Under the pieces are notes generated by a model. That model ran no database searches, had not been told where the DNA came from, and saw only the letters and a list, made by a program, of their open reading frames with translations. A stretch of 64,000 nt of DNA from an uncultured Clostridia bacterium (lineage in GTDB: Bacteria > Bacillota > Clostridia > Christensenellales > UBA3700): contig CAMXSN010000002.1 in the NCBI GenBank assembly GCA_947246685.1, positions 85,485-149,484 of the forward strand, read 5' to 3'. Numbering within the stretch: the first letter of the stretch is position 1; each line of letters opens with the position of its first letter. The translations under genes were made by a program, and so were the position numbers. Of this stretch, positions 1 to 64,000 are shown one piece after another.

Positions 1-18
1 ATAATAAAGAGGTTTTGT

Positions 19-642
19 ATGTACTTGGTATTTTTGGGCGCGCCCGGCGCAGGCAAAGGGACGCAGGCGACAAGAGTATGCGAGAAGTATAATATTCCTC
101 ACATCTCCACGGGAGATATTCTGAGGGCAAACATAAAAGCAGGCACTCCTTTGGGTGTGGAGGCAAAAGGCTATATCGACAAAGGACTGCTTGTGCCTGA
201 CGAAGTTGTGATCGGACTTGTCAAAGACAGGCTCGCACAGGAGGACTGCAAGCAAGGTTTTTTGCTAGACGGTTTTCCCAGAACGCTTGAACAAGCCAAG
301 GCGCTTAACGGTTTTGCCCGTATAACCAATGCCGTAAATATCGAGGTCGACGAGGAACTCGTCGTCAAAAGAATAGCGGGGCGCAGAATGTGCAAATGCG
401 GAGAGAGCTATCATATATCGTGGTATAACTCGGATGTATGCGCAAAATGCGGCAGCAAACTCTATCAGAGAGACGACGACAAAGAGCAAACCGTCAAAGC
501 AAGACTCGACGTGTATAAAAAGCAAACCGCTCCGCTTATCGAATATTACGCTCAAACGGGCGTACTGTCAAATGTGGACGGAGCGCAAGAAATGCAAAAA
601 GTCTTCGAAGATATCGTGAGGGTAATCGATGATAACGATTAA
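19..642 (+). CDS. adk: Adenylate kinase
   Basis: Converts ATP + AMP to 2 ADP in the cytoplasm. The P-loop GAPGAGKGT lies at residues 7-15, the AMP-binding TGDILR near 31, and DGFPRT near 84-89. The LID domain is the zinc-type, but its first cysteine pair reads C-K-C (residues 125 and 127) rather than the usual CxxC; the second pair is C141 and C144. At 207 aa it is slightly shorter than the usual ~215. The ATG follows an AAAGAGG ribosome site. It overlaps map by 14 nt, the standard order inside the ribosomal superoperon. Confidence 0.97.
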   Translation: MYLVFLGAPGAGKGTQATRVCEKYNIPHISTGDILRANIKAGTPLGVEAKGYIDKGLLVPDEVVIGLVKDRLAQEDCKQGFLLDGFPRTLEQAKALNGFARITNAVNIEVDEELVVKRIAGRRMCKCGESYHISWYNSDVCAKCGSKLYQRDDDKEQTVKARLDVYKKQTAPLIEYYAQTGVLSNVDGAQEMQKVFEDIVRVIDDND

Positions 643-1375
643 GACGCCCGCCGAGATAGATCTGATGAGAAAGGCTAATCAAATTGTAAGAGATACGCTT
701 AATCTTATCGGAGACAGCATCAAAGAGGGGATGACGACAAAACAGTTGGACAGGCTGGCATACGATTATATTGTCAAATGCGGAGCTAAACCTTCTTTTC
801 TCGGATATAACGGATTTCCCGCTTCTATATGCACATCCGTCAACGAACAGGTTGTGCACGGCATACCGTCGGAAAAAGTCATAATCAAAGACGGAGACAT
901 TGTCAGCGTGGATTGCGGCAGTATTTATAAAGGCTACAACGGCGACGCGGCAAGGACTTATCTTATAGGCAACGTCGGCGAGGATGCGAGAAAACTCGTT
1001 GAGATAACTCAACAGTCTTTTTTCGAGGGAGTTAAGATACTGCGCGAAGGAGTCAGGCTGGGCGATTTGGGACACGCTATTCAGAGTTTTGCCGAAAGTC
1101 ACGGCTACGGAGTTGTAAGAGCGCTCGTAGGTCACGGCATCGGCAGAGATATGCACGAGGATCCCGAAGTGCCCAATTACGGCAGAGCAGGACACGGAAT
1201 GCGTCTGAGGAAGAATATGACCATCGCCATAGAACCCATGATTAATATGGGTACGCACGACGTCTATATGCTCGACGACGGATGGACTGTGGTAACGGCG
1301 GACAATTTGCCGTCGGCGCATTATGAAAATACGGTATTGATTACCGAAGACGGGGCGGAGATACTTTCGCTGTGA
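629..1375 (+). CDS. map: Methionine aminopeptidase, type I
   Basis: Removes the N-terminal methionine from nascent proteins. The metal ligands of the pita-bread fold are visible: two Asp in VDCG...NGDAAR, His in GHGIGRDMHE, and Glu in IAIEPM and in the C-terminal ITEDGAE. The length (248 aa) is normal for the catalytic core without an N-terminal extension. The start lies inside the 3' end of adk, so the two are translationally coupled. Confidence 0.97.
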   Translation: MITIKTPAEIDLMRKANQIVRDTLNLIGDSIKEGMTTKQLDRLAYDYIVKCGAKPSFLGYNGFPASICTSVNEQVVHGIPSEKVIIKDGDIVSVDCGSIYKGYNGDAARTYLIGNVGEDARKLVEITQQSFFEGVKILREGVRLGDLGHAIQSFAESHGYGVVRALVGHGIGRDMHEDPEVPNYGRAGHGMRLRKNMTIAIEPMINMGTHDVYMLDDGWTVVTADNLPSAHYENTVLITEDGAEILSL

Positions 1376-1383
1376 GGTATGCA

Positions 1384-1638
1384 ATGGCAATAGGCGTGGG
1401 AGACGTGGTTCAATCGAAGTCCGGACACGACGCGAAAAAGTATTTTGTCGTCATAGCGACGCTCAACGAATCGTACGTGCTGATTGCAGACGGTAAAACG
1501 CGAGGAGTCGACAGCCCCAAACAGAAAAATGTCAGACATCTCAGATTGGTGGAAAGCGCTACCGATAATCAGCGCTCTCAAACCGTCGACGATAAGAGTA
1601 TCGCGCTCAGGATCAAAAAATTGTCCGATATCGAATAG
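1384..1638 (+). CDS. KOW-domain RNA-binding protein (L14e-like)
   Basis: Small basic protein of 84 aa with an SH3-like KOW fold (VGDVVQSKSGHDAKKYFVVI), as commonly found between map and infA in Clostridia, where it is annotated as a KOW or L14e-like RNA-binding protein. The track opens at a GTG at 1372 overlapping the map stop. I prefer the ATG at 1384 because GTGAGG sits 6 nt upstream of it and because the fold begins directly after. The molecular role is unknown, but the location implies ribosome or translation association. Confidence 0.85.
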   Translation: MAIGVGDVVQSKSGHDAKKYFVVIATLNESYVLIADGKTRGVDSPKQKNVRHLRLVESATDNQRSQTVDDKSIALRIKKLSDIE

Positions 1639-1647
1639 GAGGTAAAT

Positions 1648-1869
1648 ATGTCCAAAGAAGACGTAATCGAAGCTGAAGGAAAGGTAATCGAAGTATTGCC
1701 CAACACCAATTTTAGAGTAGAGTTGTCGAACGGACACGTAATAGTTGCGTATCTGTCGGGAAAATTGAGAAAAAATTACATCAAGATTCTCGAAGGCGAC
1801 GCAGTCAAAGTAGAATTAAGCCCATACGACCTTACAAAAGGCAGAATTGTATGGCGTAATAAGAACTAA
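1648..1869 (+). CDS. infA: Translation initiation factor IF-1
   Basis: 73-aa single OB-fold protein that binds the 30S A site during initiation. It begins [15 protein letters not shown] and contains the family signature [17 protein letters not shown]. It has a strong GGAGG site 5 nt before the ATG and is 9 nt downstream of the KOW gene in the same operon. Confidence 0.98.
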
Positions 1870-1884
1870 CGGAGGATTATAACA

Positions 1885-2001
1885 ATGAAAGTTAGACCAT
1901 CAGTAAAGCCTATGTGCGATAAATGCAAGGTTATCAAGAGAAACGGAGCGGTCATGATCATCTGCTCCAAATATAAAAAGCATAAGCAAAGACAAGGCTG
2001 A
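1885..2001 (+). CDS. rpmJ: 50S ribosomal protein L36
   Basis: 38-aa protein, too short for the ORF track. It starts [14 protein letters not shown] and carries the C-x2-C...C...H zinc ligands of the 'C+' form of bL36. The ribosome site GGAGG lies 9 nt before the ATG. It is the last gene before the 271-nt gap that separates the upstream block from rpsM. Confidence 0.97.
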
Positions 2002-2040
2002 TTATATATCAGACCTGGAATTTATAAGTAACGTGCAATG

Positions 2041-2069
2041 AAGGGTTATGGAAAATCCATAATTCCTTT
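2041..2069 (+). terminator. Hairpin after rpmJ, possible terminator
   Basis: Imperfect hairpin: AAGG and TTATGGA pair with TCCATAA and CCTT around a 3-nt AAA loop. It is followed by TATTTG, a poor U-tract, so termination may be partial or the hairpin may be a processing site. Confidence 0.4.
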
Positions 2070-2107
2070 ATTTGCGTAAAAAAACGTGAAAAAGTGTATA
2101 ATAACGC

Positions 2108-2136
2108 TTGCGAAACTTATTAAATCGTGTTATAAT
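2108..2136 (+). promoter_or_regulatory. Sigma-A promoter for rpsM operon
   Basis: TTGCGA (2108-2113), a 17-nt spacer and TATAAT (2131-2136). A second TATAAT occurs at 2145-2150 without an evident -35. It predicts an rpsM mRNA with a leader of about 130 nt. Confidence 0.75.
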
Positions 2137-2143
2137 ACACAAG

Positions 2144-2272
2144 CTATAATGACATTAATCGTTGGGGAGCGGCTAATAGGTTGTTTCATTCCGAACACAA
2201 CAGACAATCTAACTTCTCATAGCGTTTAATAATATAATAACATTAACTTATTAAATTATTGGAGGTATTTTC
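2144..2272 (+). promoter_or_regulatory. Long structured leader of rpsM-rpsK-rpsD-rpoA-rplQ
   Basis: The roughly 130-nt 5'UTR holds no ORF. It contains an 8-bp stem, TAGGTTGT (2177-2184) with ACAATCTA (2204-2211), enclosing 19 nt. The operon encodes S4, a known autoregulator of such operons in several bacteria, so an S4-type leader is plausible, but no known consensus was matched. Confidence 0.35.
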
Positions 2273-2644
2273 ATGGCTCGTATTAGTGGCGTTGATTTGC
2301 CAAATGAGAAAAGAGTAGAAATCGGTCTTACCTATATTTACGGTATCGGTAGAGTGACTTCCAACAAAATTCTCGCTGATACAGGTATAAATCCTGACAC
2401 AAGAGTCAGAGATTTGACTGATGAAGAAGTAAACAAGATACGTGAATATATCGACCGCAACAATATTATGGTTGAGGGCGATTTGAAGCGCGATATCAAG
2501 ATGAACATTAAGAGATTGCAAGAGATTGGCTGCTACCGCGGTGTAAGACACCGTAAGGGATTGCCGGTTCGCGGTCAAAGCACGAAGCAAAATGCTCGTA
2601 CCAGAAAAGGTCCGAAAAAGACCGTAAGCCGTAAGAAGAAATAA
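2273..2644 (+). CDS. rpsM: 30S ribosomal protein S13
   Basis: 123-aa small-subunit head protein contacting the P-site tRNA and bridge B1. It begins [22 protein letters not shown] and has the H2TH-type core and a basic tail ending in [14 protein letters not shown] lies upstream of the ATG. It is the first gene of the five-gene unit driven by the promoter at 2108. Confidence 0.98.
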
Positions 2645-2657
2645 GGAGGGTTAAGAT

Positions 2658-3053
2658 ATGGCAGTTGCTAAGAAAGTTACAAAGAAACGTACTGTAAACA
2701 AGCGTCGCGGCGAGAACGGATGCGCTCATATCCACGCCTCTTTCAACAACACGATAGTTACCATTACCGACACGCAGGGTAATGCGATCAGTTGGTCCAG
2801 CGCAGGTAAGCTCCAACTCAGAGGCAGCAAGAAATCCACTCCGTTTGCAGCTCAGATCGTCAGCGAAGACGCAGGTAAAGTAGCATACGACAGCGGTTTG
2901 AGAAACGTTGAAGTATACGTTAAGGGACCGGGCAGCGGTAGAGAATCCGCTATCAGAGCTCTTCAAAACGTGGGATTGAACGTTACGCTCATCAAAGACG
3001 TATCGCCTATTCCGCACAACGGTTGCCGCCCGCCAAAGCGCAGAAGACTGTAA
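2658..3053 (+). CDS. rpsK: 30S ribosomal protein S11
   Basis: 131-aa platform protein. The family core [21 protein letters not shown] and the C-terminal [15 protein letters not shown] are unmistakable. It is 13 nt after rpsM with its own AGGAGGG site. Confidence 0.98.
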
Positions 3054-3070
3054 TAAGGAGGTAGAAACAT

Positions 3071-3694
3071 ATGGCTAGATATACAGGACCCGATTGCCGT
3101 CAATGCAGACGCGAGGGCGAAAAATTATTTTTGAAAGGCGAGAAATGCTATTCCGAAAAGTGTCCTTTCGTAAAAAACAGCACTCCTCCGGGACAGCACG
3201 GAGCGGCGCGTAAAAAGAACAGCGAATACGCAACTCAGTTGAGAGAAAAGCAGAAGACCAAGAGAATCTACGGACTTTGCGAGAAGCAATTCAGAGGATA
3301 TTATGACAAAGCCGAAAGAATGAGAGGCATTACCGGTGAGAACATGCTTATCCTTTTGGAAAGACGTCTCGACAACACCGTATACCGTTTGGGACTCGCT
3401 TCGTCGAGATCTATGGCAAGACAGATTGTCGCTCACGGTTTAATCACCGTTAACGGCAAAAGCGTAAATATTCCGTCCTTCCTTGTGAAGAAAGGCGACG
3501 TAATAGGCGTCAAAGAAAACAAAGCCGACAAAAAGGTATTCAGCGGAATCAAGGAGGCTAAGACGCTCAATCTTCCAAAGTGGTTGACTTTTGACAACGC
3601 TACGATGACGGGCAACGTAATCGCACTGCCTGAGAGAGCAGACGTCGAGCAGAAGATTGAAGAGCACATGATCGTCGAGTTGTATTCTAAGTAA
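3071..3694 (+). CDS. rpsD: 30S ribosomal protein S4, zinc-binding form
   Basis: 207-aa primary 16S-binding protein. The N-terminus carries the zinc ligands CRQC...C...C of the 'C+' S4 type. The S4 RNA-binding domain follows ([16 protein letters not shown], residues ~95-160). Its location inside the alpha operon differs from Bacillus, where rpsD is separate, and would let S4 autoregulate the whole unit. Confidence 0.98.
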
Positions 3695-3738
3695 TACGAT
3701 TTGAACGTGTGCCACATCATTGAACAAGGAGGCTTACA

Positions 3739-4692
3739 ATGATAGAGATTCAAAAACCAAATATCAATAGAGAAGACCTTGATGCAGGCAAAAGAACCAA
3801 ATATGAAGTAGAACCTTTGGAAAGAGGTTTCGGTACGACTCTCGGCAACAGCTTGAGAAGAATACTTTTGGGATCTTTGCCGGGAGCCGCTCCTGTCGGT
3901 ATCAGAATCAACGGAGTTCAGCACGAGTTTACTGCAATTGCCGGCATCAAAGAAGACGTAACCGACATAATTCTCAATATCAAAGGACTTGCAGTAAAAG
4001 CGCATACCGACGATAAGAATTTCAAACAGCTTTGCACAATCAATAAATATACTCCGGGTATCGTTACGGCAGCTGATATTTCTCACAGCGACGATATCGA
4101 AATACTCAATCCCGAGCTTGAAATATGCACTCTCGACGAGGGCGCAAGCATCGAAATGGAGATTTATATAGGCGTTGGCAGAGGATACGTCGGCGCAAGC
4201 GAGAATAAGGACGAGGAGCAGGGCATCGGATATATACCCGTTGATTCCATCTTCACTCCCGTTATCGCGGCAAGTTATCAAGTGGAGAGCACCAGAAAGG
4301 GACAGGATATTAACTATGACAAACTCACGGTTGACGTGACCACGAACGGTACCGCTTCTCCTAACGAAGTAATAAGTTTGGCAGCCAAAATTATGAACGA
4401 TCACCTCGGAATTTTCGTTAAGCTCGTTGATAATATGGCAGACAGAGAGATCCTCATCAGCCAGGACAACGAGTCGCAGGCTAAGATTTACGAGACTGTG
4501 ATAGAGGATTTGGATTTGTCCGTAAGATCTTACAATTGCCTTAGAAGGGCGGGTATCAATACCGTTAAGGATCTTATAGAAAAGACTGAAGACGATATGC
4601 TTAAAGTGAGAAATCTCGGTAAGAAATCGCTCGAAGAAGTCATGAAGAAAATCGACGACCTTGGTCTTAAACTCAAAGACAAGGACGAATAA
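3739..4692 (+). CDS. rpoA: RNA polymerase alpha subunit
   Basis: 317 aa. The N-terminal dimerisation domain (residues ~1-230) includes LERGFGTTLGNSLRRILL. The C-terminal helix-hairpin-helix domain that contacts UP elements and activators runs from ~250 (IEDLDLSVRSYNCLRRAGI ... VRNLGKKSLEE). It starts at ATG after AAGGAGG. The alpha-CTD provides a useful in-window comparison for the related domain in the gene at 12124. Confidence 0.99.
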   Translation: MIEIQKPNINREDLDAGKRTKYEVEPLERGFGTTLGNSLRRILLGSLPGAAPVGIRINGVQHEFTAIAGIKEDVTDIILNIKGLAVKAHTDDKNFKQLCTINKYTPGIVTAADISHSDDIEILNPELEICTLDEGASIEMEIYIGVGRGYVGASENKDEEQGIGYIPVDSIFTPVIAASYQVESTRKGQDINYDKLTVDVTTNGTASPNEVISLAAKIMNDHLGIFVKLVDNMADREILISQDNESQAKIYETVIEDLDLSVRSYNCLRRAGINTVKDLIEKTEDDMLKVRNLGKKSLEEVMKKIDDLGLKLKDKDE

Positions 4693-4709
4693 TTGGGAGG
4701 TAGAGACAA

Positions 4710-5234
4710 ATGGCAAGAAAGTTGGGTAGAACAGCCGAAGAAAGAATGGCCATAATCAGAAATCAAGCCTCAGAACTATTGTGGTATGGTTCCATCGAGA
4801 CCACGGTTGACAGAGCAAAAGAGGTTAGAAGCTATGCAGAGAGTATGTTGACTCTTGCAATAAATACTTATAGCGATACCGTTAAAGTTACTAAGACGGT
4901 AAAGAACGAAAAGGGCGATAAAGTCGAAAAAGAATTTATCAACGACGGTCCTAAGAAGTTGGCTGCAAGAAGAAAACTTATGGCAAGTCTCAGAGATTTG
5001 CAAGAGATTAAAGCGGAAGGCGAGAGCAAGAGTGCCTATAAGGAAAGAACCAAAGACGTCAATCATCCGCTTATCGAAAGAATTTTCAGAGAGCATGCGG
5101 TTTTCTATGCGGATCGCGCGGAGAAACTCGGTCAGAGAGGCGGCTATACCCGTATCATCAGACTCGGTCAGAGAAGAGGCGACGGCGCAGAAATGGCAAA
5201 ACTCGAGCTTGTTAGAAATACCGAGAAGAAGTAA
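4710..5234 (+). CDS. rplQ: 50S ribosomal protein L17, long form
   Basis: Large-subunit protein near the tunnel exit. The conserved N-terminus (KLGRTAEERMAIIRNQ) and C-terminus (GGYTRIIRLGQRRGDGAEMA) bracket a charged, lysine- and glutamate-rich enlargement at residues ~55-125. The total is 174 aa against about 120 in Bacillus. The reading frame is intact, so this is a lineage insertion rather than an error. It is the last gene before a strong terminator. Confidence 0.96.
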   Translation: MARKLGRTAEERMAIIRNQASELLWYGSIETTVDRAKEVRSYAESMLTLAINTYSDTVKVTKTVKNEKGDKVEKEFINDGPKKLAARRKLMASLRDLQEIKAEGESKSAYKERTKDVNHPLIERIFREHAVFYADRAEKLGQRGGYTRIIRLGQRRGDGAEMAKLELVRNTEKK

Positions 5235-5257
5235 CGGAGAGCTTGAATCAGAATTAA

Positions 5258-5289
5258 GGGAACGTTCCAAACGGACGTTCCTTTTTTTG
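5258..5289 (+). terminator. Rho-independent terminator of the alpha operon
   Basis: GGAACGT...ACGTTCC stem with extra CC/GG pairs around an AAAC loop, followed by seven T. Confidence 0.9.
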
Positions 5290-5338
5290 CTTTAATTCAA
5301 CAAAATTTTGTTAAGCTATTTCTTTTTTTGCGCGCGTA

Positions 5339-5347
5339 TGATATAAT
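5339..5347 (+). promoter_or_regulatory. Extended -10 promoter, predicted leaderless
   Basis: TGATATAAT ends 6 nt before the ATG at 5354, so the predicted start site falls on the initiation codon. The -35 region is weak (TTTCTT at 5319), as tolerated with a TGn motif. No ribosome site can exist in such an mRNA. Confidence 0.65.
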
Positions 5348-5353
5348 GATAAT

Positions 5354-6427
5354 ATGAAAAAAATTAAGCCATTGTTAGGATTTTTAGTATGTATCGTTTA
5401 CGGGTTGTTGGCGATCACGGTAGTAGTGCCTATGATAGTTACTGCCTGCATTTGCAAATTCGCTTTCGGCAGGAGAGTCGAGAGAGCCAGGAAATATCAG
5501 ACGACCGACGATTTCCCCAATCTCAAGAGTTATCCCGTTAAATTTATAAGCGGGAAGAACAAACTCGACGCATATTTTGTCGTGGATAAAGACGTGACTC
5601 AATACAAAGCTGTCATGATTATGGTTCACGGCATAGGTTGCAGCAGAGCAAGCTACGTCAACAGATACGATTATTTTGCCAAAAAAGGCTATATAGTCTT
5701 TGCATACGACAGCACCGGCACTTGCGAGAGCGAGGGCAAGGGGTTGCGCGGATTGCCGCAGACTCAGGTGGATTTTGAGCGCGCGATAGAATACGTGAGC
5801 GGCATAGAGGAATTAAAAGGCTATAAGCTATTTGCTTACGGACACAGTTGGGGCGGTTACGGCACTGCGTCGGAGCTCAATTCCCCCGTCGCACAGAAAC
5901 TTGACGCCGTTGCGACTTTGGGCGGCTTCAACGACATATGGAGTTGCGCAAAATATCAACTGGGCAAATACGTCACAGGCGCGATAGTTCTTGCCAAGCC
6001 TTGGCTTTATCTATATTATATTATGATTTACGGCAAGAGAGCGGTATATACGGGTATCAAGGGCGTCAACGCTTATAACAAGCCTGTTTTAGTAATGCAT
6101 TCCAAAGATGATTTGACGGTCAAATTTAGGGATTCTGTCGCTGTACATCAGGATGAAAACACCAATCCGCAAGCGGAATTCGTGATATACGAAGACAGAG
6201 GTCATACTCTTTCGCGTCCGCCGGAAATCGAAAGATATATCCAAAAATTACATTACGGCAAAAAGATTCCGCTCAAATTGGGCAAGGGTAACGTATTCGA
6301 GTACAATCTTAACTGTTGGTACGAATTGTGCGATACCGAAACCGTCTATATAATCGACAACGACTTTATGGACAGTGTCAACGCGTTTTTTGAGAAACAA
6401 TTAGACAATACCGAACAGGTTGCTTGA
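5354..6427 (+). CDS. Membrane-anchored alpha/beta hydrolase
   Basis: 357-aa serine hydrolase of the alpha/beta fold. Residues ~5-35 form a hydrophobic anchor. The nucleophile elbow is GHSWGG with Ser165. The probable acid is Asp in HSKDDLTV and the His is in RGHTLS. A catalytic domain outside the membrane with an N-terminal anchor is suggested. The substrate is unknown; related families include peptidases and esterases. It is followed at once by a phosphopantetheinyl transferase and an acyl carrier protein. Predicted to be leaderless. Confidence 0.8.
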   Translation: MKKIKPLLGFLVCIVYGLLAITVVVPMIVTACICKFAFGRRVERARKYQTTDDFPNLKSYPVKFISGKNKLDAYFVVDKDVTQYKAVMIMVHGIGCSRASYVNRYDYFAKKGYIVFAYDSTGTCESEGKGLRGLPQTQVDFERAIEYVSGIEELKGYKLFAYGHSWGGYGTASELNSPVAQKLDAVATLGGFNDIWSCAKYQLGKYVTGAIVLAKPWLYLYYIMIYGKRAVYTGIKGVNAYNKPVLVMHSKDDLTVKFRDSVAVHQDENTNPQAEFVIYEDRGHTLSRPPEIERYIQKLHYGKKIPLKLGKGNVFEYNLNCWYELCDTETVYIIDNDFMDSVNAFFEKQLDNTEQVA

Positions 6428-6428
6428 T

Positions 6429-6884
6429 ATGTTGGTATTTCTCAAGAAATACACAGATTTGACAGTTGCCAAGAAAGCTATTCTCAATGAATATTCCGCT
6501 AGGTCAGGCAAGGTTTGCGCTATCGAGTATTCGGAAAGCGGCAAACCGTACGTTATCGCAGACGGACAGCAATGCTCGTGCGTGTCAATAAGTCATACGG
6601 ACGGCGTACTCGCGATGGCGTTTTCGCAGCGGGAAGTGGGCGTGGATATTGAGAGAGCTGACAGAAAGATAAAAATCAAGCAATGTCCCGATATCGAGAG
6701 TTGGACAAGGATAGAGGCGTATTGCAAGATGCTCGGCGTCGGACTGTCCAAAAGTATGCTGACGTCGCCGATTCCCGATAAGGGAACGTCTACGCGCAGA
6801 GTGGGCGAATACGTTATGAGCGTGTGCTCTGAGGACGAAAGCGTAGAAATCGTCACTTTGATTGACAATATCTGTGAGGAATGA
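6429..6884 (+). CDS. Short 4'-phosphopantetheinyl transferase
   Basis: Transfers phosphopantetheine from CoA to a carrier-protein serine. Signatures in order: GKPYV, SISHTDG, GVDIE (metal-binding Asp and Glu) and W-T-R-I-E-A-Y-C-K. The WxxxEA helix and the SISH motif point to the Sfp superfamily, but at 151 aa it lacks most of the N-terminal half of Sfp (about 220 aa). The track opens at TTG 6420; I chose the ATG at 6429, just after the hydrolase stop. Its obvious partner is the acyl carrier protein 50 nt downstream. Confidence 0.82.
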   Translation: MLVFLKKYTDLTVAKKAILNEYSARSGKVCAIEYSESGKPYVIADGQQCSCVSISHTDGVLAMAFSQREVGVDIERADRKIKIKQCPDIESWTRIEAYCKMLGVGLSKSMLTSPIPDKGTSTRRVGEYVMSVCSEDESVEIVTLIDNICEE

Positions 6885-6890
6885 TATAAT
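6862..6890 (+). promoter_or_regulatory. Consensus sigma-A promoter for the acyl carrier protein
   Basis: TTGACA (6862-6867), 17 nt and TATAAT (6885-6890) with a TGn extension. The -35 and spacer lie in the last codons of the upstream transferase, so the carrier protein has its own perfect promoter. Confidence 0.85.
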
Positions 6891-6934
6891 CTTTAAGTAA
6901 CAAACTCACAGTCAAATACGGAGGTTCTTTATTT

Positions 6935-7162
6935 ATGGTACTTGAAAAGTTGAGTAAAATCGTGTCCGACCAACTTGGTATGGAGCAAAGCAAAATTACT
7001 ATGCAGACTTCGTTGAAAGAAGATTTGCTTGCCGATTCTCTTGACATCGTCGAGATAATTATGGCAATCGAAGAGCAATTCGATATTCAGGTAGACGACG
7101 ATGACGCGCTTGCATTTAAGACTATCGCTGACGTAGTAAATTATATCGAATCAAAATCTTAA
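6935..7162 (+). CDS. acpP: Acyl carrier protein
   Basis: 75-aa carrier protein that holds acyl chains as thioesters. The modified serine is in DSLDIVEII, preceded by a typical EDLLA helix; the rest is acidic (DDDDA). It has an ACGGAGG site. Whether it serves fatty-acid synthesis or a specialised pathway cannot be told, because no fatty-acid genes are in view; the strong promoter argues for a housekeeping role. Confidence 0.92.
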   Translation: MVLEKLSKIVSDQLGMEQSKITMQTSLKEDLLADSLDIVEIIMAIEEQFDIQVDDDDALAFKTIADVVNYIESKS

Positions 7163-7206
7163 ACGGAACGCGGTATCGCTACCGCAATTAAGAGTTGACG
7201 ATTGAA

Positions 7207-7241
7207 ATAAAAAGAGTATCCTTGACGGGATACTCTTTTTG
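7207..7241. terminator. Bidirectional terminator between acpP and leuB
   Basis: AAAGAGTATCC / GGGATACTCTTT stem with T-rich flanks on both strands. It serves acpP (+) and leuCDB (-), which converge here. Confidence 0.92.
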
Positions 7242-7258
7242 TATTTATTTTGCTTAAT

Positions 7259-8323
7259 TTAGATATTCTTTATAATCAAGTCGGTGATTTCTCTTGTTCC
7301 CAGCACTTCGCGTCCCTCTTCGCGCAGGTCTGCCGTTCTTGCGCCGCCGTTGAGAGTTTTTTCGACGGCATTCTCAATCGCGTCTCCTTCTTCCATTAGA
7401 TTGAAAGCATATTTGAGCATCATAGCGGCAGAAAGTATCGTCGCTATCGGGTTGGCGATATTTTTTCCTGCTATAGTAGGCGCGGAGCCGTGTATGGGTT
7501 CGTACAGTCCTCTTGTAGTTTCGTTGATAGACGCGGAGGGGAGTATTCCTATACTGCCTACGCATTGCGACGCAAGATCAGAGAGTATGTCTCCGAAGAG
7601 ATTGCCTGTGACTACGACGTCGAATTGCGACGGCTCTCTGACGAGTTGCATAGCCATGTTATCTACGAGCACGTCTTCAAGCGTCACGTCGGGATAATCT
7701 TCGTGAATTTCGTGTACGACTTTTCTCCACACGCCCGACGTCTTGAGCACGTTGGCTTTGTCTACGGAAGAAACTTTACCGCGTCTTTTCTGCGCAAGTT
7801 CAAAAGCCGTGCGGCATATGCGTTCGATTTCCAATTCGCCGTAAGCCATTACGTCGTAGCCTTCTCTGCCCATTTTTCCGTCGCGTATGCCTTTCTCTCC
7901 GAAATATATTCCGCCTATAAGTTCTCTGACTACCATTATATCTATGTGCTTAGGATTTTTGAGAGGGCACACGTTTGCCAATGCGTCGAACATCTTTGCA
8001 GGACGGAGGTTAGCGTATAGTTCCATTGCTTTTCTCACGCCGAGCAACGCTCTTTCGGGTCTCAGTTCGTAGGGCAGGTTGTCGTATTGCGGACCGCCTA
8101 CAGCTCCTAGCAATACGCTGTCGCTTGCCAAGCAGACGTCGAGACTTTCTTTGGGAAGAGGTTCGCCGTATTTATCGTAAGCGCAGCCTCCGCATATGCT
8201 TTCCGTAAAGTTGAATTTGTGATTGTATCTTTCGCCGATTTTGGTCAGCACGTTCATAGCCGAAGAAGTAACTTCGGGACCTATGCCGTCGCCTTTGATT
8301 ACGGCAATGTTAAATGTGCTCAT
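7259..8323 (-). CDS. leuB: 3-isopropylmalate dehydrogenase
   Basis: NAD-dependent oxidative decarboxylation in leucine synthesis. It begins with KGDGIGPEV; the substrate-binding LYANLRPAK and VVRELIGGIYFG and the metal-binding Asp residues near VDNMAMQLV and DILSDLASQ are present. 354 aa is normal. Last gene of leuC-leuD-leuB, 9 nt after leuD. leuA is not in the window. Confidence 0.97.
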   Translation of the reverse strand: MSTFNIAVIKGDGIGPEVTSSAMNVLTKIGERYNHKFNFTESICGGCAYDKYGEPLPKESLDVCLASDSVLLGAVGGPQYDNLPYELRPERALLGVRKAMELYANLRPAKMFDALANVCPLKNPKHIDIMVVRELIGGIYFGEKGIRDGKMGREGYDVMAYGELEIERICRTAFELAQKRRGKVSSVDKANVLKTSGVWRKVVHEIHEDYPDVTLEDVLVDNMAMQLVREPSQFDVVVTGNLFGDILSDLASQCVGSIGILPSASINETTRGLYEPIHGSAPTIAGKNIANPIATILSAAMMLKYAFNLMEEGDAIENAVEKTLNGGARTADLREEGREVLGTREITDLIIKNI

Positions 8324-8332
8324 ATAAACTCC

Positions 8333-8821
8333 TTAAATCTTTTTTTCCTTGATCGCATTGATCAATCCGCCGCATTCGATAATATTCTGAATGAATTTGG
8401 GGAAAGGCTGCGCCTGATACGTTTTGTTTGCCGTTATATTCGTTATCACGCCCGTATCAACGTCAACGCTGACTTCATCGCCTTGATTTATGTCGTCGAC
8501 AGCTTGAGGACATTCGAGAATATACAGTCCTATATTTAGCGCGTTGCGATAAAAAATTCTTGCAAAAGATTTTGCGATAACTATGGATACGCCGCAGCCT
8601 TTGATCGCTATCGGAGCGTGTTCTCTAGATGAGCCGCATCCGAAATTTTTGCCTGCGACCATTATATCGCCCTCTTTGACTTGCGAATAAAATTCGGGAT
8701 TGGTATATTCCATGCAGTGCTTTGCAAGTTCTTTAGCGTCGAACGTCGACAGATACGTTGCCGGCACGATTACGTCGGTATCTATGTCGTCGCCGAATTT
8801 ATATACTTTGCCTTTAATCAT
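8333..8821 (-). CDS. leuD: 3-isopropylmalate dehydratase, small subunit
   Basis: 162-aa swivel subunit of isopropylmalate isomerase. It starts [21 protein letters not shown] and includes [14 protein letters not shown], the substrate-recognition loop. It is of the shorter bacterial/archaeal type that pairs with ~420-aa LeuC proteins. The start overlaps the leuC stop by 8 nt, indicating coupling. Confidence 0.97.
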
Positions 8822-10106
8822 AATTAACCTCCAATTTGCTTTCGCAAGTAAGTTTGCCTGCGATTGCGCTGGCCATAGCAGTTGCGGGGGAGGCGAGATA
8901 AATATAGCTGTCTTTTGCTCCCATTCTGCCGATAAAATTACGGTTGGTCGTAGTCACGGCGACTTCGCCGCTCGCAAGTATTCCCATATGTCCGCCTAGG
9001 CAGGGACCGCACGTCGGAGTAGAGACTATTGCTCCGCCTTGTATAAACGTCTTGATATATCCTTTTTCCATCGCTTCGAGATAAATCTTGTTGGTCGCAG
9101 GGATTACGATAACGCGCACGTTGGGATTGACTTTTTTACCTTCCAACACTCTTGCCGCGTCTGCCAGATCCGACAGTCTTCCGTTGGTGCAAGATCCTAT
9201 TATTACCTGATCTATCGCGATGTCTTCTTTGATATCTTCTACTGCTTTGGTATTCGACGGAAGATGCGGGAAAGCGACCGTCGGTTTGATTTTCGACAGG
9301 TCTATATCAATTATTTGCTCGTAAGCGCAGTCGTCTCCCGCGCTCATTTTCTCAAATTCTGTTCCGCAAGTCTCTTTGACGTACGCTTGCGTCGCGTCGT
9401 CAATGGGGAATACGCCGTTTTTAGCGCCGCATTCTATAGCCATGTTGCATATTGTAAATCTATCGTCCATAGTCAAGTACGTTACGCCTTCGCCTGCAAA
9501 TTCTATTGATTTATACAGAGCGCCGTCCACGCCTATCATTCCTATGATATGCAGAATAACGTCTTTTCCCGAGATATATCTGCTTGGTTTGCCGATCAAA
9601 TTAAATTTAATGGCCGAAGGCACTTTAAGCCATACTTTGCCGGAGAGCATAATTCCTGCAATATCCGTGCTGCCCACTCCGGTAGAAAACGCGCCTAGAG
9701 CGCCGTACGTGCACGTGTGAGAATCCGCTCCTATTACTACCGACCAAGGTTTTGCAATTCCTTTTTCAGGCAGCAGAGCGTGTTCTATGCCCATTGAACC
9801 CACGTCGAAGAAATTCTTCACGCCTTCTTTTCTTGCAAAAGCCCTCACGCATTTGCATTGTTCGGCAGACTTGATATCGCGGTTGGGAGTAAAGTGATCT
9901 AGCACAAAAGTAACTTTGTCCGCGTCATAGAGCTTGCCCCCGCTTTTGTTGAATACGTCTATCGCGACAGGCGCGGTAACGTCGTTGGAAAGCGCCGTGT
10001 CCACTTCTACCAGCGTAAGCGTGCCGGGCGAAAGTTTGACTGCGGCCTCGTCGTAAGAGACAGAGAGTTTTTTAGCTAATATCTGTTGAGTCATCGTCAA
10101 TTTCAT
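8814..10106 (-). CDS. leuC: 3-isopropylmalate dehydratase, large subunit
   Basis: 430-aa aconitase-family subunit. The 4Fe-4S cysteines are in GSCTNGR and [23 protein letters not shown] is also present. It is of the short (homoaconitase-like) class. The start has AAGGAG upstream, and the operon promoter is 34 nt upstream of the ATG. The leader is too short for a leucine attenuator, so control, if any, must be at initiation. Confidence 0.97.
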
Positions 10107-10139
10107 AGCCGTATCTCCTTAAAATAAATTACAGATATT

Positions 10140-10168
10140 ATTATAAATATAATGCGCGCAAAAGTCAA
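10140..10168 (-). promoter_or_regulatory. leuCDB promoter
   Basis: On the minus strand TTGACT (10163-10168), 17 nt, TATAAT (10140-10145). Start predicted near 10133, giving a leader of about 27 nt. Confidence 0.75.
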
Positions 10169-10209
10169 CCGTAGGAAAACATATACCAAGACGAGTAAAT
10201 TAAATTATC

Positions 10210-10237
10210 AAAAAAACTGCCCGAGACTATCGGACAG
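10210..10237 (-). terminator. Terminator of the SH3-repeat protein gene
   Basis: Minus-strand stem CTGTCCGA/TCGGGCAG followed by seven T, 25 nt past the stop codon at 10263. Confidence 0.85.
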
Positions 10238-10262
10238 CCTTTGATATTAAATACAGTGGCAA

Positions 10263-11984
10263 TCAGTTTTTTGCCGTCAGCTTTCGCTTTCTTACCACGA
10301 GCAGAATCGTTACCGTCAACGCAAGCGCTACAACGACCGCAGGTACGGTTATCGCAAGCGCAAGCTGCCATGAGGTAAGTCCGCTCGGTTTGACGTTTAC
10401 CGTTTTGACGTAGGCGGTTTTGCCTTCGTATATAATAGTAGTCCAAGGGTTTTTCTTGTCGTATTTAGCTTTGAGATATACTTGGCTGCCTTCGGCAAGT
10501 TCGGTTACCACGGCGCTTTGTTCATCAGGCAGAGAATATATCTTGACGTATTCTCCCAGCTTGGGCGAGGTCAATTTAACTGATTTTGACAGGACGGGAG
10601 CGTGCAGAGCGGTAAACGGAGATAAGGAAAGTTCTTTTACGTATCCGTATTGAAGATTGTTCTCCCCGTCGATATATCCCACTTTATACCATCCCCATTT
10701 ATAATCGCCGTCCTGAGCCACGTTGTCTACCACTATCAGCTGAGTATAAATAGATTCATACGAAATCACAGAATTTGCCTTGTCGTCTATAGGGTATTTA
10801 TATATAGGGGTGTTGGCGTGCAGCGGCTGAGCGTACATACCTATCGGATTATCTTTGACGGCAGGGCAGTAAGTCATTGACGTTGATTTGCGTATATATC
10901 CCAATATTACTTTGGATTCGGCGTCGTCGTAATAATATACGTAATAGAAAGAATCCACTTCGTTGAGCACCAGTATATATGCGTTTGTGGGCAAGGACGT
11001 AAGCACTTGCAGATGCCTTGGCGAGGAATATACGGTTGCGCTTGCGCCCGTCTTATATGCTTTGAGCACGTCATAGACTTCGGGATGGGTGTATACGGTC
11101 GTGTCGAAAGAACTGTAATAATTGAGCGTTCCGTCGACGTATTCATAGATATTGACGGAATTGAGATTGGATTTTATATAAACGTAATTTACGTTTCTCG
11201 ATTTATCGATAGTCGACGTGAGTTTGCTGTCGGCATTGGTGCTGCCTGTTAGTACGGATTTAATTTCGTTGGAGCCTGCGGAATATTCCGACACTTCGTC
11301 ATTATCTAGCAGGAGAAGTCTTTCGCCTGATATGGTCAATTCGGTGAATTCTCCTTCTCTTTTCAGATAATCGTCCAAAGTCTCTTCGTATAGATTCTGT
11401 TTGGTGATCTCATACAAATTGCCGTCGATGATACAGTACAGTTTGTCAGAAATACAGAAATCCGTCGCCGCTGCAAAAAGTCCGTTGAAAGAAACGTATT
11501 TAGGCTCGACGTGTTCGGTATCGTGAATGTCAAAAGACAACACGGTATGTTTGTTCATCGCATAGAAATTGCCGTGTTCGTCGGCGTACAAAGCCAACGG
11601 CGCGTCGTTGGCAAAATTTTGATTAGTATAGGAAATCTTTTGTATTGATTTTCCGTCGTACTGATACGCAAACAGCATATGCGTATCGCCATATCTGGCA
11701 ATAGCGACAATATCGGTGCCGTTCATTGCAAGCGAAGTAAATTTGTCGAAATCCGTTTGCTCTTCATATTGTATGACTTTGTTGTCCTTTGCGACGCTGA
11801 GAGTTTTGCCTTTGGTATAGGCGAAAATATCCGAATAAGCGGCAAGAAGACTTCCGCCGTCGAGCGATACGGATACGTTGACGTTTTCCGCAAATACCGC
11901 GTCTTCGGCAGAAAAGGCCGAAGTCAGCGCAATTGCGCACATACAGCATAAAATCAATATCGGAAGCAATGTTTTCTTTTTCAT
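10263..11984 (-). CDS. Anchored extracellular protein with SH3 repeats
   Basis: 573 aa. An N-terminal signal peptide (MKKKTLLPILILCC...) and a C-terminal membrane helix (~residues 540-565) followed by KKR-type basic residues make it an extracellular protein held by its C-terminus. The first ~300 residues look like a beta-propeller. They are followed by three SH3b-like repeats at about 315-375, 400-465 and 485-545 (TVYSSP, PIYKYP, KIYSLP starts), which often bind cell wall. No catalytic motif was seen. The promoter predicts a leaderless mRNA. Confidence 0.72.
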   Translation of the reverse strand: MKKKTLLPILILCCMCAIALTSAFSAEDAVFAENVNVSVSLDGGSLLAAYSDIFAYTKGKTLSVAKDNKVIQYEEQTDFDKFTSLAMNGTDIVAIARYGDTHMLFAYQYDGKSIQKISYTNQNFANDAPLALYADEHGNFYAMNKHTVLSFDIHDTEHVEPKYVSFNGLFAAATDFCISDKLYCIIDGNLYEITKQNLYEETLDDYLKREGEFTELTISGERLLLLDNDEVSEYSAGSNEIKSVLTGSTNADSKLTSTIDKSRNVNYVYIKSNLNSVNIYEYVDGTLNYYSSFDTTVYTHPEVYDVLKAYKTGASATVYSSPRHLQVLTSLPTNAYILVLNEVDSFYYVYYYDDAESKVILGYIRKSTSMTYCPAVKDNPIGMYAQPLHANTPIYKYPIDDKANSVISYESIYTQLIVVDNVAQDGDYKWGWYKVGYIDGENNLQYGYVKELSLSPFTALHAPVLSKSVKLTSPKLGEYVKIYSLPDEQSAVVTELAEGSQVYLKAKYDKKNPWTTIIYEGKTAYVKTVNVKPSGLTSWQLALAITVPAVVVALALTVTILLVVRKRKLTAKN

Positions 11985-11991
11985 ATTTAGT

Positions 11992-12000
11992 ATTATAGCA
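11992..12000 (-). promoter_or_regulatory. Extended -10 promoter, predicted leaderless
   Basis: Minus strand TGCTATAAT, with TATAAT at 11992-11997 ending 7 nt before the ATG at 11984. The -35 is weak. Confidence 0.6.
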
Positions 12001-12062
12001 TACCGCGCGAAAAAATTAAAGCAAAAAATATACGCGCAAAAAATAAATGTGACAAAGAAAGA

Positions 12063-12091
12063 TTGATACCTTGCAAAGTTTGTGCTAAAAT
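12063..12091 (+). promoter_or_regulatory. Promoter for the alpha-CTD/WG gene
   Basis: TTGATA (12063-12068), 17 nt, TAAAAT (12086-12091) with a TGn extension. An AAGGTAAC site precedes the ATG at 12124. Confidence 0.65.
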
Positions 12092-12123
12092 ATCTTTGAA
12101 TATAATTCTGAATAAGGTAACAG

Positions 12124-13083
12124 ATGTCAAAAGGAAATTTTTATTACAAAAACAAGAATAGGAAGCGCGGAAGCAATCAGGAATTTCGCAGCGAAAACGA
12201 AATTCTTTCTCAAAGTAAAGCTAAGCGCGAGGATCTGCTGAGACCCATAGAAGATCTGCAATTGAGCGAGAATACTTACAATGCTCTCAAAGCGGGCAGG
12301 ATTGTCAATCTTTCCGATTTGGCGTGCCGTACGTTCAGGCAGATGTATAAGATACAGAATATCGGCAAAAAGAACTGTATCGAGATTTCCAAGGCAATGG
12401 CAAAATATTCCGTGACGTTTGCTCCCGAAAAAGAAGAAGACGCAGTTCGCGGGGATGCTCAGCGCAATAACGCGCCCAATGCGCTCGCAAAAGACAGAGA
12501 CAAAAAGATCAAAGACAGCAGACGCGACGAAGGGAGACGCGAAAACCGCGACGCCAATAAAAATAAAAACAAAGGCGAGAACGCGCATCTCAACGACTAT
12601 CTTACAAAACTTTATGCAGGTATGTCGCTTTCGGAGATATTGATGGGAAAACGCAGCCGTCCCGCTGTCGAGAAAATCGACAAACCTCAACTGACGGAAA
12701 AAAGTCTCGTCAAATTTTGCCGCAAAGGCAAATGGGGCTACAAAGATTGGAAAGGCAACGTTATAGTTCCTCCGCTATATGAAGAGGCGTTTGGATTTTT
12801 TGAAGAGAGAGCGTGCGTTGAAAAAGAAGGGAAGTTGGGATATATTGACAGAGAGAATAATCTCGTTATAGATTTCAAATACGACTGCGCAACTTCTTTC
12901 AGCGAGGGACTTGCCTCTGTGACGGTAGGTGAAAAAAGCGGATATATCGACGCCGACGGAAATCAGATTGTCGATTTTATATACGATATTGCAACGCCGT
13001 TTTCGGGCGGCAAAGCTATCGTGAGAGCGGACGACAGATGGGGAGTTCTCAGCAGAGAAAATCTCAGCGTATTCTGGAGATAG
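12124..13083 (+). CDS. Alpha-CTD-like domain fused to WG repeats
   Basis: 319 aa. Residues ~37-100 (LRPIEDLQLSENTYNALK ... YKIQNIGKKNCIEIS) match the RpoA C-terminal helix-hairpin-helix domain, including the position of the NLGKKS loop seen in rpoA of this window. A charged Arg/Lys/Glu/Asn linker (~105-160) follows. Then come about four WG-type beta repeats (KWGYKDWKGNVIVPPLYEEA..., KLGYIDRENNLVID..., SGYIDADGNQIVD...). The first half could bind nucleic acid; WG repeats usually mediate protein contacts. The function is unknown. Confidence 0.7.
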   Translation: MSKGNFYYKNKNRKRGSNQEFRSENEILSQSKAKREDLLRPIEDLQLSENTYNALKAGRIVNLSDLACRTFRQMYKIQNIGKKNCIEISKAMAKYSVTFAPEKEEDAVRGDAQRNNAPNALAKDRDKKIKDSRRDEGRRENRDANKNKNKGENAHLNDYLTKLYAGMSLSEILMGKRSRPAVEKIDKPQLTEKSLVKFCRKGKWGYKDWKGNVIVPPLYEEAFGFFEERACVEKEGKLGYIDRENNLVIDFKYDCATSFSEGLASVTVGEKSGYIDADGNQIVDFIYDIATPFSGGKAIVRADDRWGVLSRENLSVFWR

Positions 13084-13144
13084 TTTATCGTTGGAATCAA
13101 TCGGGGACGGGCGGTCCGTCAAATAAAATTACGGAGATATTAAA

Positions 13145-13528
13145 ATGCAGAAACAGAGATTGTTGGAAAACGCTTTATTGGTAATGAACAATGCGCACGC
13201 GCCGTATTCGGGATATAAAATCGGTTGCGCGGTAATGGGCGAGAGCGGTAAGATTTACGTAGGTTGCAATATAGAAAACGTCAGTTACGGCGCTACGATT
13301 TGCGCCGAGCAGGTTGCCATGGGCACCGCTATCGCGGGTAGCGAACACGGATTTATGGCAATGGCGATCGTTGGATCGGGAGAGAATATGCCGTATCCGT
13401 GCGGTATTGTCAGACAGTTTATCAAAGAGTTTTGCAGCGATTTGATAATATACGTATCCAACAGCAAAGGCGACGTGGTAGAGACCAATATCAGCGAGCT
13501 TTATCCCGACAGTTTCGATATGAAATAA
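13145..13528 (+). CDS. cdd: Cytidine deaminase-like protein lacking one zinc Cys
   Basis: 127-aa protein of the homotetrameric cytidine deaminase family. FPPYSGYKIG-like N-terminus, NIENVSYG, and the catalytic C53-A-E55 are present, as is C86 of the PCGxC motif. The second cysteine is replaced: the sequence reads P-C-G-I-V-R-Q, so the ligand expected at 89 is Val. This removes one of three zinc thiolates, and the protein may be inactive, use another ligand, or have changed role. No frameshift is apparent. ACGGAGA lies upstream of the ATG. Confidence 0.82.
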   Translation: MQKQRLLENALLVMNNAHAPYSGYKIGCAVMGESGKIYVGCNIENVSYGATICAEQVAMGTAIAGSEHGFMAMAIVGSGENMPYPCGIVRQFIKEFCSDLIIYVSNSKGDVVETNISELYPDSFDMK

Positions 13529-13556
13529 AAAGTTTGTAAATTTGTTAAGGAGCAAT

Positions 13557-15527
13557 ATGGAAAAGAAAAAGTATTATATCACCACGCCGATTTATTATCC
13601 AAGCGGCAAGTGGCATATAGGCACGTGCTACACGACGATAATCTGCGACGCATTGGCGAGATTCAAACGTATGCAGGGTTACGACGTGTTTTATTTGACG
13701 GGCACCGACGAGCACGGTCAGAAAATACAGAAAGTAGCGGCTTCTTGCGGCGTAGAGGTCAAGTCATATATCGACGGCGTAGTGGACGAATTGAAGAAAC
13801 TTTGGCAGTTGCTTGATATTTCTTACGACAAATTTATCAGAACTACCGACGCCGATCACGAAAAAGCCGTGCAAAAGATTTTCGACGTACTCTATAAAAA
13901 AGGCGATATATATAAGAGCGAATACGAGGGATGGTATTGCACGCCTTGCGAGGCGTTTTGGACAAAGACTCAGCTCGTCGACGGCAAATGTCCCGATTGC
14001 GGCAGAGAAGTGGAGCTGACGAAAGAGGAGAGTTATTTCTTCAAACTCAGCAAATATCAGCAAAGAATACAAAAGCTTATCGAAGAAGATAAAGAATTTT
14101 TGCAGCCTACTTCCCGACAGAATGAAATGCTCAACAATTTTATCAAACCGGGATTGCAGGATTTGTGCGTATCGCGCACTTCTTTCGATTGGGGCGTAAA
14201 GGTTCCTTTCGATCCCAAGCACGTCATATACGTGTGGATCGACGCGCTTACCAACTATATCACTGCGCTCGGTTACGGAAGCGACGACGAGAGTCTGTTT
14301 AACAAATATTGGCCCGCCGACGTGCATATGATGGGCAAAGAAATAGTCAGATTTCACTCTATAATCTGGCCCGCGATACTTATGGCTTTGGATTTGCCGT
14401 TGCCAAAAAAGGTTTACGGACACGGTTGGCTGATGTTCAACAACGACAAGATGAGCAAGTCAAAAGGCAATATCGTCGATCCGTTTATACTATGCGAGAG
14501 ATACGGCGTTGACGCTTTGAGATATTATATGCTCAGAGAAGTACCCTTCGGGCAGGATGGGAATTTTACTAACGAGATATTCCTCAAACGCCGCAACAGC
14601 GATCTTGCCAACGATCTTGGCAATTTGGTATCGCGCGTTACCGCTATGGTAAGCCAATATTTTGACGGAGTAATTCCCAAGCCTTCGATCAAGCAAGATG
14701 TCGATTTGGATCTGATTGATTTGGCGCAAAAGACTTATCCCGAAGCGGCGGCGTATATGGACGAGATGCGCGCTCCCGAAGCATTGGAGAGCATATTCAG
14801 ATTGATCCAAAGAGCTAATAAATATATTGACGAATGCACGCCGTGGATTCTTGCAAAAAGTCAGGACGGCAGAGAAAGGCTCAAGAGTGTGCTGTATAAT
14901 CTCTGCGAGACGATAAGGATATCGGCGGTTATTCTTCAACCGTTTCTCACGCAGACTCCCGCCAAAATTTTCACCAAGTTGGGATTGCAAGAGGGCAAGC
15001 TGACGTCCTTTGAATCTATCGAAAAATTCGGAGCGGATATAGCCGGATTGAAAGTGGATAAGGGAGAACAGCTTTTTGAGAGAATCGATATAGCAAAGGA
15101 ATTGAAAGTTATGGATGAGATACTCGAACAACAGAAAAAGATTGCTGCAAAATCGCAAGCTGAGAGCGCCCAAAAAGCTGACAACGTCGTGGACGTTTGC
15201 ATGATTGGCATAGAAGAATTTGAAAAAGTTGAGCTCAAAATAGGTACGGTTGTCGATTGCAGAAAGGTAGAAAAAGCAGACAAACTGTTGTGCAGTAAAA
15301 TAGATTTGGGTGAGCGCGAACCGCGTACCGTTGTCAGCGGAATCGCAAAATATTATACGCCCGAAGAAATGATCGGCAAGCAAGTCGTCGTAGTGACTAA
15401 TCTCAAACCTGTTAAATTGAGAGGTATCGAGTCGCAAGGCATGGTGCTTTGCGCGAGCGACGAGGATGGCAATCTCGCCCTCATTTCGCCGATAAAGTCT
15501 ATGAAATCGGGCAGCGAGGTCAGATGA
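13557..15527 (+). CDS. metG: Methionyl-tRNA synthetase
   Basis: 656 aa from the ATG at 13557, chosen over the upstream TTG because AAGGAG precedes it. The class I signature is PSGKWHIGT, the zinc knuckle C-x2-C...C-x2-C lies near 130-150, and KMSKSKGN follows near 300. A C-terminal EMAP/Trbp-type tRNA-binding domain (~550-656; KIGTVVDCRKVEKADKLL) is present. It is first in metG-tatD-radical SAM-rsmA. Confidence 0.97.
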   Translation: MEKKKYYITTPIYYPSGKWHIGTCYTTIICDALARFKRMQGYDVFYLTGTDEHGQKIQKVAASCGVEVKSYIDGVVDELKKLWQLLDISYDKFIRTTDADHEKAVQKIFDVLYKKGDIYKSEYEGWYCTPCEAFWTKTQLVDGKCPDCGREVELTKEESYFFKLSKYQQRIQKLIEEDKEFLQPTSRQNEMLNNFIKPGLQDLCVSRTSFDWGVKVPFDPKHVIYVWIDALTNYITALGYGSDDESLFNKYWPADVHMMGKEIVRFHSIIWPAILMALDLPLPKKVYGHGWLMFNNDKMSKSKGNIVDPFILCERYGVDALRYYMLREVPFGQDGNFTNEIFLKRRNSDLANDLGNLVSRVTAMVSQYFDGVIPKPSIKQDVDLDLIDLAQKTYPEAAAYMDEMRAPEALESIFRLIQRANKYIDECTPWILAKSQDGRERLKSVLYNLCETIRISAVILQPFLTQTPAKIFTKLGLQEGKLTSFESIEKFGADIAGLKVDKGEQLFERIDIAKELKVMDEILEQQKKIAAKSQAESAQKADNVVDVCMIGIEEFEKVELKIGTVVDCRKVEKADKLLCSKIDLGEREPRTVVSGIAKYYTPEEMIGKQVVVVTNLKPVKLRGIESQGMVLCASDEDGNLALISPIKSMKSGSEVR

Positions 15528-16297
15528 TAATAGATTCGCATTGTCATCTTAGCGATCCGAGACTGGCAGACCAAATCGGACGTATCCACAATGAATTGAA
15601 GTCTTTCGGCATAGAGAGCGTATTCGAAGTGGGTTATGACCTGCAAAGCTCGGCGTCTGCAGTTGAGTTGAGCGAAAAATACGACGATATTTTCGCGATA
15701 GTCGGTACGCATCCGCACGATGCAAAAAGCTTTGACGACGACAGCAGAGATTTTTACGTCAAAGCCGCCGCAAAGCCGAAGACCGTCGCAATAGGCGAGA
15801 TTGGTTTGGATTATTATTACGATCTTTCCCCAAGGCAAATTCAGAAAGAAGTTTTCGCCGCTCAAATAGCGTTGGCGCATGAAGTCGGATTGCCGATAGT
15901 CTTGCACGTTCGCGACGCATATAAAGACGCATGCGACGTATTGTCCGCTTGTTCCGATATGCTGACCGACGGAGTGCTGTTGCACTGTTATTCTTCGAGC
16001 GCGGAGATGTTAAAACAATTCAATAAATTTGACTGTTATTATGCGCTCGGCGGAGCGATTACTTTCAAAAACGCCAAGAAAGACGACGTAATATCGGCGA
16101 TACCGGAGGAAAGACTTTTGGTCGAGACGGACTGTCCGTATATGACGCCCGTGCCTTACAGAGGGCAGCCTAACGAACCTAAATACGTCAATATGGTAAT
16201 TGACAAAATCGCGCAGGTCAGAGGAGTATCGAGAGAGCGTTTAATTGAGATAGTCAATCTCAACACACGAAGACTTTTTACCAAATACGACCGTTAA
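15524..16297 (+). CDS. tatD: TatD-family metal-dependent hydrolase
   Basis: 257-aa TIM-barrel hydrolase (DNase/exonuclease family). Metal ligands: HCH near the N-terminus (IDSHCHL), Glu in GEIGLDYYYD, His in VLHVRD and HCYSS, Asp in ETDCPYM. The ATG at 15524 overlaps the metG stop as ATGA; the track's upstream start is an extension. Confidence 0.93.
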   Translation: MIIDSHCHLSDPRLADQIGRIHNELKSFGIESVFEVGYDLQSSASAVELSEKYDDIFAIVGTHPHDAKSFDDDSRDFYVKAAAKPKTVAIGEIGLDYYYDLSPRQIQKEVFAAQIALAHEVGLPIVLHVRDAYKDACDVLSACSDMLTDGVLLHCYSSSAEMLKQFNKFDCYYALGGAITFKNAKKDDVISAIPEERLLVETDCPYMTPVPYRGQPNEPKYVNMVIDKIAQVRGVSRERLIEIVNLNTRRLFTKYDR

Positions 16298-16306
16298 GAG
16301 GAAGAA

Positions 16307-16903
16307 ATGAAAAACACATACGTTTACGTAGTCGACAACAATATATATATCAATCTTACCAACCGTTGCAGCAACCGTTGTGAATTCTGCGTGCGTTATT
16401 ATGACAAACCGATCTACGGCGATCTTTGGATAAAGGATGAGCCCGACGCTGATACTGTGATTGATATTTTGAGCAAGGATTACGACGTTTCCGCTTTCGG
16501 AGAAGTAGTGTTCTGCGGTTACGGCGAGCCTACGTATAGATTCGACGCGATTGAGAAAATAAGCAGTTACGTGCACTCCAAAGGCGGTAAGACGAGGATT
16601 AATACCAACGGACAGGCCAACGAAATTTTGGGAGAAGATATTTCCGAGAGAATATCCAAATGCATTGACACGATCAATATATCGCTCAATGCCACCGATG
16701 CGAAAAAATACGATAAGATATGTCACAGCGATTACGGAGAGCGCGCGTTCGATATAATGTTGGACTTTGCAAAAAAATGCGTTCGATGCGGCGCTGACGT
16801 AGTGTTGAGCGTTGTCGACGTGATAGGCGAGGAAGAAATCGCCAAAGCGCAAACGATTGCCGACGAAGTGGGCGCCAAGCTGAGAGTGAGAACCTTGCTT
16901 TGA
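16307..16903 (+). CDS. TatD-associated radical SAM protein
   Basis: 198 aa with the radical SAM cluster motif C-x3-C-x2-C (NRCSNRCEFC) and GGE-like FCGYGEPTYR. Its position directly after tatD and the short length agree with the family described as TatD-linked radical SAM protein. The substrate is unknown. An AGAGGAAG site precedes the ATG. Confidence 0.87.
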   Translation: MKNTYVYVVDNNIYINLTNRCSNRCEFCVRYYDKPIYGDLWIKDEPDADTVIDILSKDYDVSAFGEVVFCGYGEPTYRFDAIEKISSYVHSKGGKTRINTNGQANEILGEDISERISKCIDTINISLNATDAKKYDKICHSDYGERAFDIMLDFAKKCVRCGADVVLSVVDVIGEEEIAKAQTIADEVGAKLRVRTLL

Positions 16904-16939
16904 GCTAGGCAAACCGTTTGGCAAATTAATTATAGAGAT

Positions 16940-17767
16940 ATGAGCGATATAAAACGCATTCTTACAGAAAACAATTTTAGATTTAATAAGCAGTTCGGAC
17001 AAAACTTTATCACGGACACCAATCTTCTTCAAGCTATGGTCAAAGACAGCGGAACGCAGAAGGATGACGTTGTTGTGGAAATAGGTGCCGGCGCGGGTAC
17101 TCTGACAAGAGAGCTTGCCGCGGCGGCAGGCAGAGTTATTGCTTTTGAGATCGACAGAAATCTCGTTCCCATTCTATCGCAGACGCTCATAGGTCTTGAC
17201 GATAAAGTCGAAGTCGTTTTTAGAGATATACAAAAGGTCAGCGATGAAGAACTTGACGAAATGCTCGGTGGAAGAAATTATAAAGTCGTAGCTAATTTGC
17301 CGTATTATATCACAACTCCTATTATTATGAGGTTTCTCGAAAGACAGAAAAAGCCCGACAGTATCACCGTGATGATTCAGAAAGAGGTTGGGCAAAGGCT
17401 TACTTCTCAGGCGGATTGCGGAGATTACGGCGTAATTACGCTATCTATTGCTCTCGAAGGAAAGGCGCGCATCATGCGCGACGTGCCGAGATATATGTTT
17501 ACTCCTCAGCCCAACGTGGATAGCTGTATCGTGCGCATAGATCTTGACGATGACTATTCTCAAGTTGATAAGCCCAAAGTTAAAAGGATTATCCGTTCGG
17601 CTTTTGCGATGCGCAGAAAGACTTTGGTCAACAACCTTGCAAGCGGTTTGGGACTGGCAAAAGATCGGGTAGAGAGCGCGCTTCAAGATATGCAGATTGA
17701 CGCGCGTATTCGGGGAGAGGCGCTGACAGTCGATCAGTTTATTGCGCTTGCCGATTATTTTGATTAA
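16940..17767 (+). CDS. rsmA: 16S rRNA dimethyladenosine transferase
   Basis: 275-aa SAM methyltransferase that dimethylates the two adenosines near the 3' end of 16S rRNA. SAM-binding EIGAGAGTLTREL near residue 45, catalytic NLPYYITTP near 120, and a C-terminal helical domain. It starts at ATG after a poor AGAGA site. Confidence 0.96.
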   Translation: MSDIKRILTENNFRFNKQFGQNFITDTNLLQAMVKDSGTQKDDVVVEIGAGAGTLTRELAAAAGRVIAFEIDRNLVPILSQTLIGLDDKVEVVFRDIQKVSDEELDEMLGGRNYKVVANLPYYITTPIIMRFLERQKKPDSITVMIQKEVGQRLTSQADCGDYGVITLSIALEGKARIMRDVPRYMFTPQPNVDSCIVRIDLDDDYSQVDKPKVKRIIRSAFAMRRKTLVNNLASGLGLAKDRVESALQDMQIDARIRGEALTVDQFIALADYFD

Positions 17768-17821
17768 TTTACGACAAATATTTGTCTTTGATTAATTTTT
17801 ATCTAACATGACTTAGTTAGT

Positions 17822-17827
17822 TATAAT
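17822..17827 (+). promoter_or_regulatory. -10 box upstream of the 300-aa orphan
   Basis: TATAAT preceded by CTAAC...GTTAG, a 5-bp inverted repeat in the spacer. The -35 (TTATCT at 17799) is poor. Confidence 0.35.
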
Positions 17828-17927
17828 GTGTTAGACGTTTACGTCATTTTTTGCGGCAAAATATTTTTCGCTTTTCATACATATTTACCTGCGCAGCAAC
17901 ATACGTTATTGTGTACGGAGGTAAAGT

Positions 17928-18830
17928 ATGGTTATCTTAAAAAAAATTGTAATAATGACGGAATACGGCAAGAGCGGCTGTTCCGGTATTGTCAAATTTG
18001 AAAATTTTGCGGGAAGGACAAGTTGTTTTGTAAGGATTCTCGGTATGAGCGGCAACGGAGTTATTTGCATTAAGTGCGGAGACGACGTCATGTATTGCTC
18101 GGATATATTCGAGGGCGAATATCATTTCAATGCGTTGTATGACCTCAACAAAACTATACAGATAGTTGCGCTTAAAGAAGGTTCTATCGTATGCTTAGGC
18201 AGTAATAGGGGAAGATTTTCTCCGACTGCGATTATGACGGATATCCATAGATACTTTGCCAATATGCCGTCTGCAACGGTTGAATCCGATCAAGAAATTC
18301 AGATGGCGCAAAGTGAATTTTCGGACGAGTCTTTCAAAGATCTGGCAGATAATAACGCTAACATAGTACCTGTCGAGGAAAAACCCGATTTAGATAACGT
18401 CGCAGAGACGCAGTCTGTATGTGAGCAGATCGAGGAAATCGCCGCAGAAGAGACGATACAGGAAGTTAAGGCCGAACCGAAAAAAGTAGGTAGAACCAAA
18501 AAGGCCGAACCATTTTATAAAAAGATCGAATCCAATATGCAGGAACTGTTTGATAAAAATCAAAAGGATGAGGAACTCACTTTGCTTATGCCCGGCAGCA
18601 AATGGGCGCGAGTGCCGATAGAGGGCGACGGATATTACGTCGTCGGCATAATATACAATGATGACGTGCCCGATATCATTTGCTATGGAGTTCCGGATAA
18701 GGACGACAGCAATCCTCCGCAAAACAGCAGTGATTGCAGACAATGGATGGAGATAGAAAATGGCGGCAGAGGATATTGGATGATGTATCAGTCGGCTCAG
18801 ACAGGCGAAACGCTGACTATGCAAATCTGA
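17928..18830 (+). CDS. Unrecognised two-domain protein
   Basis: 300 aa, not recognised. Residues ~1-110 form a compact beta-rich domain with several cysteines (SGCSGIVKFENF, GVICIKCGDDVMYC). Residues ~115-190 are an acidic, low-complexity linker. Residues ~195-300 form a second domain (FYKKIESNMQELF ... YYVVGIIYNDDVPDIICYGVP) rich in aromatics near its end (GRGYWMMYQS). There is no signal peptide or membrane helix, so it is probably cytoplasmic. ACGGAGG lies before the ATG. Stand-alone gene with its own terminator. Confidence 0.75.
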   Translation: MVILKKIVIMTEYGKSGCSGIVKFENFAGRTSCFVRILGMSGNGVICIKCGDDVMYCSDIFEGEYHFNALYDLNKTIQIVALKEGSIVCLGSNRGRFSPTAIMTDIHRYFANMPSATVESDQEIQMAQSEFSDESFKDLADNNANIVPVEEKPDLDNVAETQSVCEQIEEIAAEETIQEVKAEPKKVGRTKKAEPFYKKIESNMQELFDKNQKDEELTLLMPGSKWARVPIEGDGYYVVGIIYNDDVPDIICYGVPDKDDSNPPQNSSDCRQWMEIENGGRGYWMMYQSAQTGETLTMQI

Positions 18831-18847
18831 TTAACGTCTCAAATATT

Positions 18848-18872
18848 AAAAGCGGGCTTGTCCCGCTTTTTT
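18848..18872 (+). terminator. Terminator after the 300-aa orphan
   Basis: AAAGCGGG CTTG TCCCGCTTTTTT, a GC stem with a U-tract. Confidence 0.92.
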
Positions 18873-18945
18873 CATATGTTATCAATTTGTTAGATAGCTA
18901 TAAAATAGCGCGTACTCTGACATTTAGGCAGTCTAATTAATTGGA

Positions 18946-19415
18946 TTAGATATTTTGACTACGCTATCGCTCCGCTCAATATGACAGGACTTTTTAGTTA
19001 AGTATCTTAGAAAAGAATAACAAACATCGTTAAACTTGCAAATAAACACTAATGTCATTCTGAGCGAAACGTAGTGAAGTCGAACGGGTCTCAACAATAT
19101 AAAACATATGGATGAGATGCTGACGCGATTGACGTTAATAGCATAACGTAGCAATCGCTATACCGTCGCTTTGCTCCTTACGACTACGCTCAGAATGACA
19201 AAATAAAAGTCAATAAACAAACTTACGATAGTAATAACAATCTTAGTTGAATTGCCAAATGTCCTTTATGTCATATTGAGCGGAGCGACAGCGCAGTCGA
19301 AATATCTCAACAGTATTTTATACTGATGAGATTTTTCCACTACGGTCGAAATGACATTTCACAGATATGATCTGTCACCATAAGCAAAACGAAGTAAAGT
19401 CGAATGGGTCTCAAC
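18946..19415. repeat. Cluster of six degenerate inverted repeats
   Basis: About 43-bp units of the form TGTCATTCTGAGCG...AGTCGAA..GTCTCAAC. Plus-strand copies: 19053-19095, 19269-19311, 19373-19415. Minus-strand copies: 18946-18986, 19163-19200, 19325-19356. Orientation alternates. The pair 19053/19200 shares 14 bp of perfect terminal inverted repeat and spans 148 bp, like a small MITE. No ORF or transposase lies nearby. Confidence 0.8.
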
Positions 19416-19608
19416 CGTTTTATAGAGAGTTTTTATATTTAGTTTTAATTATCATGATTGCTAATTGTCTATAACCTTCTACCACTATTTTTTCTCAAAG
19501 CGCAAAATAATACAAAAATGGAAGAAATTTTCAGTGAATAATTACAAAATTCCAAAAAAAGTGTACTTTTCCTGACTGTAAATTTATGTCTTAAATAGGA
19601 CAAATTAT
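19416..19608. other. AT-rich gap upstream of the giant gene
   Basis: No gene was seen. AT-rich sequence between the repeat cluster and the promoter at 19608; it contains the first arm of the 16-bp inverted repeat at 19561. Confidence 0.6.
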
Positions 19609-19693
19609 TACATTTTTATACATATTACATTATACTATTTCCCCCTGTCGTTTACAATACTTTTCGGTCAGGAAAAGTACACCTTTCCTGACC
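19561..19693 (+). promoter_or_regulatory. 16-bp inverted repeat and nested hairpin
   Basis: GTGTACTTTTCCTGAC (19561-19576) is perfectly repeated in inverted form at 19667-19682. The second arm also forms a separate 10-bp hairpin, GGTCAGGAAA (19666-19675) with TTTCCTGACC (19684-19693), next to the ribosome site of the 1760-aa gene. The two pairings are mutually exclusive. Confidence 0.75.
19608..19636 (+). promoter_or_regulatory. Promoter of the 1760-aa surface protein
   Basis: TTACAT (19608-19613), 17 nt, TATACT (19631-19636). It lies between the two arms of the 16-bp inverted repeat; the nested hairpin would be in the 5'UTR. Confidence 0.5.
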
Positions 19694-19708
19694 GAGGATG
19701 AAACGGAT

Positions 19709-22700
19709 ATGGAAAAGTTTACCAAAAAAAGGAATATAGTATACGCGTTCATATGCATAATAGCGGTATTATGCTTGACGATGAGTTGCATAACGGCGGT
19801 AAGCAGGGAGAATAGATCCGCAGACGCGGCGGTAATATCGTCGTATGCGCAAGTGGCAGGCGGCACGGATTTGTTGTTGGCAGATTATAAGACAAGAGAC
19901 AACGTTGTATTCAACGGTAAGGTGCTGAGTGACTTATACGAAAAGATATCGGGAAAAGGCAAAGTATACAACGACGTATTAAAGGATTCTAACTCAGCTA
20001 AAGCGGGCACCGCGCAGGGTTCTATTCACACAGGTTTGGATTCCAATGATATTCGCGGAAACAACAGTGGGCAGAACGTAGTAGTGACTTTAGGCGGATT
20101 GAAATGGTTAGTGACGTCACTGTCGACAGGAACGGACGATAAGGGCAATACTGTGCCTATCGCTACGCTTTGGCTTGTCGACGGACTGTTCAACAGCAAA
20201 TGGAATACGTGGAGCGCGGATAATTTCACGTACGATTATCCGTCGTCGATGTATTCGTCGAGTTACGTAAGGGCGAGACTTCTCAACGGCGTAGCGTCTG
20301 ACGGAAGCGAAGCAAAATATATAGGATCGGCAAACGCAAGTACGCTGACTTCGTTGACAAAAGAAGAAAAACAGACGGATTACGCGCTCAATCCTTTTAT
20401 ACTCAACGCTACAGAGAATGCAGACGGAACGAAAGACAGAAGCAATGGAAGTATAACGGATTTTCTTATCAAGCCTAAGCAGGTATCGTATCAACTTACA
20501 CAAAATATGCGAGAATTGGATACTGCGACAACTAAGAATGGATGGGACAACGGTCAAAACGACGCTTTAGCGGAGATAAATACTGGATGGTATAATAATA
20601 CTGTAAAGGACATTCAGAACAAGTCTGGTGGAGTGGACGGACAGGGATACTACGCTTGGGGTGAAGACTATATATGGTTGCCTAGCTGGTTAGAAACCGG
20701 ATGGAATGTTGGTTCGGGATTCAAAGGTTCCAACGGACTATGGAATACTGATATTGCAATGAGAAGCAGCAGTAATATTTCCAGATTGCGATCAGGACAT
20801 TGCTACGGCGCTCTTAAAGCCTATGGTCTAGAGGCATCGGGCGCATACCATAATTCTGTGGTAGATGCCGCCGAATATTCTGTACGGCCTGCTATACATT
20901 TGAATTTAGCTTCTGCAGATGAGAATTCCGCGACATTGGTGAGCGCGCCTATTGCGACGACCAAGGTCTATGACGGCACGGCTCAGGACGTGTCAGATCA
21001 AAGTTGGTTTACGGCAATTTTCGCGGATAAGTCAAAGATGCAAGTAAGATATGTGGATAATACGGGAAATCCCTCTTCTGTCGTAGACGTGGGAACGTAT
21101 ACGGTAGAGTTTACAATTAAGGATACGGATAAGTTGCAATGGTCTAACGCACCCGACGTAAGCAAAGGCGAAACGGATTTTGTACGTAAGATCAACTTTA
21201 CAATAACTCAAAAGCCAATAACGGTAACGGCGATGCTGGGGAGCGATAAACTACCCAAAGCAGAGTTAGCGGATATAAACGAGATTTGCCCTAATGATTC
21301 GCCTCCGTCCGAGGATTTCCTATATTTTCAATACACCAGCATAGGCAGTACGGCGCCGTATGATTCGCCTATTATGCCAACGGCAAAGGGAGATTATCGA
21401 GCAACGGTAAAGATAAAGAACAGTAATTACAAGACAAAAGAGACGTATTACGTAGACTTCTCAATAAGCGAGAAGAGAGTAGCTATGCCGATTTTTACCA
21501 ATCCTGGCTTGGATAGCTTGGTATATACCGGAACGATGCAGATGTTGACGTTGTCTACGCTAATAGACGGAGTGGAATACGGGGACTATCTAATCATCGA
21601 AAAAGCTAGCGGCGGCGAGAATGCGAATTATGAGTTTGCGGATGACTCGCACAAGACTATTAAAGTAACAAATGCGGGAGAATACGAGCTGGTAATCAAA
21701 CTTAACCAAGAAGCGGGAGCTTGTCGTTGGTTAGACCAAGCGGATGCAAAAGACAGGAAGTTGAAATTTACCGTAGCTCCCAGAACCATAAATTTGGACG
21801 TAACGGACGACAAAGGAAATACGGGTGCGCTCAGCGTAAACGGCGGTAACAAACTCAAAATAATAGCGGAGGCAATGAGCTCTTTTGTTGGTAATGACGG
21901 CGGCACAGTCAAGGCGAAATTCTATGCAAAATACGGAGAAGTGAAGATAGCTTTGACCGAAAGCATAACTATACTAGATGACGATACTATGGAAATCGAG
22001 TTGGGCACGCATGAATTAACGGGCGGAGCAACTTGGAAATTAGTAGTAGAGTCGGAGAATAACAATTACGAATTTGTTACTGACACGGATATAGAAGTTA
22101 AGCAGACGAGCGGTAATACGAAAGTGTCGTGGAGATTGAAGATCGGCGGCGCAGTAAAAGACAGAGTGAGCGCAGAGTTGAGCGACACAGACTTGACGTA
22201 CGGGAAGACGCTGACGTATGACGGAAAGGAGTATGAGTTTGTATTAACACATCCTGACGAATACGAGATAGATAAGACGTTTGGAACGAATGGATACAAG
22301 AATTCAGTAGGGAAGGACGCCGGAAGTTATATAACGGAAGTGCAGCTGAAAGAAAAAGGCACCGGAGATACGATAATCTTCATAATGCGCTGGGAGATTG
22401 AGAAGGCAAAATTCGATCTCAGCGCGGTAAAATGGAAGGGCAACGGACAGTTGGAATATGACAAAGTCAACGGCTCCGAAGCCGTGTTGGAGAACGTGCC
22501 TGAGGGATTGAAACCCATATATCAAGACAACACGGGACAAAACGTGGGAGACAATATCTATGCAAAGATAATTGAATTCCAATTCGACAGTGCATATCCC
22601 GACGTTGCGGACAATTATATCCTGCCCGACGAAACCGATCCGACCACGTATATCGAGGATTCTAGCTCGCCGTTTGAATGGAGCAAGACTTGCTCTATAA

Positions 22701-24991
22701 TCAAGGCGGTCATCAAGACGGGCGGTTGGAAGAATAAGAGCGTAACGGACAGCAACGGAAAAGCGTTTGACGTGTTGGTGTTGAGAGATCCTAGATCCGA
22801 CGGCGGAATTGTGGAATACGAGTATTACGAGACGGATTCCACGGGCAAGATAATAGATCCGACAAAACCGATAAAAGAGAGCGATCTGGTATGGAGCGGA
22901 GAGGAGTCAAAATATTATATAGCCAAGCCTATATTGCAAGACACCAACAACTATGAGTTGGAGAATCCTGAGGCAGTATCTAAGGTATTCCGAATAGGCA
23001 AAGACTTGACGAAAGTGCAGGTGAGCCTGGAAAAGAGCGAGATGGAATACAACAGTAATCCCAGACACGCGAAGATAAAGGTAGCGGACGGCAAGCTGCC
23101 GACGAATGCGTTTGACGTGACGTATTACGAGGGTTATGCAAAGTTAGCAACCGCGCCGACCAACGTGGGCAAGTACAGAGTGGAGATCAGCATAAAGAAC
23201 TCGTATATAGACAAGTACCAAATAGACGGCGAGTTTGAATTTGATTATGAGATAGTCAAGGGCAAGATTGATACTACGTGGAATACGCAGTATAAGCCTC
23301 CGGTACTCAATCTGAAATACGGACAGATCAAAGGGATAGAGTATGAGATAAGAGACGCAGAAGGGAACGTAATAGCAAACGTGAACGACTTGAAGGTAGG
23401 AGAGGAGTACACGATAATAGGAAGGATCAAGGGGGATCAGCAGAACAACTATGAATTTGCGGGAGGAGCGTTGGAGACGCAACCGCAGACGTTTAGTATA
23501 GCGGCGGGAGAAACGTTGAGAGATCCCAACAGTCCCAACCATCCAGCATATCCAACGGTAGATCCGGATTTACCGACGGATCCGGAAGATCCTAGCGACC
23601 CGACAAAGCCTACGGAACCGGGGAAAGAGGGAGATACAGACTTTGCCAAGGTAGGAGAGTTCGTAAAGAAATGGTGGCAGGTAATAGCTAGCGGAGTAAG
23701 TATAGTATTAGCATTCATCTTCTTCGGTAAAGGAATAGGATATGCGAGCAAGCGGAAACAAGCCAAGAGAACTATCGAGAGCAAATACAAGACAGTATAT
23801 GCAACGGGCTTGTTTGGCTTGACTATGACCAATTGGACAGTAATAGCAAGCGTATTGATGGGCGTAGCTGTACTGGGGCTTGTATTTATGATAATAGAGA
23901 AAACGTTATATTCAAAGACGCAGAGAGAACTCGAAGACGCCAAAGACGAATTTGAGCGAAATAAAGAGGACTCTGAAATTCGTCGAAGAGAAGAGGAAGA
24001 TAGAAGACGCGAAGACGAGAACAGGCGCCGCGACGAAGAGATGAAGATGATGTTTATGCACATGATGGGCGGCGCAGGCGCTAATATGGGCAGCGGCGGC
24101 GCGCAAGGAGCGGCGTACACTGTGCAGAGCGGAATAGGAGCGGAAGAGATAAGAGGAATAATATCCGAGACGGTAACGGCGTTACTGCCGGGCGTTCAGC
24201 AGTTGTTGCCCCAACAGGCGTCCTCTTCGTTAAGCGACGAAATGATTAAGTATATAGCTGACAGTCTTAAGGAAAATAAAGAAGAAATACGCAAGAACGA
24301 CGAGACTATAAAGCAGATGATGCGCAATCAAGAAATGCTGATGCACAAGATACTCGAATTATCTGCTCAGAATAACGCGGGGAATACTCAAGTCGTAGAA
24401 AAGATAGTCGAGAAACCTGTAGAGAAGATAGTCGAAAAAGAAGTTCGCGTAGAAGTACCTGTGGAAAAGATTGTCGAGAAAGAAGTAATCAAAGAAGTCA
24501 AAGTCGAGGTGCCCGTCGAAAAGATTGTAGAGAAAGTGGTGGAGAAAGCAGTACCGGTAGCGGCAGCTCCCAAAGCCAAGAAAGAAGTAGCTCCTAGACT
24601 TACTCTTGACGAAGCGTATGAGAAATTGAGTAAGCAACAGAAGAAGTTCTTTGACGGATTGAGAGAATACGCAATGAAGAAAGAAAAGTGTAAGGAGAAG
24701 AAATCGACGTACAATATTTTATTGGGACAGTCATCGGTAAATCCGTTAGTGAAGTTGACGATAAAGAAAGACGTGACTGTAGCGTTGTTCAAGATGGAAG
24801 ACGAGTATTTGAAAGACATAAGACGCAACGCAGGAAGCGACGGAACGAAAGTAAAAGTTAAGGAGACAGAAGTAGCGATAGGAGACGCGCAAGCGTACGC
24901 AACGGCAAAAGAGATGATAGATTTGAGAGAGGATCAGATAGAGAGATATCAGGACTTCCTCAAAGAACAGAGATCTATGAAAAATCGGTAA
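19709..24991 (+). CDS. Giant surface protein, DUF6273 and MBG-like repeats
   Basis: 1760 aa. N-terminal signal or anchor (residues ~8-32). Residues ~85-410 resemble DUF6273-type domains (LKWLV..., LWNTDIAMRSS, YSVRPAIHLNL). Several MBG/Ig-like repeats follow (TKVYDGTAQ, LVYTGTMQ, EYNSNPRH). A Pro/Asp linker leads to two membrane helices (~1318-1343 and ~1372-1398), an Arg/Glu coiled coil (~1400-1450), VEKIVEK repeats (~1563-1617) and a C-terminal domain (~1629-1747). The loop between the two helices is strongly basic, so the positive-inside rule would put the tail outside, which is at odds with its cytoplasmic look. Possibly an adhesin. GAGG precedes the ATG. Confidence 0.75.
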   Translation: MEKFTKKRNIVYAFICIIAVLCLTMSCITAVSRENRSADAAVISSYAQVAGGTDLLLADYKTRDNVVFNGKVLSDLYEKISGKGKVYNDVLKDSNSAKAGTAQGSIHTGLDSNDIRGNNSGQNVVVTLGGLKWLVTSLSTGTDDKGNTVPIATLWLVDGLFNSKWNTWSADNFTYDYPSSMYSSSYVRARLLNGVASDGSEAKYIGSANASTLTSLTKEEKQTDYALNPFILNATENADGTKDRSNGSITDFLIKPKQVSYQLTQNMRELDTATTKNGWDNGQNDALAEINTGWYNNTVKDIQNKSGGVDGQGYYAWGEDYIWLPSWLETGWNVGSGFKGSNGLWNTDIAMRSSSNISRLRSGHCYGALKAYGLEASGAYHNSVVDAAEYSVRPAIHLNLASADENSATLVSAPIATTKVYDGTAQDVSDQSWFTAIFADKSKMQVRYVDNTGNPSSVVDVGTYTVEFTIKDTDKLQWSNAPDVSKGETDFVRKINFTITQKPITVTAMLGSDKLPKAELADINEICPNDSPPSEDFLYFQYTSIGSTAPYDSPIMPTAKGDYRATVKIKNSNYKTKETYYVDFSISEKRVAMPIFTNPGLDSLVYTGTMQMLTLSTLIDGVEYGDYLIIEKASGGENANYEFADDSHKTIKVTNAGEYELVIKLNQEAGACRWLDQADAKDRKLKFTVAPRTINLDVTDDKGNTGALSVNGGNKLKIIAEAMSSFVGNDGGTVKAKFYAKYGEVKIALTESITILDDDTMEIELGTHELTGGATWKLVVESENNNYEFVTDTDIEVKQTSGNTKVSWRLKIGGAVKDRVSAELSDTDLTYGKTLTYDGKEYEFVLTHPDEYEIDKTFGTNGYKNSVGKDAGSYITEVQLKEKGTGDTIIFIMRWEIEKAKFDLSAVKWKGNGQLEYDKVNGSEAVLENVPEGLKPIYQDNTGQNVGDNIYAKIIEFQFDSAYPDVADNYILPDETDPTTYIEDSSSPFEWSKTCSIIKAVIKTGGWKNKSVTDSNGKAFDVLVLRDPRSDGGIVEYEYYETDSTGKIIDPTKPIKESDLVWSGEESKYYIAKPILQDTNNYELENPEAVSKVFRIGKDLTKVQVSLEKSEMEYNSNPRHAKIKVADGKLPTNAFDVTYYEGYAKLATAPTNVGKYRVEISIKNSYIDKYQIDGEFEFDYEIVKGKIDTTWNTQYKPPVLNLKYGQIKGIEYEIRDAEGNVIANVNDLKVGEEYTIIGRIKGDQQNNYEFAGGALETQPQTFSIAAGETLRDPNSPNHPAYPTVDPDLPTDPEDPSDPTKPTEPGKEGDTDFAKVGEFVKKWWQVIASGVSIVLAFIFFGKGIGYASKRKQAKRTIESKYKTVYATGLFGLTMTNWTVIASVLMGVAVLGLVFMIIEKTLYSKTQRELEDAKDEFERNKEDSEIRRREEEDRRREDENRRRDEEMKMMFMHMMGGAGANMGSGGAQGAAYTVQSGIGAEEIRGIISETVTALLPGVQQLLPQQASSSLSDEMIKYIADSLKENKEEIRKNDETIKQMMRNQEMLMHKILELSAQNNAGNTQVVEKIVEKPVEKIVEKEVRVEVPVEKIVEKEVIKEVKVEVPVEKIVEKVVEKAVPVAAAPKAKKEVAPRLTLDEAYEKLSKQQKKFFDGLREYAMKKEKCKEKKSTYNILLGQSSVNPLVKLTIKKDVTVALFKMEDEYLKDIRRNAGSDGTKVKVKETEVAIGDAQAYATAKEMIDLREDQIERYQDFLKEQRSMKNR

Positions 24992-25014
24992 ATACTCTAC
25001 AAACTAATTTAATG

Positions 25015-25045
25015 AGCGTCGGTAGTCAAACCGGCGCTTGTTTTA
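25015..25045 (+). terminator. Terminator of the giant gene
   Basis: AGCGTCGGT/ACCGGCGCT stem of 9 bp with one G-U, then TGTTTTAT. Confidence 0.75.
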
Positions 25046-25097
25046 TCTATTATTAGGATTTGGATAGTACACAGAAAAGACATTGTGGGGTAATTTA

Positions 25098-25126
25098 TTG
25101 TAAATAAATTATCATTATGATATGAT
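25098..25126 (+). promoter_or_regulatory. Promoter of the SEC-C protein gene
   Basis: TTGTAA, 17 nt, TATGAT. Confidence 0.5.
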
Positions 25127-25172
25127 TATTGTATCAATATTTAATTTTTATTAAAGAAAGTGGAATTATCGA

Positions 25173-26792
25173 ATGAAGATATTTAGAAATCAGCTTTGCC
25201 CGTGTAGGAGCGGGAAAAAATACAAAAATTGTTGTTCAATAAAAAACTATAAAAATAAAGAAAATCTAGAAAAATTGAATAAGTTTTACGCTTCTCTAAA
25301 ATACATAAATGATAGTTTGCTTAAAAGAACAAATTGTATTGATTATATAGATGCAAGTTTTTCAGATACTTTAGATTTATCTATTACTTGCAATGCATTG
25401 AGTTTAATCAAAAGTATCCTGCAAAATAATTGTTACTCAATTACGAACGCACTGAATTTGAGAAATATTATAGAATGCATTACTTTAATAAATATGAACG
25501 AGAAAGGGACAATTTCTGAGCAACAAAAAGAATTATTATCTGAGCAATATAAAATTATCGAATATTATATTTATGTTTTAGATGGAAGTGAAGAGTTTGA
25601 AGAATTAATAGATAAGCAAGATTTGTTACGTCGCTATGAGGAAGGAAAAAACGCTTTTTTTAAAAATGGAGTCAATGAACATAAAATAAAAAAAATTGCG
25701 AAAACGCGTATTCCATTTTTGTGTGAGGAAAAAGTTAATTATAATAAATTAATAAAGATTAATTGTCCCGAATTTCTTGACGATTATGTTATTTTATCTA
25801 AGATCGTTCATCCGTCTAGTTACATACGCATAGAAGATAAAACAAAATATGAAACTATAGTTAAAAAAATCGTTAGAATGCTTTTTGATAGATACTCCAT
25901 TGATAAATGTGGCGATAAGCTATCTTTTGATGACGAGCAAAGCGAAATATATTCAGATTCCAACATTGTAGCGTTGAGATTAAAGGAAATATTAAAGGAA
26001 CAATGTAAAGAATTGTATAGTTTGTCGAATTATTTGAAAGTTAATAAACATAATGAAGAAATAGATTATTTAATCGGTTTGCTTGATGAACTATTGTTAG
26101 TTATATATGATGTAAACACTGATTCTCAATTAGGCTACTGCGAAAATGCAAAAATTAAATATAAGGTAATAGCAGAATTGTTAGCATGTTATAATAATAT
26201 ATTATTAAAATTACTTGATAAATCATTTAAAGGTTACTATTTTAAAATGCTGACGTATCATGAACTCTTAAAAAACGATAAACAGGAAGAATCGGATTTT
26301 GTTGTTGAGAACAGTTTTCAATTGTTTCAGCAACAATTTTCGCAAAGCAGCATAGATAAACATGAATTTGCCAAAAAATTCAAGAAGCCGCTTGGTTATT
26401 TAATGGATGATAAGGGCATCCCTCCAACATATATGTCATTAGTTAAAGAATATTTGGCAAGTCTGTACGGAGAAGAGAGATTTGCAGATAAAAATATTTT
26501 TATTAAAAATTTTATGTTTTTGACATATAAAGAAAGTAATTATATGTCTCATGGAAGCGGTTATTTATATTTTGTAAATATAGGAGCATGGAATGACGAC
26601 GTATCTGTAATTCGATTCATTGATTATGCCGTATGTGAGTTATTAGACAAAATTAGTAATTTATATAAGAAAAATAATAAGTATAAACAAATTCCGGATA
26701 GGTTGGAAAAAAGCGTTAAAATATTGAGACGTCTTTATAATGAAAAAATGTATATGTGTATTGATAATCCTAAAAGAGTTAAAAATAATTGA
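25173..26792 (+). CDS. SEC-C zinc-motif protein, AT-rich
   Basis: 539 aa. The N-terminus is a SEC-C type zinc motif (CPCRSGKKYKNCC), as at the end of SecA and in many nucleic-acid or chaperone-associated proteins. The remainder is mainly helical. An LRNIIE segment and a later SKIVHPSS are reminiscent of helical domains in abortive-infection-like proteins, but I cannot assign a family. Codon use is strikingly AT-rich (AAA, AAT, TTA) compared with flanking genes, which suggests horizontal acquisition. An AAAGTGG site precedes the ATG. Confidence 0.72.
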   Translation: MKIFRNQLCPCRSGKKYKNCCSIKNYKNKENLEKLNKFYASLKYINDSLLKRTNCIDYIDASFSDTLDLSITCNALSLIKSILQNNCYSITNALNLRNIIECITLINMNEKGTISEQQKELLSEQYKIIEYYIYVLDGSEEFEELIDKQDLLRRYEEGKNAFFKNGVNEHKIKKIAKTRIPFLCEEKVNYNKLIKINCPEFLDDYVILSKIVHPSSYIRIEDKTKYETIVKKIVRMLFDRYSIDKCGDKLSFDDEQSEIYSDSNIVALRLKEILKEQCKELYSLSNYLKVNKHNEEIDYLIGLLDELLLVIYDVNTDSQLGYCENAKIKYKVIAELLACYNNILLKLLDKSFKGYYFKMLTYHELLKNDKQEESDFVVENSFQLFQQQFSQSSIDKHEFAKKFKKPLGYLMDDKGIPPTYMSLVKEYLASLYGEERFADKNIFIKNFMFLTYKESNYMSHGSGYLYFVNIGAWNDDVSVIRFIDYAVCELLDKISNLYKKNNKYKQIPDRLEKSVKILRRLYNEKMYMCIDNPKRVKNN

Positions 26793-26843
26793 TTTTTAGC
26801 TGTATATCCATTGTAAAATGTATTTGATGATGGAACAAACATG

Positions 26844-26872
26844 TTGCCTAATATTAATTAATGTGTTAAAAT
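26844..26872 (+). promoter_or_regulatory. Promoter of the small HTH gene
   Basis: TTGCCT, 17 nt, TAAAAT with a TG one base upstream. Confidence 0.55.
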
Positions 26873-26925
26873 ATAAGCAGTTCATAATGTTACACAAATA
26901 ATATACTCTATTTGGAGGTGATATT

Positions 26926-27144
26926 ATGAATAACATAAAAGAATTGGATAAGGCGAAATTAGCGCTAAATGCTTATCGATTGATTTTGGATTCGCAGTTT
27001 ACTTTTGAACAAGTAGCAAGCAGTTTGAATATATCCGAACGTGAGATATATTATTGGGGCGAAGGCAAACGGTTTCCAAATCTAAGACATGTTTACGTTT
27101 TATCGCAGTTATTCAATGTTCAGATTGAAAGCATCCTTGTTTAA
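26926..27144 (+). CDS. Small helix-turn-helix regulator
   Basis: 72 aa. An XRE/Cro-like helix-turn-helix (FEQVASSLNISEREIYYWGEG) is followed by a typical second half (LRHVYVLSQLFNVQIESIL). It probably represses its own or neighbouring promoters. GGAGGTGAT precedes the ATG. The stop codon lies in the loop of the gene's own terminator. AT-rich like the preceding gene. Confidence 0.78.
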   Translation: MNNIKELDKAKLALNAYRLILDSQFTFEQVASSLNISEREIYYWGEGKRFPNLRHVYVLSQLFNVQIESILV

Positions 27145-27162
27145 GGATGCTTTCCTCTTTTT
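27127..27162 (+). terminator. Terminator overlapping the HTH stop codon
   Basis: GAAAGCATCC/GGATGCTTTC stem, loop TTGTTTAA containing the TAA stop, then CTCTTTTT. Confidence 0.85.
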
Positions 27163-27175
27163 GAACAGTTGTGCA

Positions 27176-27204
27176 TTACAAATTCAACAAAAAAATGTTA
27201 TAAT
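27176..27204 (+). promoter_or_regulatory. Promoter of the HNH gene
   Basis: TTACAA, 17 nt, TATAAT with a TGn extension. Confidence 0.6.
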
Positions 27205-27248
27205 CAAATAAAAGATAATAAAAATTGTTATTGAGGGGGATAATTATT

Positions 27249-27563
27249 ATGTCTAAATATACAGTTAAAGAATTGTGGGAAAAGCGTTATAAAAAAACTG
27301 AAGAAGTATACGATTATGCAGGGAGATTAATGAAAAAGTCTGCATGCGGTGATGGAAATAGTTCTTATCAGCCGACTATCGATCATATTAGACCGATTTC
27401 AAATGGTGGAAAATATATTGATGGCAATATAGAAATTTGTCATCGCAAAATCAATGAAGAGAAGGGTGATTCTTTTCCCAATTGGACGGCAAATGATAGG
27501 CATTTTCAAGCTAAAAAGGTGAAAGGCAAATCAAACGAATACGAAATACATGAAATCTTATAA
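27249..27563 (+). CDS. HNH-family endonuclease
   Basis: 104 aa from the ATG at 27249, chosen over the upstream TTG because GAGGGG lies 10-15 nt ahead of it. The HNH core reads DHIRPISNGG...NIEICHRKINEEKG, with the DH pair, central Asn and final His in order. The two-Cys zinc ribbon of many HNH proteins is not complete. It is followed 11 nt later by a 58-aa protein and is likely co-transcribed with it. A restriction, mobile or toxin role cannot be separated. Confidence 0.8.
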   Translation: MSKYTVKELWEKRYKKTEEVYDYAGRLMKKSACGDGNSSYQPTIDHIRPISNGGKYIDGNIEICHRKINEEKGDSFPNWTANDRHFQAKKVKGKSNEYEIHEIL

Positions 27564-27574
27564 GGAGGTAGAAT

Positions 27575-27751
27575 ATGAGTAAAGGACGTGGAGTATCTGG
27601 CAAAACGCATACCGCACAACAATGCGATGATTATGCCAACCAGAATAATCCGAATAATTCGGCGTATAAAGCCAACAGCAACAATCGCGCAAATCAATGC
27701 AATCCCAACAGCAGCGCATATAAGAGCAGCAGACAAAACAGCGCGAAGTAA
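27575..27751 (+). CDS. 58-aa Asn-rich repeat protein
   Basis: Too short for the ORF track. AAGGAGG precedes the ATG. The protein starts MSKGRGVSGKTHTAQQC and contains two related units, YANQNNPNNSAYKA and RANQCNPNSSAYKSS. I recall small proteins of this NPNN type as unassigned families in Firmicutes, but I do not know a function. Its base composition is less AT-rich than the HNH gene. Confidence 0.7.
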   Translation: MSKGRGVSGKTHTAQQCDDYANQNNPNNSAYKANSNNRANQCNPNSSAYKSSRQNSAK

Positions 27752-27828
27752 TATTATAGCCGACGAAATGTCTGCTATAATATTTGGCGCATTATTAATA
27801 TTATTTCAAAAAATTTTTTCAAATTAAT

Positions 27829-27857
27829 TGACACAGCGATTTTGCCGTCATATAATC
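27829..27857 (+). promoter_or_regulatory. asnB promoter
   Basis: TTGACA, 17 nt, TATAAT: a perfect sigma-A promoter upstream of the T-box leader. Confidence 0.9.
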
Positions 27858-27865
27858 AAAGTGTA

Positions 27866-28128
27866 AAGCTAAGATTGAGAGAAGTAGTATCAGTCTACTG
27901 CACACAGTGATTCGAGGACAGTGAAAACTCGATTGCAGCCTGAGATGAATAACACTCATGAGCGCAAACCGAAATCGTATTTTGAGAGTAGGAGAGACGG
28001 GGAGGCCCGTTACAGCCCAAGCTTTTGTCAGAAAGTAAAAGTGGTCGATATACCCGTATCGACAAGTTAGGTGGCACCGCGGATAACAGCATTCGTCCTA
28101 AAATAAGGATTAATGCTGTATTTTTTTT
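27866..28128 (+). promoter_or_regulatory. T-box riboswitch, tRNA-Asn
   Basis: Stem I base TGAG/CTCA encloses the loop AGAAGTAGTA on the 5' side and GATGAATAACA on the 3' side. The specifier is AAC (27951-27953), an Asn codon, followed by A. The T-box AGGTGGCACCGCGG lies at 28069-28082; its UGGC matches a tRNA ending GCCA, as expected for tRNA-Asn. Uncharged tRNA-Asn should stabilise the antiterminator and raise asnB expression. Confidence 0.93.
28086..28128 (+). terminator. T-box terminator of asnB
   Basis: ACAGCATT/AATGCTGT stem with an inner TCCT/AGGA helix, then eight T. Confidence 0.92.
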
Positions 28129-28141
28129 GGAGGTGCGCTAT

Positions 28142-29722
28142 ATGTGTTCGATTATGGGTTATGACGGCAAAGATTTAACGTTGGAGGAGTTCGGTTCTGC
28201 TCTGAACGCCACAATTTCAAGAGGTCCCGACGATACGAGGATAATTGCAAACGATTCGGTGATATTAGGATTTCACCGACTTTCGATAATGGGACTGACC
28301 GACGATGGGATGCAACCTTTTTCGCTCGGCAAAGACATGGTTGTGTGCAACGGTGAAATATACGGTTTTCGTGAGATAAAAGAAAAGTTGCAACCAAAAT
28401 ATACGTTTAAGTCCGACAGCGACTGTGAAATAATATTGCCGCTATATAGGGAATTCGGGCTGGAAACGTTTAAGCGTCTCGACAGCGAGTTCGCTATGAT
28501 ACTGTATGATTCCAAGCATGATAAATTGATTGCGGCGAGAGATCCGATAGGTATCCGACCGTTGTTTTACGGATACGGCAAGAGCGGTAAAATCGCATTT
28601 GCAAGCGAAGCAAAAAACTTGGTTGCATTATGCGACAAGGTCATGCCGTTTCCTCCCGGGCACTATTATATTGACGGCAAATTCGTGCGATATTGCGACG
28701 TGACTAGCGTTGAGGAATACGTCGACGGCAGTTTGGATGAGATATGCGGAAAGATTCACGACAAACTTGTTAAGGGCATAGAAAAACGTTTGGACGCGGA
28801 CGCGCCGTTGGGATTCTTGCTGTCGGGCGGCTTGGATAGTTCGTTGGTTTGTTCGATAGCGCAAAAGTCGCTCGGCAAGCCTATAAAAACTTTTGCGATC
28901 GGTATGAGCGAAGACGCCATAGATCTCAAGTATGCAAAAGAAGTTGCCGAATATATCGGCAGTGACCACAGTGAGATAATTATTACAAAAGACGACGTTC
29001 TGTCGTCTGTGGAAGAAGTAGTAAAGGTTTTGGAAACTTTTGATATCACCACTGTTCGCGCAAGTATAGGTATGTATCTTATATGCAAGGCAATCCGTGA
29101 AAGAACCGACGTGAGAGTATTGCTAACCGGAGAGATTAGCGACGAATTATTCGGTTACAAATATACGGATTTCGCTCCGTCGGCAGAAGAATTTCAAAAA
29201 GAAGCGGTCAAGCGAATAAGCGAACTCTATATGTACGACGTACTTCGCGCAGACAGATGCATATCCGCAAACTCGCTTGAAGCGCGTGTGCCGTTTGGAG
29301 ATTTGGATTTTGTCAAATACGTCATGTCGATTTCACCTTCCAAGAAGCTCAACACTTACGGCAAAGGCAAGTATTTGCTTAGGCGCGCATTCGAGGGGGA
29401 CTATCTGCCGGAATCCATTCTTTACAGAGAAAAAGCCGCCTTTTCCGATGCGGTCGGGCATTCTATGGTGGACTATCTCAAAGAATACGCAGAAAAAAAG
29501 TATTCGGACGAACAGTTTGAGAAATTGAGCGATAAATATTCTTATCACGCTAAACCGTTTACCAAGGAAAGTTTGCTCTACAGGGAAATATTTGAAAAAT
29601 ACTATCCGAAACAGGCAGAGATGATATCTGATTTTTGGATGCCGAATAAATCATGGAAAGGATGCGACGTGTCCGATCCGTCGGCGCGAGTGTTGTCTAA
29701 CTACGGCGATTCGGGAAAATAA
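28142..29722 (+). CDS. asnB: Asparagine synthetase, glutamine-hydrolysing
   Basis: 526 aa. It makes Asn from Asp, ATP and glutamine. The ATG at 28142 follows GGAGGT and exposes the catalytic Cys as residue 2 (MCSIMGYDG); the longer ORF in the track reads through the T-box. The N-terminal glutaminase includes RGPDDTR and HRLSI. The PP-loop SGGLDSS lies near residue 220 of the synthetase domain. The Asn T-box upstream supports the function independently. Confidence 0.96.
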   Translation: MCSIMGYDGKDLTLEEFGSALNATISRGPDDTRIIANDSVILGFHRLSIMGLTDDGMQPFSLGKDMVVCNGEIYGFREIKEKLQPKYTFKSDSDCEIILPLYREFGLETFKRLDSEFAMILYDSKHDKLIAARDPIGIRPLFYGYGKSGKIAFASEAKNLVALCDKVMPFPPGHYYIDGKFVRYCDVTSVEEYVDGSLDEICGKIHDKLVKGIEKRLDADAPLGFLLSGGLDSSLVCSIAQKSLGKPIKTFAIGMSEDAIDLKYAKEVAEYIGSDHSEIIITKDDVLSSVEEVVKVLETFDITTVRASIGMYLICKAIRERTDVRVLLTGEISDELFGYKYTDFAPSAEEFQKEAVKRISELYMYDVLRADRCISANSLEARVPFGDLDFVKYVMSISPSKKLNTYGKGKYLLRRAFEGDYLPESILYREKAAFSDAVGHSMVDYLKEYAEKKYSDEQFEKLSDKYSYHAKPFTKESLLYREIFEKYYPKQAEMISDFWMPNKSWKGCDVSDPSARVLSNYGDSGK

Positions 29723-29768
29723 CAAGTTGCCGAAGTGCAAAAATATTGTGAAAAAATAAGAAAATCCG

Positions 29769-29797
29769 TTGACAAACATATTTTGTTGGCGTAATAT
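29769..29797 (+). promoter_or_regulatory. trpB2 promoter
   Basis: TTGACA, 17 nt, TAATAT. Confidence 0.85.
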
Positions 29798-29824
29798 ATT
29801 GATATAACAACACAAACCGTTGAA

Positions 29825-30039
29825 AAAGAAGAGTAACTGTCACAAGTTAACTTTACAGAGAGTCGCAGGCGGTGAGATGCGATGAGTTGGCGGACAGCGA
29901 ATGGACTTTTGAGGGCAGAGTAATGTCTGACGGAATCCCCTCGTTAGTGGGAAGATGCGTGATGGCGCGTCGGGTGGCGTAAAAAACAAGACGATCAATA
30001 CGGTCTTGTCCCGAATGTATAGGGACAAGACTTTTTTTA
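29825..30039 (+). promoter_or_regulatory. Variant T-box riboswitch, tRNA-Trp
   Basis: Stem I: AAAAG, loop AAGAGTAA, CTGTC pair with GACAG, loop CGAATGGA, CTTTT. The specifier is TGG (29902-29904), Trp, in the same GAAT-NNN-A context as the Asn T-box in this window. The antiterminator is CGGG (29971-29974) with CCCG (30010-30013) plus ACAAGAC (29986-29992) with GTCTTGT (30003-30009). The bulge starts UGGC but lacks the canonical ACC-GCG and is about 11 nt long instead of 7. Confidence 0.8.
30003..30039 (+). terminator. T-box terminator of trpB2
   Basis: GTCTTGTCCC/GGGACAAGAC 10-bp stem followed by seven T. It shares its 5' arm with the antiterminator. Confidence 0.93.
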
Positions 30040-30064
30040 TAAATCAAATTAGGAGGACACGAAA

Positions 30065-31432
30065 ATGGCAAAAATACCGCACAGATTTTATCTAACAGAG
30101 GAGCAGATGCCTACGCAATGGTATAATCTAAGAGCGGATATGAAACAGCAGCCCGATCCTTTGCTCAATCCTTCGACGCTTAAGCCTGTGGAAGAGCAAG
30201 ATCTCTATCCTATATTCTGTAAAAAACTCGCTCATCAGGAAGTCGATTGCACGACCAGATATTTCGATATACCCGAGGAAGTGCTCGATATGTATAAGAT
30301 ATTCAGACCGTCGCCTCTTTGCAGAGCTTATAATCTGGAAAAAGCGCTCGGCACACCCGCAAAGATATATTATAAATTTGAAGGGAACAACACCTCCGGC
30401 AGTCACAAACTCAATTCCGCGATTGCTCAGGCGTACTATGCAAAAGAGCAAGGGCTTACTTCTTTGACGACGGAGACGGGAGCAGGTCAGTGGGGTACAG
30501 CGCTGTCGGAAGCTTGCGCGTATTTCGGACTTCCGCTTGATATATTCATGGTAAAAGTATCTTACGAACAGAAACCTTTTAGAAAAGCCGTAATGCAAGT
30601 GTTTGACGGAAACGTTATTCCCAGTCCGTCGACGACTACGCAGGTGGGCAAGAAGATTCTTCAGGATAATCCCAATACGTCGGGTTCTCTCGGCTGCGCA
30701 ATATCGGAGGCCGTGGAGAAAGCCGTCAATACCGAGGGCTGCAGATACGTGCTGGGCAGCGTGCTCAATCAAGTGCTGTTGCATCAATCTATTATCGGTC
30801 TTGAAAGCAAAAAAGCTATGGAAATACTTGGCGAATATCCCGACGTCGTTATCGGTTGCGCGGGAGGCGGTTCCAATTTGGGCGGCTTGATAGGCGCGTT
30901 TATGCAAGACAAAATTCTCGGCAAATCCGACACTAGATTCGTAGCGGTAGAGCCGGCGTCCTGTCCGTCGCTGACGAGAGGCAGATATGCTTACGATTTC
31001 TGCGATACGGGCAAGATTACGCCTCTTGCAAAGATGTATACTCTGGGCAGCGGCTTTATACCGTCGGCTAATCATGCAGGCGGATTGAGATACCACGGTA
31101 TGTCTCCCATTCTCTCAAAACTCTATCACGACGGATATATGGAAGCGGTGTCTTACGAGCAGACGAAAGTGTTTGAAGCCGCCGTACAATTTGCTAAATG
31201 CGAGACGATCCTTCCCGCTCCGGAATCCGCTCATGCGATCAAAGGCGCTATAGACGAAGCCTTGAAATGCAAGGAGAGCGGAGAGGCAAAGACTATTTTG
31301 TTTGGACTTACGGGCACAGGATATTTCGATATGAAAGCATATTCGGAGTATTTGGCAGGCAATATGACCGATTACGTTCCTACAGACGAAGATTTGGAAA
31401 AAGGTTTTGCGACGTTGCCCGATATAAAATAA
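30065..31432 (+). CDS. trpB2: Tryptophan synthase beta chain, TrpB2 type
   Basis: 455-aa PLP enzyme joining indole and serine to give tryptophan. The PLP lysine lies in GSHKLNSA, the phosphate-binding loop is GCAGGGSNLGG, and the catalytic Glu is in TTETGAGQWG. The long N-terminus (HRFYLTEEQMPTQWYNL) marks the TrpB2 subfamily, which is not dependent on TrpA. No other trp gene is in the window, so indole salvage is likely. GGAGG precedes the ATG. It is controlled by the Trp T-box. Confidence 0.94.
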   Translation: MAKIPHRFYLTEEQMPTQWYNLRADMKQQPDPLLNPSTLKPVEEQDLYPIFCKKLAHQEVDCTTRYFDIPEEVLDMYKIFRPSPLCRAYNLEKALGTPAKIYYKFEGNNTSGSHKLNSAIAQAYYAKEQGLTSLTTETGAGQWGTALSEACAYFGLPLDIFMVKVSYEQKPFRKAVMQVFDGNVIPSPSTTTQVGKKILQDNPNTSGSLGCAISEAVEKAVNTEGCRYVLGSVLNQVLLHQSIIGLESKKAMEILGEYPDVVIGCAGGGSNLGGLIGAFMQDKILGKSDTRFVAVEPASCPSLTRGRYAYDFCDTGKITPLAKMYTLGSGFIPSANHAGGLRYHGMSPILSKLYHDGYMEAVSYEQTKVFEAAVQFAKCETILPAPESAHAIKGAIDEALKCKESGEAKTILFGLTGTGYFDMKAYSEYLAGNMTDYVPTDEDLEKGFATLPDIK

Positions 31433-31435
31433 GAG

Positions 31436-31463
31436 TAATGCGGTTTTTTTAAACCGCATTAAT
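31436..31463 (+). terminator. Palindromic hairpin after trpB2
   Basis: TAATGCGGTTT/AAACCGCATTA with a short T loop, no clear downstream U-tract. Confidence 0.55.
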
Positions 31464-31494
31464 TAATGTCAAAATATTTAGGAGTCATCAATAT

Positions 31495-31806
31495 ATGGAA
31501 AAAGATTTTTCATGTCCGCCCAATCATATAGGTTTTTCTGCAAAAAAGCTGTTTGGCGAAATGGGCGAGATTGCAGACGGCGCGATAGCGTATATAGAAA
31601 AAGACGGGGGCGGTCCTATCGAACTTCATACGCATAAACACAGCCATCTTTTTATCGTTGTAAAAGGACGGGCAAGGATTGATATGGACGACAAACAAAC
31701 GGTAATTAATGAGAATGGGTCTTTTTTAGTTGATGGCAGCGTTCCGCATTCGGTATGGAACGATTGCGACGAACAGACCGTGATGATAGGAATTTCCGTT
31801 AAATAA
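31495..31806 (+). CDS. Cupin-domain protein
   Basis: 103 aa, single small beta-barrel. The metal-binding cupin motif 1 appears as ELHTHKHSHLFIVVKGRARI, and motif 2 as DGSVPHSVWN. The three-His arrangement suggests a bound divalent metal. The substrate is unknown. AGGAGTC precedes the ATG. It stands alone between trpB2 and the metal-resistance operon. Confidence 0.85.
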   Translation: MEKDFSCPPNHIGFSAKKLFGEMGEIADGAIAYIEKDGGGPIELHTHKHSHLFIVVKGRARIDMDDKQTVINENGSFLVDGSVPHSVWNDCDEQTVMIGISVK

Positions 31807-31905
31807 TTATATATATATTCCAATTAAGGCAGTCGACTTGATGTCGGCTGCTTTGCTTATGTGAATAATATATAAGAGATTTTATAATTTTTTTTGCAAA
31901 AATCC

Positions 31906-31934
31906 TTGACAGCAATACCCCGAGGGGGTATAAT
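31906..31934 (+). promoter_or_regulatory. csoR-ATPase promoter
   Basis: TTGACA (31906-31911), 17 nt, TATAAT (31929-31934). Perfect consensus, with an operator filling the spacer. Confidence 0.9.
31915..31931 (+). promoter_or_regulatory. CsoR-type operator 1
   Basis: ATACCCCGAGGGGGTAT, an inverted repeat with the TACCC...GGGTA form known for CsoR operators, placed between -35 and -10. Confidence 0.85.
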
Positions 31935-31949
31935 TAAGAAAAATGAAAG

Positions 31950-31966
31950 ATACCCCCATAGGGTAT
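31950..31966 (+). promoter_or_regulatory. CsoR-type operator 2
   Basis: ATACCCCCATAGGGTAT, 18 nt downstream of operator 1 and just after the predicted transcription start. Confidence 0.82.
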
Positions 31967-31978
31967 AAGAGGTGTAAT

Positions 31979-32263
31979 ATGGATTGTAAACGCGAAGGAT
32001 GCGATTTGACTGCAAAGCTGACTGCGAAACTGTCGAGAATAGAAGGACAGGTAAGAGGCGTCAACAAAATGGTGCTTGACGAAAGAACTTGCGAAGATAT
32101 ACTAGTGCAGCTTGCCGCTGTGACCAAGGCGCTTGAAGGTGTGGCAAAAGATCTGCTCAATCACCATATAAATCATTGCGTTTTGGACAGTATTGAAAAC
32201 GGCAAAATAGAGGATACTCTCGACAAACTCGCTGTGGCGATAGAATATTATTCAAAGATTTGA
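31979..32263 (+). CDS. csoR: CsoR-family metal-sensing repressor
   Basis: 94-aa all-helical DNA-binding protein (DUF156 fold). The track starts at 31943, but the ATG at 31979 has AGAGGTG upstream and the earlier one overlaps operator 2. The body matches the family (LSRIEGQVRGVNKMV). Ligands: Cys in ERTCEDI and HHINHC, which provides the Cys-His-Cys set of copper CsoR together with extra His residues seen in nickel/cobalt RcnR types. It most likely represses itself and the ATPase. Confidence 0.92.
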   Translation: MDCKREGCDLTAKLTAKLSRIEGQVRGVNKMVLDERTCEDILVQLAAVTKALEGVAKDLLNHHINHCVLDSIENGKIEDTLDKLAVAIEYYSKI

Positions 32264-32271
32264 GGTGACAG

Positions 32272-34398
32272 ATGAAAGAGGAAAAAAATAACGGACATAT
32301 CGAAGAGGGCGGACATATTCACGGCGGAAATTGTTCTCACGGATGCGAACATACGCAACACGGCAATCACGGGTGCGATTCGCATTCGCACGAACACTCT
32401 CACGCCCATTCTCACGGCGAAGGTTGCTCGTGCGGTCACGGCCATGCTCATGAGGGGCACGGACATTTATGCGCATGTTGCGACGATACGCCGATCAGTA
32501 TAGATAAAAAACAAAAAGTATGGCAGATAGATATCAGAGATCTTGTATGCATACTCGTATCTGCGGCGTTTCTCATCGCCGCGCTGATAGTTGATAAAAT
32601 TGTCGGAGAAAAGTTGTTCTGGCTGTATTTTGCATTATATTTGATTGCCTATGCGGCGGTTGCATGGAAGAGTATGGCAGAGGGCTTCGAGGGATTGTTG
32701 CACAAAGACGTTTTTAATGAAAATACGCTTATGAACGTGGCGTCTATCGGCGCGTTCTGCATAGGCGAATTCGAAGAAGGCGTGTTGGTAATGTTGCTCT
32801 ATACTATAGGCGAAGCCGTGCAGGGAATTTCCGTGAGAAAATCCAAAAAGAGCATAGGAGAATTGTTGGATATCAAGTCCGAGCATTCCAATCTTTTGCA
32901 TGAAGACGGTTCGTCGCTCGTCGTGGAGACTTCGTCGCTTAAGATCGGAGATAAAGTGCTTGTAAAAGTCGGAGAAAAAGTGCCCGTCGACGGCACTTTG
33001 GTTGAAGGCGAGTCGACATTCGATTATTCCAAATTGACAGGCGAAAGTTTGCCAGTAAGCAAGATGCTGGGCGAAGAAGTCTTCGGCGGAACGATAAATC
33101 TTCATTCGACCGTGGTATTACGCGTAGACAAAGAAGAGAAGGATACAACTTCGTCAAAAATATTGAAATTGGTCGAGGAGTCTCAGCAGAACAAGCCGAA
33201 GACCGAAAAGTTCGTACGCAAATTTGCCAAGATTTATACGCCCATAGTATTCGCGTTGGCGCTTGCAATAGCAGTTGTATTGCCGCTTGTCAAAGCATGG
33301 GATATATCGTGGACGGATTCTATAAGAAAGGGATTGGTATTCTTGGTAATCTCATGTCCGTGCGCGTTGGTGATATCAACTCCGTTAAGCTATTTCAGCG
33401 GTATAGGCGCGGCGTCGAGAAAGGGAGTATTGGTCAAGGGCGGCAATTATTTGGAAATGCTGGGAAAAATCGAGGAAGTATGTTTTGATAAGACGGGTAC
33501 TCTGACCGAAGGCAAATTGCAGGTAGTGACGGTCTATTCAACGGATGAAGAAAAAATAAAAGATATAGCAGGCGCGTGTGAAAGTCTATCCAATCATCCT
33601 ATAGCCAATTGTATCGCTCAGTATTGTCAAAGCAAAGCCGAAGCGCGCAACGCTCGGGAAATTGCCGGCAAAGGAGTAGTGTGCGATATAGACGGGAAAA
33701 TCGCCGTATGCGGAAGCCGTAAATTGCTTGAAGAATACGGAGCAGACGTGATCGACAAAGTCGAGGGAGCCTATACCGTTGTATACGTTGCTTACGACGG
33801 AGAATATCTAGGTTATTTCTGCATTGCCGATAAGGTGCGCGAAAGTTCCAAGAACGTAATAGAATGGTTGAAATCCAGGGGTATAGCGACCACTATGCTG
33901 ACAGGCGATAATGCGGCTGTGGCAGAACAAGTAGGCGCTAGTCTGGGAATTGACAATTGCAAAGCGTCTATGATGCCGCAGGAAAAGTGCGATTACGTCA
34001 GATCAAAAGTAGAAGAAGGCAGACGAATCATGTTTGTCGGAGACGGACTCAACGACGCACCTGCTATTAAGAACGCTACGCTGGGCGTATGCGTTAGCGG
34101 AATGGGCAATGACGCAAGCGTCGAAGCCAGCGATATGGTGCTGATAGGCGGAAATATAGACAGATTGACCGACGCGTTCAAGATAGCCAAAAAGACAAGG
34201 CGTATCATAGCTCAGAACATAGGTCTCGCGCTTGGCGTCAAGCTGGCGATAATGATAGTGTGTATGTTCGTCAATCCGTGGATGTGGCTGGCGATTGTAG
34301 CGGACGTCGGAGTGACGCTTGTGGCTATATTCAACAGTATGAGAGCGCTAAGATCGGGAAGAACCAAAAATAACGCAACGCGATCGAACGTCGGATAA
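32272..34398 (+). CDS. Zinc/cadmium-type P1B ATPase with His-rich N-terminus
   Basis: 708-aa heavy-metal efflux ATPase. Residues ~5-70 form a His/Cys-rich tail in place of an HMA domain. Membrane helices follow, then TGES, the metal site CPCALVISTP, the phosphorylation loop DKTGTLTEG, an HP motif (NHPIANC) and GDGLNDAPA. The C-terminal helix pair contains KLAIMIV and VADVG, the Lys and DxG typical of zinc/cadmium/lead pumps rather than copper pumps. 8 nt after csoR, so one operon. Confidence 0.92.
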   Translation: MKEEKNNGHIEEGGHIHGGNCSHGCEHTQHGNHGCDSHSHEHSHAHSHGEGCSCGHGHAHEGHGHLCACCDDTPISIDKKQKVWQIDIRDLVCILVSAAFLIAALIVDKIVGEKLFWLYFALYLIAYAAVAWKSMAEGFEGLLHKDVFNENTLMNVASIGAFCIGEFEEGVLVMLLYTIGEAVQGISVRKSKKSIGELLDIKSEHSNLLHEDGSSLVVETSSLKIGDKVLVKVGEKVPVDGTLVEGESTFDYSKLTGESLPVSKMLGEEVFGGTINLHSTVVLRVDKEEKDTTSSKILKLVEESQQNKPKTEKFVRKFAKIYTPIVFALALAIAVVLPLVKAWDISWTDSIRKGLVFLVISCPCALVISTPLSYFSGIGAASRKGVLVKGGNYLEMLGKIEEVCFDKTGTLTEGKLQVVTVYSTDEEKIKDIAGACESLSNHPIANCIAQYCQSKAEARNAREIAGKGVVCDIDGKIAVCGSRKLLEEYGADVIDKVEGAYTVVYVAYDGEYLGYFCIADKVRESSKNVIEWLKSRGIATTMLTGDNAAVAEQVGASLGIDNCKASMMPQEKCDYVRSKVEEGRRIMFVGDGLNDAPAIKNATLGVCVSGMGNDASVEASDMVLIGGNIDRLTDAFKIAKKTRRIIAQNIGLALGVKLAIMIVCMFVNPWMWLAIVADVGVTLVAIFNSMRALRSGRTKNNATRSNVG

Positions 34399-34465
34399 CG
34401 GTAAAAAGCTTTTGTATCAACAAAATATATGCGTTGTAGCATAACGCAATAAAATTCTATAAATT

Positions 34466-34545
34466 AACCGTACAGTTAACTCAATATCTTGTAAAAAATT
34501 ACTGAAATTGTCGATAATTTTGCGATATAGGTTGACTATACGGTT
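34466..34545 (+). repeat. Imperfect inverted repeat at the kinase-gene promoter
   Basis: AACCGTACAGTTAAC (34466-34480) and GTTGACTATACGGTT (34531-34545) match as inverted copies at 13 of 15 positions. The second overlaps the -35. Possible operator pair. Confidence 0.5.
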
Positions 34546-34560
34546 TTTATGTTCTATAAT
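34532..34560 (+). promoter_or_regulatory. Promoter of the kinase-like gene
   Basis: TTGACT, 17 nt, TATAAT; predicts a leader of about 138 nt. Confidence 0.82.
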
Positions 34561-34611
34561 ATGTGCGGAAGAATGGCGCATATTGTAAGATTTGCAATGT
34601 CGTGATTCGAC

Positions 34612-34665
34612 TTGCGGCGACTTTTGGCTTTGAACTGCAAAGTAAGTATTGTCAAAGTCGTCTAA
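34612..34665 (+). promoter_or_regulatory. Structured 5' leader
   Basis: GGCGACTTT (34616-34624) pairs with AAAGTCGTC (34654-34662) over 9 bp with one G-U; inside is CTTTG-AACTG-CAAAG. A small hairpin GTCG-TGATT-CGAC lies just before. No known riboswitch consensus was recognised. Confidence 0.45.
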
Positions 34666-34705
34666 TGGGAACGCTGAAGAAAAAAGTTTTCCGATACGGT
34701 AAATT

Positions 34706-35377
34706 ATGAGAGATTACGAAATTATTTCGACGCTGTCTTCCAAGGTCAAAACTGTATGCAAGGTTGCTAGTTGCGGAGAGATCTTTATTCTCAAAGAATA
34801 TCCCACTTGCGAAGACGCTTTGAAAGAAGCGCAGATCGTCAACAGTGTGGCTATGACGGGATATGCGCCCAAAGTTATTGAATGCGAAGGAAATAAAGCG
34901 CTGTACGAATACATTGACGGCGAGAGCTTTTACGACAGTTTTCGCTTGGCGACGATGACGGACGACGCGCAAAGTATGGAATTGCTTGCGACAAGGCTGT
35001 CAATATTTCTGCAAATGATCTATTCGCTGACTGATTGCGTGATGAAAGATATAGATTTTCGCAATTACATAGTCAAAGACGGCAGGGTCATAGGAGTGGA
35101 TTTTTCTCAGGTCGACAACGGTATGCCGTATGAAGATCTTGCAAGCGCGATAGTTTTTGCGTTGATCAGCAGCGTCGGAGAATACTACGATTCTTTTCCA
35201 TTTGTGCAGAAGCTGCTTGAATGTTTCAAATTGACTATGTTCGACGTGATCAACGAGGTCAAGTCAAAGTTGGAAAAAGTCAACGCGGTTGCCAGAGATA
35301 AGATTGATATGGACATGCTTATCGACGCTTTGGCAAGATTTGATGAGAAAGGTGTGGATTGGCGAAAGTTGATCTAA
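34706..35377 (+). CDS. Small kinase-like phosphotransferase
   Basis: 223 aa with the outline of a minimal protein/aminoglycoside-kinase fold: a putative ATP-binding Lys (FILKEY), an early helix Glu (KEAQIV), a catalytic D-x-D-F-R-N (KDIDFRNYIV) and a metal-binding V-D-F-S. The length and the compact catalytic loop resemble RIO or LPS-kinase relatives. The substrate is unknown. There is no clear ribosome site. It has a strong promoter and a structured leader, and an XRE regulator follows 25 nt later. Confidence 0.65.
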   Translation: MRDYEIISTLSSKVKTVCKVASCGEIFILKEYPTCEDALKEAQIVNSVAMTGYAPKVIECEGNKALYEYIDGESFYDSFRLATMTDDAQSMELLATRLSIFLQMIYSLTDCVMKDIDFRNYIVKDGRVIGVDFSQVDNGMPYEDLASAIVFALISSVGEYYDSFPFVQKLLECFKLTMFDVINEVKSKLEKVNAVARDKIDMDMLIDALARFDEKGVDWRKLI

Positions 35378-35402
35378 TATATTAATTTAGGAGGTATGTG
35401 TT

Positions 35403-35609
35403 ATGAAGTTTGCAGAAAGATTGAAGGAGCAAAGACTGATAAACGGCTACAACCAAGAATACTTGGCAAAGTATATGCAGGTGTCGCAGGTGTCTATCAG
35501 TAACTGGGAGAGAGGCGTAAAGGAGCCTAGCTATCAGGCTTTGATAGATTTGTCTAATCTGTTCGGAAAATCCACTGACTATATGTTGGGCTTAAAAGAC
35601 AACGATTAA
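35403..35609 (+). CDS. XRE-family transcriptional regulator
   Basis: 68-aa Cro/CI-type protein consisting almost only of the helix-turn-helix (QEYLAKYMQVSQVSISNWERG) and ending LFGKSTDYMLGLKD, as in many Firmicutes repressors. TAGGAGG precedes the ATG. It is probably co-transcribed with the kinase-like gene and may act on the inverted repeats at 34466 and 34531. Confidence 0.9.
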   Translation: MKFAERLKEQRLINGYNQEYLAKYMQVSQVSISNWERGVKEPSYQALIDLSNLFGKSTDYMLGLKDND

Positions 35610-35651
35610 TAAAGAATGTAAGTGTGTATATAGTTTTAGGTTAGTTAGTAT

Positions 35652-35678
35652 AAGAAAAGAGGCGTTGCCTCTTTTCTT
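35652..35678. terminator. Bidirectional terminator
   Basis: AAGAAAAGAGGC-GTT-GCCTCTTTTCTT, shared by the XRE gene (+) and the methyltransferase gene (-). Confidence 0.9.
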
Positions 35679-35681
35679 ATT

Positions 35682-36410
35682 TTATAGATTATTTTTATTG
35701 TACAGTATTTTTGCTTCGTCGGTCATATTTCCGAGTTCGTCATAGACGACGAGTTTTGACACTTCCATTCCGTGTTTTCCGCATTTTTTACAGCGCATTA
35801 CAAAAGTGTCGGCGGTTTTGGAGAACTTTGGATATATCAAAGTTAGATTTTTAGGGATAAGTAGATTTTGCGCGCAGTCGGCTATAACTTCCGCCATTCG
35901 CTGCGTCTTATGTATTATATAAAATTCTCCTCCGTATTTAAGTATCTTTGAGGCGTTTTCTATTATTTGATTGAGAGAGCAGGTGCTTTCATGGCGGGAG
36001 AGCGCTATTTGCGGTGATTCTCTTGTTTCGCCGCTTGATCGCGAGAAGTACGGCGGATTGCATACTACCGTCTCTACGCTCTCTTTTCCGAGAAGAGCGG
36101 GCGCGTTGCAGATATCGTCGTTGATAATTTGAATTTTGTCTTGTAGATTGTTGAATTCGACGTTTTCTTTCGCCAAGTCTGCCACTTCTTTTTGCAATTC
36201 TATTCCGATTATTTTTTTGCAAGGAATTTTCGCGCTGAGCAGAATAGCTATCACGCCGTTACCGCAGCCGAGGTCTACGACGGTATCTCCGTAAGCGCAT
36301 CTTGTCATATTGGCCAACAGCACGGCGTCGGAAGTAAAACAATATCCGTCCTTAAATTGTTTTATTTTGAGATTGTTGCATTGCAAATCGTCGATTCTAG
36401 TCTCGTTCAT
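35682..36410 (-). CDS. TrmN6-like tRNA/rRNA adenine methyltransferase
   Basis: 242-aa SAM enzyme of the YfiC/TrmN6 group, which N6-methylates A37 of tRNA-Val in E. coli. SAM loop VVDLGCGNGVIAILL near residue 45; catalytic NPPYF near 115; preceding FTSDAVLLANM is typical. The C-terminus has a short CxxC-like segment (RCKKCGKHG). It has no ribosome site: the -10 box ends 6 nt before the ATG. Confidence 0.88.
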   Translation of the reverse strand: MNETRIDDLQCNNLKIKQFKDGYCFTSDAVLLANMTRCAYGDTVVDLGCGNGVIAILLSAKIPCKKIIGIELQKEVADLAKENVEFNNLQDKIQIINDDICNAPALLGKESVETVVCNPPYFSRSSGETRESPQIALSRHESTCSLNQIIENASKILKYGGEFYIIHKTQRMAEVIADCAQNLLIPKNLTLIYPKFSKTADTFVMRCKKCGKHGMEVSKLVVYDELGNMTDEAKILYNKNNL

Positions 36411-36416
36411 ACAACT

Positions 36417-36445
36417 ATAATACTATAAAAACGCTCCGCCGTCAA
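36417..36445 (-). promoter_or_regulatory. Strong promoter, predicted leaderless
   Basis: Minus strand TTGACG (36440-36445), 17 nt, TATTAT (36417-36422), then AGTTGT and the ATG at 36410. Confidence 0.8.
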
Positions 36446-36506
36446 AAAAATCTAGGTCCCGACCATATATAAATTATCAGTTTGAAAAAAACATTATCGA
36501 TATTAA

Positions 36507-36535
36507 TTGATATTTATGCCCGTTTGGGTTAATAA
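36507..36535 (+). promoter_or_regulatory. Rubredoxin promoter
   Basis: TTGATA, 17 nt, TAATAA. Confidence 0.6.
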
Positions 36536-36572
36536 TATAGTTAAGTCAAAATAAATTCGGAGGTACGGACAA

Positions 36573-36728
36573 ATGAAATACGTTTGTAAAGTATGCGGTT
36601 GGGAATATGACGAGGAAGTCGGCAGCGATGAACTCGGAATTGCTCCCGGAACAAAATGGGAAGATATCGAAGAGGATTTTTCCTGCCCGCTTTGCGGAGT
36701 CGGAAAAGAAAATTTCTCCCAAGAATAA
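36573..36728 (+). CDS. Rubredoxin
   Basis: 51-aa iron protein, too short for the track. Both iron-binding loops are intact: CKVCGW near the start and CPLCGVGK near the end, with GTKWEDI between them. One-electron carrier, in anaerobes often serving peroxide or superoxide detoxification. CGGAGG precedes the ATG; it has its own promoter and terminator. Confidence 0.96.
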
Positions 36729-36729
36729 G

Positions 36730-36752
36730 CAAGACGCCTTCGGGCGTCTTTT
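36730..36752 (+). terminator. Rubredoxin terminator
   Basis: AAGACGCC-TTCG-GGCGTCTTTT with a UUCG tetraloop. Confidence 0.9.
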
Positions 36753-36825
36753 GCATAGAGCAAACGCGAGATACTTTTATTTGCGGGAAAGTCAATGTCG
36801 GGCAAGTTAAATGCGCGGCAACGTG

Positions 36826-36854
36826 TTGATATTTCGGCGCCGTTGTGTTATTAT
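36826..36854 (+). promoter_or_regulatory. Strong promoter, predicted leaderless
   Basis: TTGATA (36826-36831), 17 nt, TATTAT (36849-36854) with TGn, then ACGCAT and the ATG at 36861. Confidence 0.8.
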
Positions 36855-36860
36855 ACGCAT

Positions 36861-37562
36861 ATGGAAAAGAGATTGACTTTGTTGATAGACGCCGACGATA
36901 CGGTGCTGGATTTTGCCAATTCGGAGAGAGATTCGATTATTCTTATGTGCAAGCAGTTCTCCATCCCGCATGAGCAAGAGGTAGCGGATGAGTTTAAGAG
37001 AATAAACAGAAAAATGTGGGATATGTTCGAGCTGGGACAAATTACGCGCGAGCAGATATTCTACACAAGATTTGCTCAATTGTTTGAGAAGTTTGACGTT
37101 GTCGGCGTAGACCTGTACGCGGCGGGCGACGCTTACAGAGAAAATATGGTTTGCACAAAGCGAATAATATACGGAGCGCGGACGTTTTTGACCAAGGCAA
37201 GCCGTAATCATGACTTGTATTGCGTTACAAACGGCATAACTCGCACTCAGAAAATGCGTATGCAAGCAAGCGGATTGGGAAAATATTTCAAGAAACTTTA
37301 TATTTCCGAGGAGATTGGATTGGCGAAACCCTCCCGCGAATATTTCCAATACGTATTGAATGACATAGGAGATATCAGTCTCGATAGCGTCTATATTATC
37401 GGCGATTCTTTGACGTCCGACGTTCAAGGCGGGATCAACAGCGGTATTAAGACGATTTTGTTTAACAGGGAAGGTAAAGCCATAAAGGACGTTCGTCCCG
37501 ATTATCAGGCGAGGAGTTTTGCCGAGTTGGATAAGCTCATAGTCAAGCTTTCCCGAGATTAA
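36861..37562 (+). CDS. YjjG-type HAD nucleotidase
   Basis: 233-aa haloacid-dehalogenase phosphatase, from the ATG at 36861; the track's longer ORF crosses the promoter. Motif I DADDTVLDF, motif II VTNG, Lys in GLAKPSREYF, motif IV GDSLTSDVQGG. The size, the helical cap and the D-A-D-D-T motif resemble YjjG, which dephosphorylates noncanonical pyrimidine nucleotides. No ribosome site; leaderless start predicted. Confidence 0.87.
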   Translation: MEKRLTLLIDADDTVLDFANSERDSIILMCKQFSIPHEQEVADEFKRINRKMWDMFELGQITREQIFYTRFAQLFEKFDVVGVDLYAAGDAYRENMVCTKRIIYGARTFLTKASRNHDLYCVTNGITRTQKMRMQASGLGKYFKKLYISEEIGLAKPSREYFQYVLNDIGDISLDSVYIIGDSLTSDVQGGINSGIKTILFNREGKAIKDVRPDYQARSFAELDKLIVKLSRD

Positions 37563-37580
37563 TTAACAATAGGAGAAGAT

Positions 37581-38756
37581 ATGAAAGATTTTGAATTTTC
37601 TTTGCCTACGTCGATAAGATTTGGCAAAAACGCTTTGCAGGCTTTGGGAGAAGAGCTAGGCAAGCTAAACAGCTCGCGCGTGCTGATATGTTACGGTTCC
37701 GACAGAGTTGAGAAAAACGGACTTTTATCGCAGATCGAAGATATATTGGACAGACAGGGTATTATCAGCGCAAGATTCGGAGGAGTTAAGGCAAATCCGA
37801 GACTTGAGCACGCGCTAGAGGGAGTAAAACTAGCGAGAAAATTTGCGCCCGACTGCATTTTGGCGGTGGGCGGAGGTAGCGTAATAGACACTGCCAAAGC
37901 AATATCAATCGGCGCGGTCAACGATGGAGATCTATGGAAGATATGGCGCTATGAGATACCGTATGACAAAGCGCTTAAAGTCGGTTGCGTGCTTACCATA
38001 CCGGCTGCGGGCAGCGAGACGAGCGACAGCGCTGTGTTGACAAACGAAAGGATTTCTGACAAGAGGGGACATTCCAGCCGCAAATTTGTATGTTCGTTTG
38101 CAATAATGAATCCCGAGTATTCTCTTACTTTGCCAAAATATCAGATAGCCTGCGGTATTGTAGACATAATGATGCACACTCTTGACAGATACTTTTATTC
38201 TCCCGTCATACAGAGTAATATGATGAGCGATTCGATAGCCGCTGCAGTGATGAAAAACGTCGTTGTCAACGGCAAAAAAGCATACGAAAGAGCCAACTAT
38301 GACAATATGTCAGAACTTATGTGGGCGGGCAGTCTGTCGCATAACAACCTTACGGGATTGGGCGGCGGCAGAGAATTTGCCGTTCATCAGTTGGGACACG
38401 AACTCAGCGCTATGTTTGACGTGGCTCACGGCGCGAGCCTTTCGGCGGTGTGGGGAAGTTGGGCGAAATATATGCTCAATAGAGATCCGCAGAGATTTGC
38501 CAAGTACGCCGCCGACGTATGGCAAATATTCGGAGAAGGAAAAGATGCCGCGCTTGCCGGCATAAGAGCTACGGAAGATTTTTTTGCAAGTCTCGATATG
38601 CCGATTTCGATTGGCAGACTTGTGGGAGTGCAGGAAGATAGTATATTGCGCGAGCTTGCGTATAAATGTTCTCGCGGCGAGACCAGAGTGGTCGGAGAAT
38701 TCGGCAGACTGGATAAACAGGATATATATAATATATATAAGATGGCAAACGAATAA
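37581..38756 (+). CDS. Iron-containing alcohol dehydrogenase
   Basis: 391-aa group III dehydrogenase. The NAD(P) loop is GGGSVIDTAKAIS. Iron ligands are Asp in CGIVDIMMH and three His in the MHTLDRYF, HQLGHELSAMFDVAHG region. Closest in appearance to the butanol-dehydrogenase/YqhD type, reducing aldehydes to alcohols. 18 nt after the HAD gene with AGGAGA before the ATG, so probably co-transcribed. Confidence 0.93.
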   Translation: MKDFEFSLPTSIRFGKNALQALGEELGKLNSSRVLICYGSDRVEKNGLLSQIEDILDRQGIISARFGGVKANPRLEHALEGVKLARKFAPDCILAVGGGSVIDTAKAISIGAVNDGDLWKIWRYEIPYDKALKVGCVLTIPAAGSETSDSAVLTNERISDKRGHSSRKFVCSFAIMNPEYSLTLPKYQIACGIVDIMMHTLDRYFYSPVIQSNMMSDSIAAAVMKNVVVNGKKAYERANYDNMSELMWAGSLSHNNLTGLGGGREFAVHQLGHELSAMFDVAHGASLSAVWGSWAKYMLNRDPQRFAKYAADVWQIFGEGKDAALAGIRATEDFFASLDMPISIGRLVGVQEDSILRELAYKCSRGETRVVGEFGRLDKQDIYNIYKMANE

Positions 38757-38770
38757 TGCAAATGACTAAC

Positions 38771-38803
38771 AAAAAACCGCTCGAATTGCCGAGCGGTTTT
38801 TCT
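38771..38803. terminator. Bidirectional terminator
   Basis: AAAACCGCTCG-AATTGC-CGAGCGGTTTTT, shared by the ADH gene (+) and the transketolase genes (-). Confidence 0.92.
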
Positions 38804-38813
38804 ATTTGATATT

Positions 38814-39752
38814 TTATTTTCGTTTTATCGCTTTGAGGGTTTTTTCTACTATGTCGTCGACAGTAAGGTGAAATTTCTGTGAAAGATACGGCATTTTGCC
38901 TACCTCGCCGAATTCGTCCATTACAGCTACGCTTTCCATTGGTACCGGACACTTTCCGACGATGACTTCCGCCACAGAGGAATACAGACCGTTGCGTATA
39001 TTATGATTTTCCGCAACCACGATAGCGCCCGTGGATTTTGCCGCTTCGACGATAGCTTGCTCGTCAATGGGTTTCCAAGTGAACGTGTTGAGCACGCCGA
39101 CGTCGTAACCGAGCTCTTTGAGCTTTTGGCTTGCTTCTACGGCTTTACTTACCATGATGCCCGAGGCGATTATCGTAGCGTCTTTGCCTTTGGATACCGT
39201 CTTGGCTTTGAACAGGTCAAAACTTTCGTTTTCGCTAAATACCGTCTCGGCTTTCTTTCTTTGCAGTCTTATATACGTCGCGCCCTTGTATGCTATGATT
39301 TGCGGCATAAGCGCTTTGAGCATTGCGCTATCTGTGGGTTCAACGCAGAGCATATGAGGTATGCCTCTCATAATACCCATGTCCTCGAGCGGCATATGGG
39401 TGCCTCCGTTGATTTCCGCGCATATACCGGGATCGGTGCCTACGATTTTGACGTTTTGTCTGCTATATGCCACGCTGATAAATACTTGGTCGTAACATCT
39501 TCTAGTAGCAAACGTGCCGAAAGAAGAGCAGAACGGGATTTTGCCGCAGGTAGCAAGTCCCGCCGAAATTCCCACCATATTCGCTTCGGCTATGCCGACA
39601 TTGAAGAATCTGTCGGGATAAGCTTTTTTGAACGGTCCCGTCTTGATACAGTTCATAAGATCGGCTTCGACGACCACTATGTCTTGATTTGTCTTTGCCT
39701 CGTCGATAAGACTTTGGCAATATACTTCTCTCATTTCGAAATTATCTTGCAT
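38814..39752 (-). CDS. Transketolase, C-terminal subunit
   Basis: 312-aa pyrimidine-binding and C-terminal domains of a split transketolase. The PP-cofactor Glu region (FFNVGIAEANMVGISAGLA) and the GTHMPLEDMGIMRGIP loop are visible. It begins 1 nt after the stop of the N-terminal subunit gene, indicating coupled expression. Acts in the non-oxidative pentose phosphate pathway. Confidence 0.95.
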   Translation of the reverse strand: MQDNFEMREVYCQSLIDEAKTNQDIVVVEADLMNCIKTGPFKKAYPDRFFNVGIAEANMVGISAGLATCGKIPFCSSFGTFATRRCYDQVFISVAYSRQNVKIVGTDPGICAEINGGTHMPLEDMGIMRGIPHMLCVEPTDSAMLKALMPQIIAYKGATYIRLQRKKAETVFSENESFDLFKAKTVSKGKDATIIASGIMVSKAVEASQKLKELGYDVGVLNTFTWKPIDEQAIVEAAKSTGAIVVAENHNIRNGLYSSVAEVIVGKCPVPMESVAVMDEFGEVGKMPYLSQKFHLTVDDIVEKTLKAIKRK

Positions 39753-39753
39753 T

Positions 39754-40578
39754 TCAGTCTTTCTCCTTTCCGCAGTACGCGCGCCATTGTTCTTCGCTTA
39801 TCGCCATAGAGTGGCATCCGTAGCCTTTGCAGGATACGAAATCCGCGCCGTAGCCTTTGATTGTGTCAAGCACGATCAGAGAGCACTTATTTTTTGTATT
39901 CAGCGCCTGATATATCGCTTTTTCGATTTGTTCAATATCGTGTCCGTTAATTCTCTGAGTATGCAGATTGAACGCTTGTCCTTTTGCGTCGAGCGGTTCA
40001 ATAGAGTTAATATCTTTAGTCATTCCGTCGATCTGCATGCCGTTGTTGTCTACGAATATCACGAGATTGTCAAGGCAGGCGTTGCCCGCGTACATGAGCG
40101 CTTCCCATACCTGACCTTCCTGCGATTCGCCGTCTCCGAGAATACAGAAAACCTTGTAATCTTTTTTGTCGATTTTTGCTGCGAGCGCCATTCCTATCGC
40201 GCAGCTCAGTCCCTGTCCGAGAGATCCTGCGGTCATATCTATTCCCACGGTCTTATTCATATCGCAGTGAGAGGGCAGATTAGTACCCGGTTGATTGAGC
40301 GTCTTTATCTCGTCGAGAGGGAAGTAACCTTTATCCGCAAGTACGCTGTAAAGAGCCGGACCGGCGTGTCCTTTGCTCATGACGATTCTGTCTCTGTCGG
40401 GATTGCAGGGATTTTTCGCGTCTACGTTTGCAACGTCGTAATAGAGTACCGTCAACAGATCCACGATACTCAGCGCGCCGCCTATATGACCTACGCCAAG
40501 TCTGCCGATCATTTCCACGGTGAGCTTGCGTACGTCGAGCGCTTTTGATTGAAGAAACTCCAATTTTTCGCTATCCAT
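39754..40578 (-). CDS. Transketolase, N-terminal subunit
   Basis: 274-aa thiamine-diphosphate-binding half. The cofactor motif GDGESQEGQVWEA...VDNNGMQIDG is present, with HIGGALSIVDLL and SKGHAGPALY. With the downstream partner it makes a full enzyme. GGAGAA precedes the ATG at 40578. Confidence 0.96.
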   Translation of the reverse strand: MDSEKLEFLQSKALDVRKLTVEMIGRLGVGHIGGALSIVDLLTVLYYDVANVDAKNPCNPDRDRIVMSKGHAGPALYSVLADKGYFPLDEIKTLNQPGTNLPSHCDMNKTVGIDMTAGSLGQGLSCAIGMALAAKIDKKDYKVFCILGDGESQEGQVWEALMYAGNACLDNLVIFVDNNGMQIDGMTKDINSIEPLDAKGQAFNLHTQRINGHDIEQIEKAIYQALNTKNKCSLIVLDTIKGYGADFVSCKGYGCHSMAISEEQWRAYCGKEKD

Positions 40579-40684
40579 AATTTCTCCTTAAAAGATATGT
40601 TTGCTTTCTGATGCTTTCAAGCATAATCATTTTAACACTAAATCGATTAAATACAAAGTATTTTCGACACGATTTTACCAAATT

Positions 40685-40721
40685 TGCGCCGAGTCGTCGG
40701 TCAAATCGGCGACTTGGCGCG
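40685..40721. other. Large hairpin between divergent genes
   Basis: GCGCCGAGTCG/CGACTTGGCGC, 11 bp with one wobble, enclosing TCGGTCAAATCGG. It lies in the 263-nt gap between the transketolase and ferritin-like genes. It could be an operator or a leader structure. Confidence 0.5.
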
Positions 40722-40841
40722 ACCTCCTTGCAAATTGTAATAAAAAATTTGTCGACTTGCAAAAATATTAACGATTTTTTTGTGATAAAAGCATCGGATA
40801 TGGAAATAATCTGGAAGTAATAAAATAACGGAGGTACAACA

Positions 40842-42080
40842 ATGAATCCTTTTGAATTAAAACCGAAGCCGCTAGAAAGTTGTTTTTGCGACTGGTCGTG
40901 TCTCAATTCCAAACCTTATGACAAAGAAGAGGTAAGTCCCTATACAAAGCTGAGAATAATTCTCATGAACGGCACCGAATACGAGTCCGTCAATTTTCTG
41001 CACAGATTTTCCAGAAATTGCGACAATAACGACATAAGAAGACAGCTTGCCGGCGCAAGAAGGGTGGAACAGCAACAGCAAAAACGTATTGCGAGCTTGA
41101 AGCCTATGAACGAAAATATTCTCGAACACACAATAGGTTACGAACATCTTGCGGTTGATTTGACCGCCGTGCTAGCTCAGCGCGAAAAGAACGGTTACGT
41201 CAAGCAGGCGCTCGACTTTGCGTTGCTTGAGGACTTTGATCATCTATACAGATATGCGGATCTTTTGGAAATGGAACAGGGCGTAAAGGCGCAGAAACTC
41301 GTGGGAGAATACGTGGAAATTATGCCGGGAAGACCTACGATTGCCGAACATAGACATCCTTTCGACAGCATAAGATACCATATCAACAGCAAAAACAGCG
41401 ATATGATAACGGTGCTCAACACTATGATTATCACCGCGGCAGAACAGCAAACTATGAATTATTATATGAATCAGGGCGCATTCTACGACCAGTCCAAACT
41501 CGGCAGAGAGCTTTATACGGAAATCGCTATGATTGAAGAACAGCACGTCACACAGTACGGTTCGCTTATGGATACCAACTGCACTTGGCTAGAAAATCTC
41601 CTTATGCACGAATACTGCGAAGCGTATCTGTATTATTCGTGCTTCAAAGACGAGAGCGACAAGGCTATAAAGGCGCTTTGGGAAAGCCTTTTCGAGCAGG
41701 AAGTCAGTCATTTGCACATTGCAAAAGATCTTCTCAGAAAATATGAGAAAAAAGATTGGGAGCAGTTGATTCCCAAAGGCGATTTCCCCGAACTTCTATC
41801 TCTTCATTCTTGCAAGGATTATATCCGTCAGCAACTTGAAACGGTCAGTCTGACTGCAGACAGAGAAAATTACGTCGACGTAGCAACAAAGAGCAAAGAT
41901 TCCGATTTTTTCACCTATCAAAATATTGTCAATTCCAAGACGGCAAACGTAGCTTCGCATAAAGTTATCGACGATTATATCGACAAGAAGGGTATCGATT
42001 ACCGTTATCAAATTGCCGAACATCCTGTTGAGGAGTTGCGCAACAGACACAAGGATAATACCAGCGTCGGATTGAGATAA
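40842..42080 (+). CDS. Ferritin-like domain protein
   Basis: 412 aa. Several helices carry di-iron-type motifs: Glu in GYEHLAVDL with EDFDHLYRYA, Glu in AAEQQTMNYY with EEQHVTQYG, and Glu in MHEYCEAYLYY with EQEVSHLHIA. This suggests one or two four-helix bundles with a di-metal site. The N-terminus has three Cys (SCFCDWSC) and the C-terminus is probably disordered. Possible roles are peroxide defence or iron handling. CGGAGG precedes the ATG; stand-alone gene. Confidence 0.75.
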   Translation: MNPFELKPKPLESCFCDWSCLNSKPYDKEEVSPYTKLRIILMNGTEYESVNFLHRFSRNCDNNDIRRQLAGARRVEQQQQKRIASLKPMNENILEHTIGYEHLAVDLTAVLAQREKNGYVKQALDFALLEDFDHLYRYADLLEMEQGVKAQKLVGEYVEIMPGRPTIAEHRHPFDSIRYHINSKNSDMITVLNTMIITAAEQQTMNYYMNQGAFYDQSKLGRELYTEIAMIEEQHVTQYGSLMDTNCTWLENLLMHEYCEAYLYYSCFKDESDKAIKALWESLFEQEVSHLHIAKDLLRKYEKKDWEQLIPKGDFPELLSLHSCKDYIRQQLETVSLTADRENYVDVATKSKDSDFFTYQNIVNSKTANVASHKVIDDYIDKKGIDYRYQIAEHPVEELRNRHKDNTSVGLR

Positions 42081-42503
42081 AAGGCGTTGTTTCTATCTGA
42101 TTGAATAAGCGGTTGAGGGGAGATATCCCTTCAGCCGCAATTGATTTAGGCGCGTTGCGATTATCGCCGAGATAATAATCGCTTCGATTATCGATATGAT
42201 TGTTGCCGCGTTTGCGTAGTTGAGCATTTTTGCATATCTGTATATGAATACATATACAAGTGTTCATATGCGCAAATGAAGATATATACATACGGCGATA
42301 TGTCGAAATAAGGCAGCAAGAATTTCATTAGAGAAACATCCGCGCCGACCATAGATTTCGACGTACTTAATTAGAATGCCCTTTGCTTTACCGTCAACTA
42401 CAGCGACGTCAATCAAAATACGTTTTTGATGGAGTTCGTCGCTCGTATGTAATAGCGACGGTATAATTCACGCGTATGTTAAATATTATGGAGCGTACTT
42501 TGC
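42081..42503. other. Gene-free gap with hairpins
   Basis: No coding sequence was seen. GCGGTTG...CAGCCGC with inner AGGG/CCCT (42110-42141) is a likely weak terminator for the ferritin-like gene. GCGATTAT/ATAATCGC forms a second hairpin (42156-42183). GTCGCT/AGCGAC (42438-42459) precedes an isolated TATAAT at 42462. Confidence 0.45.
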
Positions 42504-42532
42504 TTGATTTTGAATGACGTATGTGATAAAAT
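42504..42532 (+). promoter_or_regulatory. proS promoter
   Basis: TTGATT, 17 nt, TAAAAT with a TG extension. Confidence 0.65.
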
Positions 42533-42565
42533 ATCAACAAATTCGAGAAACAGAGGTAATCGATT

Positions 42566-44287
42566 ATGTTGTTGAGTAAATTGGTTTGCGAGCGTACTAA
42601 AGAAGCTCCTCAGGACGCCAAAATTAAGAGCCATATTCTGCTTTCCAGAGCGGGATTTATCAAGCAAGTTGCTGGCGGGATTTTTTCGATGACGATGCCG
42701 TGTCAAAAGATGAGCGGAAAAATACAGGCGATAATCAGACAGGAAATGGACGCGCTAGACGGTCAGGAAGTGCTCTTCCCCGTCGTTATGCCGAGAGAAT
42801 TGTGGGAATCTTCCGACAGATACAACACGATCGGCAGCGAGATGGTGAGATTCAAAGACAGATGCGGCAGAGACATGCTGCTTGGTATGACTCACGAAGA
42901 AGCGGCGGTTCATCTTGCCAACCACATAGTAAGCTCTTACGCTCAGCTGCCTATGATGATATATCAGATACAGACCAAGTTCAGAGACGAAGCGCGTTCT
43001 CGCGGAGGACTGATAAGAGTCAGGGAATTTACGATGAAAGACGCATATTCTTTCCACGAGACCAAAGAAGATCTGGAAGAATACTACTACAAGATGTTCG
43101 ACGCGTATTATCGCATTTTTAAGAGAATAGGACTCAAGAGATTTATTGATATCAAATCCGATTCGGGTATGATGGGCGGAAGCGTCGCGCATGAGTTTAT
43201 GCTGTTGACGGAAGTCGGCGAAGACAGTATCGTGCTGTGCAACCATTGCGATTACAGAGCCAATATGGAGGTCGCCGAATGCGAGCTCAGCGCTCCCGAA
43301 TGCGAAAGTGGCCAACTCCAACTCGTCTATACCGGAGAAGATAAGACCATCGAGCAGGTTTGCGGCAGGTTGAACAGCAAACCGGAATTGTCGTGCAAAG
43401 CCGTCGTATTCGCGGTCAAAGGCAGCAGCGATGAAGTTGTCATAGCTTTTGTCAGAGGCGATCTCGAAGTCAACGAGGCGAAGCTCAAAAAAGTTATTCG
43501 CAAAGACGTGGTGGCTTACGAAGGCGGCGTAAATCAAACGGTGGTATGCGGCAATATCGGTCCTTATCAGCTCGACAGTAAAATTACGGTCGTCTATGAC
43601 AAATCGCTCGAAAACGTTAACAGTCTTATAATCGGCGCAAATAAGCCGGAATATCATTACGTCGGATTCAATTTCAAAAGAGATATGCCCGACGCAAACT
43701 TCTACGATATAGCTAAGGTAAAAGCGGGGGCTAAATGTCCCGTTTGCGGCGGAGAATTGAGGATTGAGAACGGAATCGAGATCGGCAATATCTTTCAGTT
43801 GGGCACCAAATATACAAAGTCTATGGATATGACTGTTCATGGAGCCAACGGCGAAAATTTCAATCCGATCATGGGTTGTTACGGCATAGGTGTAGGCAGA
43901 GCAATCGCTTCCGTTGCGCAGGAGTCCAGCGATGAAAAAGGGCTTATACTGCCGATGACAATCGCGCCGTGGCACGTGCATATATGTCCTCTCCGTCTTG
44001 ACGACGAGACGGTTAGTTCAAAAGCGTACGAATTGTATGATCTGCTCAAAAACAGTGGGACTGACGTGCTTTTTGACGATAGAAACGTGGCGGCAGGCGT
44101 AAAATTCAACGACGCAGACTTGATGGGTATGCCCATAAGAGTGGTTATTTCTCCCAAAAGTCTGGCTACCGACGAAGTGGAGATAACTATCAGAAGCACC
44201 AGGGAGAGCAACAAGATAGCTTATCGGGACGCTGTCGAGACTATCAAATCTATTGTAAAATCCGAACTCGACAGGCTCAATGCCTAA
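42566..44287 (+). CDS. proS: Prolyl-tRNA synthetase, bacterial type
   Basis: 573-aa class II synthetase. Motif 1 region (LPVVMPRELWESS-like), motif 2 (FRDEARSRGGLIRVREFTMKDAYSF) and motif 3 (GCYGIGVGRAIASV) are present. The insertion between motifs 2 and 3 (~220-390) is the YbaK-like editing domain, which clears mischarged Ala. The C-terminus is the anticodon-binding domain. AGAGGTAAT precedes the ATG. The leader is short and has no T-box. Confidence 0.97.
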   Translation: MLLSKLVCERTKEAPQDAKIKSHILLSRAGFIKQVAGGIFSMTMPCQKMSGKIQAIIRQEMDALDGQEVLFPVVMPRELWESSDRYNTIGSEMVRFKDRCGRDMLLGMTHEEAAVHLANHIVSSYAQLPMMIYQIQTKFRDEARSRGGLIRVREFTMKDAYSFHETKEDLEEYYYKMFDAYYRIFKRIGLKRFIDIKSDSGMMGGSVAHEFMLLTEVGEDSIVLCNHCDYRANMEVAECELSAPECESGQLQLVYTGEDKTIEQVCGRLNSKPELSCKAVVFAVKGSSDEVVIAFVRGDLEVNEAKLKKVIRKDVVAYEGGVNQTVVCGNIGPYQLDSKITVVYDKSLENVNSLIIGANKPEYHYVGFNFKRDMPDANFYDIAKVKAGAKCPVCGGELRIENGIEIGNIFQLGTKYTKSMDMTVHGANGENFNPIMGCYGIGVGRAIASVAQESSDEKGLILPMTIAPWHVHICPLRLDDETVSSKAYELYDLLKNSGTDVLFDDRNVAAGVKFNDADLMGMPIRVVISPKSLATDEVEITIRSTRESNKIAYRDAVETIKSIVKSELDRLNA

Positions 44288-44326
44288 ACCTTTAAGTCCT
44301 TTGTCTTGCGGCAGAGGACTTTCATA

Positions 44327-44355
44327 TTGACTTGCAAATTAGTTAATGGTAGAAT
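44327..44355 (+). promoter_or_regulatory. Strong promoter, predicted leaderless
   Basis: TTGACT (44327-44332), 17 nt, TAGAAT (44350-44355) with TGn, then ATAACT and the ATG at 44362. Confidence 0.8.
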
Positions 44356-44361
44356 ATAACT

Positions 44362-44685
44362 ATGAAGATATGTCCTAGATGCGGCAATGAAGTGGACGAG
44401 GAGATGATTATCTGTCCACATTGCGGAGAAATACTGCAAAAACCGAGTAATAAGAAATCGAGCGACTCTCTCAACATACATTTGGTAAGAGGTTTGGCGC
44501 TGTTTTCTTTATTATTGCCTATCATAGGACTTATCGTGGGAATTTTGGCAAAAGAGAAATTTCCTATGATATCCAAGATACTGACAAAATTCAGCTTATA
44601 CGGGATAATAATTGCGTTTATGCTGTTGATGCTTGCGCTTATATGTTATCTTGCAATGACATTTACCGGAGTGTCGTATCTGTAA
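44362..44685 (+). CDS. Zinc-ribbon membrane protein
   Basis: 107 aa. An N-terminal zinc ribbon (CPRCGNEVD ... CPHCGEIL) is followed by a short polar linker and two membrane helices (~42-65 and ~80-103). Such proteins are frequent in Clostridia and of unknown role. Its -10 box ends 6 nt before the ATG and there is no ribosome site. Confidence 0.82.
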   Translation: MKICPRCGNEVDEEMIICPHCGEILQKPSNKKSSDSLNIHLVRGLALFSLLLPIIGLIVGILAKEKFPMISKILTKFSLYGIIIAFMLLMLALICYLAMTFTGVSYL

Positions 44686-44696
44686 ATTCATAAAAC

Positions 44697-44718
44697 ACCG
44701 CGTTTAGGCGCGGTTTAA
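44697..44718 (+). terminator. Weak terminator
   Basis: ACCGCG-TTTAGG-CGCGGT followed by TTAATT. Confidence 0.45.
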
Positions 44719-44745
44719 TTATAAATCGAAATCCAAGAGGCGATA

Positions 44746-45009
44746 ATGAACGAATTGAGAAAGATCCCCAACGTAGGCAAAGCTACGCAAAAAAGTTTGG
44801 AGCAAATGGGATTTTTTACGATAGAATCTCTCAAGGGCGTCAAAGCCGAGGAATTATACGAGAGAGAATGCGCAATTAAAGGTTGCAGCATAGATAGGTG
44901 TCAGCTATATCTGTATCGCGCCGTGGAATATTGGATCAACACGCCCGAGCCTGCGCCCGAGTTGTGCCGATGGTGGAATTGGAAAGACGTAGAGGAGAAT
45001 GATAGATGA
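44746..45009 (+). CDS. Helix-hairpin-helix protein, Cdd1 type
   Basis: 87 aa. LRKIPNVGKATQKSLEQMGF is a helix-hairpin-helix; the rest (LYERECAIKGCSIDRCQLYLYRAVEYW ... WWNWKD) matches the small Cdd1 'pathogenicity locus' family. Probably binds DNA. Weak AAGAGGCG site. The stop overlaps the next start as ATGA. Confidence 0.83.
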   Translation: MNELRKIPNVGKATQKSLEQMGFFTIESLKGVKAEELYERECAIKGCSIDRCQLYLYRAVEYWINTPEPAPELCRWWNWKDVEENDR

Positions 45010-45377
45010 ATCTGCAAATATTGGATATCGATTTCTGTATATGCAAAATGCCGCTAGAATGCGGATTTGATATGAATTCTCGCTCCTTCGTTTTCTTTGC
45101 AAGAACAGATAGGGAATGTTCCTTGGTATGCGAGCGCGCTTGCGCGCCGCAGAACGCATTGAAAGTTGACGAGGATTGGAGAGCTATTAGAATATGCGCG
45201 GAATTGGATTTTACTTTGGTAGGTATTTTATCGAAAATAAGCGGCGCTTTAGCGCAAAACAAAATTCCTATCTTTGCCGTTTCGACCTACGATACCGATT
45301 ACGTTTTGCTTAAATCCGAATATCTTGAATTGGCTGTCGAAATATTGAAAAATATAGGATACGCCTTTGTGGATTGA
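45006..45377 (+). CDS. ACT-domain protein
   Basis: 123 aa, two ACT-like halves. The second half (ICAELDFTLVGILSKISGALAQNKIPIFAVSTYDTDYVLL) is the clearer and has the small-ligand-binding helix-turn after VGILSKIS. Usually such proteins sense amino acids. AGAGGAG precedes the ATG. Coupled to the HhH gene by a 4-nt overlap. Confidence 0.85.
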   Translation: MNLQILDIDFCICKMPLECGFDMNSRSFVFFARTDRECSLVCERACAPQNALKVDEDWRAIRICAELDFTLVGILSKISGALAQNKIPIFAVSTYDTDYVLLKSEYLELAVEILKNIGYAFVD

Positions 45378-45391
45378 TAAATAAGATTTAT

Positions 45392-45417
45392 TAGGCTCGC
45401 CTGCGCGAGCTTTTTTA
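45392..45417 (+). terminator. Terminator after the ACT gene
   Basis: GGCTCGC-CTGC-GCGAGC followed by TTTTTTATT. Confidence 0.9.
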
Positions 45418-45446
45418 TTTTGGCAATTGCTTTTTATAAATTTATA

Positions 45447-45475
45447 TTGATTTTACGGCGATTTTAATTTATAAT
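45447..45475 (+). promoter_or_regulatory. Promoter of the four-helix membrane protein
   Basis: TTGATT, 17 nt, TATAAT. Confidence 0.7.
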
Positions 45476-45496
45476 TAATAACGGAAGGGAGGAATT

Positions 45497-46042
45497 ATGC
45501 AGAATAATAAGAAGAAAATATTGCAATCCGTTATGATAATAGTCGCGGCGTTGTTTATAGTTTTGGGGATTTTATCCGTCGTCCAGGCGACGGGTTCGGA
45601 CGTCGGATTGACTTATATCAGCAAAATAAGCAATATGATTTTGAGATACGTTGTGGTTATCGTCACTAATGCGATAGGTATCATGCTTATGTCTTATGCG
45701 GCGGGAACGTTTGAGGGGAAATTAAAAAATATATTTTCGATCGCAGTTTGCGCTTACAGCACGCTGATGACCATTCCGCTATTCATGGCGTTCATACTTA
45801 TGTTTCCCGTCGGCGCGGGAGCGACGCTTCCCGCATTTCTCGACGATATGGTGCGAGATATAGTCGTTGCCTTTCAACAATTAGTCGGGGGCGACGGATG
45901 GCAATACGTTATCTATACTTTGGGGACGCTAATGGGCGCGGTATTTCTTGCGTTCCCTATATTTTCTACGTATTGCACGGTCAAAGATATTGACGTTATC
46001 GCGATTGTCAAAGTGAAACTGACATCCAAAAAGTCCGATTAA
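45497..46042 (+). CDS. Four-helix membrane protein, unrecognised
   Basis: 181 aa with four hydrophobic segments (~10-30, ~48-70, ~80-105, ~138-160) and a basic C-terminus. No domain recognised. GGGAGG precedes the ATG. It sits just upstream of the 8-TM L15-like protein, but each gene has its own promoter. Confidence 0.7.
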   Translation: MQNNKKKILQSVMIIVAALFIVLGILSVVQATGSDVGLTYISKISNMILRYVVVIVTNAIGIMLMSYAAGTFEGKLKNIFSIAVCAYSTLMTIPLFMAFILMFPVGAGATLPAFLDDMVRDIVVAFQQLVGGDGWQYVIYTLGTLMGAVFLAFPIFSTYCTVKDIDVIAIVKVKLTSKKSD

Positions 46043-46154
46043 GAAATTAAGCGATTTGTCGTAAAATATACTGCGTCTTTTTGATAAAAATTGCAAATAT
46101 TAAGGCAAAATTAAATTTTCCATATATTTTTTTGAGGAAATATCGATAAACGTA

Positions 46155-46184
46155 TTGATTTTGCCTATTAAAATAAAATATAAT
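46155..46184 (+). promoter_or_regulatory. Promoter of the 8-TM protein
   Basis: TTGATT (46155-46160), 18 nt, TATAAT (46179-46184). Confidence 0.6.
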
Positions 46185-46248
46185 ATATCTATGATGGACA
46201 ATGCCGAGACGCTGCGCGACAAAGCATTTGCAAAATAGGGGGTTGAAT

Positions 46249-48441
46249 ATGACAAGTGCTGAAAAGAAAGCTCAGAAAGCAGAATTGGCAGCTCAGAAAA
46301 AAGCCGCAAGAGCCAACAAACAAAGCGGCGGAGAGAAAAAGCAGAACAAAGTAGGATTTTATATTGTTTCGCTTTTGAAATATTTCAATATTATCACGGT
46401 TTTGCCGATTACCTGTCTTTTGTACGTGGTATTTTTTGCGACGGATATAGTCGACGGCATATCTTTTCTCGACAGCAACAAAATACCGGTAATAGTCATG
46501 ATAAGTATCATGTGCGCGGCGCTGATGGCATGGACGGGACTTACTTTTAAGAAGAGAAGAGTATGTTCGCTCGACGCGTTTTTGTTGATAGGTTTGCTGT
46601 TGTGTATCGGAATGATATTGCAATGCATTATTCTCAAACATTTTTCGCCTTTTGATAATATCGCGATAATTACGATAATTATGACGGTGTTTGTGCTTGC
46701 GCTTATGACGCTGAGACTTTGTTTGTTCAAGCCGAGCGAGCAAAACAAAAACGACGACGCAAGATACGATGCTAAATCCAAGATTGCAATGTATCTCAAA
46801 GTTATCTTCTCCAAATATGCGTTCTTTATATCGATGCTCTGCATTATGGGCATTTTGCTTATACTTATAATCACGCGTTCGACGATGTTTGAAAAATTTG
46901 AATTCACAGCTACTCAGCTAGAAAAGGTAGTAACGTTTGCGTTTGCGGCGGTTGCGCTTGTGCTTATGGTGGTCGGTTTGTTCATCAGATTGGTAAGAGG
47001 AAGAGCCAATATCGTCGATTGCATGCCTTATATGTTTATTTTGGTTGCCATAGGCGGTTTGATATATTTCATAGGCGTCAGCAATATCTACATGATTTTA
47101 TACATATCCATAGGAAGCGGTATCGTGGGTGTGATATGGTTGCTTTTGTGCCAATATACGTTGCTTATGTCTGTATACAGAAAACGCGAAGGCGTTGAAG
47201 AAATTCCGCAAGAGCCAGCGCCGGCTGAAGAAGTTGCGGCTCCCGTTGAGGAAGAAACGGTATCGGACGTAGCAGAGGAACAACCGATTGCTGAGGAACA
47301 TACGGCGGAAGAGCCCCAGCCTGTTACTGCTGAGGAAACTGTCGAGGAGACTCCCGTCGAAGAACAGCCCGTTCAACCGGTTGAAGAAGACAAAGCGGAA
47401 GAGCCTGTCCAACAGCAAGTAGAAGAGCCCGTTCAGGAAGAGGTAGTAGAGCAACAGCCCGTAGAGGAAGTTCAGCCTGCTCCCGCAGAAGAAGAAAAGG
47501 TGGAAGAAACTCCCGTTGAAGAGCAGCCTGCGGAAGAGCCCAAACCCAAGAAAAAGCCTGCGCCAAAAGTTGTCGAGGAAGAAGACGAAGACGACGATGA
47601 GGATGAAGACGACGGCGAGGGAGAAGAACTCGGAGCGATTAAGAGTGTCAAGCCAAGATGGGATTATGCTACCAAACTAAAATTGACGAGCGACGATATC
47701 AAAGCATTCTATGCGGATATTAAGAACGAACTGTTGTCTTACGGAATCAAAAACAGAGTTAGTAAGACAAAAGAAAACTTTAATAAGGGCCGCGATACGG
47801 TTGCGAGAATAGCGCTTAACGGCAAGACAATGAAAGTGTATCTTGCGCTTGATCCCAAATCTTTGGATGAGAAATACTATCATCACAAAGATATGAGCGA
47901 CAAGAAAGCCGTAGAAGATATCCCGACAATGATGCCCGTGCGTTCTAAGACGGCGGTCAACAAAGTCAAAGAATTGATAGCTATACTTGCGCAAAAGATA
48001 GAGATGCCCAAGAAACCTAAATATAAGAGCAAGGATTTTGCAGAGGAACTGTCCGCAGAAGAATTGACGCTTGCGCAAAGAAAGGGATACGGTTATCTTA
48101 TCAGACCTAACGTCAAACTCGAAGACGTCGAACAGATGCCGGATGATTTTGCCGAGCAGCTTGCCGACGTGACCACAGAAGAATCTAAGACAATGAGATT
48201 TATCAAGACGACCGTAACGCTTGACGAACTCGCAGAACATTTTGACGACGGCGACACGGTTACGATAGACTCAGTCAGAGAGGCAGGTATAGGCGCGCAG
48301 AACGCCAACTATCTCATCGTTGAGGACGGCCCCGTCCTCGGTAAAAAATTGAAAGTATTCGTCGATGAGATCACTCCTAATGCAATCAAGATGATTGCGT
48401 TGGCAGGCGGCGAAGTGTCGCGCATTTGGAGAAAAATGTAA
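46249..48441 (+). CDS. 8-TM protein with a ribosomal-L15-like C-terminus
   Basis: 730 aa from the ATG at 46249, chosen for its upstream AGGGGG. A basic N-terminus precedes eight membrane helices (~35-300), all consistent with a cytoplasmic tail. The tail has a long Glu/Pro/Val-rich linker (~305-455), a domain (~470-590; DIKAFYADIKNELLSYG) and a final ~85 residues resembling uL15: VTLDELAEHFDDGDTVTI, then KKLKVFVDEITPNAIKMI and AGGEV. The middle domain looks related to the tail of the 1760-aa protein. Function unknown; ribosome contact at the membrane is only a conjecture. Confidence 0.72.
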   Translation: MTSAEKKAQKAELAAQKKAARANKQSGGEKKQNKVGFYIVSLLKYFNIITVLPITCLLYVVFFATDIVDGISFLDSNKIPVIVMISIMCAALMAWTGLTFKKRRVCSLDAFLLIGLLLCIGMILQCIILKHFSPFDNIAIITIIMTVFVLALMTLRLCLFKPSEQNKNDDARYDAKSKIAMYLKVIFSKYAFFISMLCIMGILLILIITRSTMFEKFEFTATQLEKVVTFAFAAVALVLMVVGLFIRLVRGRANIVDCMPYMFILVAIGGLIYFIGVSNIYMILYISIGSGIVGVIWLLLCQYTLLMSVYRKREGVEEIPQEPAPAEEVAAPVEEETVSDVAEEQPIAEEHTAEEPQPVTAEETVEETPVEEQPVQPVEEDKAEEPVQQQVEEPVQEEVVEQQPVEEVQPAPAEEEKVEETPVEEQPAEEPKPKKKPAPKVVEEEDEDDDEDEDDGEGEELGAIKSVKPRWDYATKLKLTSDDIKAFYADIKNELLSYGIKNRVSKTKENFNKGRDTVARIALNGKTMKVYLALDPKSLDEKYYHHKDMSDKKAVEDIPTMMPVRSKTAVNKVKELIAILAQKIEMPKKPKYKSKDFAEELSAEELTLAQRKGYGYLIRPNVKLEDVEQMPDDFAEQLADVTTEESKTMRFIKTTVTLDELAEHFDDGDTVTIDSVREAGIGAQNANYLIVEDGPVLGKKLKVFVDEITPNAIKMIALAGGEVSRIWRKM

Positions 48442-48464
48442 TCTTATATCCAAGCAACTAATAT

Positions 48465-48495
48465 GACAGCCCCGATATCGGGGCTGTCGTTTTTA
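48465..48495. terminator. Bidirectional terminator
   Basis: GACAGCCCCGATATCGGGGCTGTC followed by GTTTTT on the plus strand; serves both converging genes. Confidence 0.88.
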
Positions 48496-48497
48496 TA

Positions 48498-49370
48498 TCA
48501 AAATTTAATCGGACTGTTGTCGAAATCGGGAATGTATTCTTCGCTTGCGCTGTCGCTATCTTGAATAAACGCGTTGTCAAAGCCGAGTTTGCGAGCGTGA
48601 TTTACGGCGATTTTATATTCCAACGGATAAATCTTTCTTGACAGCTCTGGGAAGGCTTTCGCGTTGCCGTAGGGCACGAATTGGCTCATCAGCGAGATAT
48701 AAGTATCTTTTGCCAGGTTGTTTGCCAGCCAGTTAAGCAATCCTACGGTGTTGTCAATATTGTTGGGCAATACCAGATGCCGCACCAGAAGTCCTTTTTT
48801 CATCAATCCGCCTTCTATTACGTCAGTCGGTACGATTTCTCGCATTTTGAGAATCGCATCAGTACATACTTTGAAATAATCGGGGCAGTTGCTGTATTTT
48901 TTTGCCGCCAAATCGTCGGAATATTTGAAATCGGGAAGGAACACGTCGACAAATCCGCGCAGTCTTTCCAACGTCTGCGTGCTTTCGTATCCTCCGCAAT
49001 TATACACTACGGGCAGCGACGGGCGATAGATTTCCGCGGCTTGCAATATTTCGCGTACAAAATGCGTGGGCGTGACTAAATTTATGTTATGCGCTCCGCA
49101 ATCTTCGAGTCTCTTGAAAATGTCGGCAAGGGCTGCAGGCGATATCGCTTTGCCTTTTCCTCTGGATATTTCATAGTTTTGACAGTATGCGCATCTGAGA
49201 TTGCAACCGCTAAAAAAGACCGTGCCGCTGCCTTTTTCGCCTGAGATAATAGGCTCTTCCCATCGATGCAGAGAAACGCGCGCAACTTTCAATGATGTTT
49301 GATCGCAATAGCCTTTTGAGACGATTCTGTCAACGTTGCAATTTCGCGGGCAAATCTTACATTTTTCCAT
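48498..49370 (-). CDS. Radical SAM protein, PflX (COG1313) type
   Basis: 290 aa. An N-terminal Cys cluster (CKICPRNC...GYC) precedes the radical SAM motif GCNLRCAYCQN. It resembles pyruvate-formate-lyase activating enzymes but belongs to the PflX group of unknown substrate. Leaderless start: the -10 (TACACT) ends 6 nt before the ATG and no ribosome site exists. Confidence 0.88.
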   Translation of the reverse strand: MEKCKICPRNCNVDRIVSKGYCDQTSLKVARVSLHRWEEPIISGEKGSGTVFFSGCNLRCAYCQNYEISRGKGKAISPAALADIFKRLEDCGAHNINLVTPTHFVREILQAAEIYRPSLPVVYNCGGYESTQTLERLRGFVDVFLPDFKYSDDLAAKKYSNCPDYFKVCTDAILKMREIVPTDVIEGGLMKKGLLVRHLVLPNNIDNTVGLLNWLANNLAKDTYISLMSQFVPYGNAKAFPELSRKIYPLEYKIAVNHARKLGFDNAFIQDSDSASEEYIPDFDNSPIKF

Positions 49371-49376
49371 AGATAA

Positions 49377-49406
49377 AGTGTATCATAATGCAAATCGGGC
49401 TGTCAA
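49377..49406 (-). promoter_or_regulatory. Promoter, predicted leaderless
   Basis: Minus strand TTGACA (49401-49406), 18 nt, TACACT (49377-49382), then TTATCT and the ATG at 49370. Confidence 0.6.
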
Positions 49407-49461
49407 ATTGCTCGCGCATCGAGCTATGTATTGGTACGCAATTTCGTTGAGTTAAAACAAA

Positions 49462-49492
49462 ACAGCCGAGGTAACGAATTAACCTCGGCTGT
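49462..49492 (-). terminator. Terminator of the lipoprotein gene
   Basis: ACAGCCGAGGT/ACCTCGGCTGT, 11 bp, followed on the minus strand by TTTGTTTT. Confidence 0.88.
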
Positions 49493-49512
49493 CGTTTTGG
49501 ATAATTAAATTA

Positions 49513-50586
49513 TTAATGCATGAGCGCTTTTGCGAGATCTTGCGGTATTGCCATGATCTTTACGTCGGATTTATTGTATGTAAATCTTTGCTCATAGTAA
49601 TTGTCGCTCGAGCCTTTGAGCTTGAAACTTGTTGGGAGAAGAGTAGCTTCCCACACGTTGGAGTTGATATAATTCTTAATAAGTCCGCAATCCCATATTT
49701 CCATTGTAAGGTGTTTGGACGCATACTTAAACGTATCGGTTCCCGAACTTTTTTTCATGCTTTTGATAGACATCTCAAGGACTCTCTCGTCTTCGCAATT
49801 TATATAGCAATCTACGCGATATATGCCCGTCGACGCGTCGTATGTAATCGAACCTTTGGTGATCGAGTTCTCTATATCCAAATTATCCGTCGTTATGCCT
49901 TTGTAACTTTCGCGGTAAAATTTGGTTTTTTCGTATTCGGCGAGAGTGTACTTAGTTGCTTTGGGTTTGCTGTATTCTATCGCGTTGTAACTAGGGAAAT
50001 TTTTGAGAGAATTCTCATTTTCTTTTCCGTTGGTCGAGAGATAGAAATTCTTATTATCGGGAGAGTAGACTCGCTCGGTAAAGTTCAATACGCTGCTCAG
50101 CGCCTGCACGAGAAAATCGGGCACGGAGCCTTTGCTGCCGTCGGCTTTAATCTCTTCACCGCCGACTACGAGTCCGAAACTGTCGAAGAAATATTCTCCG
50201 TTGTCGAATATTCTCATCTCGCGAGTGTCCATTTTTCCTACGATCTTTCCGCCTTTGCCCCAATTGATTTTAGCCTCGCCTGTGCCATAGGCTCCGGCAG
50301 CGAAAAAGGGCGCGGCTATCGCGTTTTCGTTTGCAAGCAGGAATATGTATTTAATAGATTCAAGCACCTTTGCGTCGGTAGTCTCCGTTTCGCTGAGAGT
50401 GATTTTGTTTTTGTCAACGGCAGTTGCGGCGGCAATTGCCTGAGCGTTGGGCTTTGAACCCATATTGTCGAAATCGAGATTGGCGTCAGCGTCGTTTACT
50501 TTGGGGGCGCAACCGCCGAGCAATATTACGGCGAATATGATGGTAAGTACTACCGTCACTGCGCCGATTTTTACAAATTTTTTCAT
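49513..50586 (-). CDS. Lipoprotein, unrecognised
   Basis: 357 aa. Signal peptide with lipobox LLGGC, so lipid-anchored outside the membrane. The mature part is beta-rich with many Tyr/Lys and no catalytic motif I recognise. It does not look like a solute-binding protein. Single-gene unit with its own promoter and terminator. Confidence 0.8.
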   Translation of the reverse strand: MKKFVKIGAVTVVLTIIFAVILLGGCAPKVNDADANLDFDNMGSKPNAQAIAAATAVDKNKITLSETETTDAKVLESIKYIFLLANENAIAAPFFAAGAYGTGEAKINWGKGGKIVGKMDTREMRIFDNGEYFFDSFGLVVGGEEIKADGSKGSVPDFLVQALSSVLNFTERVYSPDNKNFYLSTNGKENENSLKNFPSYNAIEYSKPKATKYTLAEYEKTKFYRESYKGITTDNLDIENSITKGSITYDASTGIYRVDCYINCEDERVLEMSIKSMKKSSGTDTFKYASKHLTMEIWDCGLIKNYINSNVWEATLLPTSFKLKGSSDNYYEQRFTYNKSDVKIMAIPQDLAKALMH

Positions 50587-50615
50587 AGACCGTCCCCCGT
50601 CTTCTTACTGTAATA

Positions 50616-50645
50616 ATTATAAAGTAAAATCGGCGTATATGTCAA
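50616..50645 (-). promoter_or_regulatory. Lipoprotein gene promoter
   Basis: Minus strand TTGACA (50640-50645), 18 nt, TATAAT (50616-50621). Confidence 0.8.
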
Positions 50646-50817
50646 TATCAAATAAGAAATCGCCTTTATATGTAAAAAAATGTATTGCGATTGGATTTGA
50701 AAATTTTGTGTATCTTATGTCTTTTTCTCAAATAATTTGCGTTAGAAAACGCTTTAATCGACACATATGCCAAAAAATCTTTAATCAAGTGCACTTTTAA
50801 CATTTTATATTAAATCG

Positions 50818-50846
50818 TTGAGATATTTTGCGATATATGTTAAAAT
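50818..50846 (+). promoter_or_regulatory. plsY promoter
   Basis: TTGAGA, 17 nt, TAAAAT with TGn; lies inside the track's over-extended ORF and so supports the later ATG. Confidence 0.75.
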
Positions 50847-50871
50847 AGTTGCAAAGAGCAAAGGGGACGGC

Positions 50872-51591
50872 ATGAAGGATATCATATTAAAAGTTTTTCT
50901 TTCTCTGCTTGCTTATTTTGTGGGCGCGATTAATATGGCGACCGTAATCAGCAAGATAAAGGGGAAAAACATTAAAAAGATGGGCAGCGGAAATCCCGGA
51001 ACAATGAACGTTATGCGCAGCATAGGCAAGGGCTGGGGCGCGCTTACGTTTGCGTTTGACTGCGTCAAGGGCGTGGCTTTTGCTCTGATAGGCAGATTTG
51101 CCGTGGACGGCGGTTCAACCGATTGGATGTTTATCCTAGGCTCGCTGACGATTATAGGACACATTTTCCCTGTATATACAAAATTTAAGGGCGGAAAGGG
51201 CGTGGCTACGTCGCTTGGTGTTTTTATGGTGGCGACCCCGATAATCGGACCTTGCGTGTTATTGGGATTGGTGATTTATCTGCTTATATGCAAGATAGGT
51301 TTTATCGGATCTTTTCTTGCGATTACGGCGCTGACCGTAGCAAACTGTATCGTTTACAGGACAAGCATCATTGCTATCGTGTGCTGTCTTATAATATGGG
51401 CACTGATAATACTCAGGCATAAAGACAATATCGACAGATTGATTCACGGCAAGGAAAACACGCTGAGCATAGTGGGAAAGAACGAGGCGAAACAACTTGA
51501 CGGCGATCAGACTGAACCGCAAGACGATTCGTCGGAGAGCGCGGAAGAACGCGGCAGCGACGAAGAGGGCGCTGACAGCGAAAAACAATAG
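50872..51591 (+). CDS. plsY: Glycerol-3-phosphate acyltransferase
   Basis: 239-aa integral membrane enzyme that acylates glycerol-3-phosphate from acyl-phosphate. Family motifs SGNPGTMNVMRSIG and GHIFPVYTKFKGGKGVATSLG are present, and five or more membrane helices. The start is ATG 50872 with AAGGGG upstream. A 40-residue acidic C-terminal tail (Asp/Glu/Ser-rich) is not part of the core family. Confidence 0.95.
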   Translation: MKDIILKVFLSLLAYFVGAINMATVISKIKGKNIKKMGSGNPGTMNVMRSIGKGWGALTFAFDCVKGVAFALIGRFAVDGGSTDWMFILGSLTIIGHIFPVYTKFKGGKGVATSLGVFMVATPIIGPCVLLGLVIYLLICKIGFIGSFLAITALTVANCIVYRTSIIAIVCCLIIWALIILRHKDNIDRLIHGKENTLSIVGKNEAKQLDGDQTEPQDDSSESAEERGSDEEGADSEKQ

Positions 51592-51621
51592 ATAGATAGA
51601 TTGACATAATTTGAGGTGGAT

Positions 51622-52713
51622 ATGAAACTCGGAGTGGTAGGGCTTCCCAACGTGGGAAAAAGCACTTTATTCAACGCAATTACGCAAGCCGGCGCAGAGA
51701 GCGCCAATTATCCTTTTTGCACGATAGAGCCTAACGTAGGCGTCGTAGCCGTGCCGGACGAAAGACTAGATTTGCTTGCAAAACTCTACAACAGCAAGAA
51801 AGTTACGCCGACCGTCTTGGAATTCGTCGATATAGCGGGTCTTGTCAAAGGCGCGTCAAAAGGCGAGGGATTGGGCAATAAATTTCTTTCTCACATAAGA
51901 GAAGTCGACGCGATCGTACACGTCGTAAGATGTTTTGCCGACAGCAATATTACTCACGTCGACGGTAGCGTCAATCCATTGAGAGATATCGAGACGATCG
52001 AATTCGAACTTATTTTTGCCGATATGGAAAGCGTGCAAAAGAGAGCCAACAGAGCGCGTACTTCGGCAAAGGGCGGCGACAAAAAATATATTGTCGAGGC
52101 CGAACTTATGGATAGGATATACGCCGAGTTGGAGAGCGGCAAGCCGGCAAGGCTCATCGATATGACCGATGACGAAAAGGAGATAGCGAGAGATCTGTTT
52201 CTGCTTACGGCAAAACCCGTTATATATGCAGCCAACGTCAGCGAGGACGACGTAGCTTCTAACGGCAATGATTTCGTCAAAGCGGTAGAAGATTACGCGG
52301 GCAAACAGGGGGCGAAGACGGTCGTTATCTGCGCAAAGCTCGAAGAGGAACTTGCGTCTATGGATGACGAAGACAGAGAGTTGTTTAGGGCAGAATACGG
52401 AATAGAGAAAAGCGGTCTGGACAAATTGGTATCCGCGTGCTATGATTTACTCGGTTTGATAAGTTATCTCACCGCGGGCGAGAAAGAGACCAGGGCGTGG
52501 ACGATAACTAAAGGTACCAAAGCTCCTCAGGCGGCAGGCAAGATACATAGCGATTTCGAGAGAGGGTTTATCCGCGCCGAAATAGTTGATTGGAAGGTGC
52601 TGTTGGAGTGCGGTTCTTACGTCGCGGCAAAAGAAAAAGGCAAAGTGAGAAGCGAAGGAAAAGAATACGTAATCAAAGACGGTGACGTAGTGTTGTTCCG
52701 CTTTAACGTATAA
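51622..52713 (+). CDS. ychF: Redox-regulated ATPase YchF
   Basis: 363-aa Obg-family P-loop protein that prefers ATP. G1 [13 protein letters not shown] at the start, G3 [16 protein letters not shown], and a C-terminal TGS domain ([19 protein letters not shown]). The ATG at 51622 is preferred to GTG 51616 because GAGG lies 5 nt before it. Confidence 0.96.
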
Positions 52714-52746
52714 GACAGATTTGGACGGCTTAGGAAAAGCGATATT

Positions 52747-54435
52747 ATGGATTATAGAAAGATCATCATTGACAGCATTCAATCGAATTTATATGACAAG
52801 CAGGTTTTGTCGGAGCTAATTGCCGCGCCCAAGGACGCGGGAATGGGCGATTTTTGCATACCGTGTTTCAAATTGGCGAAGGAGATGAGAAAGTCTCCCG
52901 CGGTAATAGCCGAGGAATTGGCGTCGGCGGTAAAGACGGGCGGCATTCTCGAAGAAGTCAAGGCGGTAGCAGGATTTGTCAATTTCAGATTTGACAAGGC
53001 TCGCTTTGCTCAGCAAGTGTTGAACGACGCAATACAAGCAGGAGAGAATTACGGCAAGAACGACGAAGGCAAAGGCAAGACTGTCTGTATTGACTATTCG
53101 TCGGTAAATATTGCAAAGCCTTTTCACATGGGGCATCTACTCAACACGGCGCTCGGCGGAGCAATATATCGCATTTATAAGGCTTTGGGATACGAAGTCG
53201 TGGGCATAAATCATCTCGGCGATTGGGGCACGCAGTTCGGCAAACTTATCGTGGCTTATAAGCGTTGGGGCGACAGGGAAGATATCGAAAAAAGAGGAGT
53301 AAGAGGTCTTGTAGATATTTATGTGAAATTTCATAAAGAAGAAGAGACCTGCCCCGAGCTTTCCGACGAGGCAAGAAGTTGGTTCAAAGCTATAGAAGAC
53401 GGCAACGAAGAGGCGTTGGAACTGTTTGAATATTTTAAGAGGATAACGCTCAAAGAGGTTTCTCGTATCTATGACAGACTGCATATAAGTTTCGACAGTT
53501 ATGCGGGAGAATCTTTCTACAACGACAAAATGCAGCCCGTGCTTGACGAGCTGAGCGATAAAGGACTTTTGGAGACGAGCAACGGAGCTAAGGTTGTCAA
53601 ATTCCAAGATGATACTATGCCGCCTTGTCTGTTGCAGAGATCGGACGGGGCGACTTTGTATGCCACGAGGGATATGGCGGCGGCGTTTTACAGAAAAAAG
53701 ACATACGATTTCGATAAATGTCTGTACGTTGTGGCGTATCAGCAGAATTTGCATTTTCAACAGATATTCAAAGTGTTGGAGATGATGGGCTGTCAGTGGC
53801 ACAAAGATATGATACACGTTGCGCACGGCATGGTGTCATTGGAAAGCGGTTCGATGTCTACGCGCGGCGGCAACGTTGTGTTTTTGGAAGACGTGCTCAA
53901 TACCGCCGTTGCCAAAGCCAAAGCCGTAATAGAAGAAAAAAATCCCATGCTCGAAGGTAAAGAACTCATTGCCGAGCAGGTCGGCGTGGGCGCTGTGCTT
54001 TTCGGCGTGTTATACAACAGCAGAATCAAAGATATGGTATTTTCCTTTGATAAAGTACTCAATTTTGAAGGAGAAACGGGGCCGTACGTTCAATACACTT
54101 ACGCAAGGTGCAACAGTCTGTTTGAAAAGTGCGGCGATATAGGCGAAGAAATAGATTATTCGGGACTTGATAACGAAGAGTGCAGAGCAATAGTTGGATT
54201 GATCGAGAAATATCCCGAGATCATCAAAGAGAGCGCCAAAAAATACGAGCCGAGCGTGGTTACCCGATACGTCGTCGATTTGTCGCAGGCGTTCAATAAG
54301 TTTTATTTCGAGCATAAGGTCAAAGGAGAAGCCGAAGGTATTAAGAATGCAAGATTGCTCCTTACCAAGGCGACGGGACAGGTCGTGGCAAGCGCCTTGT
54401 CTTTGCTGGGAATAGAGACTCCGCAGAAGATGTAA
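52747..54435 (+). CDS. argS: Arginyl-tRNA synthetase
   Basis: 562-aa class I enzyme. HIGH-like PFHMGHLLNTALGG near residue 122; the KMSKS-like MSTRGGN near 378; the C-terminal DALR anticodon domain starts with YVQYTYARCNSL. Begins 33 nt after ychF, without a strong ribosome site. Confidence 0.97.
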   Translation: MDYRKIIIDSIQSNLYDKQVLSELIAAPKDAGMGDFCIPCFKLAKEMRKSPAVIAEELASAVKTGGILEEVKAVAGFVNFRFDKARFAQQVLNDAIQAGENYGKNDEGKGKTVCIDYSSVNIAKPFHMGHLLNTALGGAIYRIYKALGYEVVGINHLGDWGTQFGKLIVAYKRWGDREDIEKRGVRGLVDIYVKFHKEEETCPELSDEARSWFKAIEDGNEEALELFEYFKRITLKEVSRIYDRLHISFDSYAGESFYNDKMQPVLDELSDKGLLETSNGAKVVKFQDDTMPPCLLQRSDGATLYATRDMAAAFYRKKTYDFDKCLYVVAYQQNLHFQQIFKVLEMMGCQWHKDMIHVAHGMVSLESGSMSTRGGNVVFLEDVLNTAVAKAKAVIEEKNPMLEGKELIAEQVGVGAVLFGVLYNSRIKDMVFSFDKVLNFEGETGPYVQYTYARCNSLFEKCGDIGEEIDYSGLDNEECRAIVGLIEKYPEIIKESAKKYEPSVVTRYVVDLSQAFNKFYFEHKVKGEAEGIKNARLLLTKATGQVVASALSLLGIETPQKM

Positions 54436-54459
54436 ATTTATAAAGACATATATAAATAA

Positions 54460-54492
54460 GGCGGCGCGTTCGGTTAATCGAACGCGCCGTTT
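54460..54492. terminator. Terminator between argS and the YhhN-like gene
   Basis: CGGCGCGTTCG/CGAACGCGCCG, 11 bp, followed by TTTGCCG on the plus strand. Confidence 0.75.
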
Positions 54493-54534
54493 GCCGTTAT
54501 TTTGCATATCGATATCGTAATGATAGCTCTATTT

Positions 54535-55245
54535 TTATCCTATAAAATATATTGACATTGCAAATAGGCATTGTGCCGCATAATAGCTCAATATTATATA
54601 GTAATCATGGTCTTTGTGAAGTTTTGCTTTCGGCGCAAACCATGACAATCCGAGAACCGTGTCCGACGATATGAACAGCACCGTTGCAATCAGCACGACT
54701 ATAGTAAACGCCGTCGCTCCGTTGAGAACTATCAGATTAATAGACGACATAAGCAGTACGCCCAAAGCGCAATAATATATGGTAAGCATTACGTTTTGGA
54801 TAAAAGTTGTAGTAAGAACCTTTTTTGCCGCGAGAATTACGTATACTATAGGCAGAATTGCCACAATCGGCAGGAGATAGAGTTTGATAGGTTGCAACGT
54901 CAGGAAGTTGAACATATAGCATATATGTCCCAGGAAGAAGAAAATAATTCCTACGGTCTGTATCATATTTTTTCTTTGCGGATTTTGTTTGACGTCGTAT
55001 AGGCAGAGAAAAATATCTCCCAGCATGCCGAGAATCAGTCCGACGATTATCGCCAAACCGTAACGCATATCCTCGGCGGCAGGTTGAGAAAGATAGAATG
55101 CGAATATTCCGATGCAAACAAACGTCATCGAGCCGCAGGTTTTTGCCACTAATTCGAAATCAAAAATTTCCTTTGAATGTGAATAGGCTTTTACAACGCC
55201 CAAAATCAAACATATTGCCGCCAAAACATATAATATAGCTTCCAT
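54535..55245 (-). CDS. YhhN-family membrane protein
   Basis: 236 aa from the ATG at 55245; the track's start at 55284 lies upstream of the -35. Seven or eight membrane helices. LGMLGDIFLCLYD and the later FISSDTVLGLSWF carry the two Asp of the family that includes lysoplasmalogenase TMEM86. FFFLGHICYMFNF is also typical. Possibly acts on ether lipids. Leaderless start predicted. Confidence 0.8.
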   Translation of the reverse strand: MEAILYVLAAICLILGVVKAYSHSKEIFDFELVAKTCGSMTFVCIGIFAFYLSQPAAEDMRYGLAIIVGLILGMLGDIFLCLYDVKQNPQRKNMIQTVGIIFFFLGHICYMFNFLTLQPIKLYLLPIVAILPIVYVILAAKKVLTTTFIQNVMLTIYYCALGVLLMSSINLIVLNGATAFTIVVLIATVLFISSDTVLGLSWFAPKAKLHKDHDYYIILSYYAAQCLFAMSIYFIG

Positions 55246-55251
55246 ATTTAT

Positions 55252-55281
55252 ATTAAACCACGAATGCGTGCGTAAAGTCAA
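55252..55281 (-). promoter_or_regulatory. Promoter, predicted leaderless
   Basis: Minus strand TTGACT (55276-55281), 18 nt, TTTAAT (55252-55257) with TGn, then ATAAAT and the ATG at 55245. Confidence 0.65.
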
Positions 55282-55310
55282 CATTAAATAATAAACAGCC
55301 GTATATTTGC

Positions 55311-55339
55311 CAAGAAAAATCCCCGCCAGATGCGGGGAT
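55311..55339 (-). terminator. Terminator of the symporter-phosphatase unit
   Basis: Minus strand ATCCCCGC-ATCTG-GCGGGGAT followed by TTTTCTT. Confidence 0.9.
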
Positions 55340-55345
55340 CACTTA

Positions 55346-56665
55346 TTATTTCTTTTTGGAAGAACTAGCGCTCTTGGTTGTCTTCTTATTTGCAGTTGAG
55401 CTTTTTCCTGTTGAAGCGGATTTTTTAGCAGGTGATTTAGAAGCCGCGGTCTTTTTTGCCGCCGTTGTTTTCTTAGCCGCGCTTGCAGTCTTTTTCGACG
55501 AAGTTTTTTTATCTTTTGCGTTTGTCTTTTTTGCCGCGGACTTGGTCGACTTAGTATTCTTGGATTTTGAATTGGCAGTCTTTTTGGACGAGGAATTTTT
55601 GCCTTTTTTAGCGGCTTTTTCCTTTTCTTTTTTGGCGTTTTCTTTGGCTTTTAGTTTAGCCTCTTTGCGTTCTTCCTTCAGAGCTTCTTTCTCTTGGTGC
55701 CGCAATTCGCGGGCAGAGAGGCGAACTTCGCTTTCCGACTCTTCTTTCGCCTTGGATTTTGCTTCCTTTTTAGCGTCTTTTTCTGCTTTGCGTTGTTCGC
55801 GTTTGGTCAAATCCGCATTGTCGTTGTTTTCCTCTTCGGGAGACGGCGGCTTGGGCTTGCCGGTGCGGGCAAGCACTCCGTACAGATGTTTGATATTCAT
55901 ATCGACGGGTATATTTTTGCCGTGCTGTCCGAGCAGATACCATTCTCTGTGAGTGCCGTGGTCCGTAGCGAATCCAAGCAGAGTATTGTGACATCTCCAT
56001 GATTCCTCAACTTGCTTTCCAATCAGCTCGAAAGACGACGCATAGTGGTCGAGAGCTTTTTGAGCGGCATAGGAATTGGGGTGCGAGCGGTGCATAACGT
56101 CGTCGAATTCCTGATTATATACGCATATAAAATCATGCTTGTCCTGTTTGATCAATTCCAGCGTTCTCGCAACGACCGAGCTGTCGTATTCTTCAAGATA
56201 GTAATCCATGTCGCGTCTGTTAAATATTTTGGACATACTTGATTCTTTGACCGCGACGATGCAAGGCTTTTTGCCGGCTCGGATCATTGCGTCGAATATG
56301 CTGTCTATCTTAATCACGGGCTTTTTATATTTGACGATTCCGTGTACTTCCGGACTTGCGCCCGTATACATACTTCCGAAACAAACTGGCGTTTTCGGCG
56401 GATTGACGGAAAGCAACTCGATTTCAAAAGGCGCGTATTTGCGCACTGGCTCGAATTTGTCATAATATTTATCGTAAGTCCATTGACCTATCGCGTCGGG
56501 ATTGAACATTATTATACGGTCGATCTTTTCCGCACCCGTACTTGCCATTATATATCCGTAAAGTTCGTCTATAACGCCTTCGTTCAGCGCAGGCGGATCA
56601 ACGCCCATCGTCTTGCAGAGCGTTGCGGCAATACGGGTTATTTTAGTCGAATTGAAATCCATCAT
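55346..56665 (-). CDS. Alkaline-phosphatase-fold protein with H1-like tail
   Basis: 439 aa. Residues ~1-275 look like the alkaline phosphatase/phosphodiesterase superfamily: IIMFNPDAIG for the first metal site, NPPKTPVCFGSMYTG with the likely Thr/Ser nucleophile, HGIVKYKKP, a DDVMHRSHP segment and ATDHGTHR. Residues ~285-439 are Lys/Ala/Ser/Thr-rich with KK-T-A/S repeats, like histone H1 or other nucleic-acid-binding tails. No signal peptide. The ATG overlaps the symporter stop (TAATG), so the two are coupled. Confidence 0.7.
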   Translation of the reverse strand: MMDFNSTKITRIAATLCKTMGVDPPALNEGVIDELYGYIMASTGAEKIDRIIMFNPDAIGQWTYDKYYDKFEPVRKYAPFEIELLSVNPPKTPVCFGSMYTGASPEVHGIVKYKKPVIKIDSIFDAMIRAGKKPCIVAVKESSMSKIFNRRDMDYYLEEYDSSVVARTLELIKQDKHDFICVYNQEFDDVMHRSHPNSYAAQKALDHYASSFELIGKQVEESWRCHNTLLGFATDHGTHREWYLLGQHGKNIPVDMNIKHLYGVLARTGKPKPPSPEEENNDNADLTKREQRKAEKDAKKEAKSKAKEESESEVRLSARELRHQEKEALKEERKEAKLKAKENAKKEKEKAAKKGKNSSSKKTANSKSKNTKSTKSAAKKTNAKDKKTSSKKTASAAKKTTAAKKTAASKSPAKKSASTGKSSTANKKTTKSASSSKKK

Positions 56666-58275
56666 TATCCCAGTTCCTCCAACAAGGCCGTTCTTTCGGC
56701 TTGTTCCTCTTCCGTGAGCGTGTCGTTTTCTCCGGCGCGCTGTTTTTCAAGGTAATATTTTATTCTCGTCAGCTTTTGGTCGTTGACTTTATATTTAAGA
56801 GACGCCCATATCGCAAGGCTAATCAGCACCAATACGGCAACGGCGAACAGTATGCGAATAGACAGAGTGACTTTCTGCGGGAATTCAAGCAGCAATCCGC
56901 TTGTATCTATTACTTCGTTGTTTTTTTCTGCCGCCGCGATGAGAGCTTTGTTTTTGATTATTTCGCTGTTATATCCGCTGTATCCTACGCAAGCAAGCAC
57001 GATAAGCACTATGCTTTGCGCTATGGCAGTGCCGATTTTTCTCGTAAAGGTCATCAATCCGCTGTAGCTGCCCGTATCTTTGACGCCCGTCTTGAGTTCC
57101 GCGACGTCCTGGGTGTCTGCGAATATCAGCCACGGCATCATTTGCGCTCCGCCGAATCCCGTGCCCATTATCACAGCGCACACAATCAGCAACCAACTTA
57201 TATCGGTGTTGGTCGTATTGGGGAATATCGCCAGTCCGAGCGCGCCGATTATATAGCAGGGCAGTCCCCACCTGAAAGCGAACTGCTTGCCTTTTGTGTT
57301 TTTGAGTTTCATATTGAGCGGATACGTCACCGCCGCCATCACCATCATAGGCGCTACGATAAACAGCGAACTCATTTTCATTCCGAATATAGAGATTTTC
57401 GGTACGACTGCCGTCACGTAATAAAGCACCAATGCGGATATGAAATCATAGCATCCGAACGCCGTAATATACATTATCAGATGATATCTGTAAGATTTGT
57501 TTTTCAGAGGGACGGCATAGCTTTTGAAAGAGAATTTGCTTTTTTTGCTTTTATCGTATGGGATACGTTCTTTGCTGAAAATGCCTGCAAGACAAGTTGC
57601 CGCGCCGAAAATTATTCCGCAAGTCACCGCCACTATAAGGAAAAAGCCTGTTTCGTCTATCACGCCGTAAGCAGATTTGGTATTGCTGATATAAGCGGAA
57701 TATGCCTCTGTTGCGGCGGCAGGTATCATATAGAATGCGCCCGACGCCAATATCGAAAAGATCAGTTTGACGGAATTGGCTTTGTTGCGTTCTTTGAAGT
57801 CGCTCGATATTTCCGCGCTCAACGACGCGTACGGCACTTGCGAAATCGTATTGACCGTGCACAGCAGGAAATATCCGACGCAGGCATAGACTATACGCAA
57901 TGCGGAATTGTTAATGTTTCTTGCCCAAGGCATAAACATAATTGCAAATGCGACGGGTACCAAAGCTCCGCCGATGATAATCCACGGTCTGCGTCTGCCT
58001 AGTTTCGTACGTGTGTTGTCGGATATCACTCCCATCAGAGGATCGGAAATCGCGTCCCAGACTTTGGACACGACGATAATTATCGCGGCATAAAGTTCTG
58101 CATTCGGGATGCCTACGAGAATAAGATTAGTCAGGAAAAATGTCAGCACGACGCCGAGCAGAGCGGCATAGCCTCCGCCGTATATTTCTCCGCTGCCGTA
58201 TGCAAATCTTTCCCATCTCGTCATAGGCGGGATAGCATTTATTTGTTCAGCGCCGTTTTCTTTAATCTCACTCAT
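56665..58275 (-). CDS. GPH-family sugar:cation symporter
   Basis: 536 aa from the ATG at 58275 (the track's upstream extension crosses the promoter). Twelve membrane helices. RWERFAYGSGEIYGG and the helix 2-3 loop DPLMGVISDNTRTKLGRRRPWIIIG are characteristic of the MelB/GPH (glycoside-pentoside-hexuronide) family. The substrate is unknown. Only a weak GAGTGTG site is seen. First gene of a two-gene unit with the phosphatase-like protein. Confidence 0.92.
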   Translation of the reverse strand: MSEIKENGAEQINAIPPMTRWERFAYGSGEIYGGGYAALLGVVLTFFLTNLILVGIPNAELYAAIIIVVSKVWDAISDPLMGVISDNTRTKLGRRRPWIIIGGALVPVAFAIMFMPWARNINNSALRIVYACVGYFLLCTVNTISQVPYASLSAEISSDFKERNKANSVKLIFSILASGAFYMIPAAATEAYSAYISNTKSAYGVIDETGFFLIVAVTCGIIFGAATCLAGIFSKERIPYDKSKKSKFSFKSYAVPLKNKSYRYHLIMYITAFGCYDFISALVLYYVTAVVPKISIFGMKMSSLFIVAPMMVMAAVTYPLNMKLKNTKGKQFAFRWGLPCYIIGALGLAIFPNTTNTDISWLLIVCAVIMGTGFGGAQMMPWLIFADTQDVAELKTGVKDTGSYSGLMTFTRKIGTAIAQSIVLIVLACVGYSGYNSEIIKNKALIAAAEKNNEVIDTSGLLLEFPQKVTLSIRILFAVAVLVLISLAIWASLKYKVNDQKLTRIKYYLEKQRAGENDTLTEEEQAERTALLEELG

Positions 58276-58305
58276 ATTCACACTCTTATAATATATTATA
58301 TTTTT

Positions 58306-58335
58306 ATTATATAGGCATTGCGGAGCGAATGTCAA
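58306..58335 (-). promoter_or_regulatory. Symporter promoter
   Basis: Minus strand TTGACA (58330-58335), 18 nt, TATAAT (58306-58311). Confidence 0.85.
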
Positions 58336-58422
58336 TACCCATTGCAAAATATAACTTTGATAATCGGTCAAATCGTCGTTTAAGAGATTTTTTTGTTAAT
58401 ACAAACGCCGTATTCGTTAAGA

Positions 58423-58452
58423 TTGACACGTTCGCATTGCGCGTAGTAAAAT
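58423..58452 (+). promoter_or_regulatory. luxS promoter
   Basis: TTGACA (58423-58428), 18 nt, TAAAAT (58447-58452). Divergent from the symporter promoter within a 227-nt gap. Confidence 0.75.
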
Positions 58453-58502
58453 AAATGAGATATTTTTCCGCGCCGAAAAGCGGTAGTTCAAGGAGGTAAA
58501 CA

Positions 58503-58925
58503 ATGGACAATATCAAATCGTTTGAGCTCGATCACGACGCTATGTCGCCGGGGTTTTACTGTCTCGGAGAAGCCAACGGAGTATACACTTACGACATGCG
58601 ATTCAAGTATCCGAATAAAGGAGATTATATTTCATATGCGGCGCTGCATTCCATAGAGCATTTGTTTGCAGTCGTGATACGCAACAGCGATATCAAAAAC
58701 AAGGTCGTCTATTTCGGTCCCATGGGATGCAGGACAGGTTGTTATCTGTTGCTTTTCGGCATAGAGGAGATCGAAGCAAAGAAAGTTGTCGTCGAATGCC
58801 TTAAAAAATGTCTCGAGCTCGACTACGTGCCGGGCACAAAACCCAAAGAATGCGGCAATTATCTCGAGCACGACCTTATCGAAGCGCAGCAGGAAATCGC
58901 CCGTTATCTTCAGGTGTTGGAATAG
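58503..58925 (+). CDS. luxS: S-ribosylhomocysteine lyase
   Basis: 140-aa iron enzyme splitting S-ribosylhomocysteine into homocysteine and the AI-2 precursor DPD. The metal motif HSIEH, GPMGCRTGCYL with the catalytic Cys, and KECGNY with the third ligand are present. Short form compared with ~155 aa in Bacillus. AAGGAGG precedes the ATG. Confidence 0.95.
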   Translation: MDNIKSFELDHDAMSPGFYCLGEANGVYTYDMRFKYPNKGDYISYAALHSIEHLFAVVIRNSDIKNKVVYFGPMGCRTGCYLLLFGIEEIEAKKVVVECLKKCLELDYVPGTKPKECGNYLEHDLIEAQQEIARYLQVLE

Positions 58926-58961
58926 TCGCTTAGCAAAATTTCTGTCAACAAAAGGTGTACT

Positions 58962-59639
58962 ATGGATTTTGCATTGTCTAATTACAGAGTCGATCGCAGA
59001 AAGCTTTTGGATTACGGATTCAAAGAATGCGTCGGCGGATATGTCTTATATATAGAATTAATGAACGGAGAATTTACGCTTCGGTGTTTTTTCGACGGTA
59101 ACAAACTGGCGACCAAATTGTTAGAGAGCGACGGAGAGGAATACGTACTGTTCAACGTTTCCGACGGCGTGGGAGAATTCGTAGGAGAATTGAGAGCGGC
59201 TGCCGAGGAGAAAATCAAAGATATTAAGGAAAAGTGTTTTGAATTCGTCGACGTTAAGGAAAAAGTATTGGCGTACGTTCTCGACAGATACGGCACCGTC
59301 CCCGAATATCCTTGGGCGGACGAAGCAGCGTATGCCGACGCTTGCACGCTAAAAAACGGCAGAGGGAAATGGTACGGCATTATCATGACGGTGCCGTGTG
59401 AAAAATTGGGACTTAAGTCAGGCGGTAATCTCGACGTGCTCAACGTCAAAAATTCGCCTTCGAAGGTGCAAGAGCTTATAGACGGCAAGAACGTGTTTGC
59501 CGCGTATCATATGAACAAAACACATTGGCTCAGCGTGGTATTGGATGCTAATATCCCGTTTGAAAAAGTATCGGAACTTATAGATGAAAGTTTTGCATTG
59601 GCGGGCGCGATTAAAAGCAGAGGAAGAAAAAATGATTGA
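58962..59639 (+). CDS. MmcQ/YjbR-family protein with extra N-terminal domain
   Basis: 225 aa. The C-terminal ~120 residues (VPEYPWADEAAYADACTLKNG ... HWLSVVLDANIPFEKVSELID) are the MmcQ/YjbR DNA-binding-like domain. The N-terminal ~95 residues (MDFALSNYRVDRRKLLDYGF) form a second domain I do not recognise. No strong ribosome site. The end overlaps the next gene by 8 nt. Confidence 0.85.
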   Translation: MDFALSNYRVDRRKLLDYGFKECVGGYVLYIELMNGEFTLRCFFDGNKLATKLLESDGEEYVLFNVSDGVGEFVGELRAAAEEKIKDIKEKCFEFVDVKEKVLAYVLDRYGTVPEYPWADEAAYADACTLKNGRGKWYGIIMTVPCEKLGLKSGGNLDVLNVKNSPSKVQELIDGKNVFAAYHMNKTHWLSVVLDANIPFEKVSELIDESFALAGAIKSRGRKND

Positions 59640-60666
59640 TAGTTACGACGTATTGGTTATCGGCGGAGGTCCGGCAGGCGCGACTGCCGCGAAGACGCTT
59701 GCGGATAGACGCGTCAAAGTTATGTTGGCGGAGAAATGCAAACTGCCCAGATATAAATCGTGTTCGGGAATGTTGATCAAAAAGACTTTGGAATTAACTC
59801 AACTTTATTTTGGCTCTTCGGTTCCGATTGAAGTCGCTTGCGCTCCTTCACAAAACAAAGGCATGGTATTTACCGACGATAATGGCAAAGAGTACGTGTT
59901 TGCTCAAGACGGTCTCAACGTCTGGCGAAGCACATTTGATAATTGGCTGCTGCAACAAGCAAAGCAAAGCGGCGCGCAAATTTGCGACGGGACTTTCGCG
60001 ACGAACGTCGACGATATGGGAGATTGCGTGTCTGTAACGTTGAATGGACGGAAGAGCGGAACGTTTAAGTTTAGATACGTATTGGATTGCGAAGGCGCAG
60101 TAGGCGCCGTCAAGCGGAAATTATTGGGCAAATCTAATAGGAGCGTATATACGTATCAGACGTTTAATACGGGTTCGATTGATCTGGATCACGGTTTTTT
60201 CTACGCGTATCTCCAACCGGAACTTTCTCAGTACGACGCTTGGTTTAACGTCAAAGACTCAATGCTTGTTTTGGGAGTAGCAGTCGAAGATCCCGCGACG
60301 AGGGAATTATACTATCGAAGATTTATATCTTATATGCAAGAAAAACACCATCTCAAGATAGATCGCGAGATAAAGACGGACAAGTGGATTATGCCGCGCG
60401 TCGAGATAGGATGTCCGATCGAATACGGAGAGGGCAGAGTGTTTTTTGCAGGCGAGATAGCGGGATTTCTCAATCCTATGGGAGAAGGTATTTCAGCCGC
60501 TATGGAAAGCGGATATTGCTTAGCCTCCGCCGTGGCAGACAATTTTTTCTGCGCAGACGCGATACTTGATCAATACCGAAAGAGCTGCGCTTCTCTGAGA
60601 GATTACGTTAGACGTCAATGGAGTTTTACGGGGCGTCTGTCAGGTACCTTCAAGGACTACGTATGA
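59632..60666 (+). CDS. FAD-dependent oxidoreductase, geranylgeranyl-reductase type
   Basis: 344 aa from ATG 59632, chosen for the AGAGGAAG upstream. The Rossmann motif is VLVIGGGPAGATAAKTLA; SCSGMLIKK and the second FAD motif GRVFFAGEIAGFLNPMGEGIS follow. The family reduces isoprenoid double bonds or oxidises aromatic substrates; the substrate cannot be read from the sequence. Coupled to the MmcQ/YjbR gene by overlap. Confidence 0.87.
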   Translation: MIDSYDVLVIGGGPAGATAAKTLADRRVKVMLAEKCKLPRYKSCSGMLIKKTLELTQLYFGSSVPIEVACAPSQNKGMVFTDDNGKEYVFAQDGLNVWRSTFDNWLLQQAKQSGAQICDGTFATNVDDMGDCVSVTLNGRKSGTFKFRYVLDCEGAVGAVKRKLLGKSNRSVYTYQTFNTGSIDLDHGFFYAYLQPELSQYDAWFNVKDSMLVLGVAVEDPATRELYYRRFISYMQEKHHLKIDREIKTDKWIMPRVEIGCPIEYGEGRVFFAGEIAGFLNPMGEGISAAMESGYCLASAVADNFFCADAILDQYRKSCASLRDYVRRQWSFTGRLSGTFKDYV

Positions 60667-60781
60667 TTGCATTGTTAAGGTTTTGACGGGAATCGACGGG
60701 ATCGGGACTGCGGTTTTCAGCAAAAATATACTTTTGAGACGCCGATAGGCATAGCTTTGCGGCGATTGTTATTTTTTGATA

Positions 60782-60811
60782 TTGACAAATCGAATATTTG
60801 CGGATTAGGAT
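60782..60811 (+). promoter_or_regulatory. Possible aldehyde dehydrogenase promoter
   Basis: TTGACA, 18 nt, TAGGAT; TATTAT lies just downstream of it. Confidence 0.45.
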
Positions 60812-60865
60812 ATTATTATTGATTAAAGGCGCTTGGCGCCGCAAAACAATTGAGAAGAGGCGAAT

Positions 60866-62233
60866 ATGGATAAGGATTATATTGTCGAGTGTATATGCGC
60901 GCAGAAGAAAAACAGAGCGTTTTTTGATTGCCGCGCGAGAATCGTCGCTTTGAAAAAATTGCGCGAGAATATTACGCTAATCAAGCAGGATATAATCAGC
61001 GCGCTCAAGGCCGACTTGAATAAAGGCGAAGTAGAAAGTTATATGACGGAGATCGGTATGACTCTCGGAGAATTAAATTACATGCTGAGACATTGCAAGA
61101 GTTTTTCCCGTGCCAAGCGAGTAAAGACCTCGTTGCTTCAATTTCCCGCAAAGAGTTATTCCGTGCCCAGCCCATACGGATGCGCGCTTATCATGAGCCC
61201 GTGGAATTATCCTTTTATGCTGTCTATGGAACCTATGATTGACGCGATTGCTGCCGGTAATACGGTCGTGCTTAAACCCAGCAGATACGCGCCCAACGTT
61301 AGCGCCGTGCTAGACAAGCTCGTCAAGATGACGTTTTCCCAAGATCAGGTAATCGTCGTATTGGGCGGAAGGGAGGAAAATAACTTCCTGTTGGAGCAGG
61401 ATTTTGATTATATATTCTATACCGGAAGTACGTCCGTAGGCAAAATTGTAATGCAGAAAGCCGCGGAAAAGTTTATTCCAGTGACGTTGGAAATGGGCGG
61501 TAAAAGTCCGTGTATCGTCGATTCTAGCGCGGATATTGCTCTTGCGGCGAAAAGGATTGTGTTTGGCAAACTTATCAATGCGGGGCAGGCATGCGTAGCT
61601 CCCGATTTTCTGTACTGCGCGAGAGATATCAAAGATAGTTTGATCGAACAGATAAAGAAACAGATAATCGCTCAATACGGGGAAAATCAAATCGACAATG
61701 ACGATTTTCCAAAGATGATCAATAAGAAACAATTCGATAGAGTCAGTCGATTGATAGATGCCGGCAGAGTGCTTTTCGGCGGAAATGTCGATGAGGATAA
61801 ACTTAAAATCCAGCCAACGCTGATGGAATCGTCTTTTGACAGCGCGGAGATGAACGAGGAGATTTTCGGTCCGATACTGCCCGTAGTCGTATTCGATTCA
61901 ATCGACGAGGCGATCGAGAAGATCAATTCGGGCGCGTCGCCTCTTGCGCTTTATATATTTACTTCCGACAAATCAAATGCAAAAAAGGTAATGAGCGCGT
62001 GCGACTTCGGCGGCGGTTGTATCAATGATACGATTATGCAGATTGCGTCTTCTCACTTAGCTTTCGGCGGTTTGAAACAGAGCGGTTTAGGCTCGTATCA
62101 CGGCAAAGCGGGATTCGACACGTTTACGCATTACAAGAGTATCATTGACAAAAAGACCTGGATGGACGTGCCGGTGCGTTATCAGCCTTACACGGAAGGC
62201 AAATATAAAATTATCAAGCGATTTATGAAATGA
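60866..62233 (+). CDS. Aldehyde dehydrogenase, class 3 type
   Basis: 455 aa. The cofactor-binding SPWNYPFML, the catalytic Glu in LEMGGKSP, the nucleophile in NAGQACVAPD and IFGPILPVV are all present. The short length and C-terminal hydrophobic/basic end are of the class 3 (fatty aldehyde) type. GAAGAGG precedes the ATG. Single-gene unit. Confidence 0.95.
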   Translation: MDKDYIVECICAQKKNRAFFDCRARIVALKKLRENITLIKQDIISALKADLNKGEVESYMTEIGMTLGELNYMLRHCKSFSRAKRVKTSLLQFPAKSYSVPSPYGCALIMSPWNYPFMLSMEPMIDAIAAGNTVVLKPSRYAPNVSAVLDKLVKMTFSQDQVIVVLGGREENNFLLEQDFDYIFYTGSTSVGKIVMQKAAEKFIPVTLEMGGKSPCIVDSSADIALAAKRIVFGKLINAGQACVAPDFLYCARDIKDSLIEQIKKQIIAQYGENQIDNDDFPKMINKKQFDRVSRLIDAGRVLFGGNVDEDKLKIQPTLMESSFDSAEMNEEIFGPILPVVVFDSIDEAIEKINSGASPLALYIFTSDKSNAKKVMSACDFGGGCINDTIMQIASSHLAFGGLKQSGLGSYHGKAGFDTFTHYKSIIDKKTWMDVPVRYQPYTEGKYKIIKRFMK

Positions 62234-62285
62234 TACAAATATTTGATTTATAACCATAAATATTTAATTTGAGCAATTTATAATC

Positions 62286-62313
62286 AAAAGCCCGACTGAT
62301 TTCAGTCGGGCTT
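62286..62313. terminator. Terminator between convergent genes
   Basis: AAGCCCGACTGA-TTT-CAGTCGGGCTT, with TTTTGATT after it on the minus strand. Confidence 0.88.
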
Positions 62314-62318
62314 AAACA

Positions 62319-64000
62319 TTATTTATCCGAAGATTTGACGTTGAACATTTTTATCTCGTAAGGTCGAAGATTTATATCGAACGTCGTGTCGGCGTCTATG
62401 CGCGTCGTGTTTTCCGATTGAGAATTGAATTCGGATATCTCGTAATCGCGAGTGTCGAAACAAAGTTTTTTGTTGTCGAACGAATATACCGCGCTGTGAT
62501 TGCCGCTGTTGCGTATAGCCATAATACCTTTTCCGTCGTTGTATGCATAGTAACCGTATACGTTGCATTTTTCCGGCGAGTCGCCGAAGAATCGGCTGTT
62601 TTTGAGTATATCGAAATTATCTTCAGCCCATTTCAAAACGTCGGCGGCGATCTTCCAGCGCTTATCGTCAAACATAGCAGGAGTGAAATACAACTCCACA
62701 AATCCGGTGCCGCGCATCATACACATATAGAGATAGTCTTTGAATTGACTGTAGTCGTAAGTCACGGTGGGGTGCAGTTTGTCGGGGCGTTGGAGATTGC
62801 TCGTCATTGGAGGATTACAGTTGCGTTCGGCGTAGCAGGGCTCGTGATTGTACAGATTGGATACGGGGAATTGCAGTTGTCTCTCTTCAAAAAAATCTCT
62901 GTATCTGCCGTCGCGGTAGTTGAGACATTGAGACAGATTGTCTCCCGTGCCGGCATATCCCATATCGCCGCAGTTGTTGAGCCATATCGCGTCGCACCAT
63001 TTCAAAAACCAAGGACTGCAGTGCGCGTAAGACGTCACGTTGAGAAACACGTCCTTACGCGCCCGTCGTATCCTCTCAAAACCTTTTGTCCATTCTTCCC
63101 AAAGAAACGTATAGAAACCGCGCCCGTCGCCCTTGCCTCGGGGATGTCCGTGAGACGAAGATTTGCACGGCGTGATAGCGAATCCGTCTATTTTGAAATA
63201 GCTGACGTTATATTTTTCGCAGAAGTCAGCCATGCGTTTGCACAGATTGCGTATGTAAGCGGGATTTGCAGTGCATATATCGTGCGATTGACGGCAACTG
63301 GGATAGCCGATCGATTCGAGCAGTTTTGCATATTTTACCGTTTGGCGGGTGTATCCTCCGCGAGGGCCGAACCATACTCCGAAAGTCGAGTCGAGGTCTT
63401 TGGTAAGCGCGCTTTCCGCGTTGAACTCTTGTGGGAATTTGTTGTAGTCGAAGGTCCAGAACTTAGCTTGCGTATAGTCCGTCCATCCGTCGTCGACGAC
63501 GTAACAATCGAGAGGTCTCAGCCCCGCGTTGCCAAGTCCTTTTGCCACCGCGCGGAAAGATTCGCTGATTTTTCGACTGTCGATATTAAGCATATTGTCG
63601 TACCAACTGTTGAATTGAATTCTGAATTTTACGGGCTGAGCGCTGATGGATGAGATATATGTAAAAAAGTCAGCGCGCATTCTGTGGAAATTGTCTTCGT
63701 GTCCGCTGCCTATAACAAAGGGTACGCTTTCGTATTCTCCGCCGGGAGCGAGTTCCTGAAAGCTGCGTTCCGTATAATATCTGCAATAAGCGAATCCGTC
63801 TTCTATTCTATTGTCGGCAGTAGGGAATTCTCCGCCGAAGAACATATCGCTTACGTAATACGGCTGACCCATAGTTGTGATATAAGCAGGTATAAATACT
63901 CTTTTTGTTACTTTCGGCACGGTCCAATTAAATGTATTGGCAGGGACTTTGAATGCGTCGAGTTGGATATATTCTATTACGACGTTAGGTGAAGAAACGC
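62319..64000 (-). CDS. GH36-like glycoside hydrolase, 5' end outside window
   Basis: 560 or more aa, partial. The track opens at a GTG (63920), but the frame stays open to the window edge and the upstream residues (EYIQLDAFKVPANTFNW) read as protein, so the true start is outside. The clan GH-D type nucleophile is in SYFKIDGF; FNSWYDN, DDGWTDY and WFGPRGGY are other barrel signatures. Probably an alpha-galactosidase or relative. The C-terminal beta domain is present (INLRPYEIKMF). No signal peptide can be judged. Confidence 0.82.
   Translation of the reverse strand, partial: VSSPNVVIEYIQLDAFKVPANTFNWTVPKVTKRVFIPAYITTMGQPYYVSDMFFGGEFPTADNRIEDGFAYCRYYTERSFQELAPGGEYESVPFVIGSGHEDNFHRMRADFFTYISSISAQPVKFRIQFNSWYDNMLNIDSRKISESFRAVAKGLGNAGLRPLDCYVVDDGWTDYTQAKFWTFDYNKFPQEFNAESALTKDLDSTFGVWFGPRGGYTRQTVKYAKLLESIGYPSCRQSHDICTANPAYIRNLCKRMADFCEKYNVSYFKIDGFAITPCKSSSHGHPRGKGDGRGFYTFLWEEWTKGFERIRRARKDVFLNVTSYAHCSPWFLKWCDAIWLNNCGDMGYAGTGDNLSQCLNYRDGRYRDFFEERQLQFPVSNLYNHEPCYAERNCNPPMTSNLQRPDKLHPTVTYDYSQFKDYLYMCMMRGTGFVELYFTPAMFDDKRWKIAADVLKWAEDNFDILKNSRFFGDSPEKCNVYGYYAYNDGKGIMAIRNSGNHSAVYSFDNKKLCFDTRDYEISEFNSQSENTTRIDADTTFDINLRPYEIKMFNVKSSDK

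Follow-up and report, generated by a model that had tools for sequence, protein, structure and literature searches.

A C-terminal tail joining a basic DUF5655-like domain to a uL15-derived domain recurs in proteins of one Christensenella-like bacterial order

Why should a membrane protein of an uncultured Clostridia bacterium end in a domain resembling ribosomal protein uL15, and what could such a domain be doing there? The gene in question lies in the window, the whole stretch of 64,000 nucleotides that was analysed, and occupies positions 46249..48441 of the forward strand, starting at an ATG (46249) preceded by a good ribosome-binding site (aggggg) and ending at 48441; it encodes a protein of 730 residues, whose parts are all given here on the same strand. 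A membrane domain of eight helices (46327..47202), inferred from hydropathy and in agreement with the helices of the AlphaFold (AF2) model of this region, is followed by a low-complexity linker rich in E, P and V (47203..47646), recognized from its composition, which is about 150–166 residues long and contains 36% D+E. Both the eight helices and an acidic linker of some 150 residues had been anticipated in a sequence-only reading of this DNA, which overlooked a second conserved domain between the linker and the L15 domain (residues about 467–588; 47647..48012), with about 120 residues, a net charge of +10, remote homology to DUF5655 and a possibly YjbR-like fold. A structured connector of net charge −4 (48013..48204) joins this basic domain to the uL15 C-terminal globular domain, of L15/L18e fold, at the extreme C-terminus (48205..48438). 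The basic domain and then the uL15-derived domain form a tail module behind the acidic spacer, corresponding to the last 265 residues of the protein. Matches to GltJ, polymerase gamma/tau and TagH were rejected as alignments to the low-complexity linker, and PHROG yielded no match.

The relationship to uL15, which had been proposed from the residue pattern of the last 85 or so positions, is evidenced at the levels of profile and fold. PF00828 (Ribosomal_L27A, L15/L18e) matches residues 655–723 with 30 bits and E 7e-7, above its gathering cut-off of 21.5 bits, and is the only Pfam family above cut-off in the protein; a six-frame search of the genome recovered the same site at E 5e-8, the second of its two matches being the genuine rplO (E 6e-18), and across searches the PF00828 scores obtained here range from 30 to 34 bits. 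We have aligned 26 homologous tails comprising basic and L15 domains (alignment A1), which were used both for modelling and as a profile. The AF2 model of residues 467–730 has a mean pLDDT of 93.2 and a pTM of 0.79, and in a Foldseek comparison with the PDB its first 22 matches all come from ribosome entries, with alignments of about 80–98 columns, the best being 8uua_N (E 1.2e-4, probability 1.00, 28% identity over 83 columns); where phmmer identifies the same chains, they are uL15. In the reciprocal direction, the A1 profile found matches in 357 of 399 genomes of the phylum, and among the matches listed nearly all those outside the own genome align only at positions about 183–260, within open reading frames of about 150 residues that correspond to genuine rplO. 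The resemblance might be attributed to chance or convergence, considering that the single-sequence score is modest and that phmmer against PDB sequences places uL15 chains on top only weakly (E 0.02). This explanation is ruled out, at a negligible residual likelihood, by the fact that all 26 members of A1 match PF00828, the most ribosome-like reaching E 7e-13 (L067), and that the reciprocal profile and fold searches agree.

The window gene is clearly distinct from the gene for the ribosomal protein itself. An intact and complete rplO is found at 83.7–84.2 kb of the same contig (G000:C2), 1.3 kb upstream of the window start, in an ordinary spc operon in which secY, adk and map follow, as ordered from the ORF starts. 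The window gene is located about 48 kb away, beside proS and plsY and outside that operon. A separate rplO, which the sequence-only reading had expected elsewhere, is thus present, scoring 171.7 bits with the rplO equivalog TIGR01071 (cut-off 77.95), against 15.7 bits for the window protein. A core is common to rplO and the non-ribosomal domains (F16, G19, V22, L48, K50, L52, V54, A63 and GG, which reads as F, G, V, L-x-K-x-L-x-V, A, I, GG). The latter, however, have lost or vary K41, the LGxG positions (L43/G44/G46), N8 and the terminal E75, which are 98–100% conserved in rplO, and have gained an A-x-K-M-I signature, with K in 100% and M in 91% of members where rplO has mostly E and K. The Gly/Arg motif of the uL15 N-terminal extension was found in none of 79 non-ribosomal matches, but the pattern is strict, being present in just 19 of 60 rplO frames, and the rplO of this genome carries a variant of it. 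As judged from these residues, the loss of ribosomal invariants, the absent N-terminal motif and the gained signature, the window domain is therefore not a second uL15; the same traits suggest that it has acquired a new partner rather than kept a role as ribosomal subunit.

Could the protein nevertheless act on the ribosome? The uL15-like and basic domains might attach to ribosomes, or to precursors of the 50S subunit, at the membrane and so localise translation, as would fit the descent from uL15, the basic neighbour domain and the near-ribosomal KVLxxG loop and positive charge that some members retain. We consider such tethering unlikely, as the rRNA-penetrating motif is absent, the nearly invariant LGxG and terminal E are lost, and in the mature 50S the uL15 site is taken up by rplO itself. 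Charge is not informative in this respect: the window L15 domain is acidic (net charge −4 to −5), but in this sample genuine rplO, too, has near-neutral globular domains, so that this property does not discriminate RNA binding. Of the proposal that a membrane-tethered ribosomal-protein fold contacts rRNA, the membrane-tethered uL15 fold has thus stood, whereas the rRNA contact is disfavoured by the absent extension, the loss of most uL15 invariants and the new family-specific ones. A tree built from 51 non-ribosomal L15 domains and 60 ribosomal ones splits the two sets at one branch (SH-aLRT 99), which makes a single co-option of the uL15 domain likely, and not proven, given the small size of the domain (80 columns) and the presence of long branches.

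The basic domain offers a distinct clue. PF18899 (DUF5655) itself had no match in 30 relatives, but a profile-profile comparison (hhalign) built on five clean sequences gave 95% probability and E 3e-8, the latter for a single comparison, over 103 columns. PADLOC models of PDC-S18 also match the domain, at E 5e-6 in the window protein and 2.5e-14 in a tandem-domain paralogue (L100), the alignment being limited to the C-terminal third of PDC-S18 (positions about 190–300), which is the DUF5655 part behind a NucS-like nuclease domain. After the ribosome chains, the Foldseek match is YjbR (2fki; probability 0.99 but E 0.01, TM 0.55, about 10% identity), which from the aligned length we take to belong to the basic domain. 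Each of the 26 aligned members has a net charge between +7 and +17 in this domain, with conserved K/R positions (476, 485, 503, 520 and 526 among them). The domain can thus be described as DUF5655-like with a possible affinity for nucleic acids and, being DUF5655-like and strongly basic in all aligned members, it is a better candidate for nucleic-acid binding than the L15 domain. The match to a candidate defence model raises the possibility of a membrane-anchored defence protein whose tail senses or binds invading nucleic acid; we regard this as very improbable, given that only the DUF5655 part of PDC-S18 is matched, the NucS-like nuclease part being absent, and that the gene stands among housekeeping genes (proS, plsY, ychF, argS) and not in a defence island. 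The basic domain is commoner than the L15 domain, and in the window genome it is also found in tandem in the 763-residue L100 (L100:2906-5197, G000:C7:11.0-12.6 kb), in two more transmembrane proteins (L101, G000:C3:193.5 kb; L102, G000:C3:241.2 kb) and alone as a protein of 127 residues (G000:C7:23.6 kb).

The two domains are not an isolated combination. Among 59 relatives, about thirty PF00828 matches sit in long open reading frames with a consistent architecture, that is, an N-terminal part, a transmembrane segment, an acidic low-complexity linker, the basic domain (which L067, L068 and L070 lack) and, at the very end, the L15 domain, no more than about 10 residues from the C-terminus in all significant matches except L164 (110 residues). 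The module terminates proteins of 285 to 5335 residues with differing N-terminal parts, such as the eight-helix protein, small single-helix proteins and giants of 1301–5335 residues, whose ectodomains are in some cases of the Big_2, MBG_2 or List_Bact_rpt type. Of 247 genomes of the order, 110 encode the pair or the basic domain of it at E<=1e-12, and these represent 36 of 115 genera; at E<=1e-18 the matches are confined to genomes of the order, no such match being found in class genomes outside it (sample of 245 class genomes). Relatives retrieved by name are uncultured Christensenella, Christensenellaceae and Clostridia MAGs, and the two-domain tail is a recurrent C-terminal module in one Christensenella-like, mostly uncultured order, being found only there among the genomes sampled. 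One genome (G566) encodes ten proteins with a complete tail (L148–L153), several in frames of more than 1,700 residues; their L15 domains are nearly identical in sequence, which suggests a recent expansion.

On which side of the membrane the module resides can be estimated from the flanking charges. K and R residues average 3.1 after the last transmembrane helix against 0.74 before it, and in 23 of 27 nonredundant proteins the count after the helix is the higher one; the tail is therefore placed, on this compositional basis, most likely in the cytoplasm. No transmembrane helix is present in 10 of 37 nonredundant proteins, in some of which the frame is cut by the locus end, and these few members indicate that the module is not solely a membrane tail. 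Stretches resembling List_Bact_rpt or B-repeats were observed between the transmembrane helix and the tail in three loci (L078:2900-7372, L080:1474-5379 and L102:788-2368). B-repeats are normally extracellular and in this position sit uneasily with a cytoplasmic tail: in L078 and L080, either the repeats lie in the cytoplasm or the topology has been wrongly deduced.

The two halves of the membrane domain match each other (96%, E 4e-9) as two diverged four-helix repeats, in each of which a conserved basic segment precedes an aspartate (KKRRVCSLDA and VRGRANIVDC), and in alignment A2 of this domain D85, R223 and D233 are invariant. The AF2 model (pLDDT 82.7) found no match in a fold search of the PDB, and the candidates MFS transporter (PF07690; well short of cut-off at E 0.005) and MalF P2 (PF14785; weak) were rejected. 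At the same place in four genomes of the same genus (G001, G003, G004 and G008) the membrane domain is encoded as a protein of about 440 residues lacking the tail, which is therefore not essential to the membrane part. In three of these (G001, G004 and G008) a stand-alone basic-domain frame of 134–147 residues (L081, L103 and L017, with L018 for the membrane part) is found just upstream, as if the protein had been split or fused in evolution. The same-genus neighbours are either those of the radical-SAM/plsY/ychF side (L003–L005, L090) or an upstream transmembrane protein of 181 residues (L091, L092). In the window the latter lies directly upstream (45497-46042) and has no NCBIfam match; on the other side, a small radical-SAM protein encoded on the reverse strand (48498-49370), conserved in the genus beside the gene, resembles activating enzymes and is below all NCBIfam cut-offs.

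The simplest meaning of the same tail on unrelated membrane proteins would be a shared docking target, and a nucleic acid or nucleoprotein is the likelier one because the tail includes a basic DUF5655-like domain. We thus propose, with a probability of roughly one half, that the window protein is a membrane-anchored adaptor with a mobile C-terminal module, which would dock all its carriers to one common cytoplasmic target, probably nucleic acid or nucleoprotein, with the basic domain making the first contact. The uL15 domain would have been co-opted once, losing its ribosomal role, and may now provide specificity through its own conserved surface, the A-x-K-M-I helix and the GG loop; here the tail would tie the eight-helix (2×4) membrane domain to that target. 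Several observations speak against this docking: the tail-less forms within the genus, the members devoid of transmembrane helices, the B-repeats preceding the tail, the acidity of the window L15 domain and the neighbourhoods in same-genus genomes, in which no co-conserved operon partner was found. Both recycled folds might instead bind only a cytoplasmic protein (cytoskeletal, signalling or secretion), serving for docking or scaffolding, as would agree with the gain of a new conserved helix patch, the loss of ribosomal invariants and a tail common to adhesin-like giants, as expected of sorting or anchoring. This seems to us a good deal less probable, though not as unlikely as ribosome tethering, in view of the strong positive charge of the basic domain in every aligned member and its kinship with a nuclease-associated domain. 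Returning to the adaptor, a wider and tentative version, which we hold to be rather doubtful, is that a derivative of uL15 entered, in a single event, a common tail on the cytoplasmic side, and that this tail tethers ribosomes, the nucleoid or a specific RNA both to the membrane and to the giant surface proteins of the whole order.

A literature search (extraribosomal L15, membrane-linked L15, DUF5655, PDC-S18) retrieved no relevant paper from the literature covered, and there appears to be no description of a ribosomal-protein domain being reused as a cytoplasmic tail that membrane and surface proteins have in common. Automatic annotation is liable to name such genes ribosomal L15, which may mislead marker-gene work; and should RNA, DNA or ribosomes prove to be what the tail binds, bacteria that are for the most part uncultured would have a cytoplasmic connection from their surface proteins to the machinery of gene expression.

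In respect to known systems, the non-ribosomal domains share with uL15 (rplO; PF00828, TIGR01071) the C-terminal globular L15/L18e domain and its fold, but are devoid of the N-terminal rRNA-penetrating extension and are usually joined to a membrane protein. In comparison with DUF5655 as the C-terminal domain of NucS-like nucleases and PDC-S18, the window protein has no nuclease domain, and the basic domain is here joined to a uL15-like domain or arranged in tandem. With the MmcQ/YjbR 'double wing' proteins (2fki) the relation would be one of fold resemblance at low identity, and DNA binding by YjbR itself is inferred from structure (PMC7641849).
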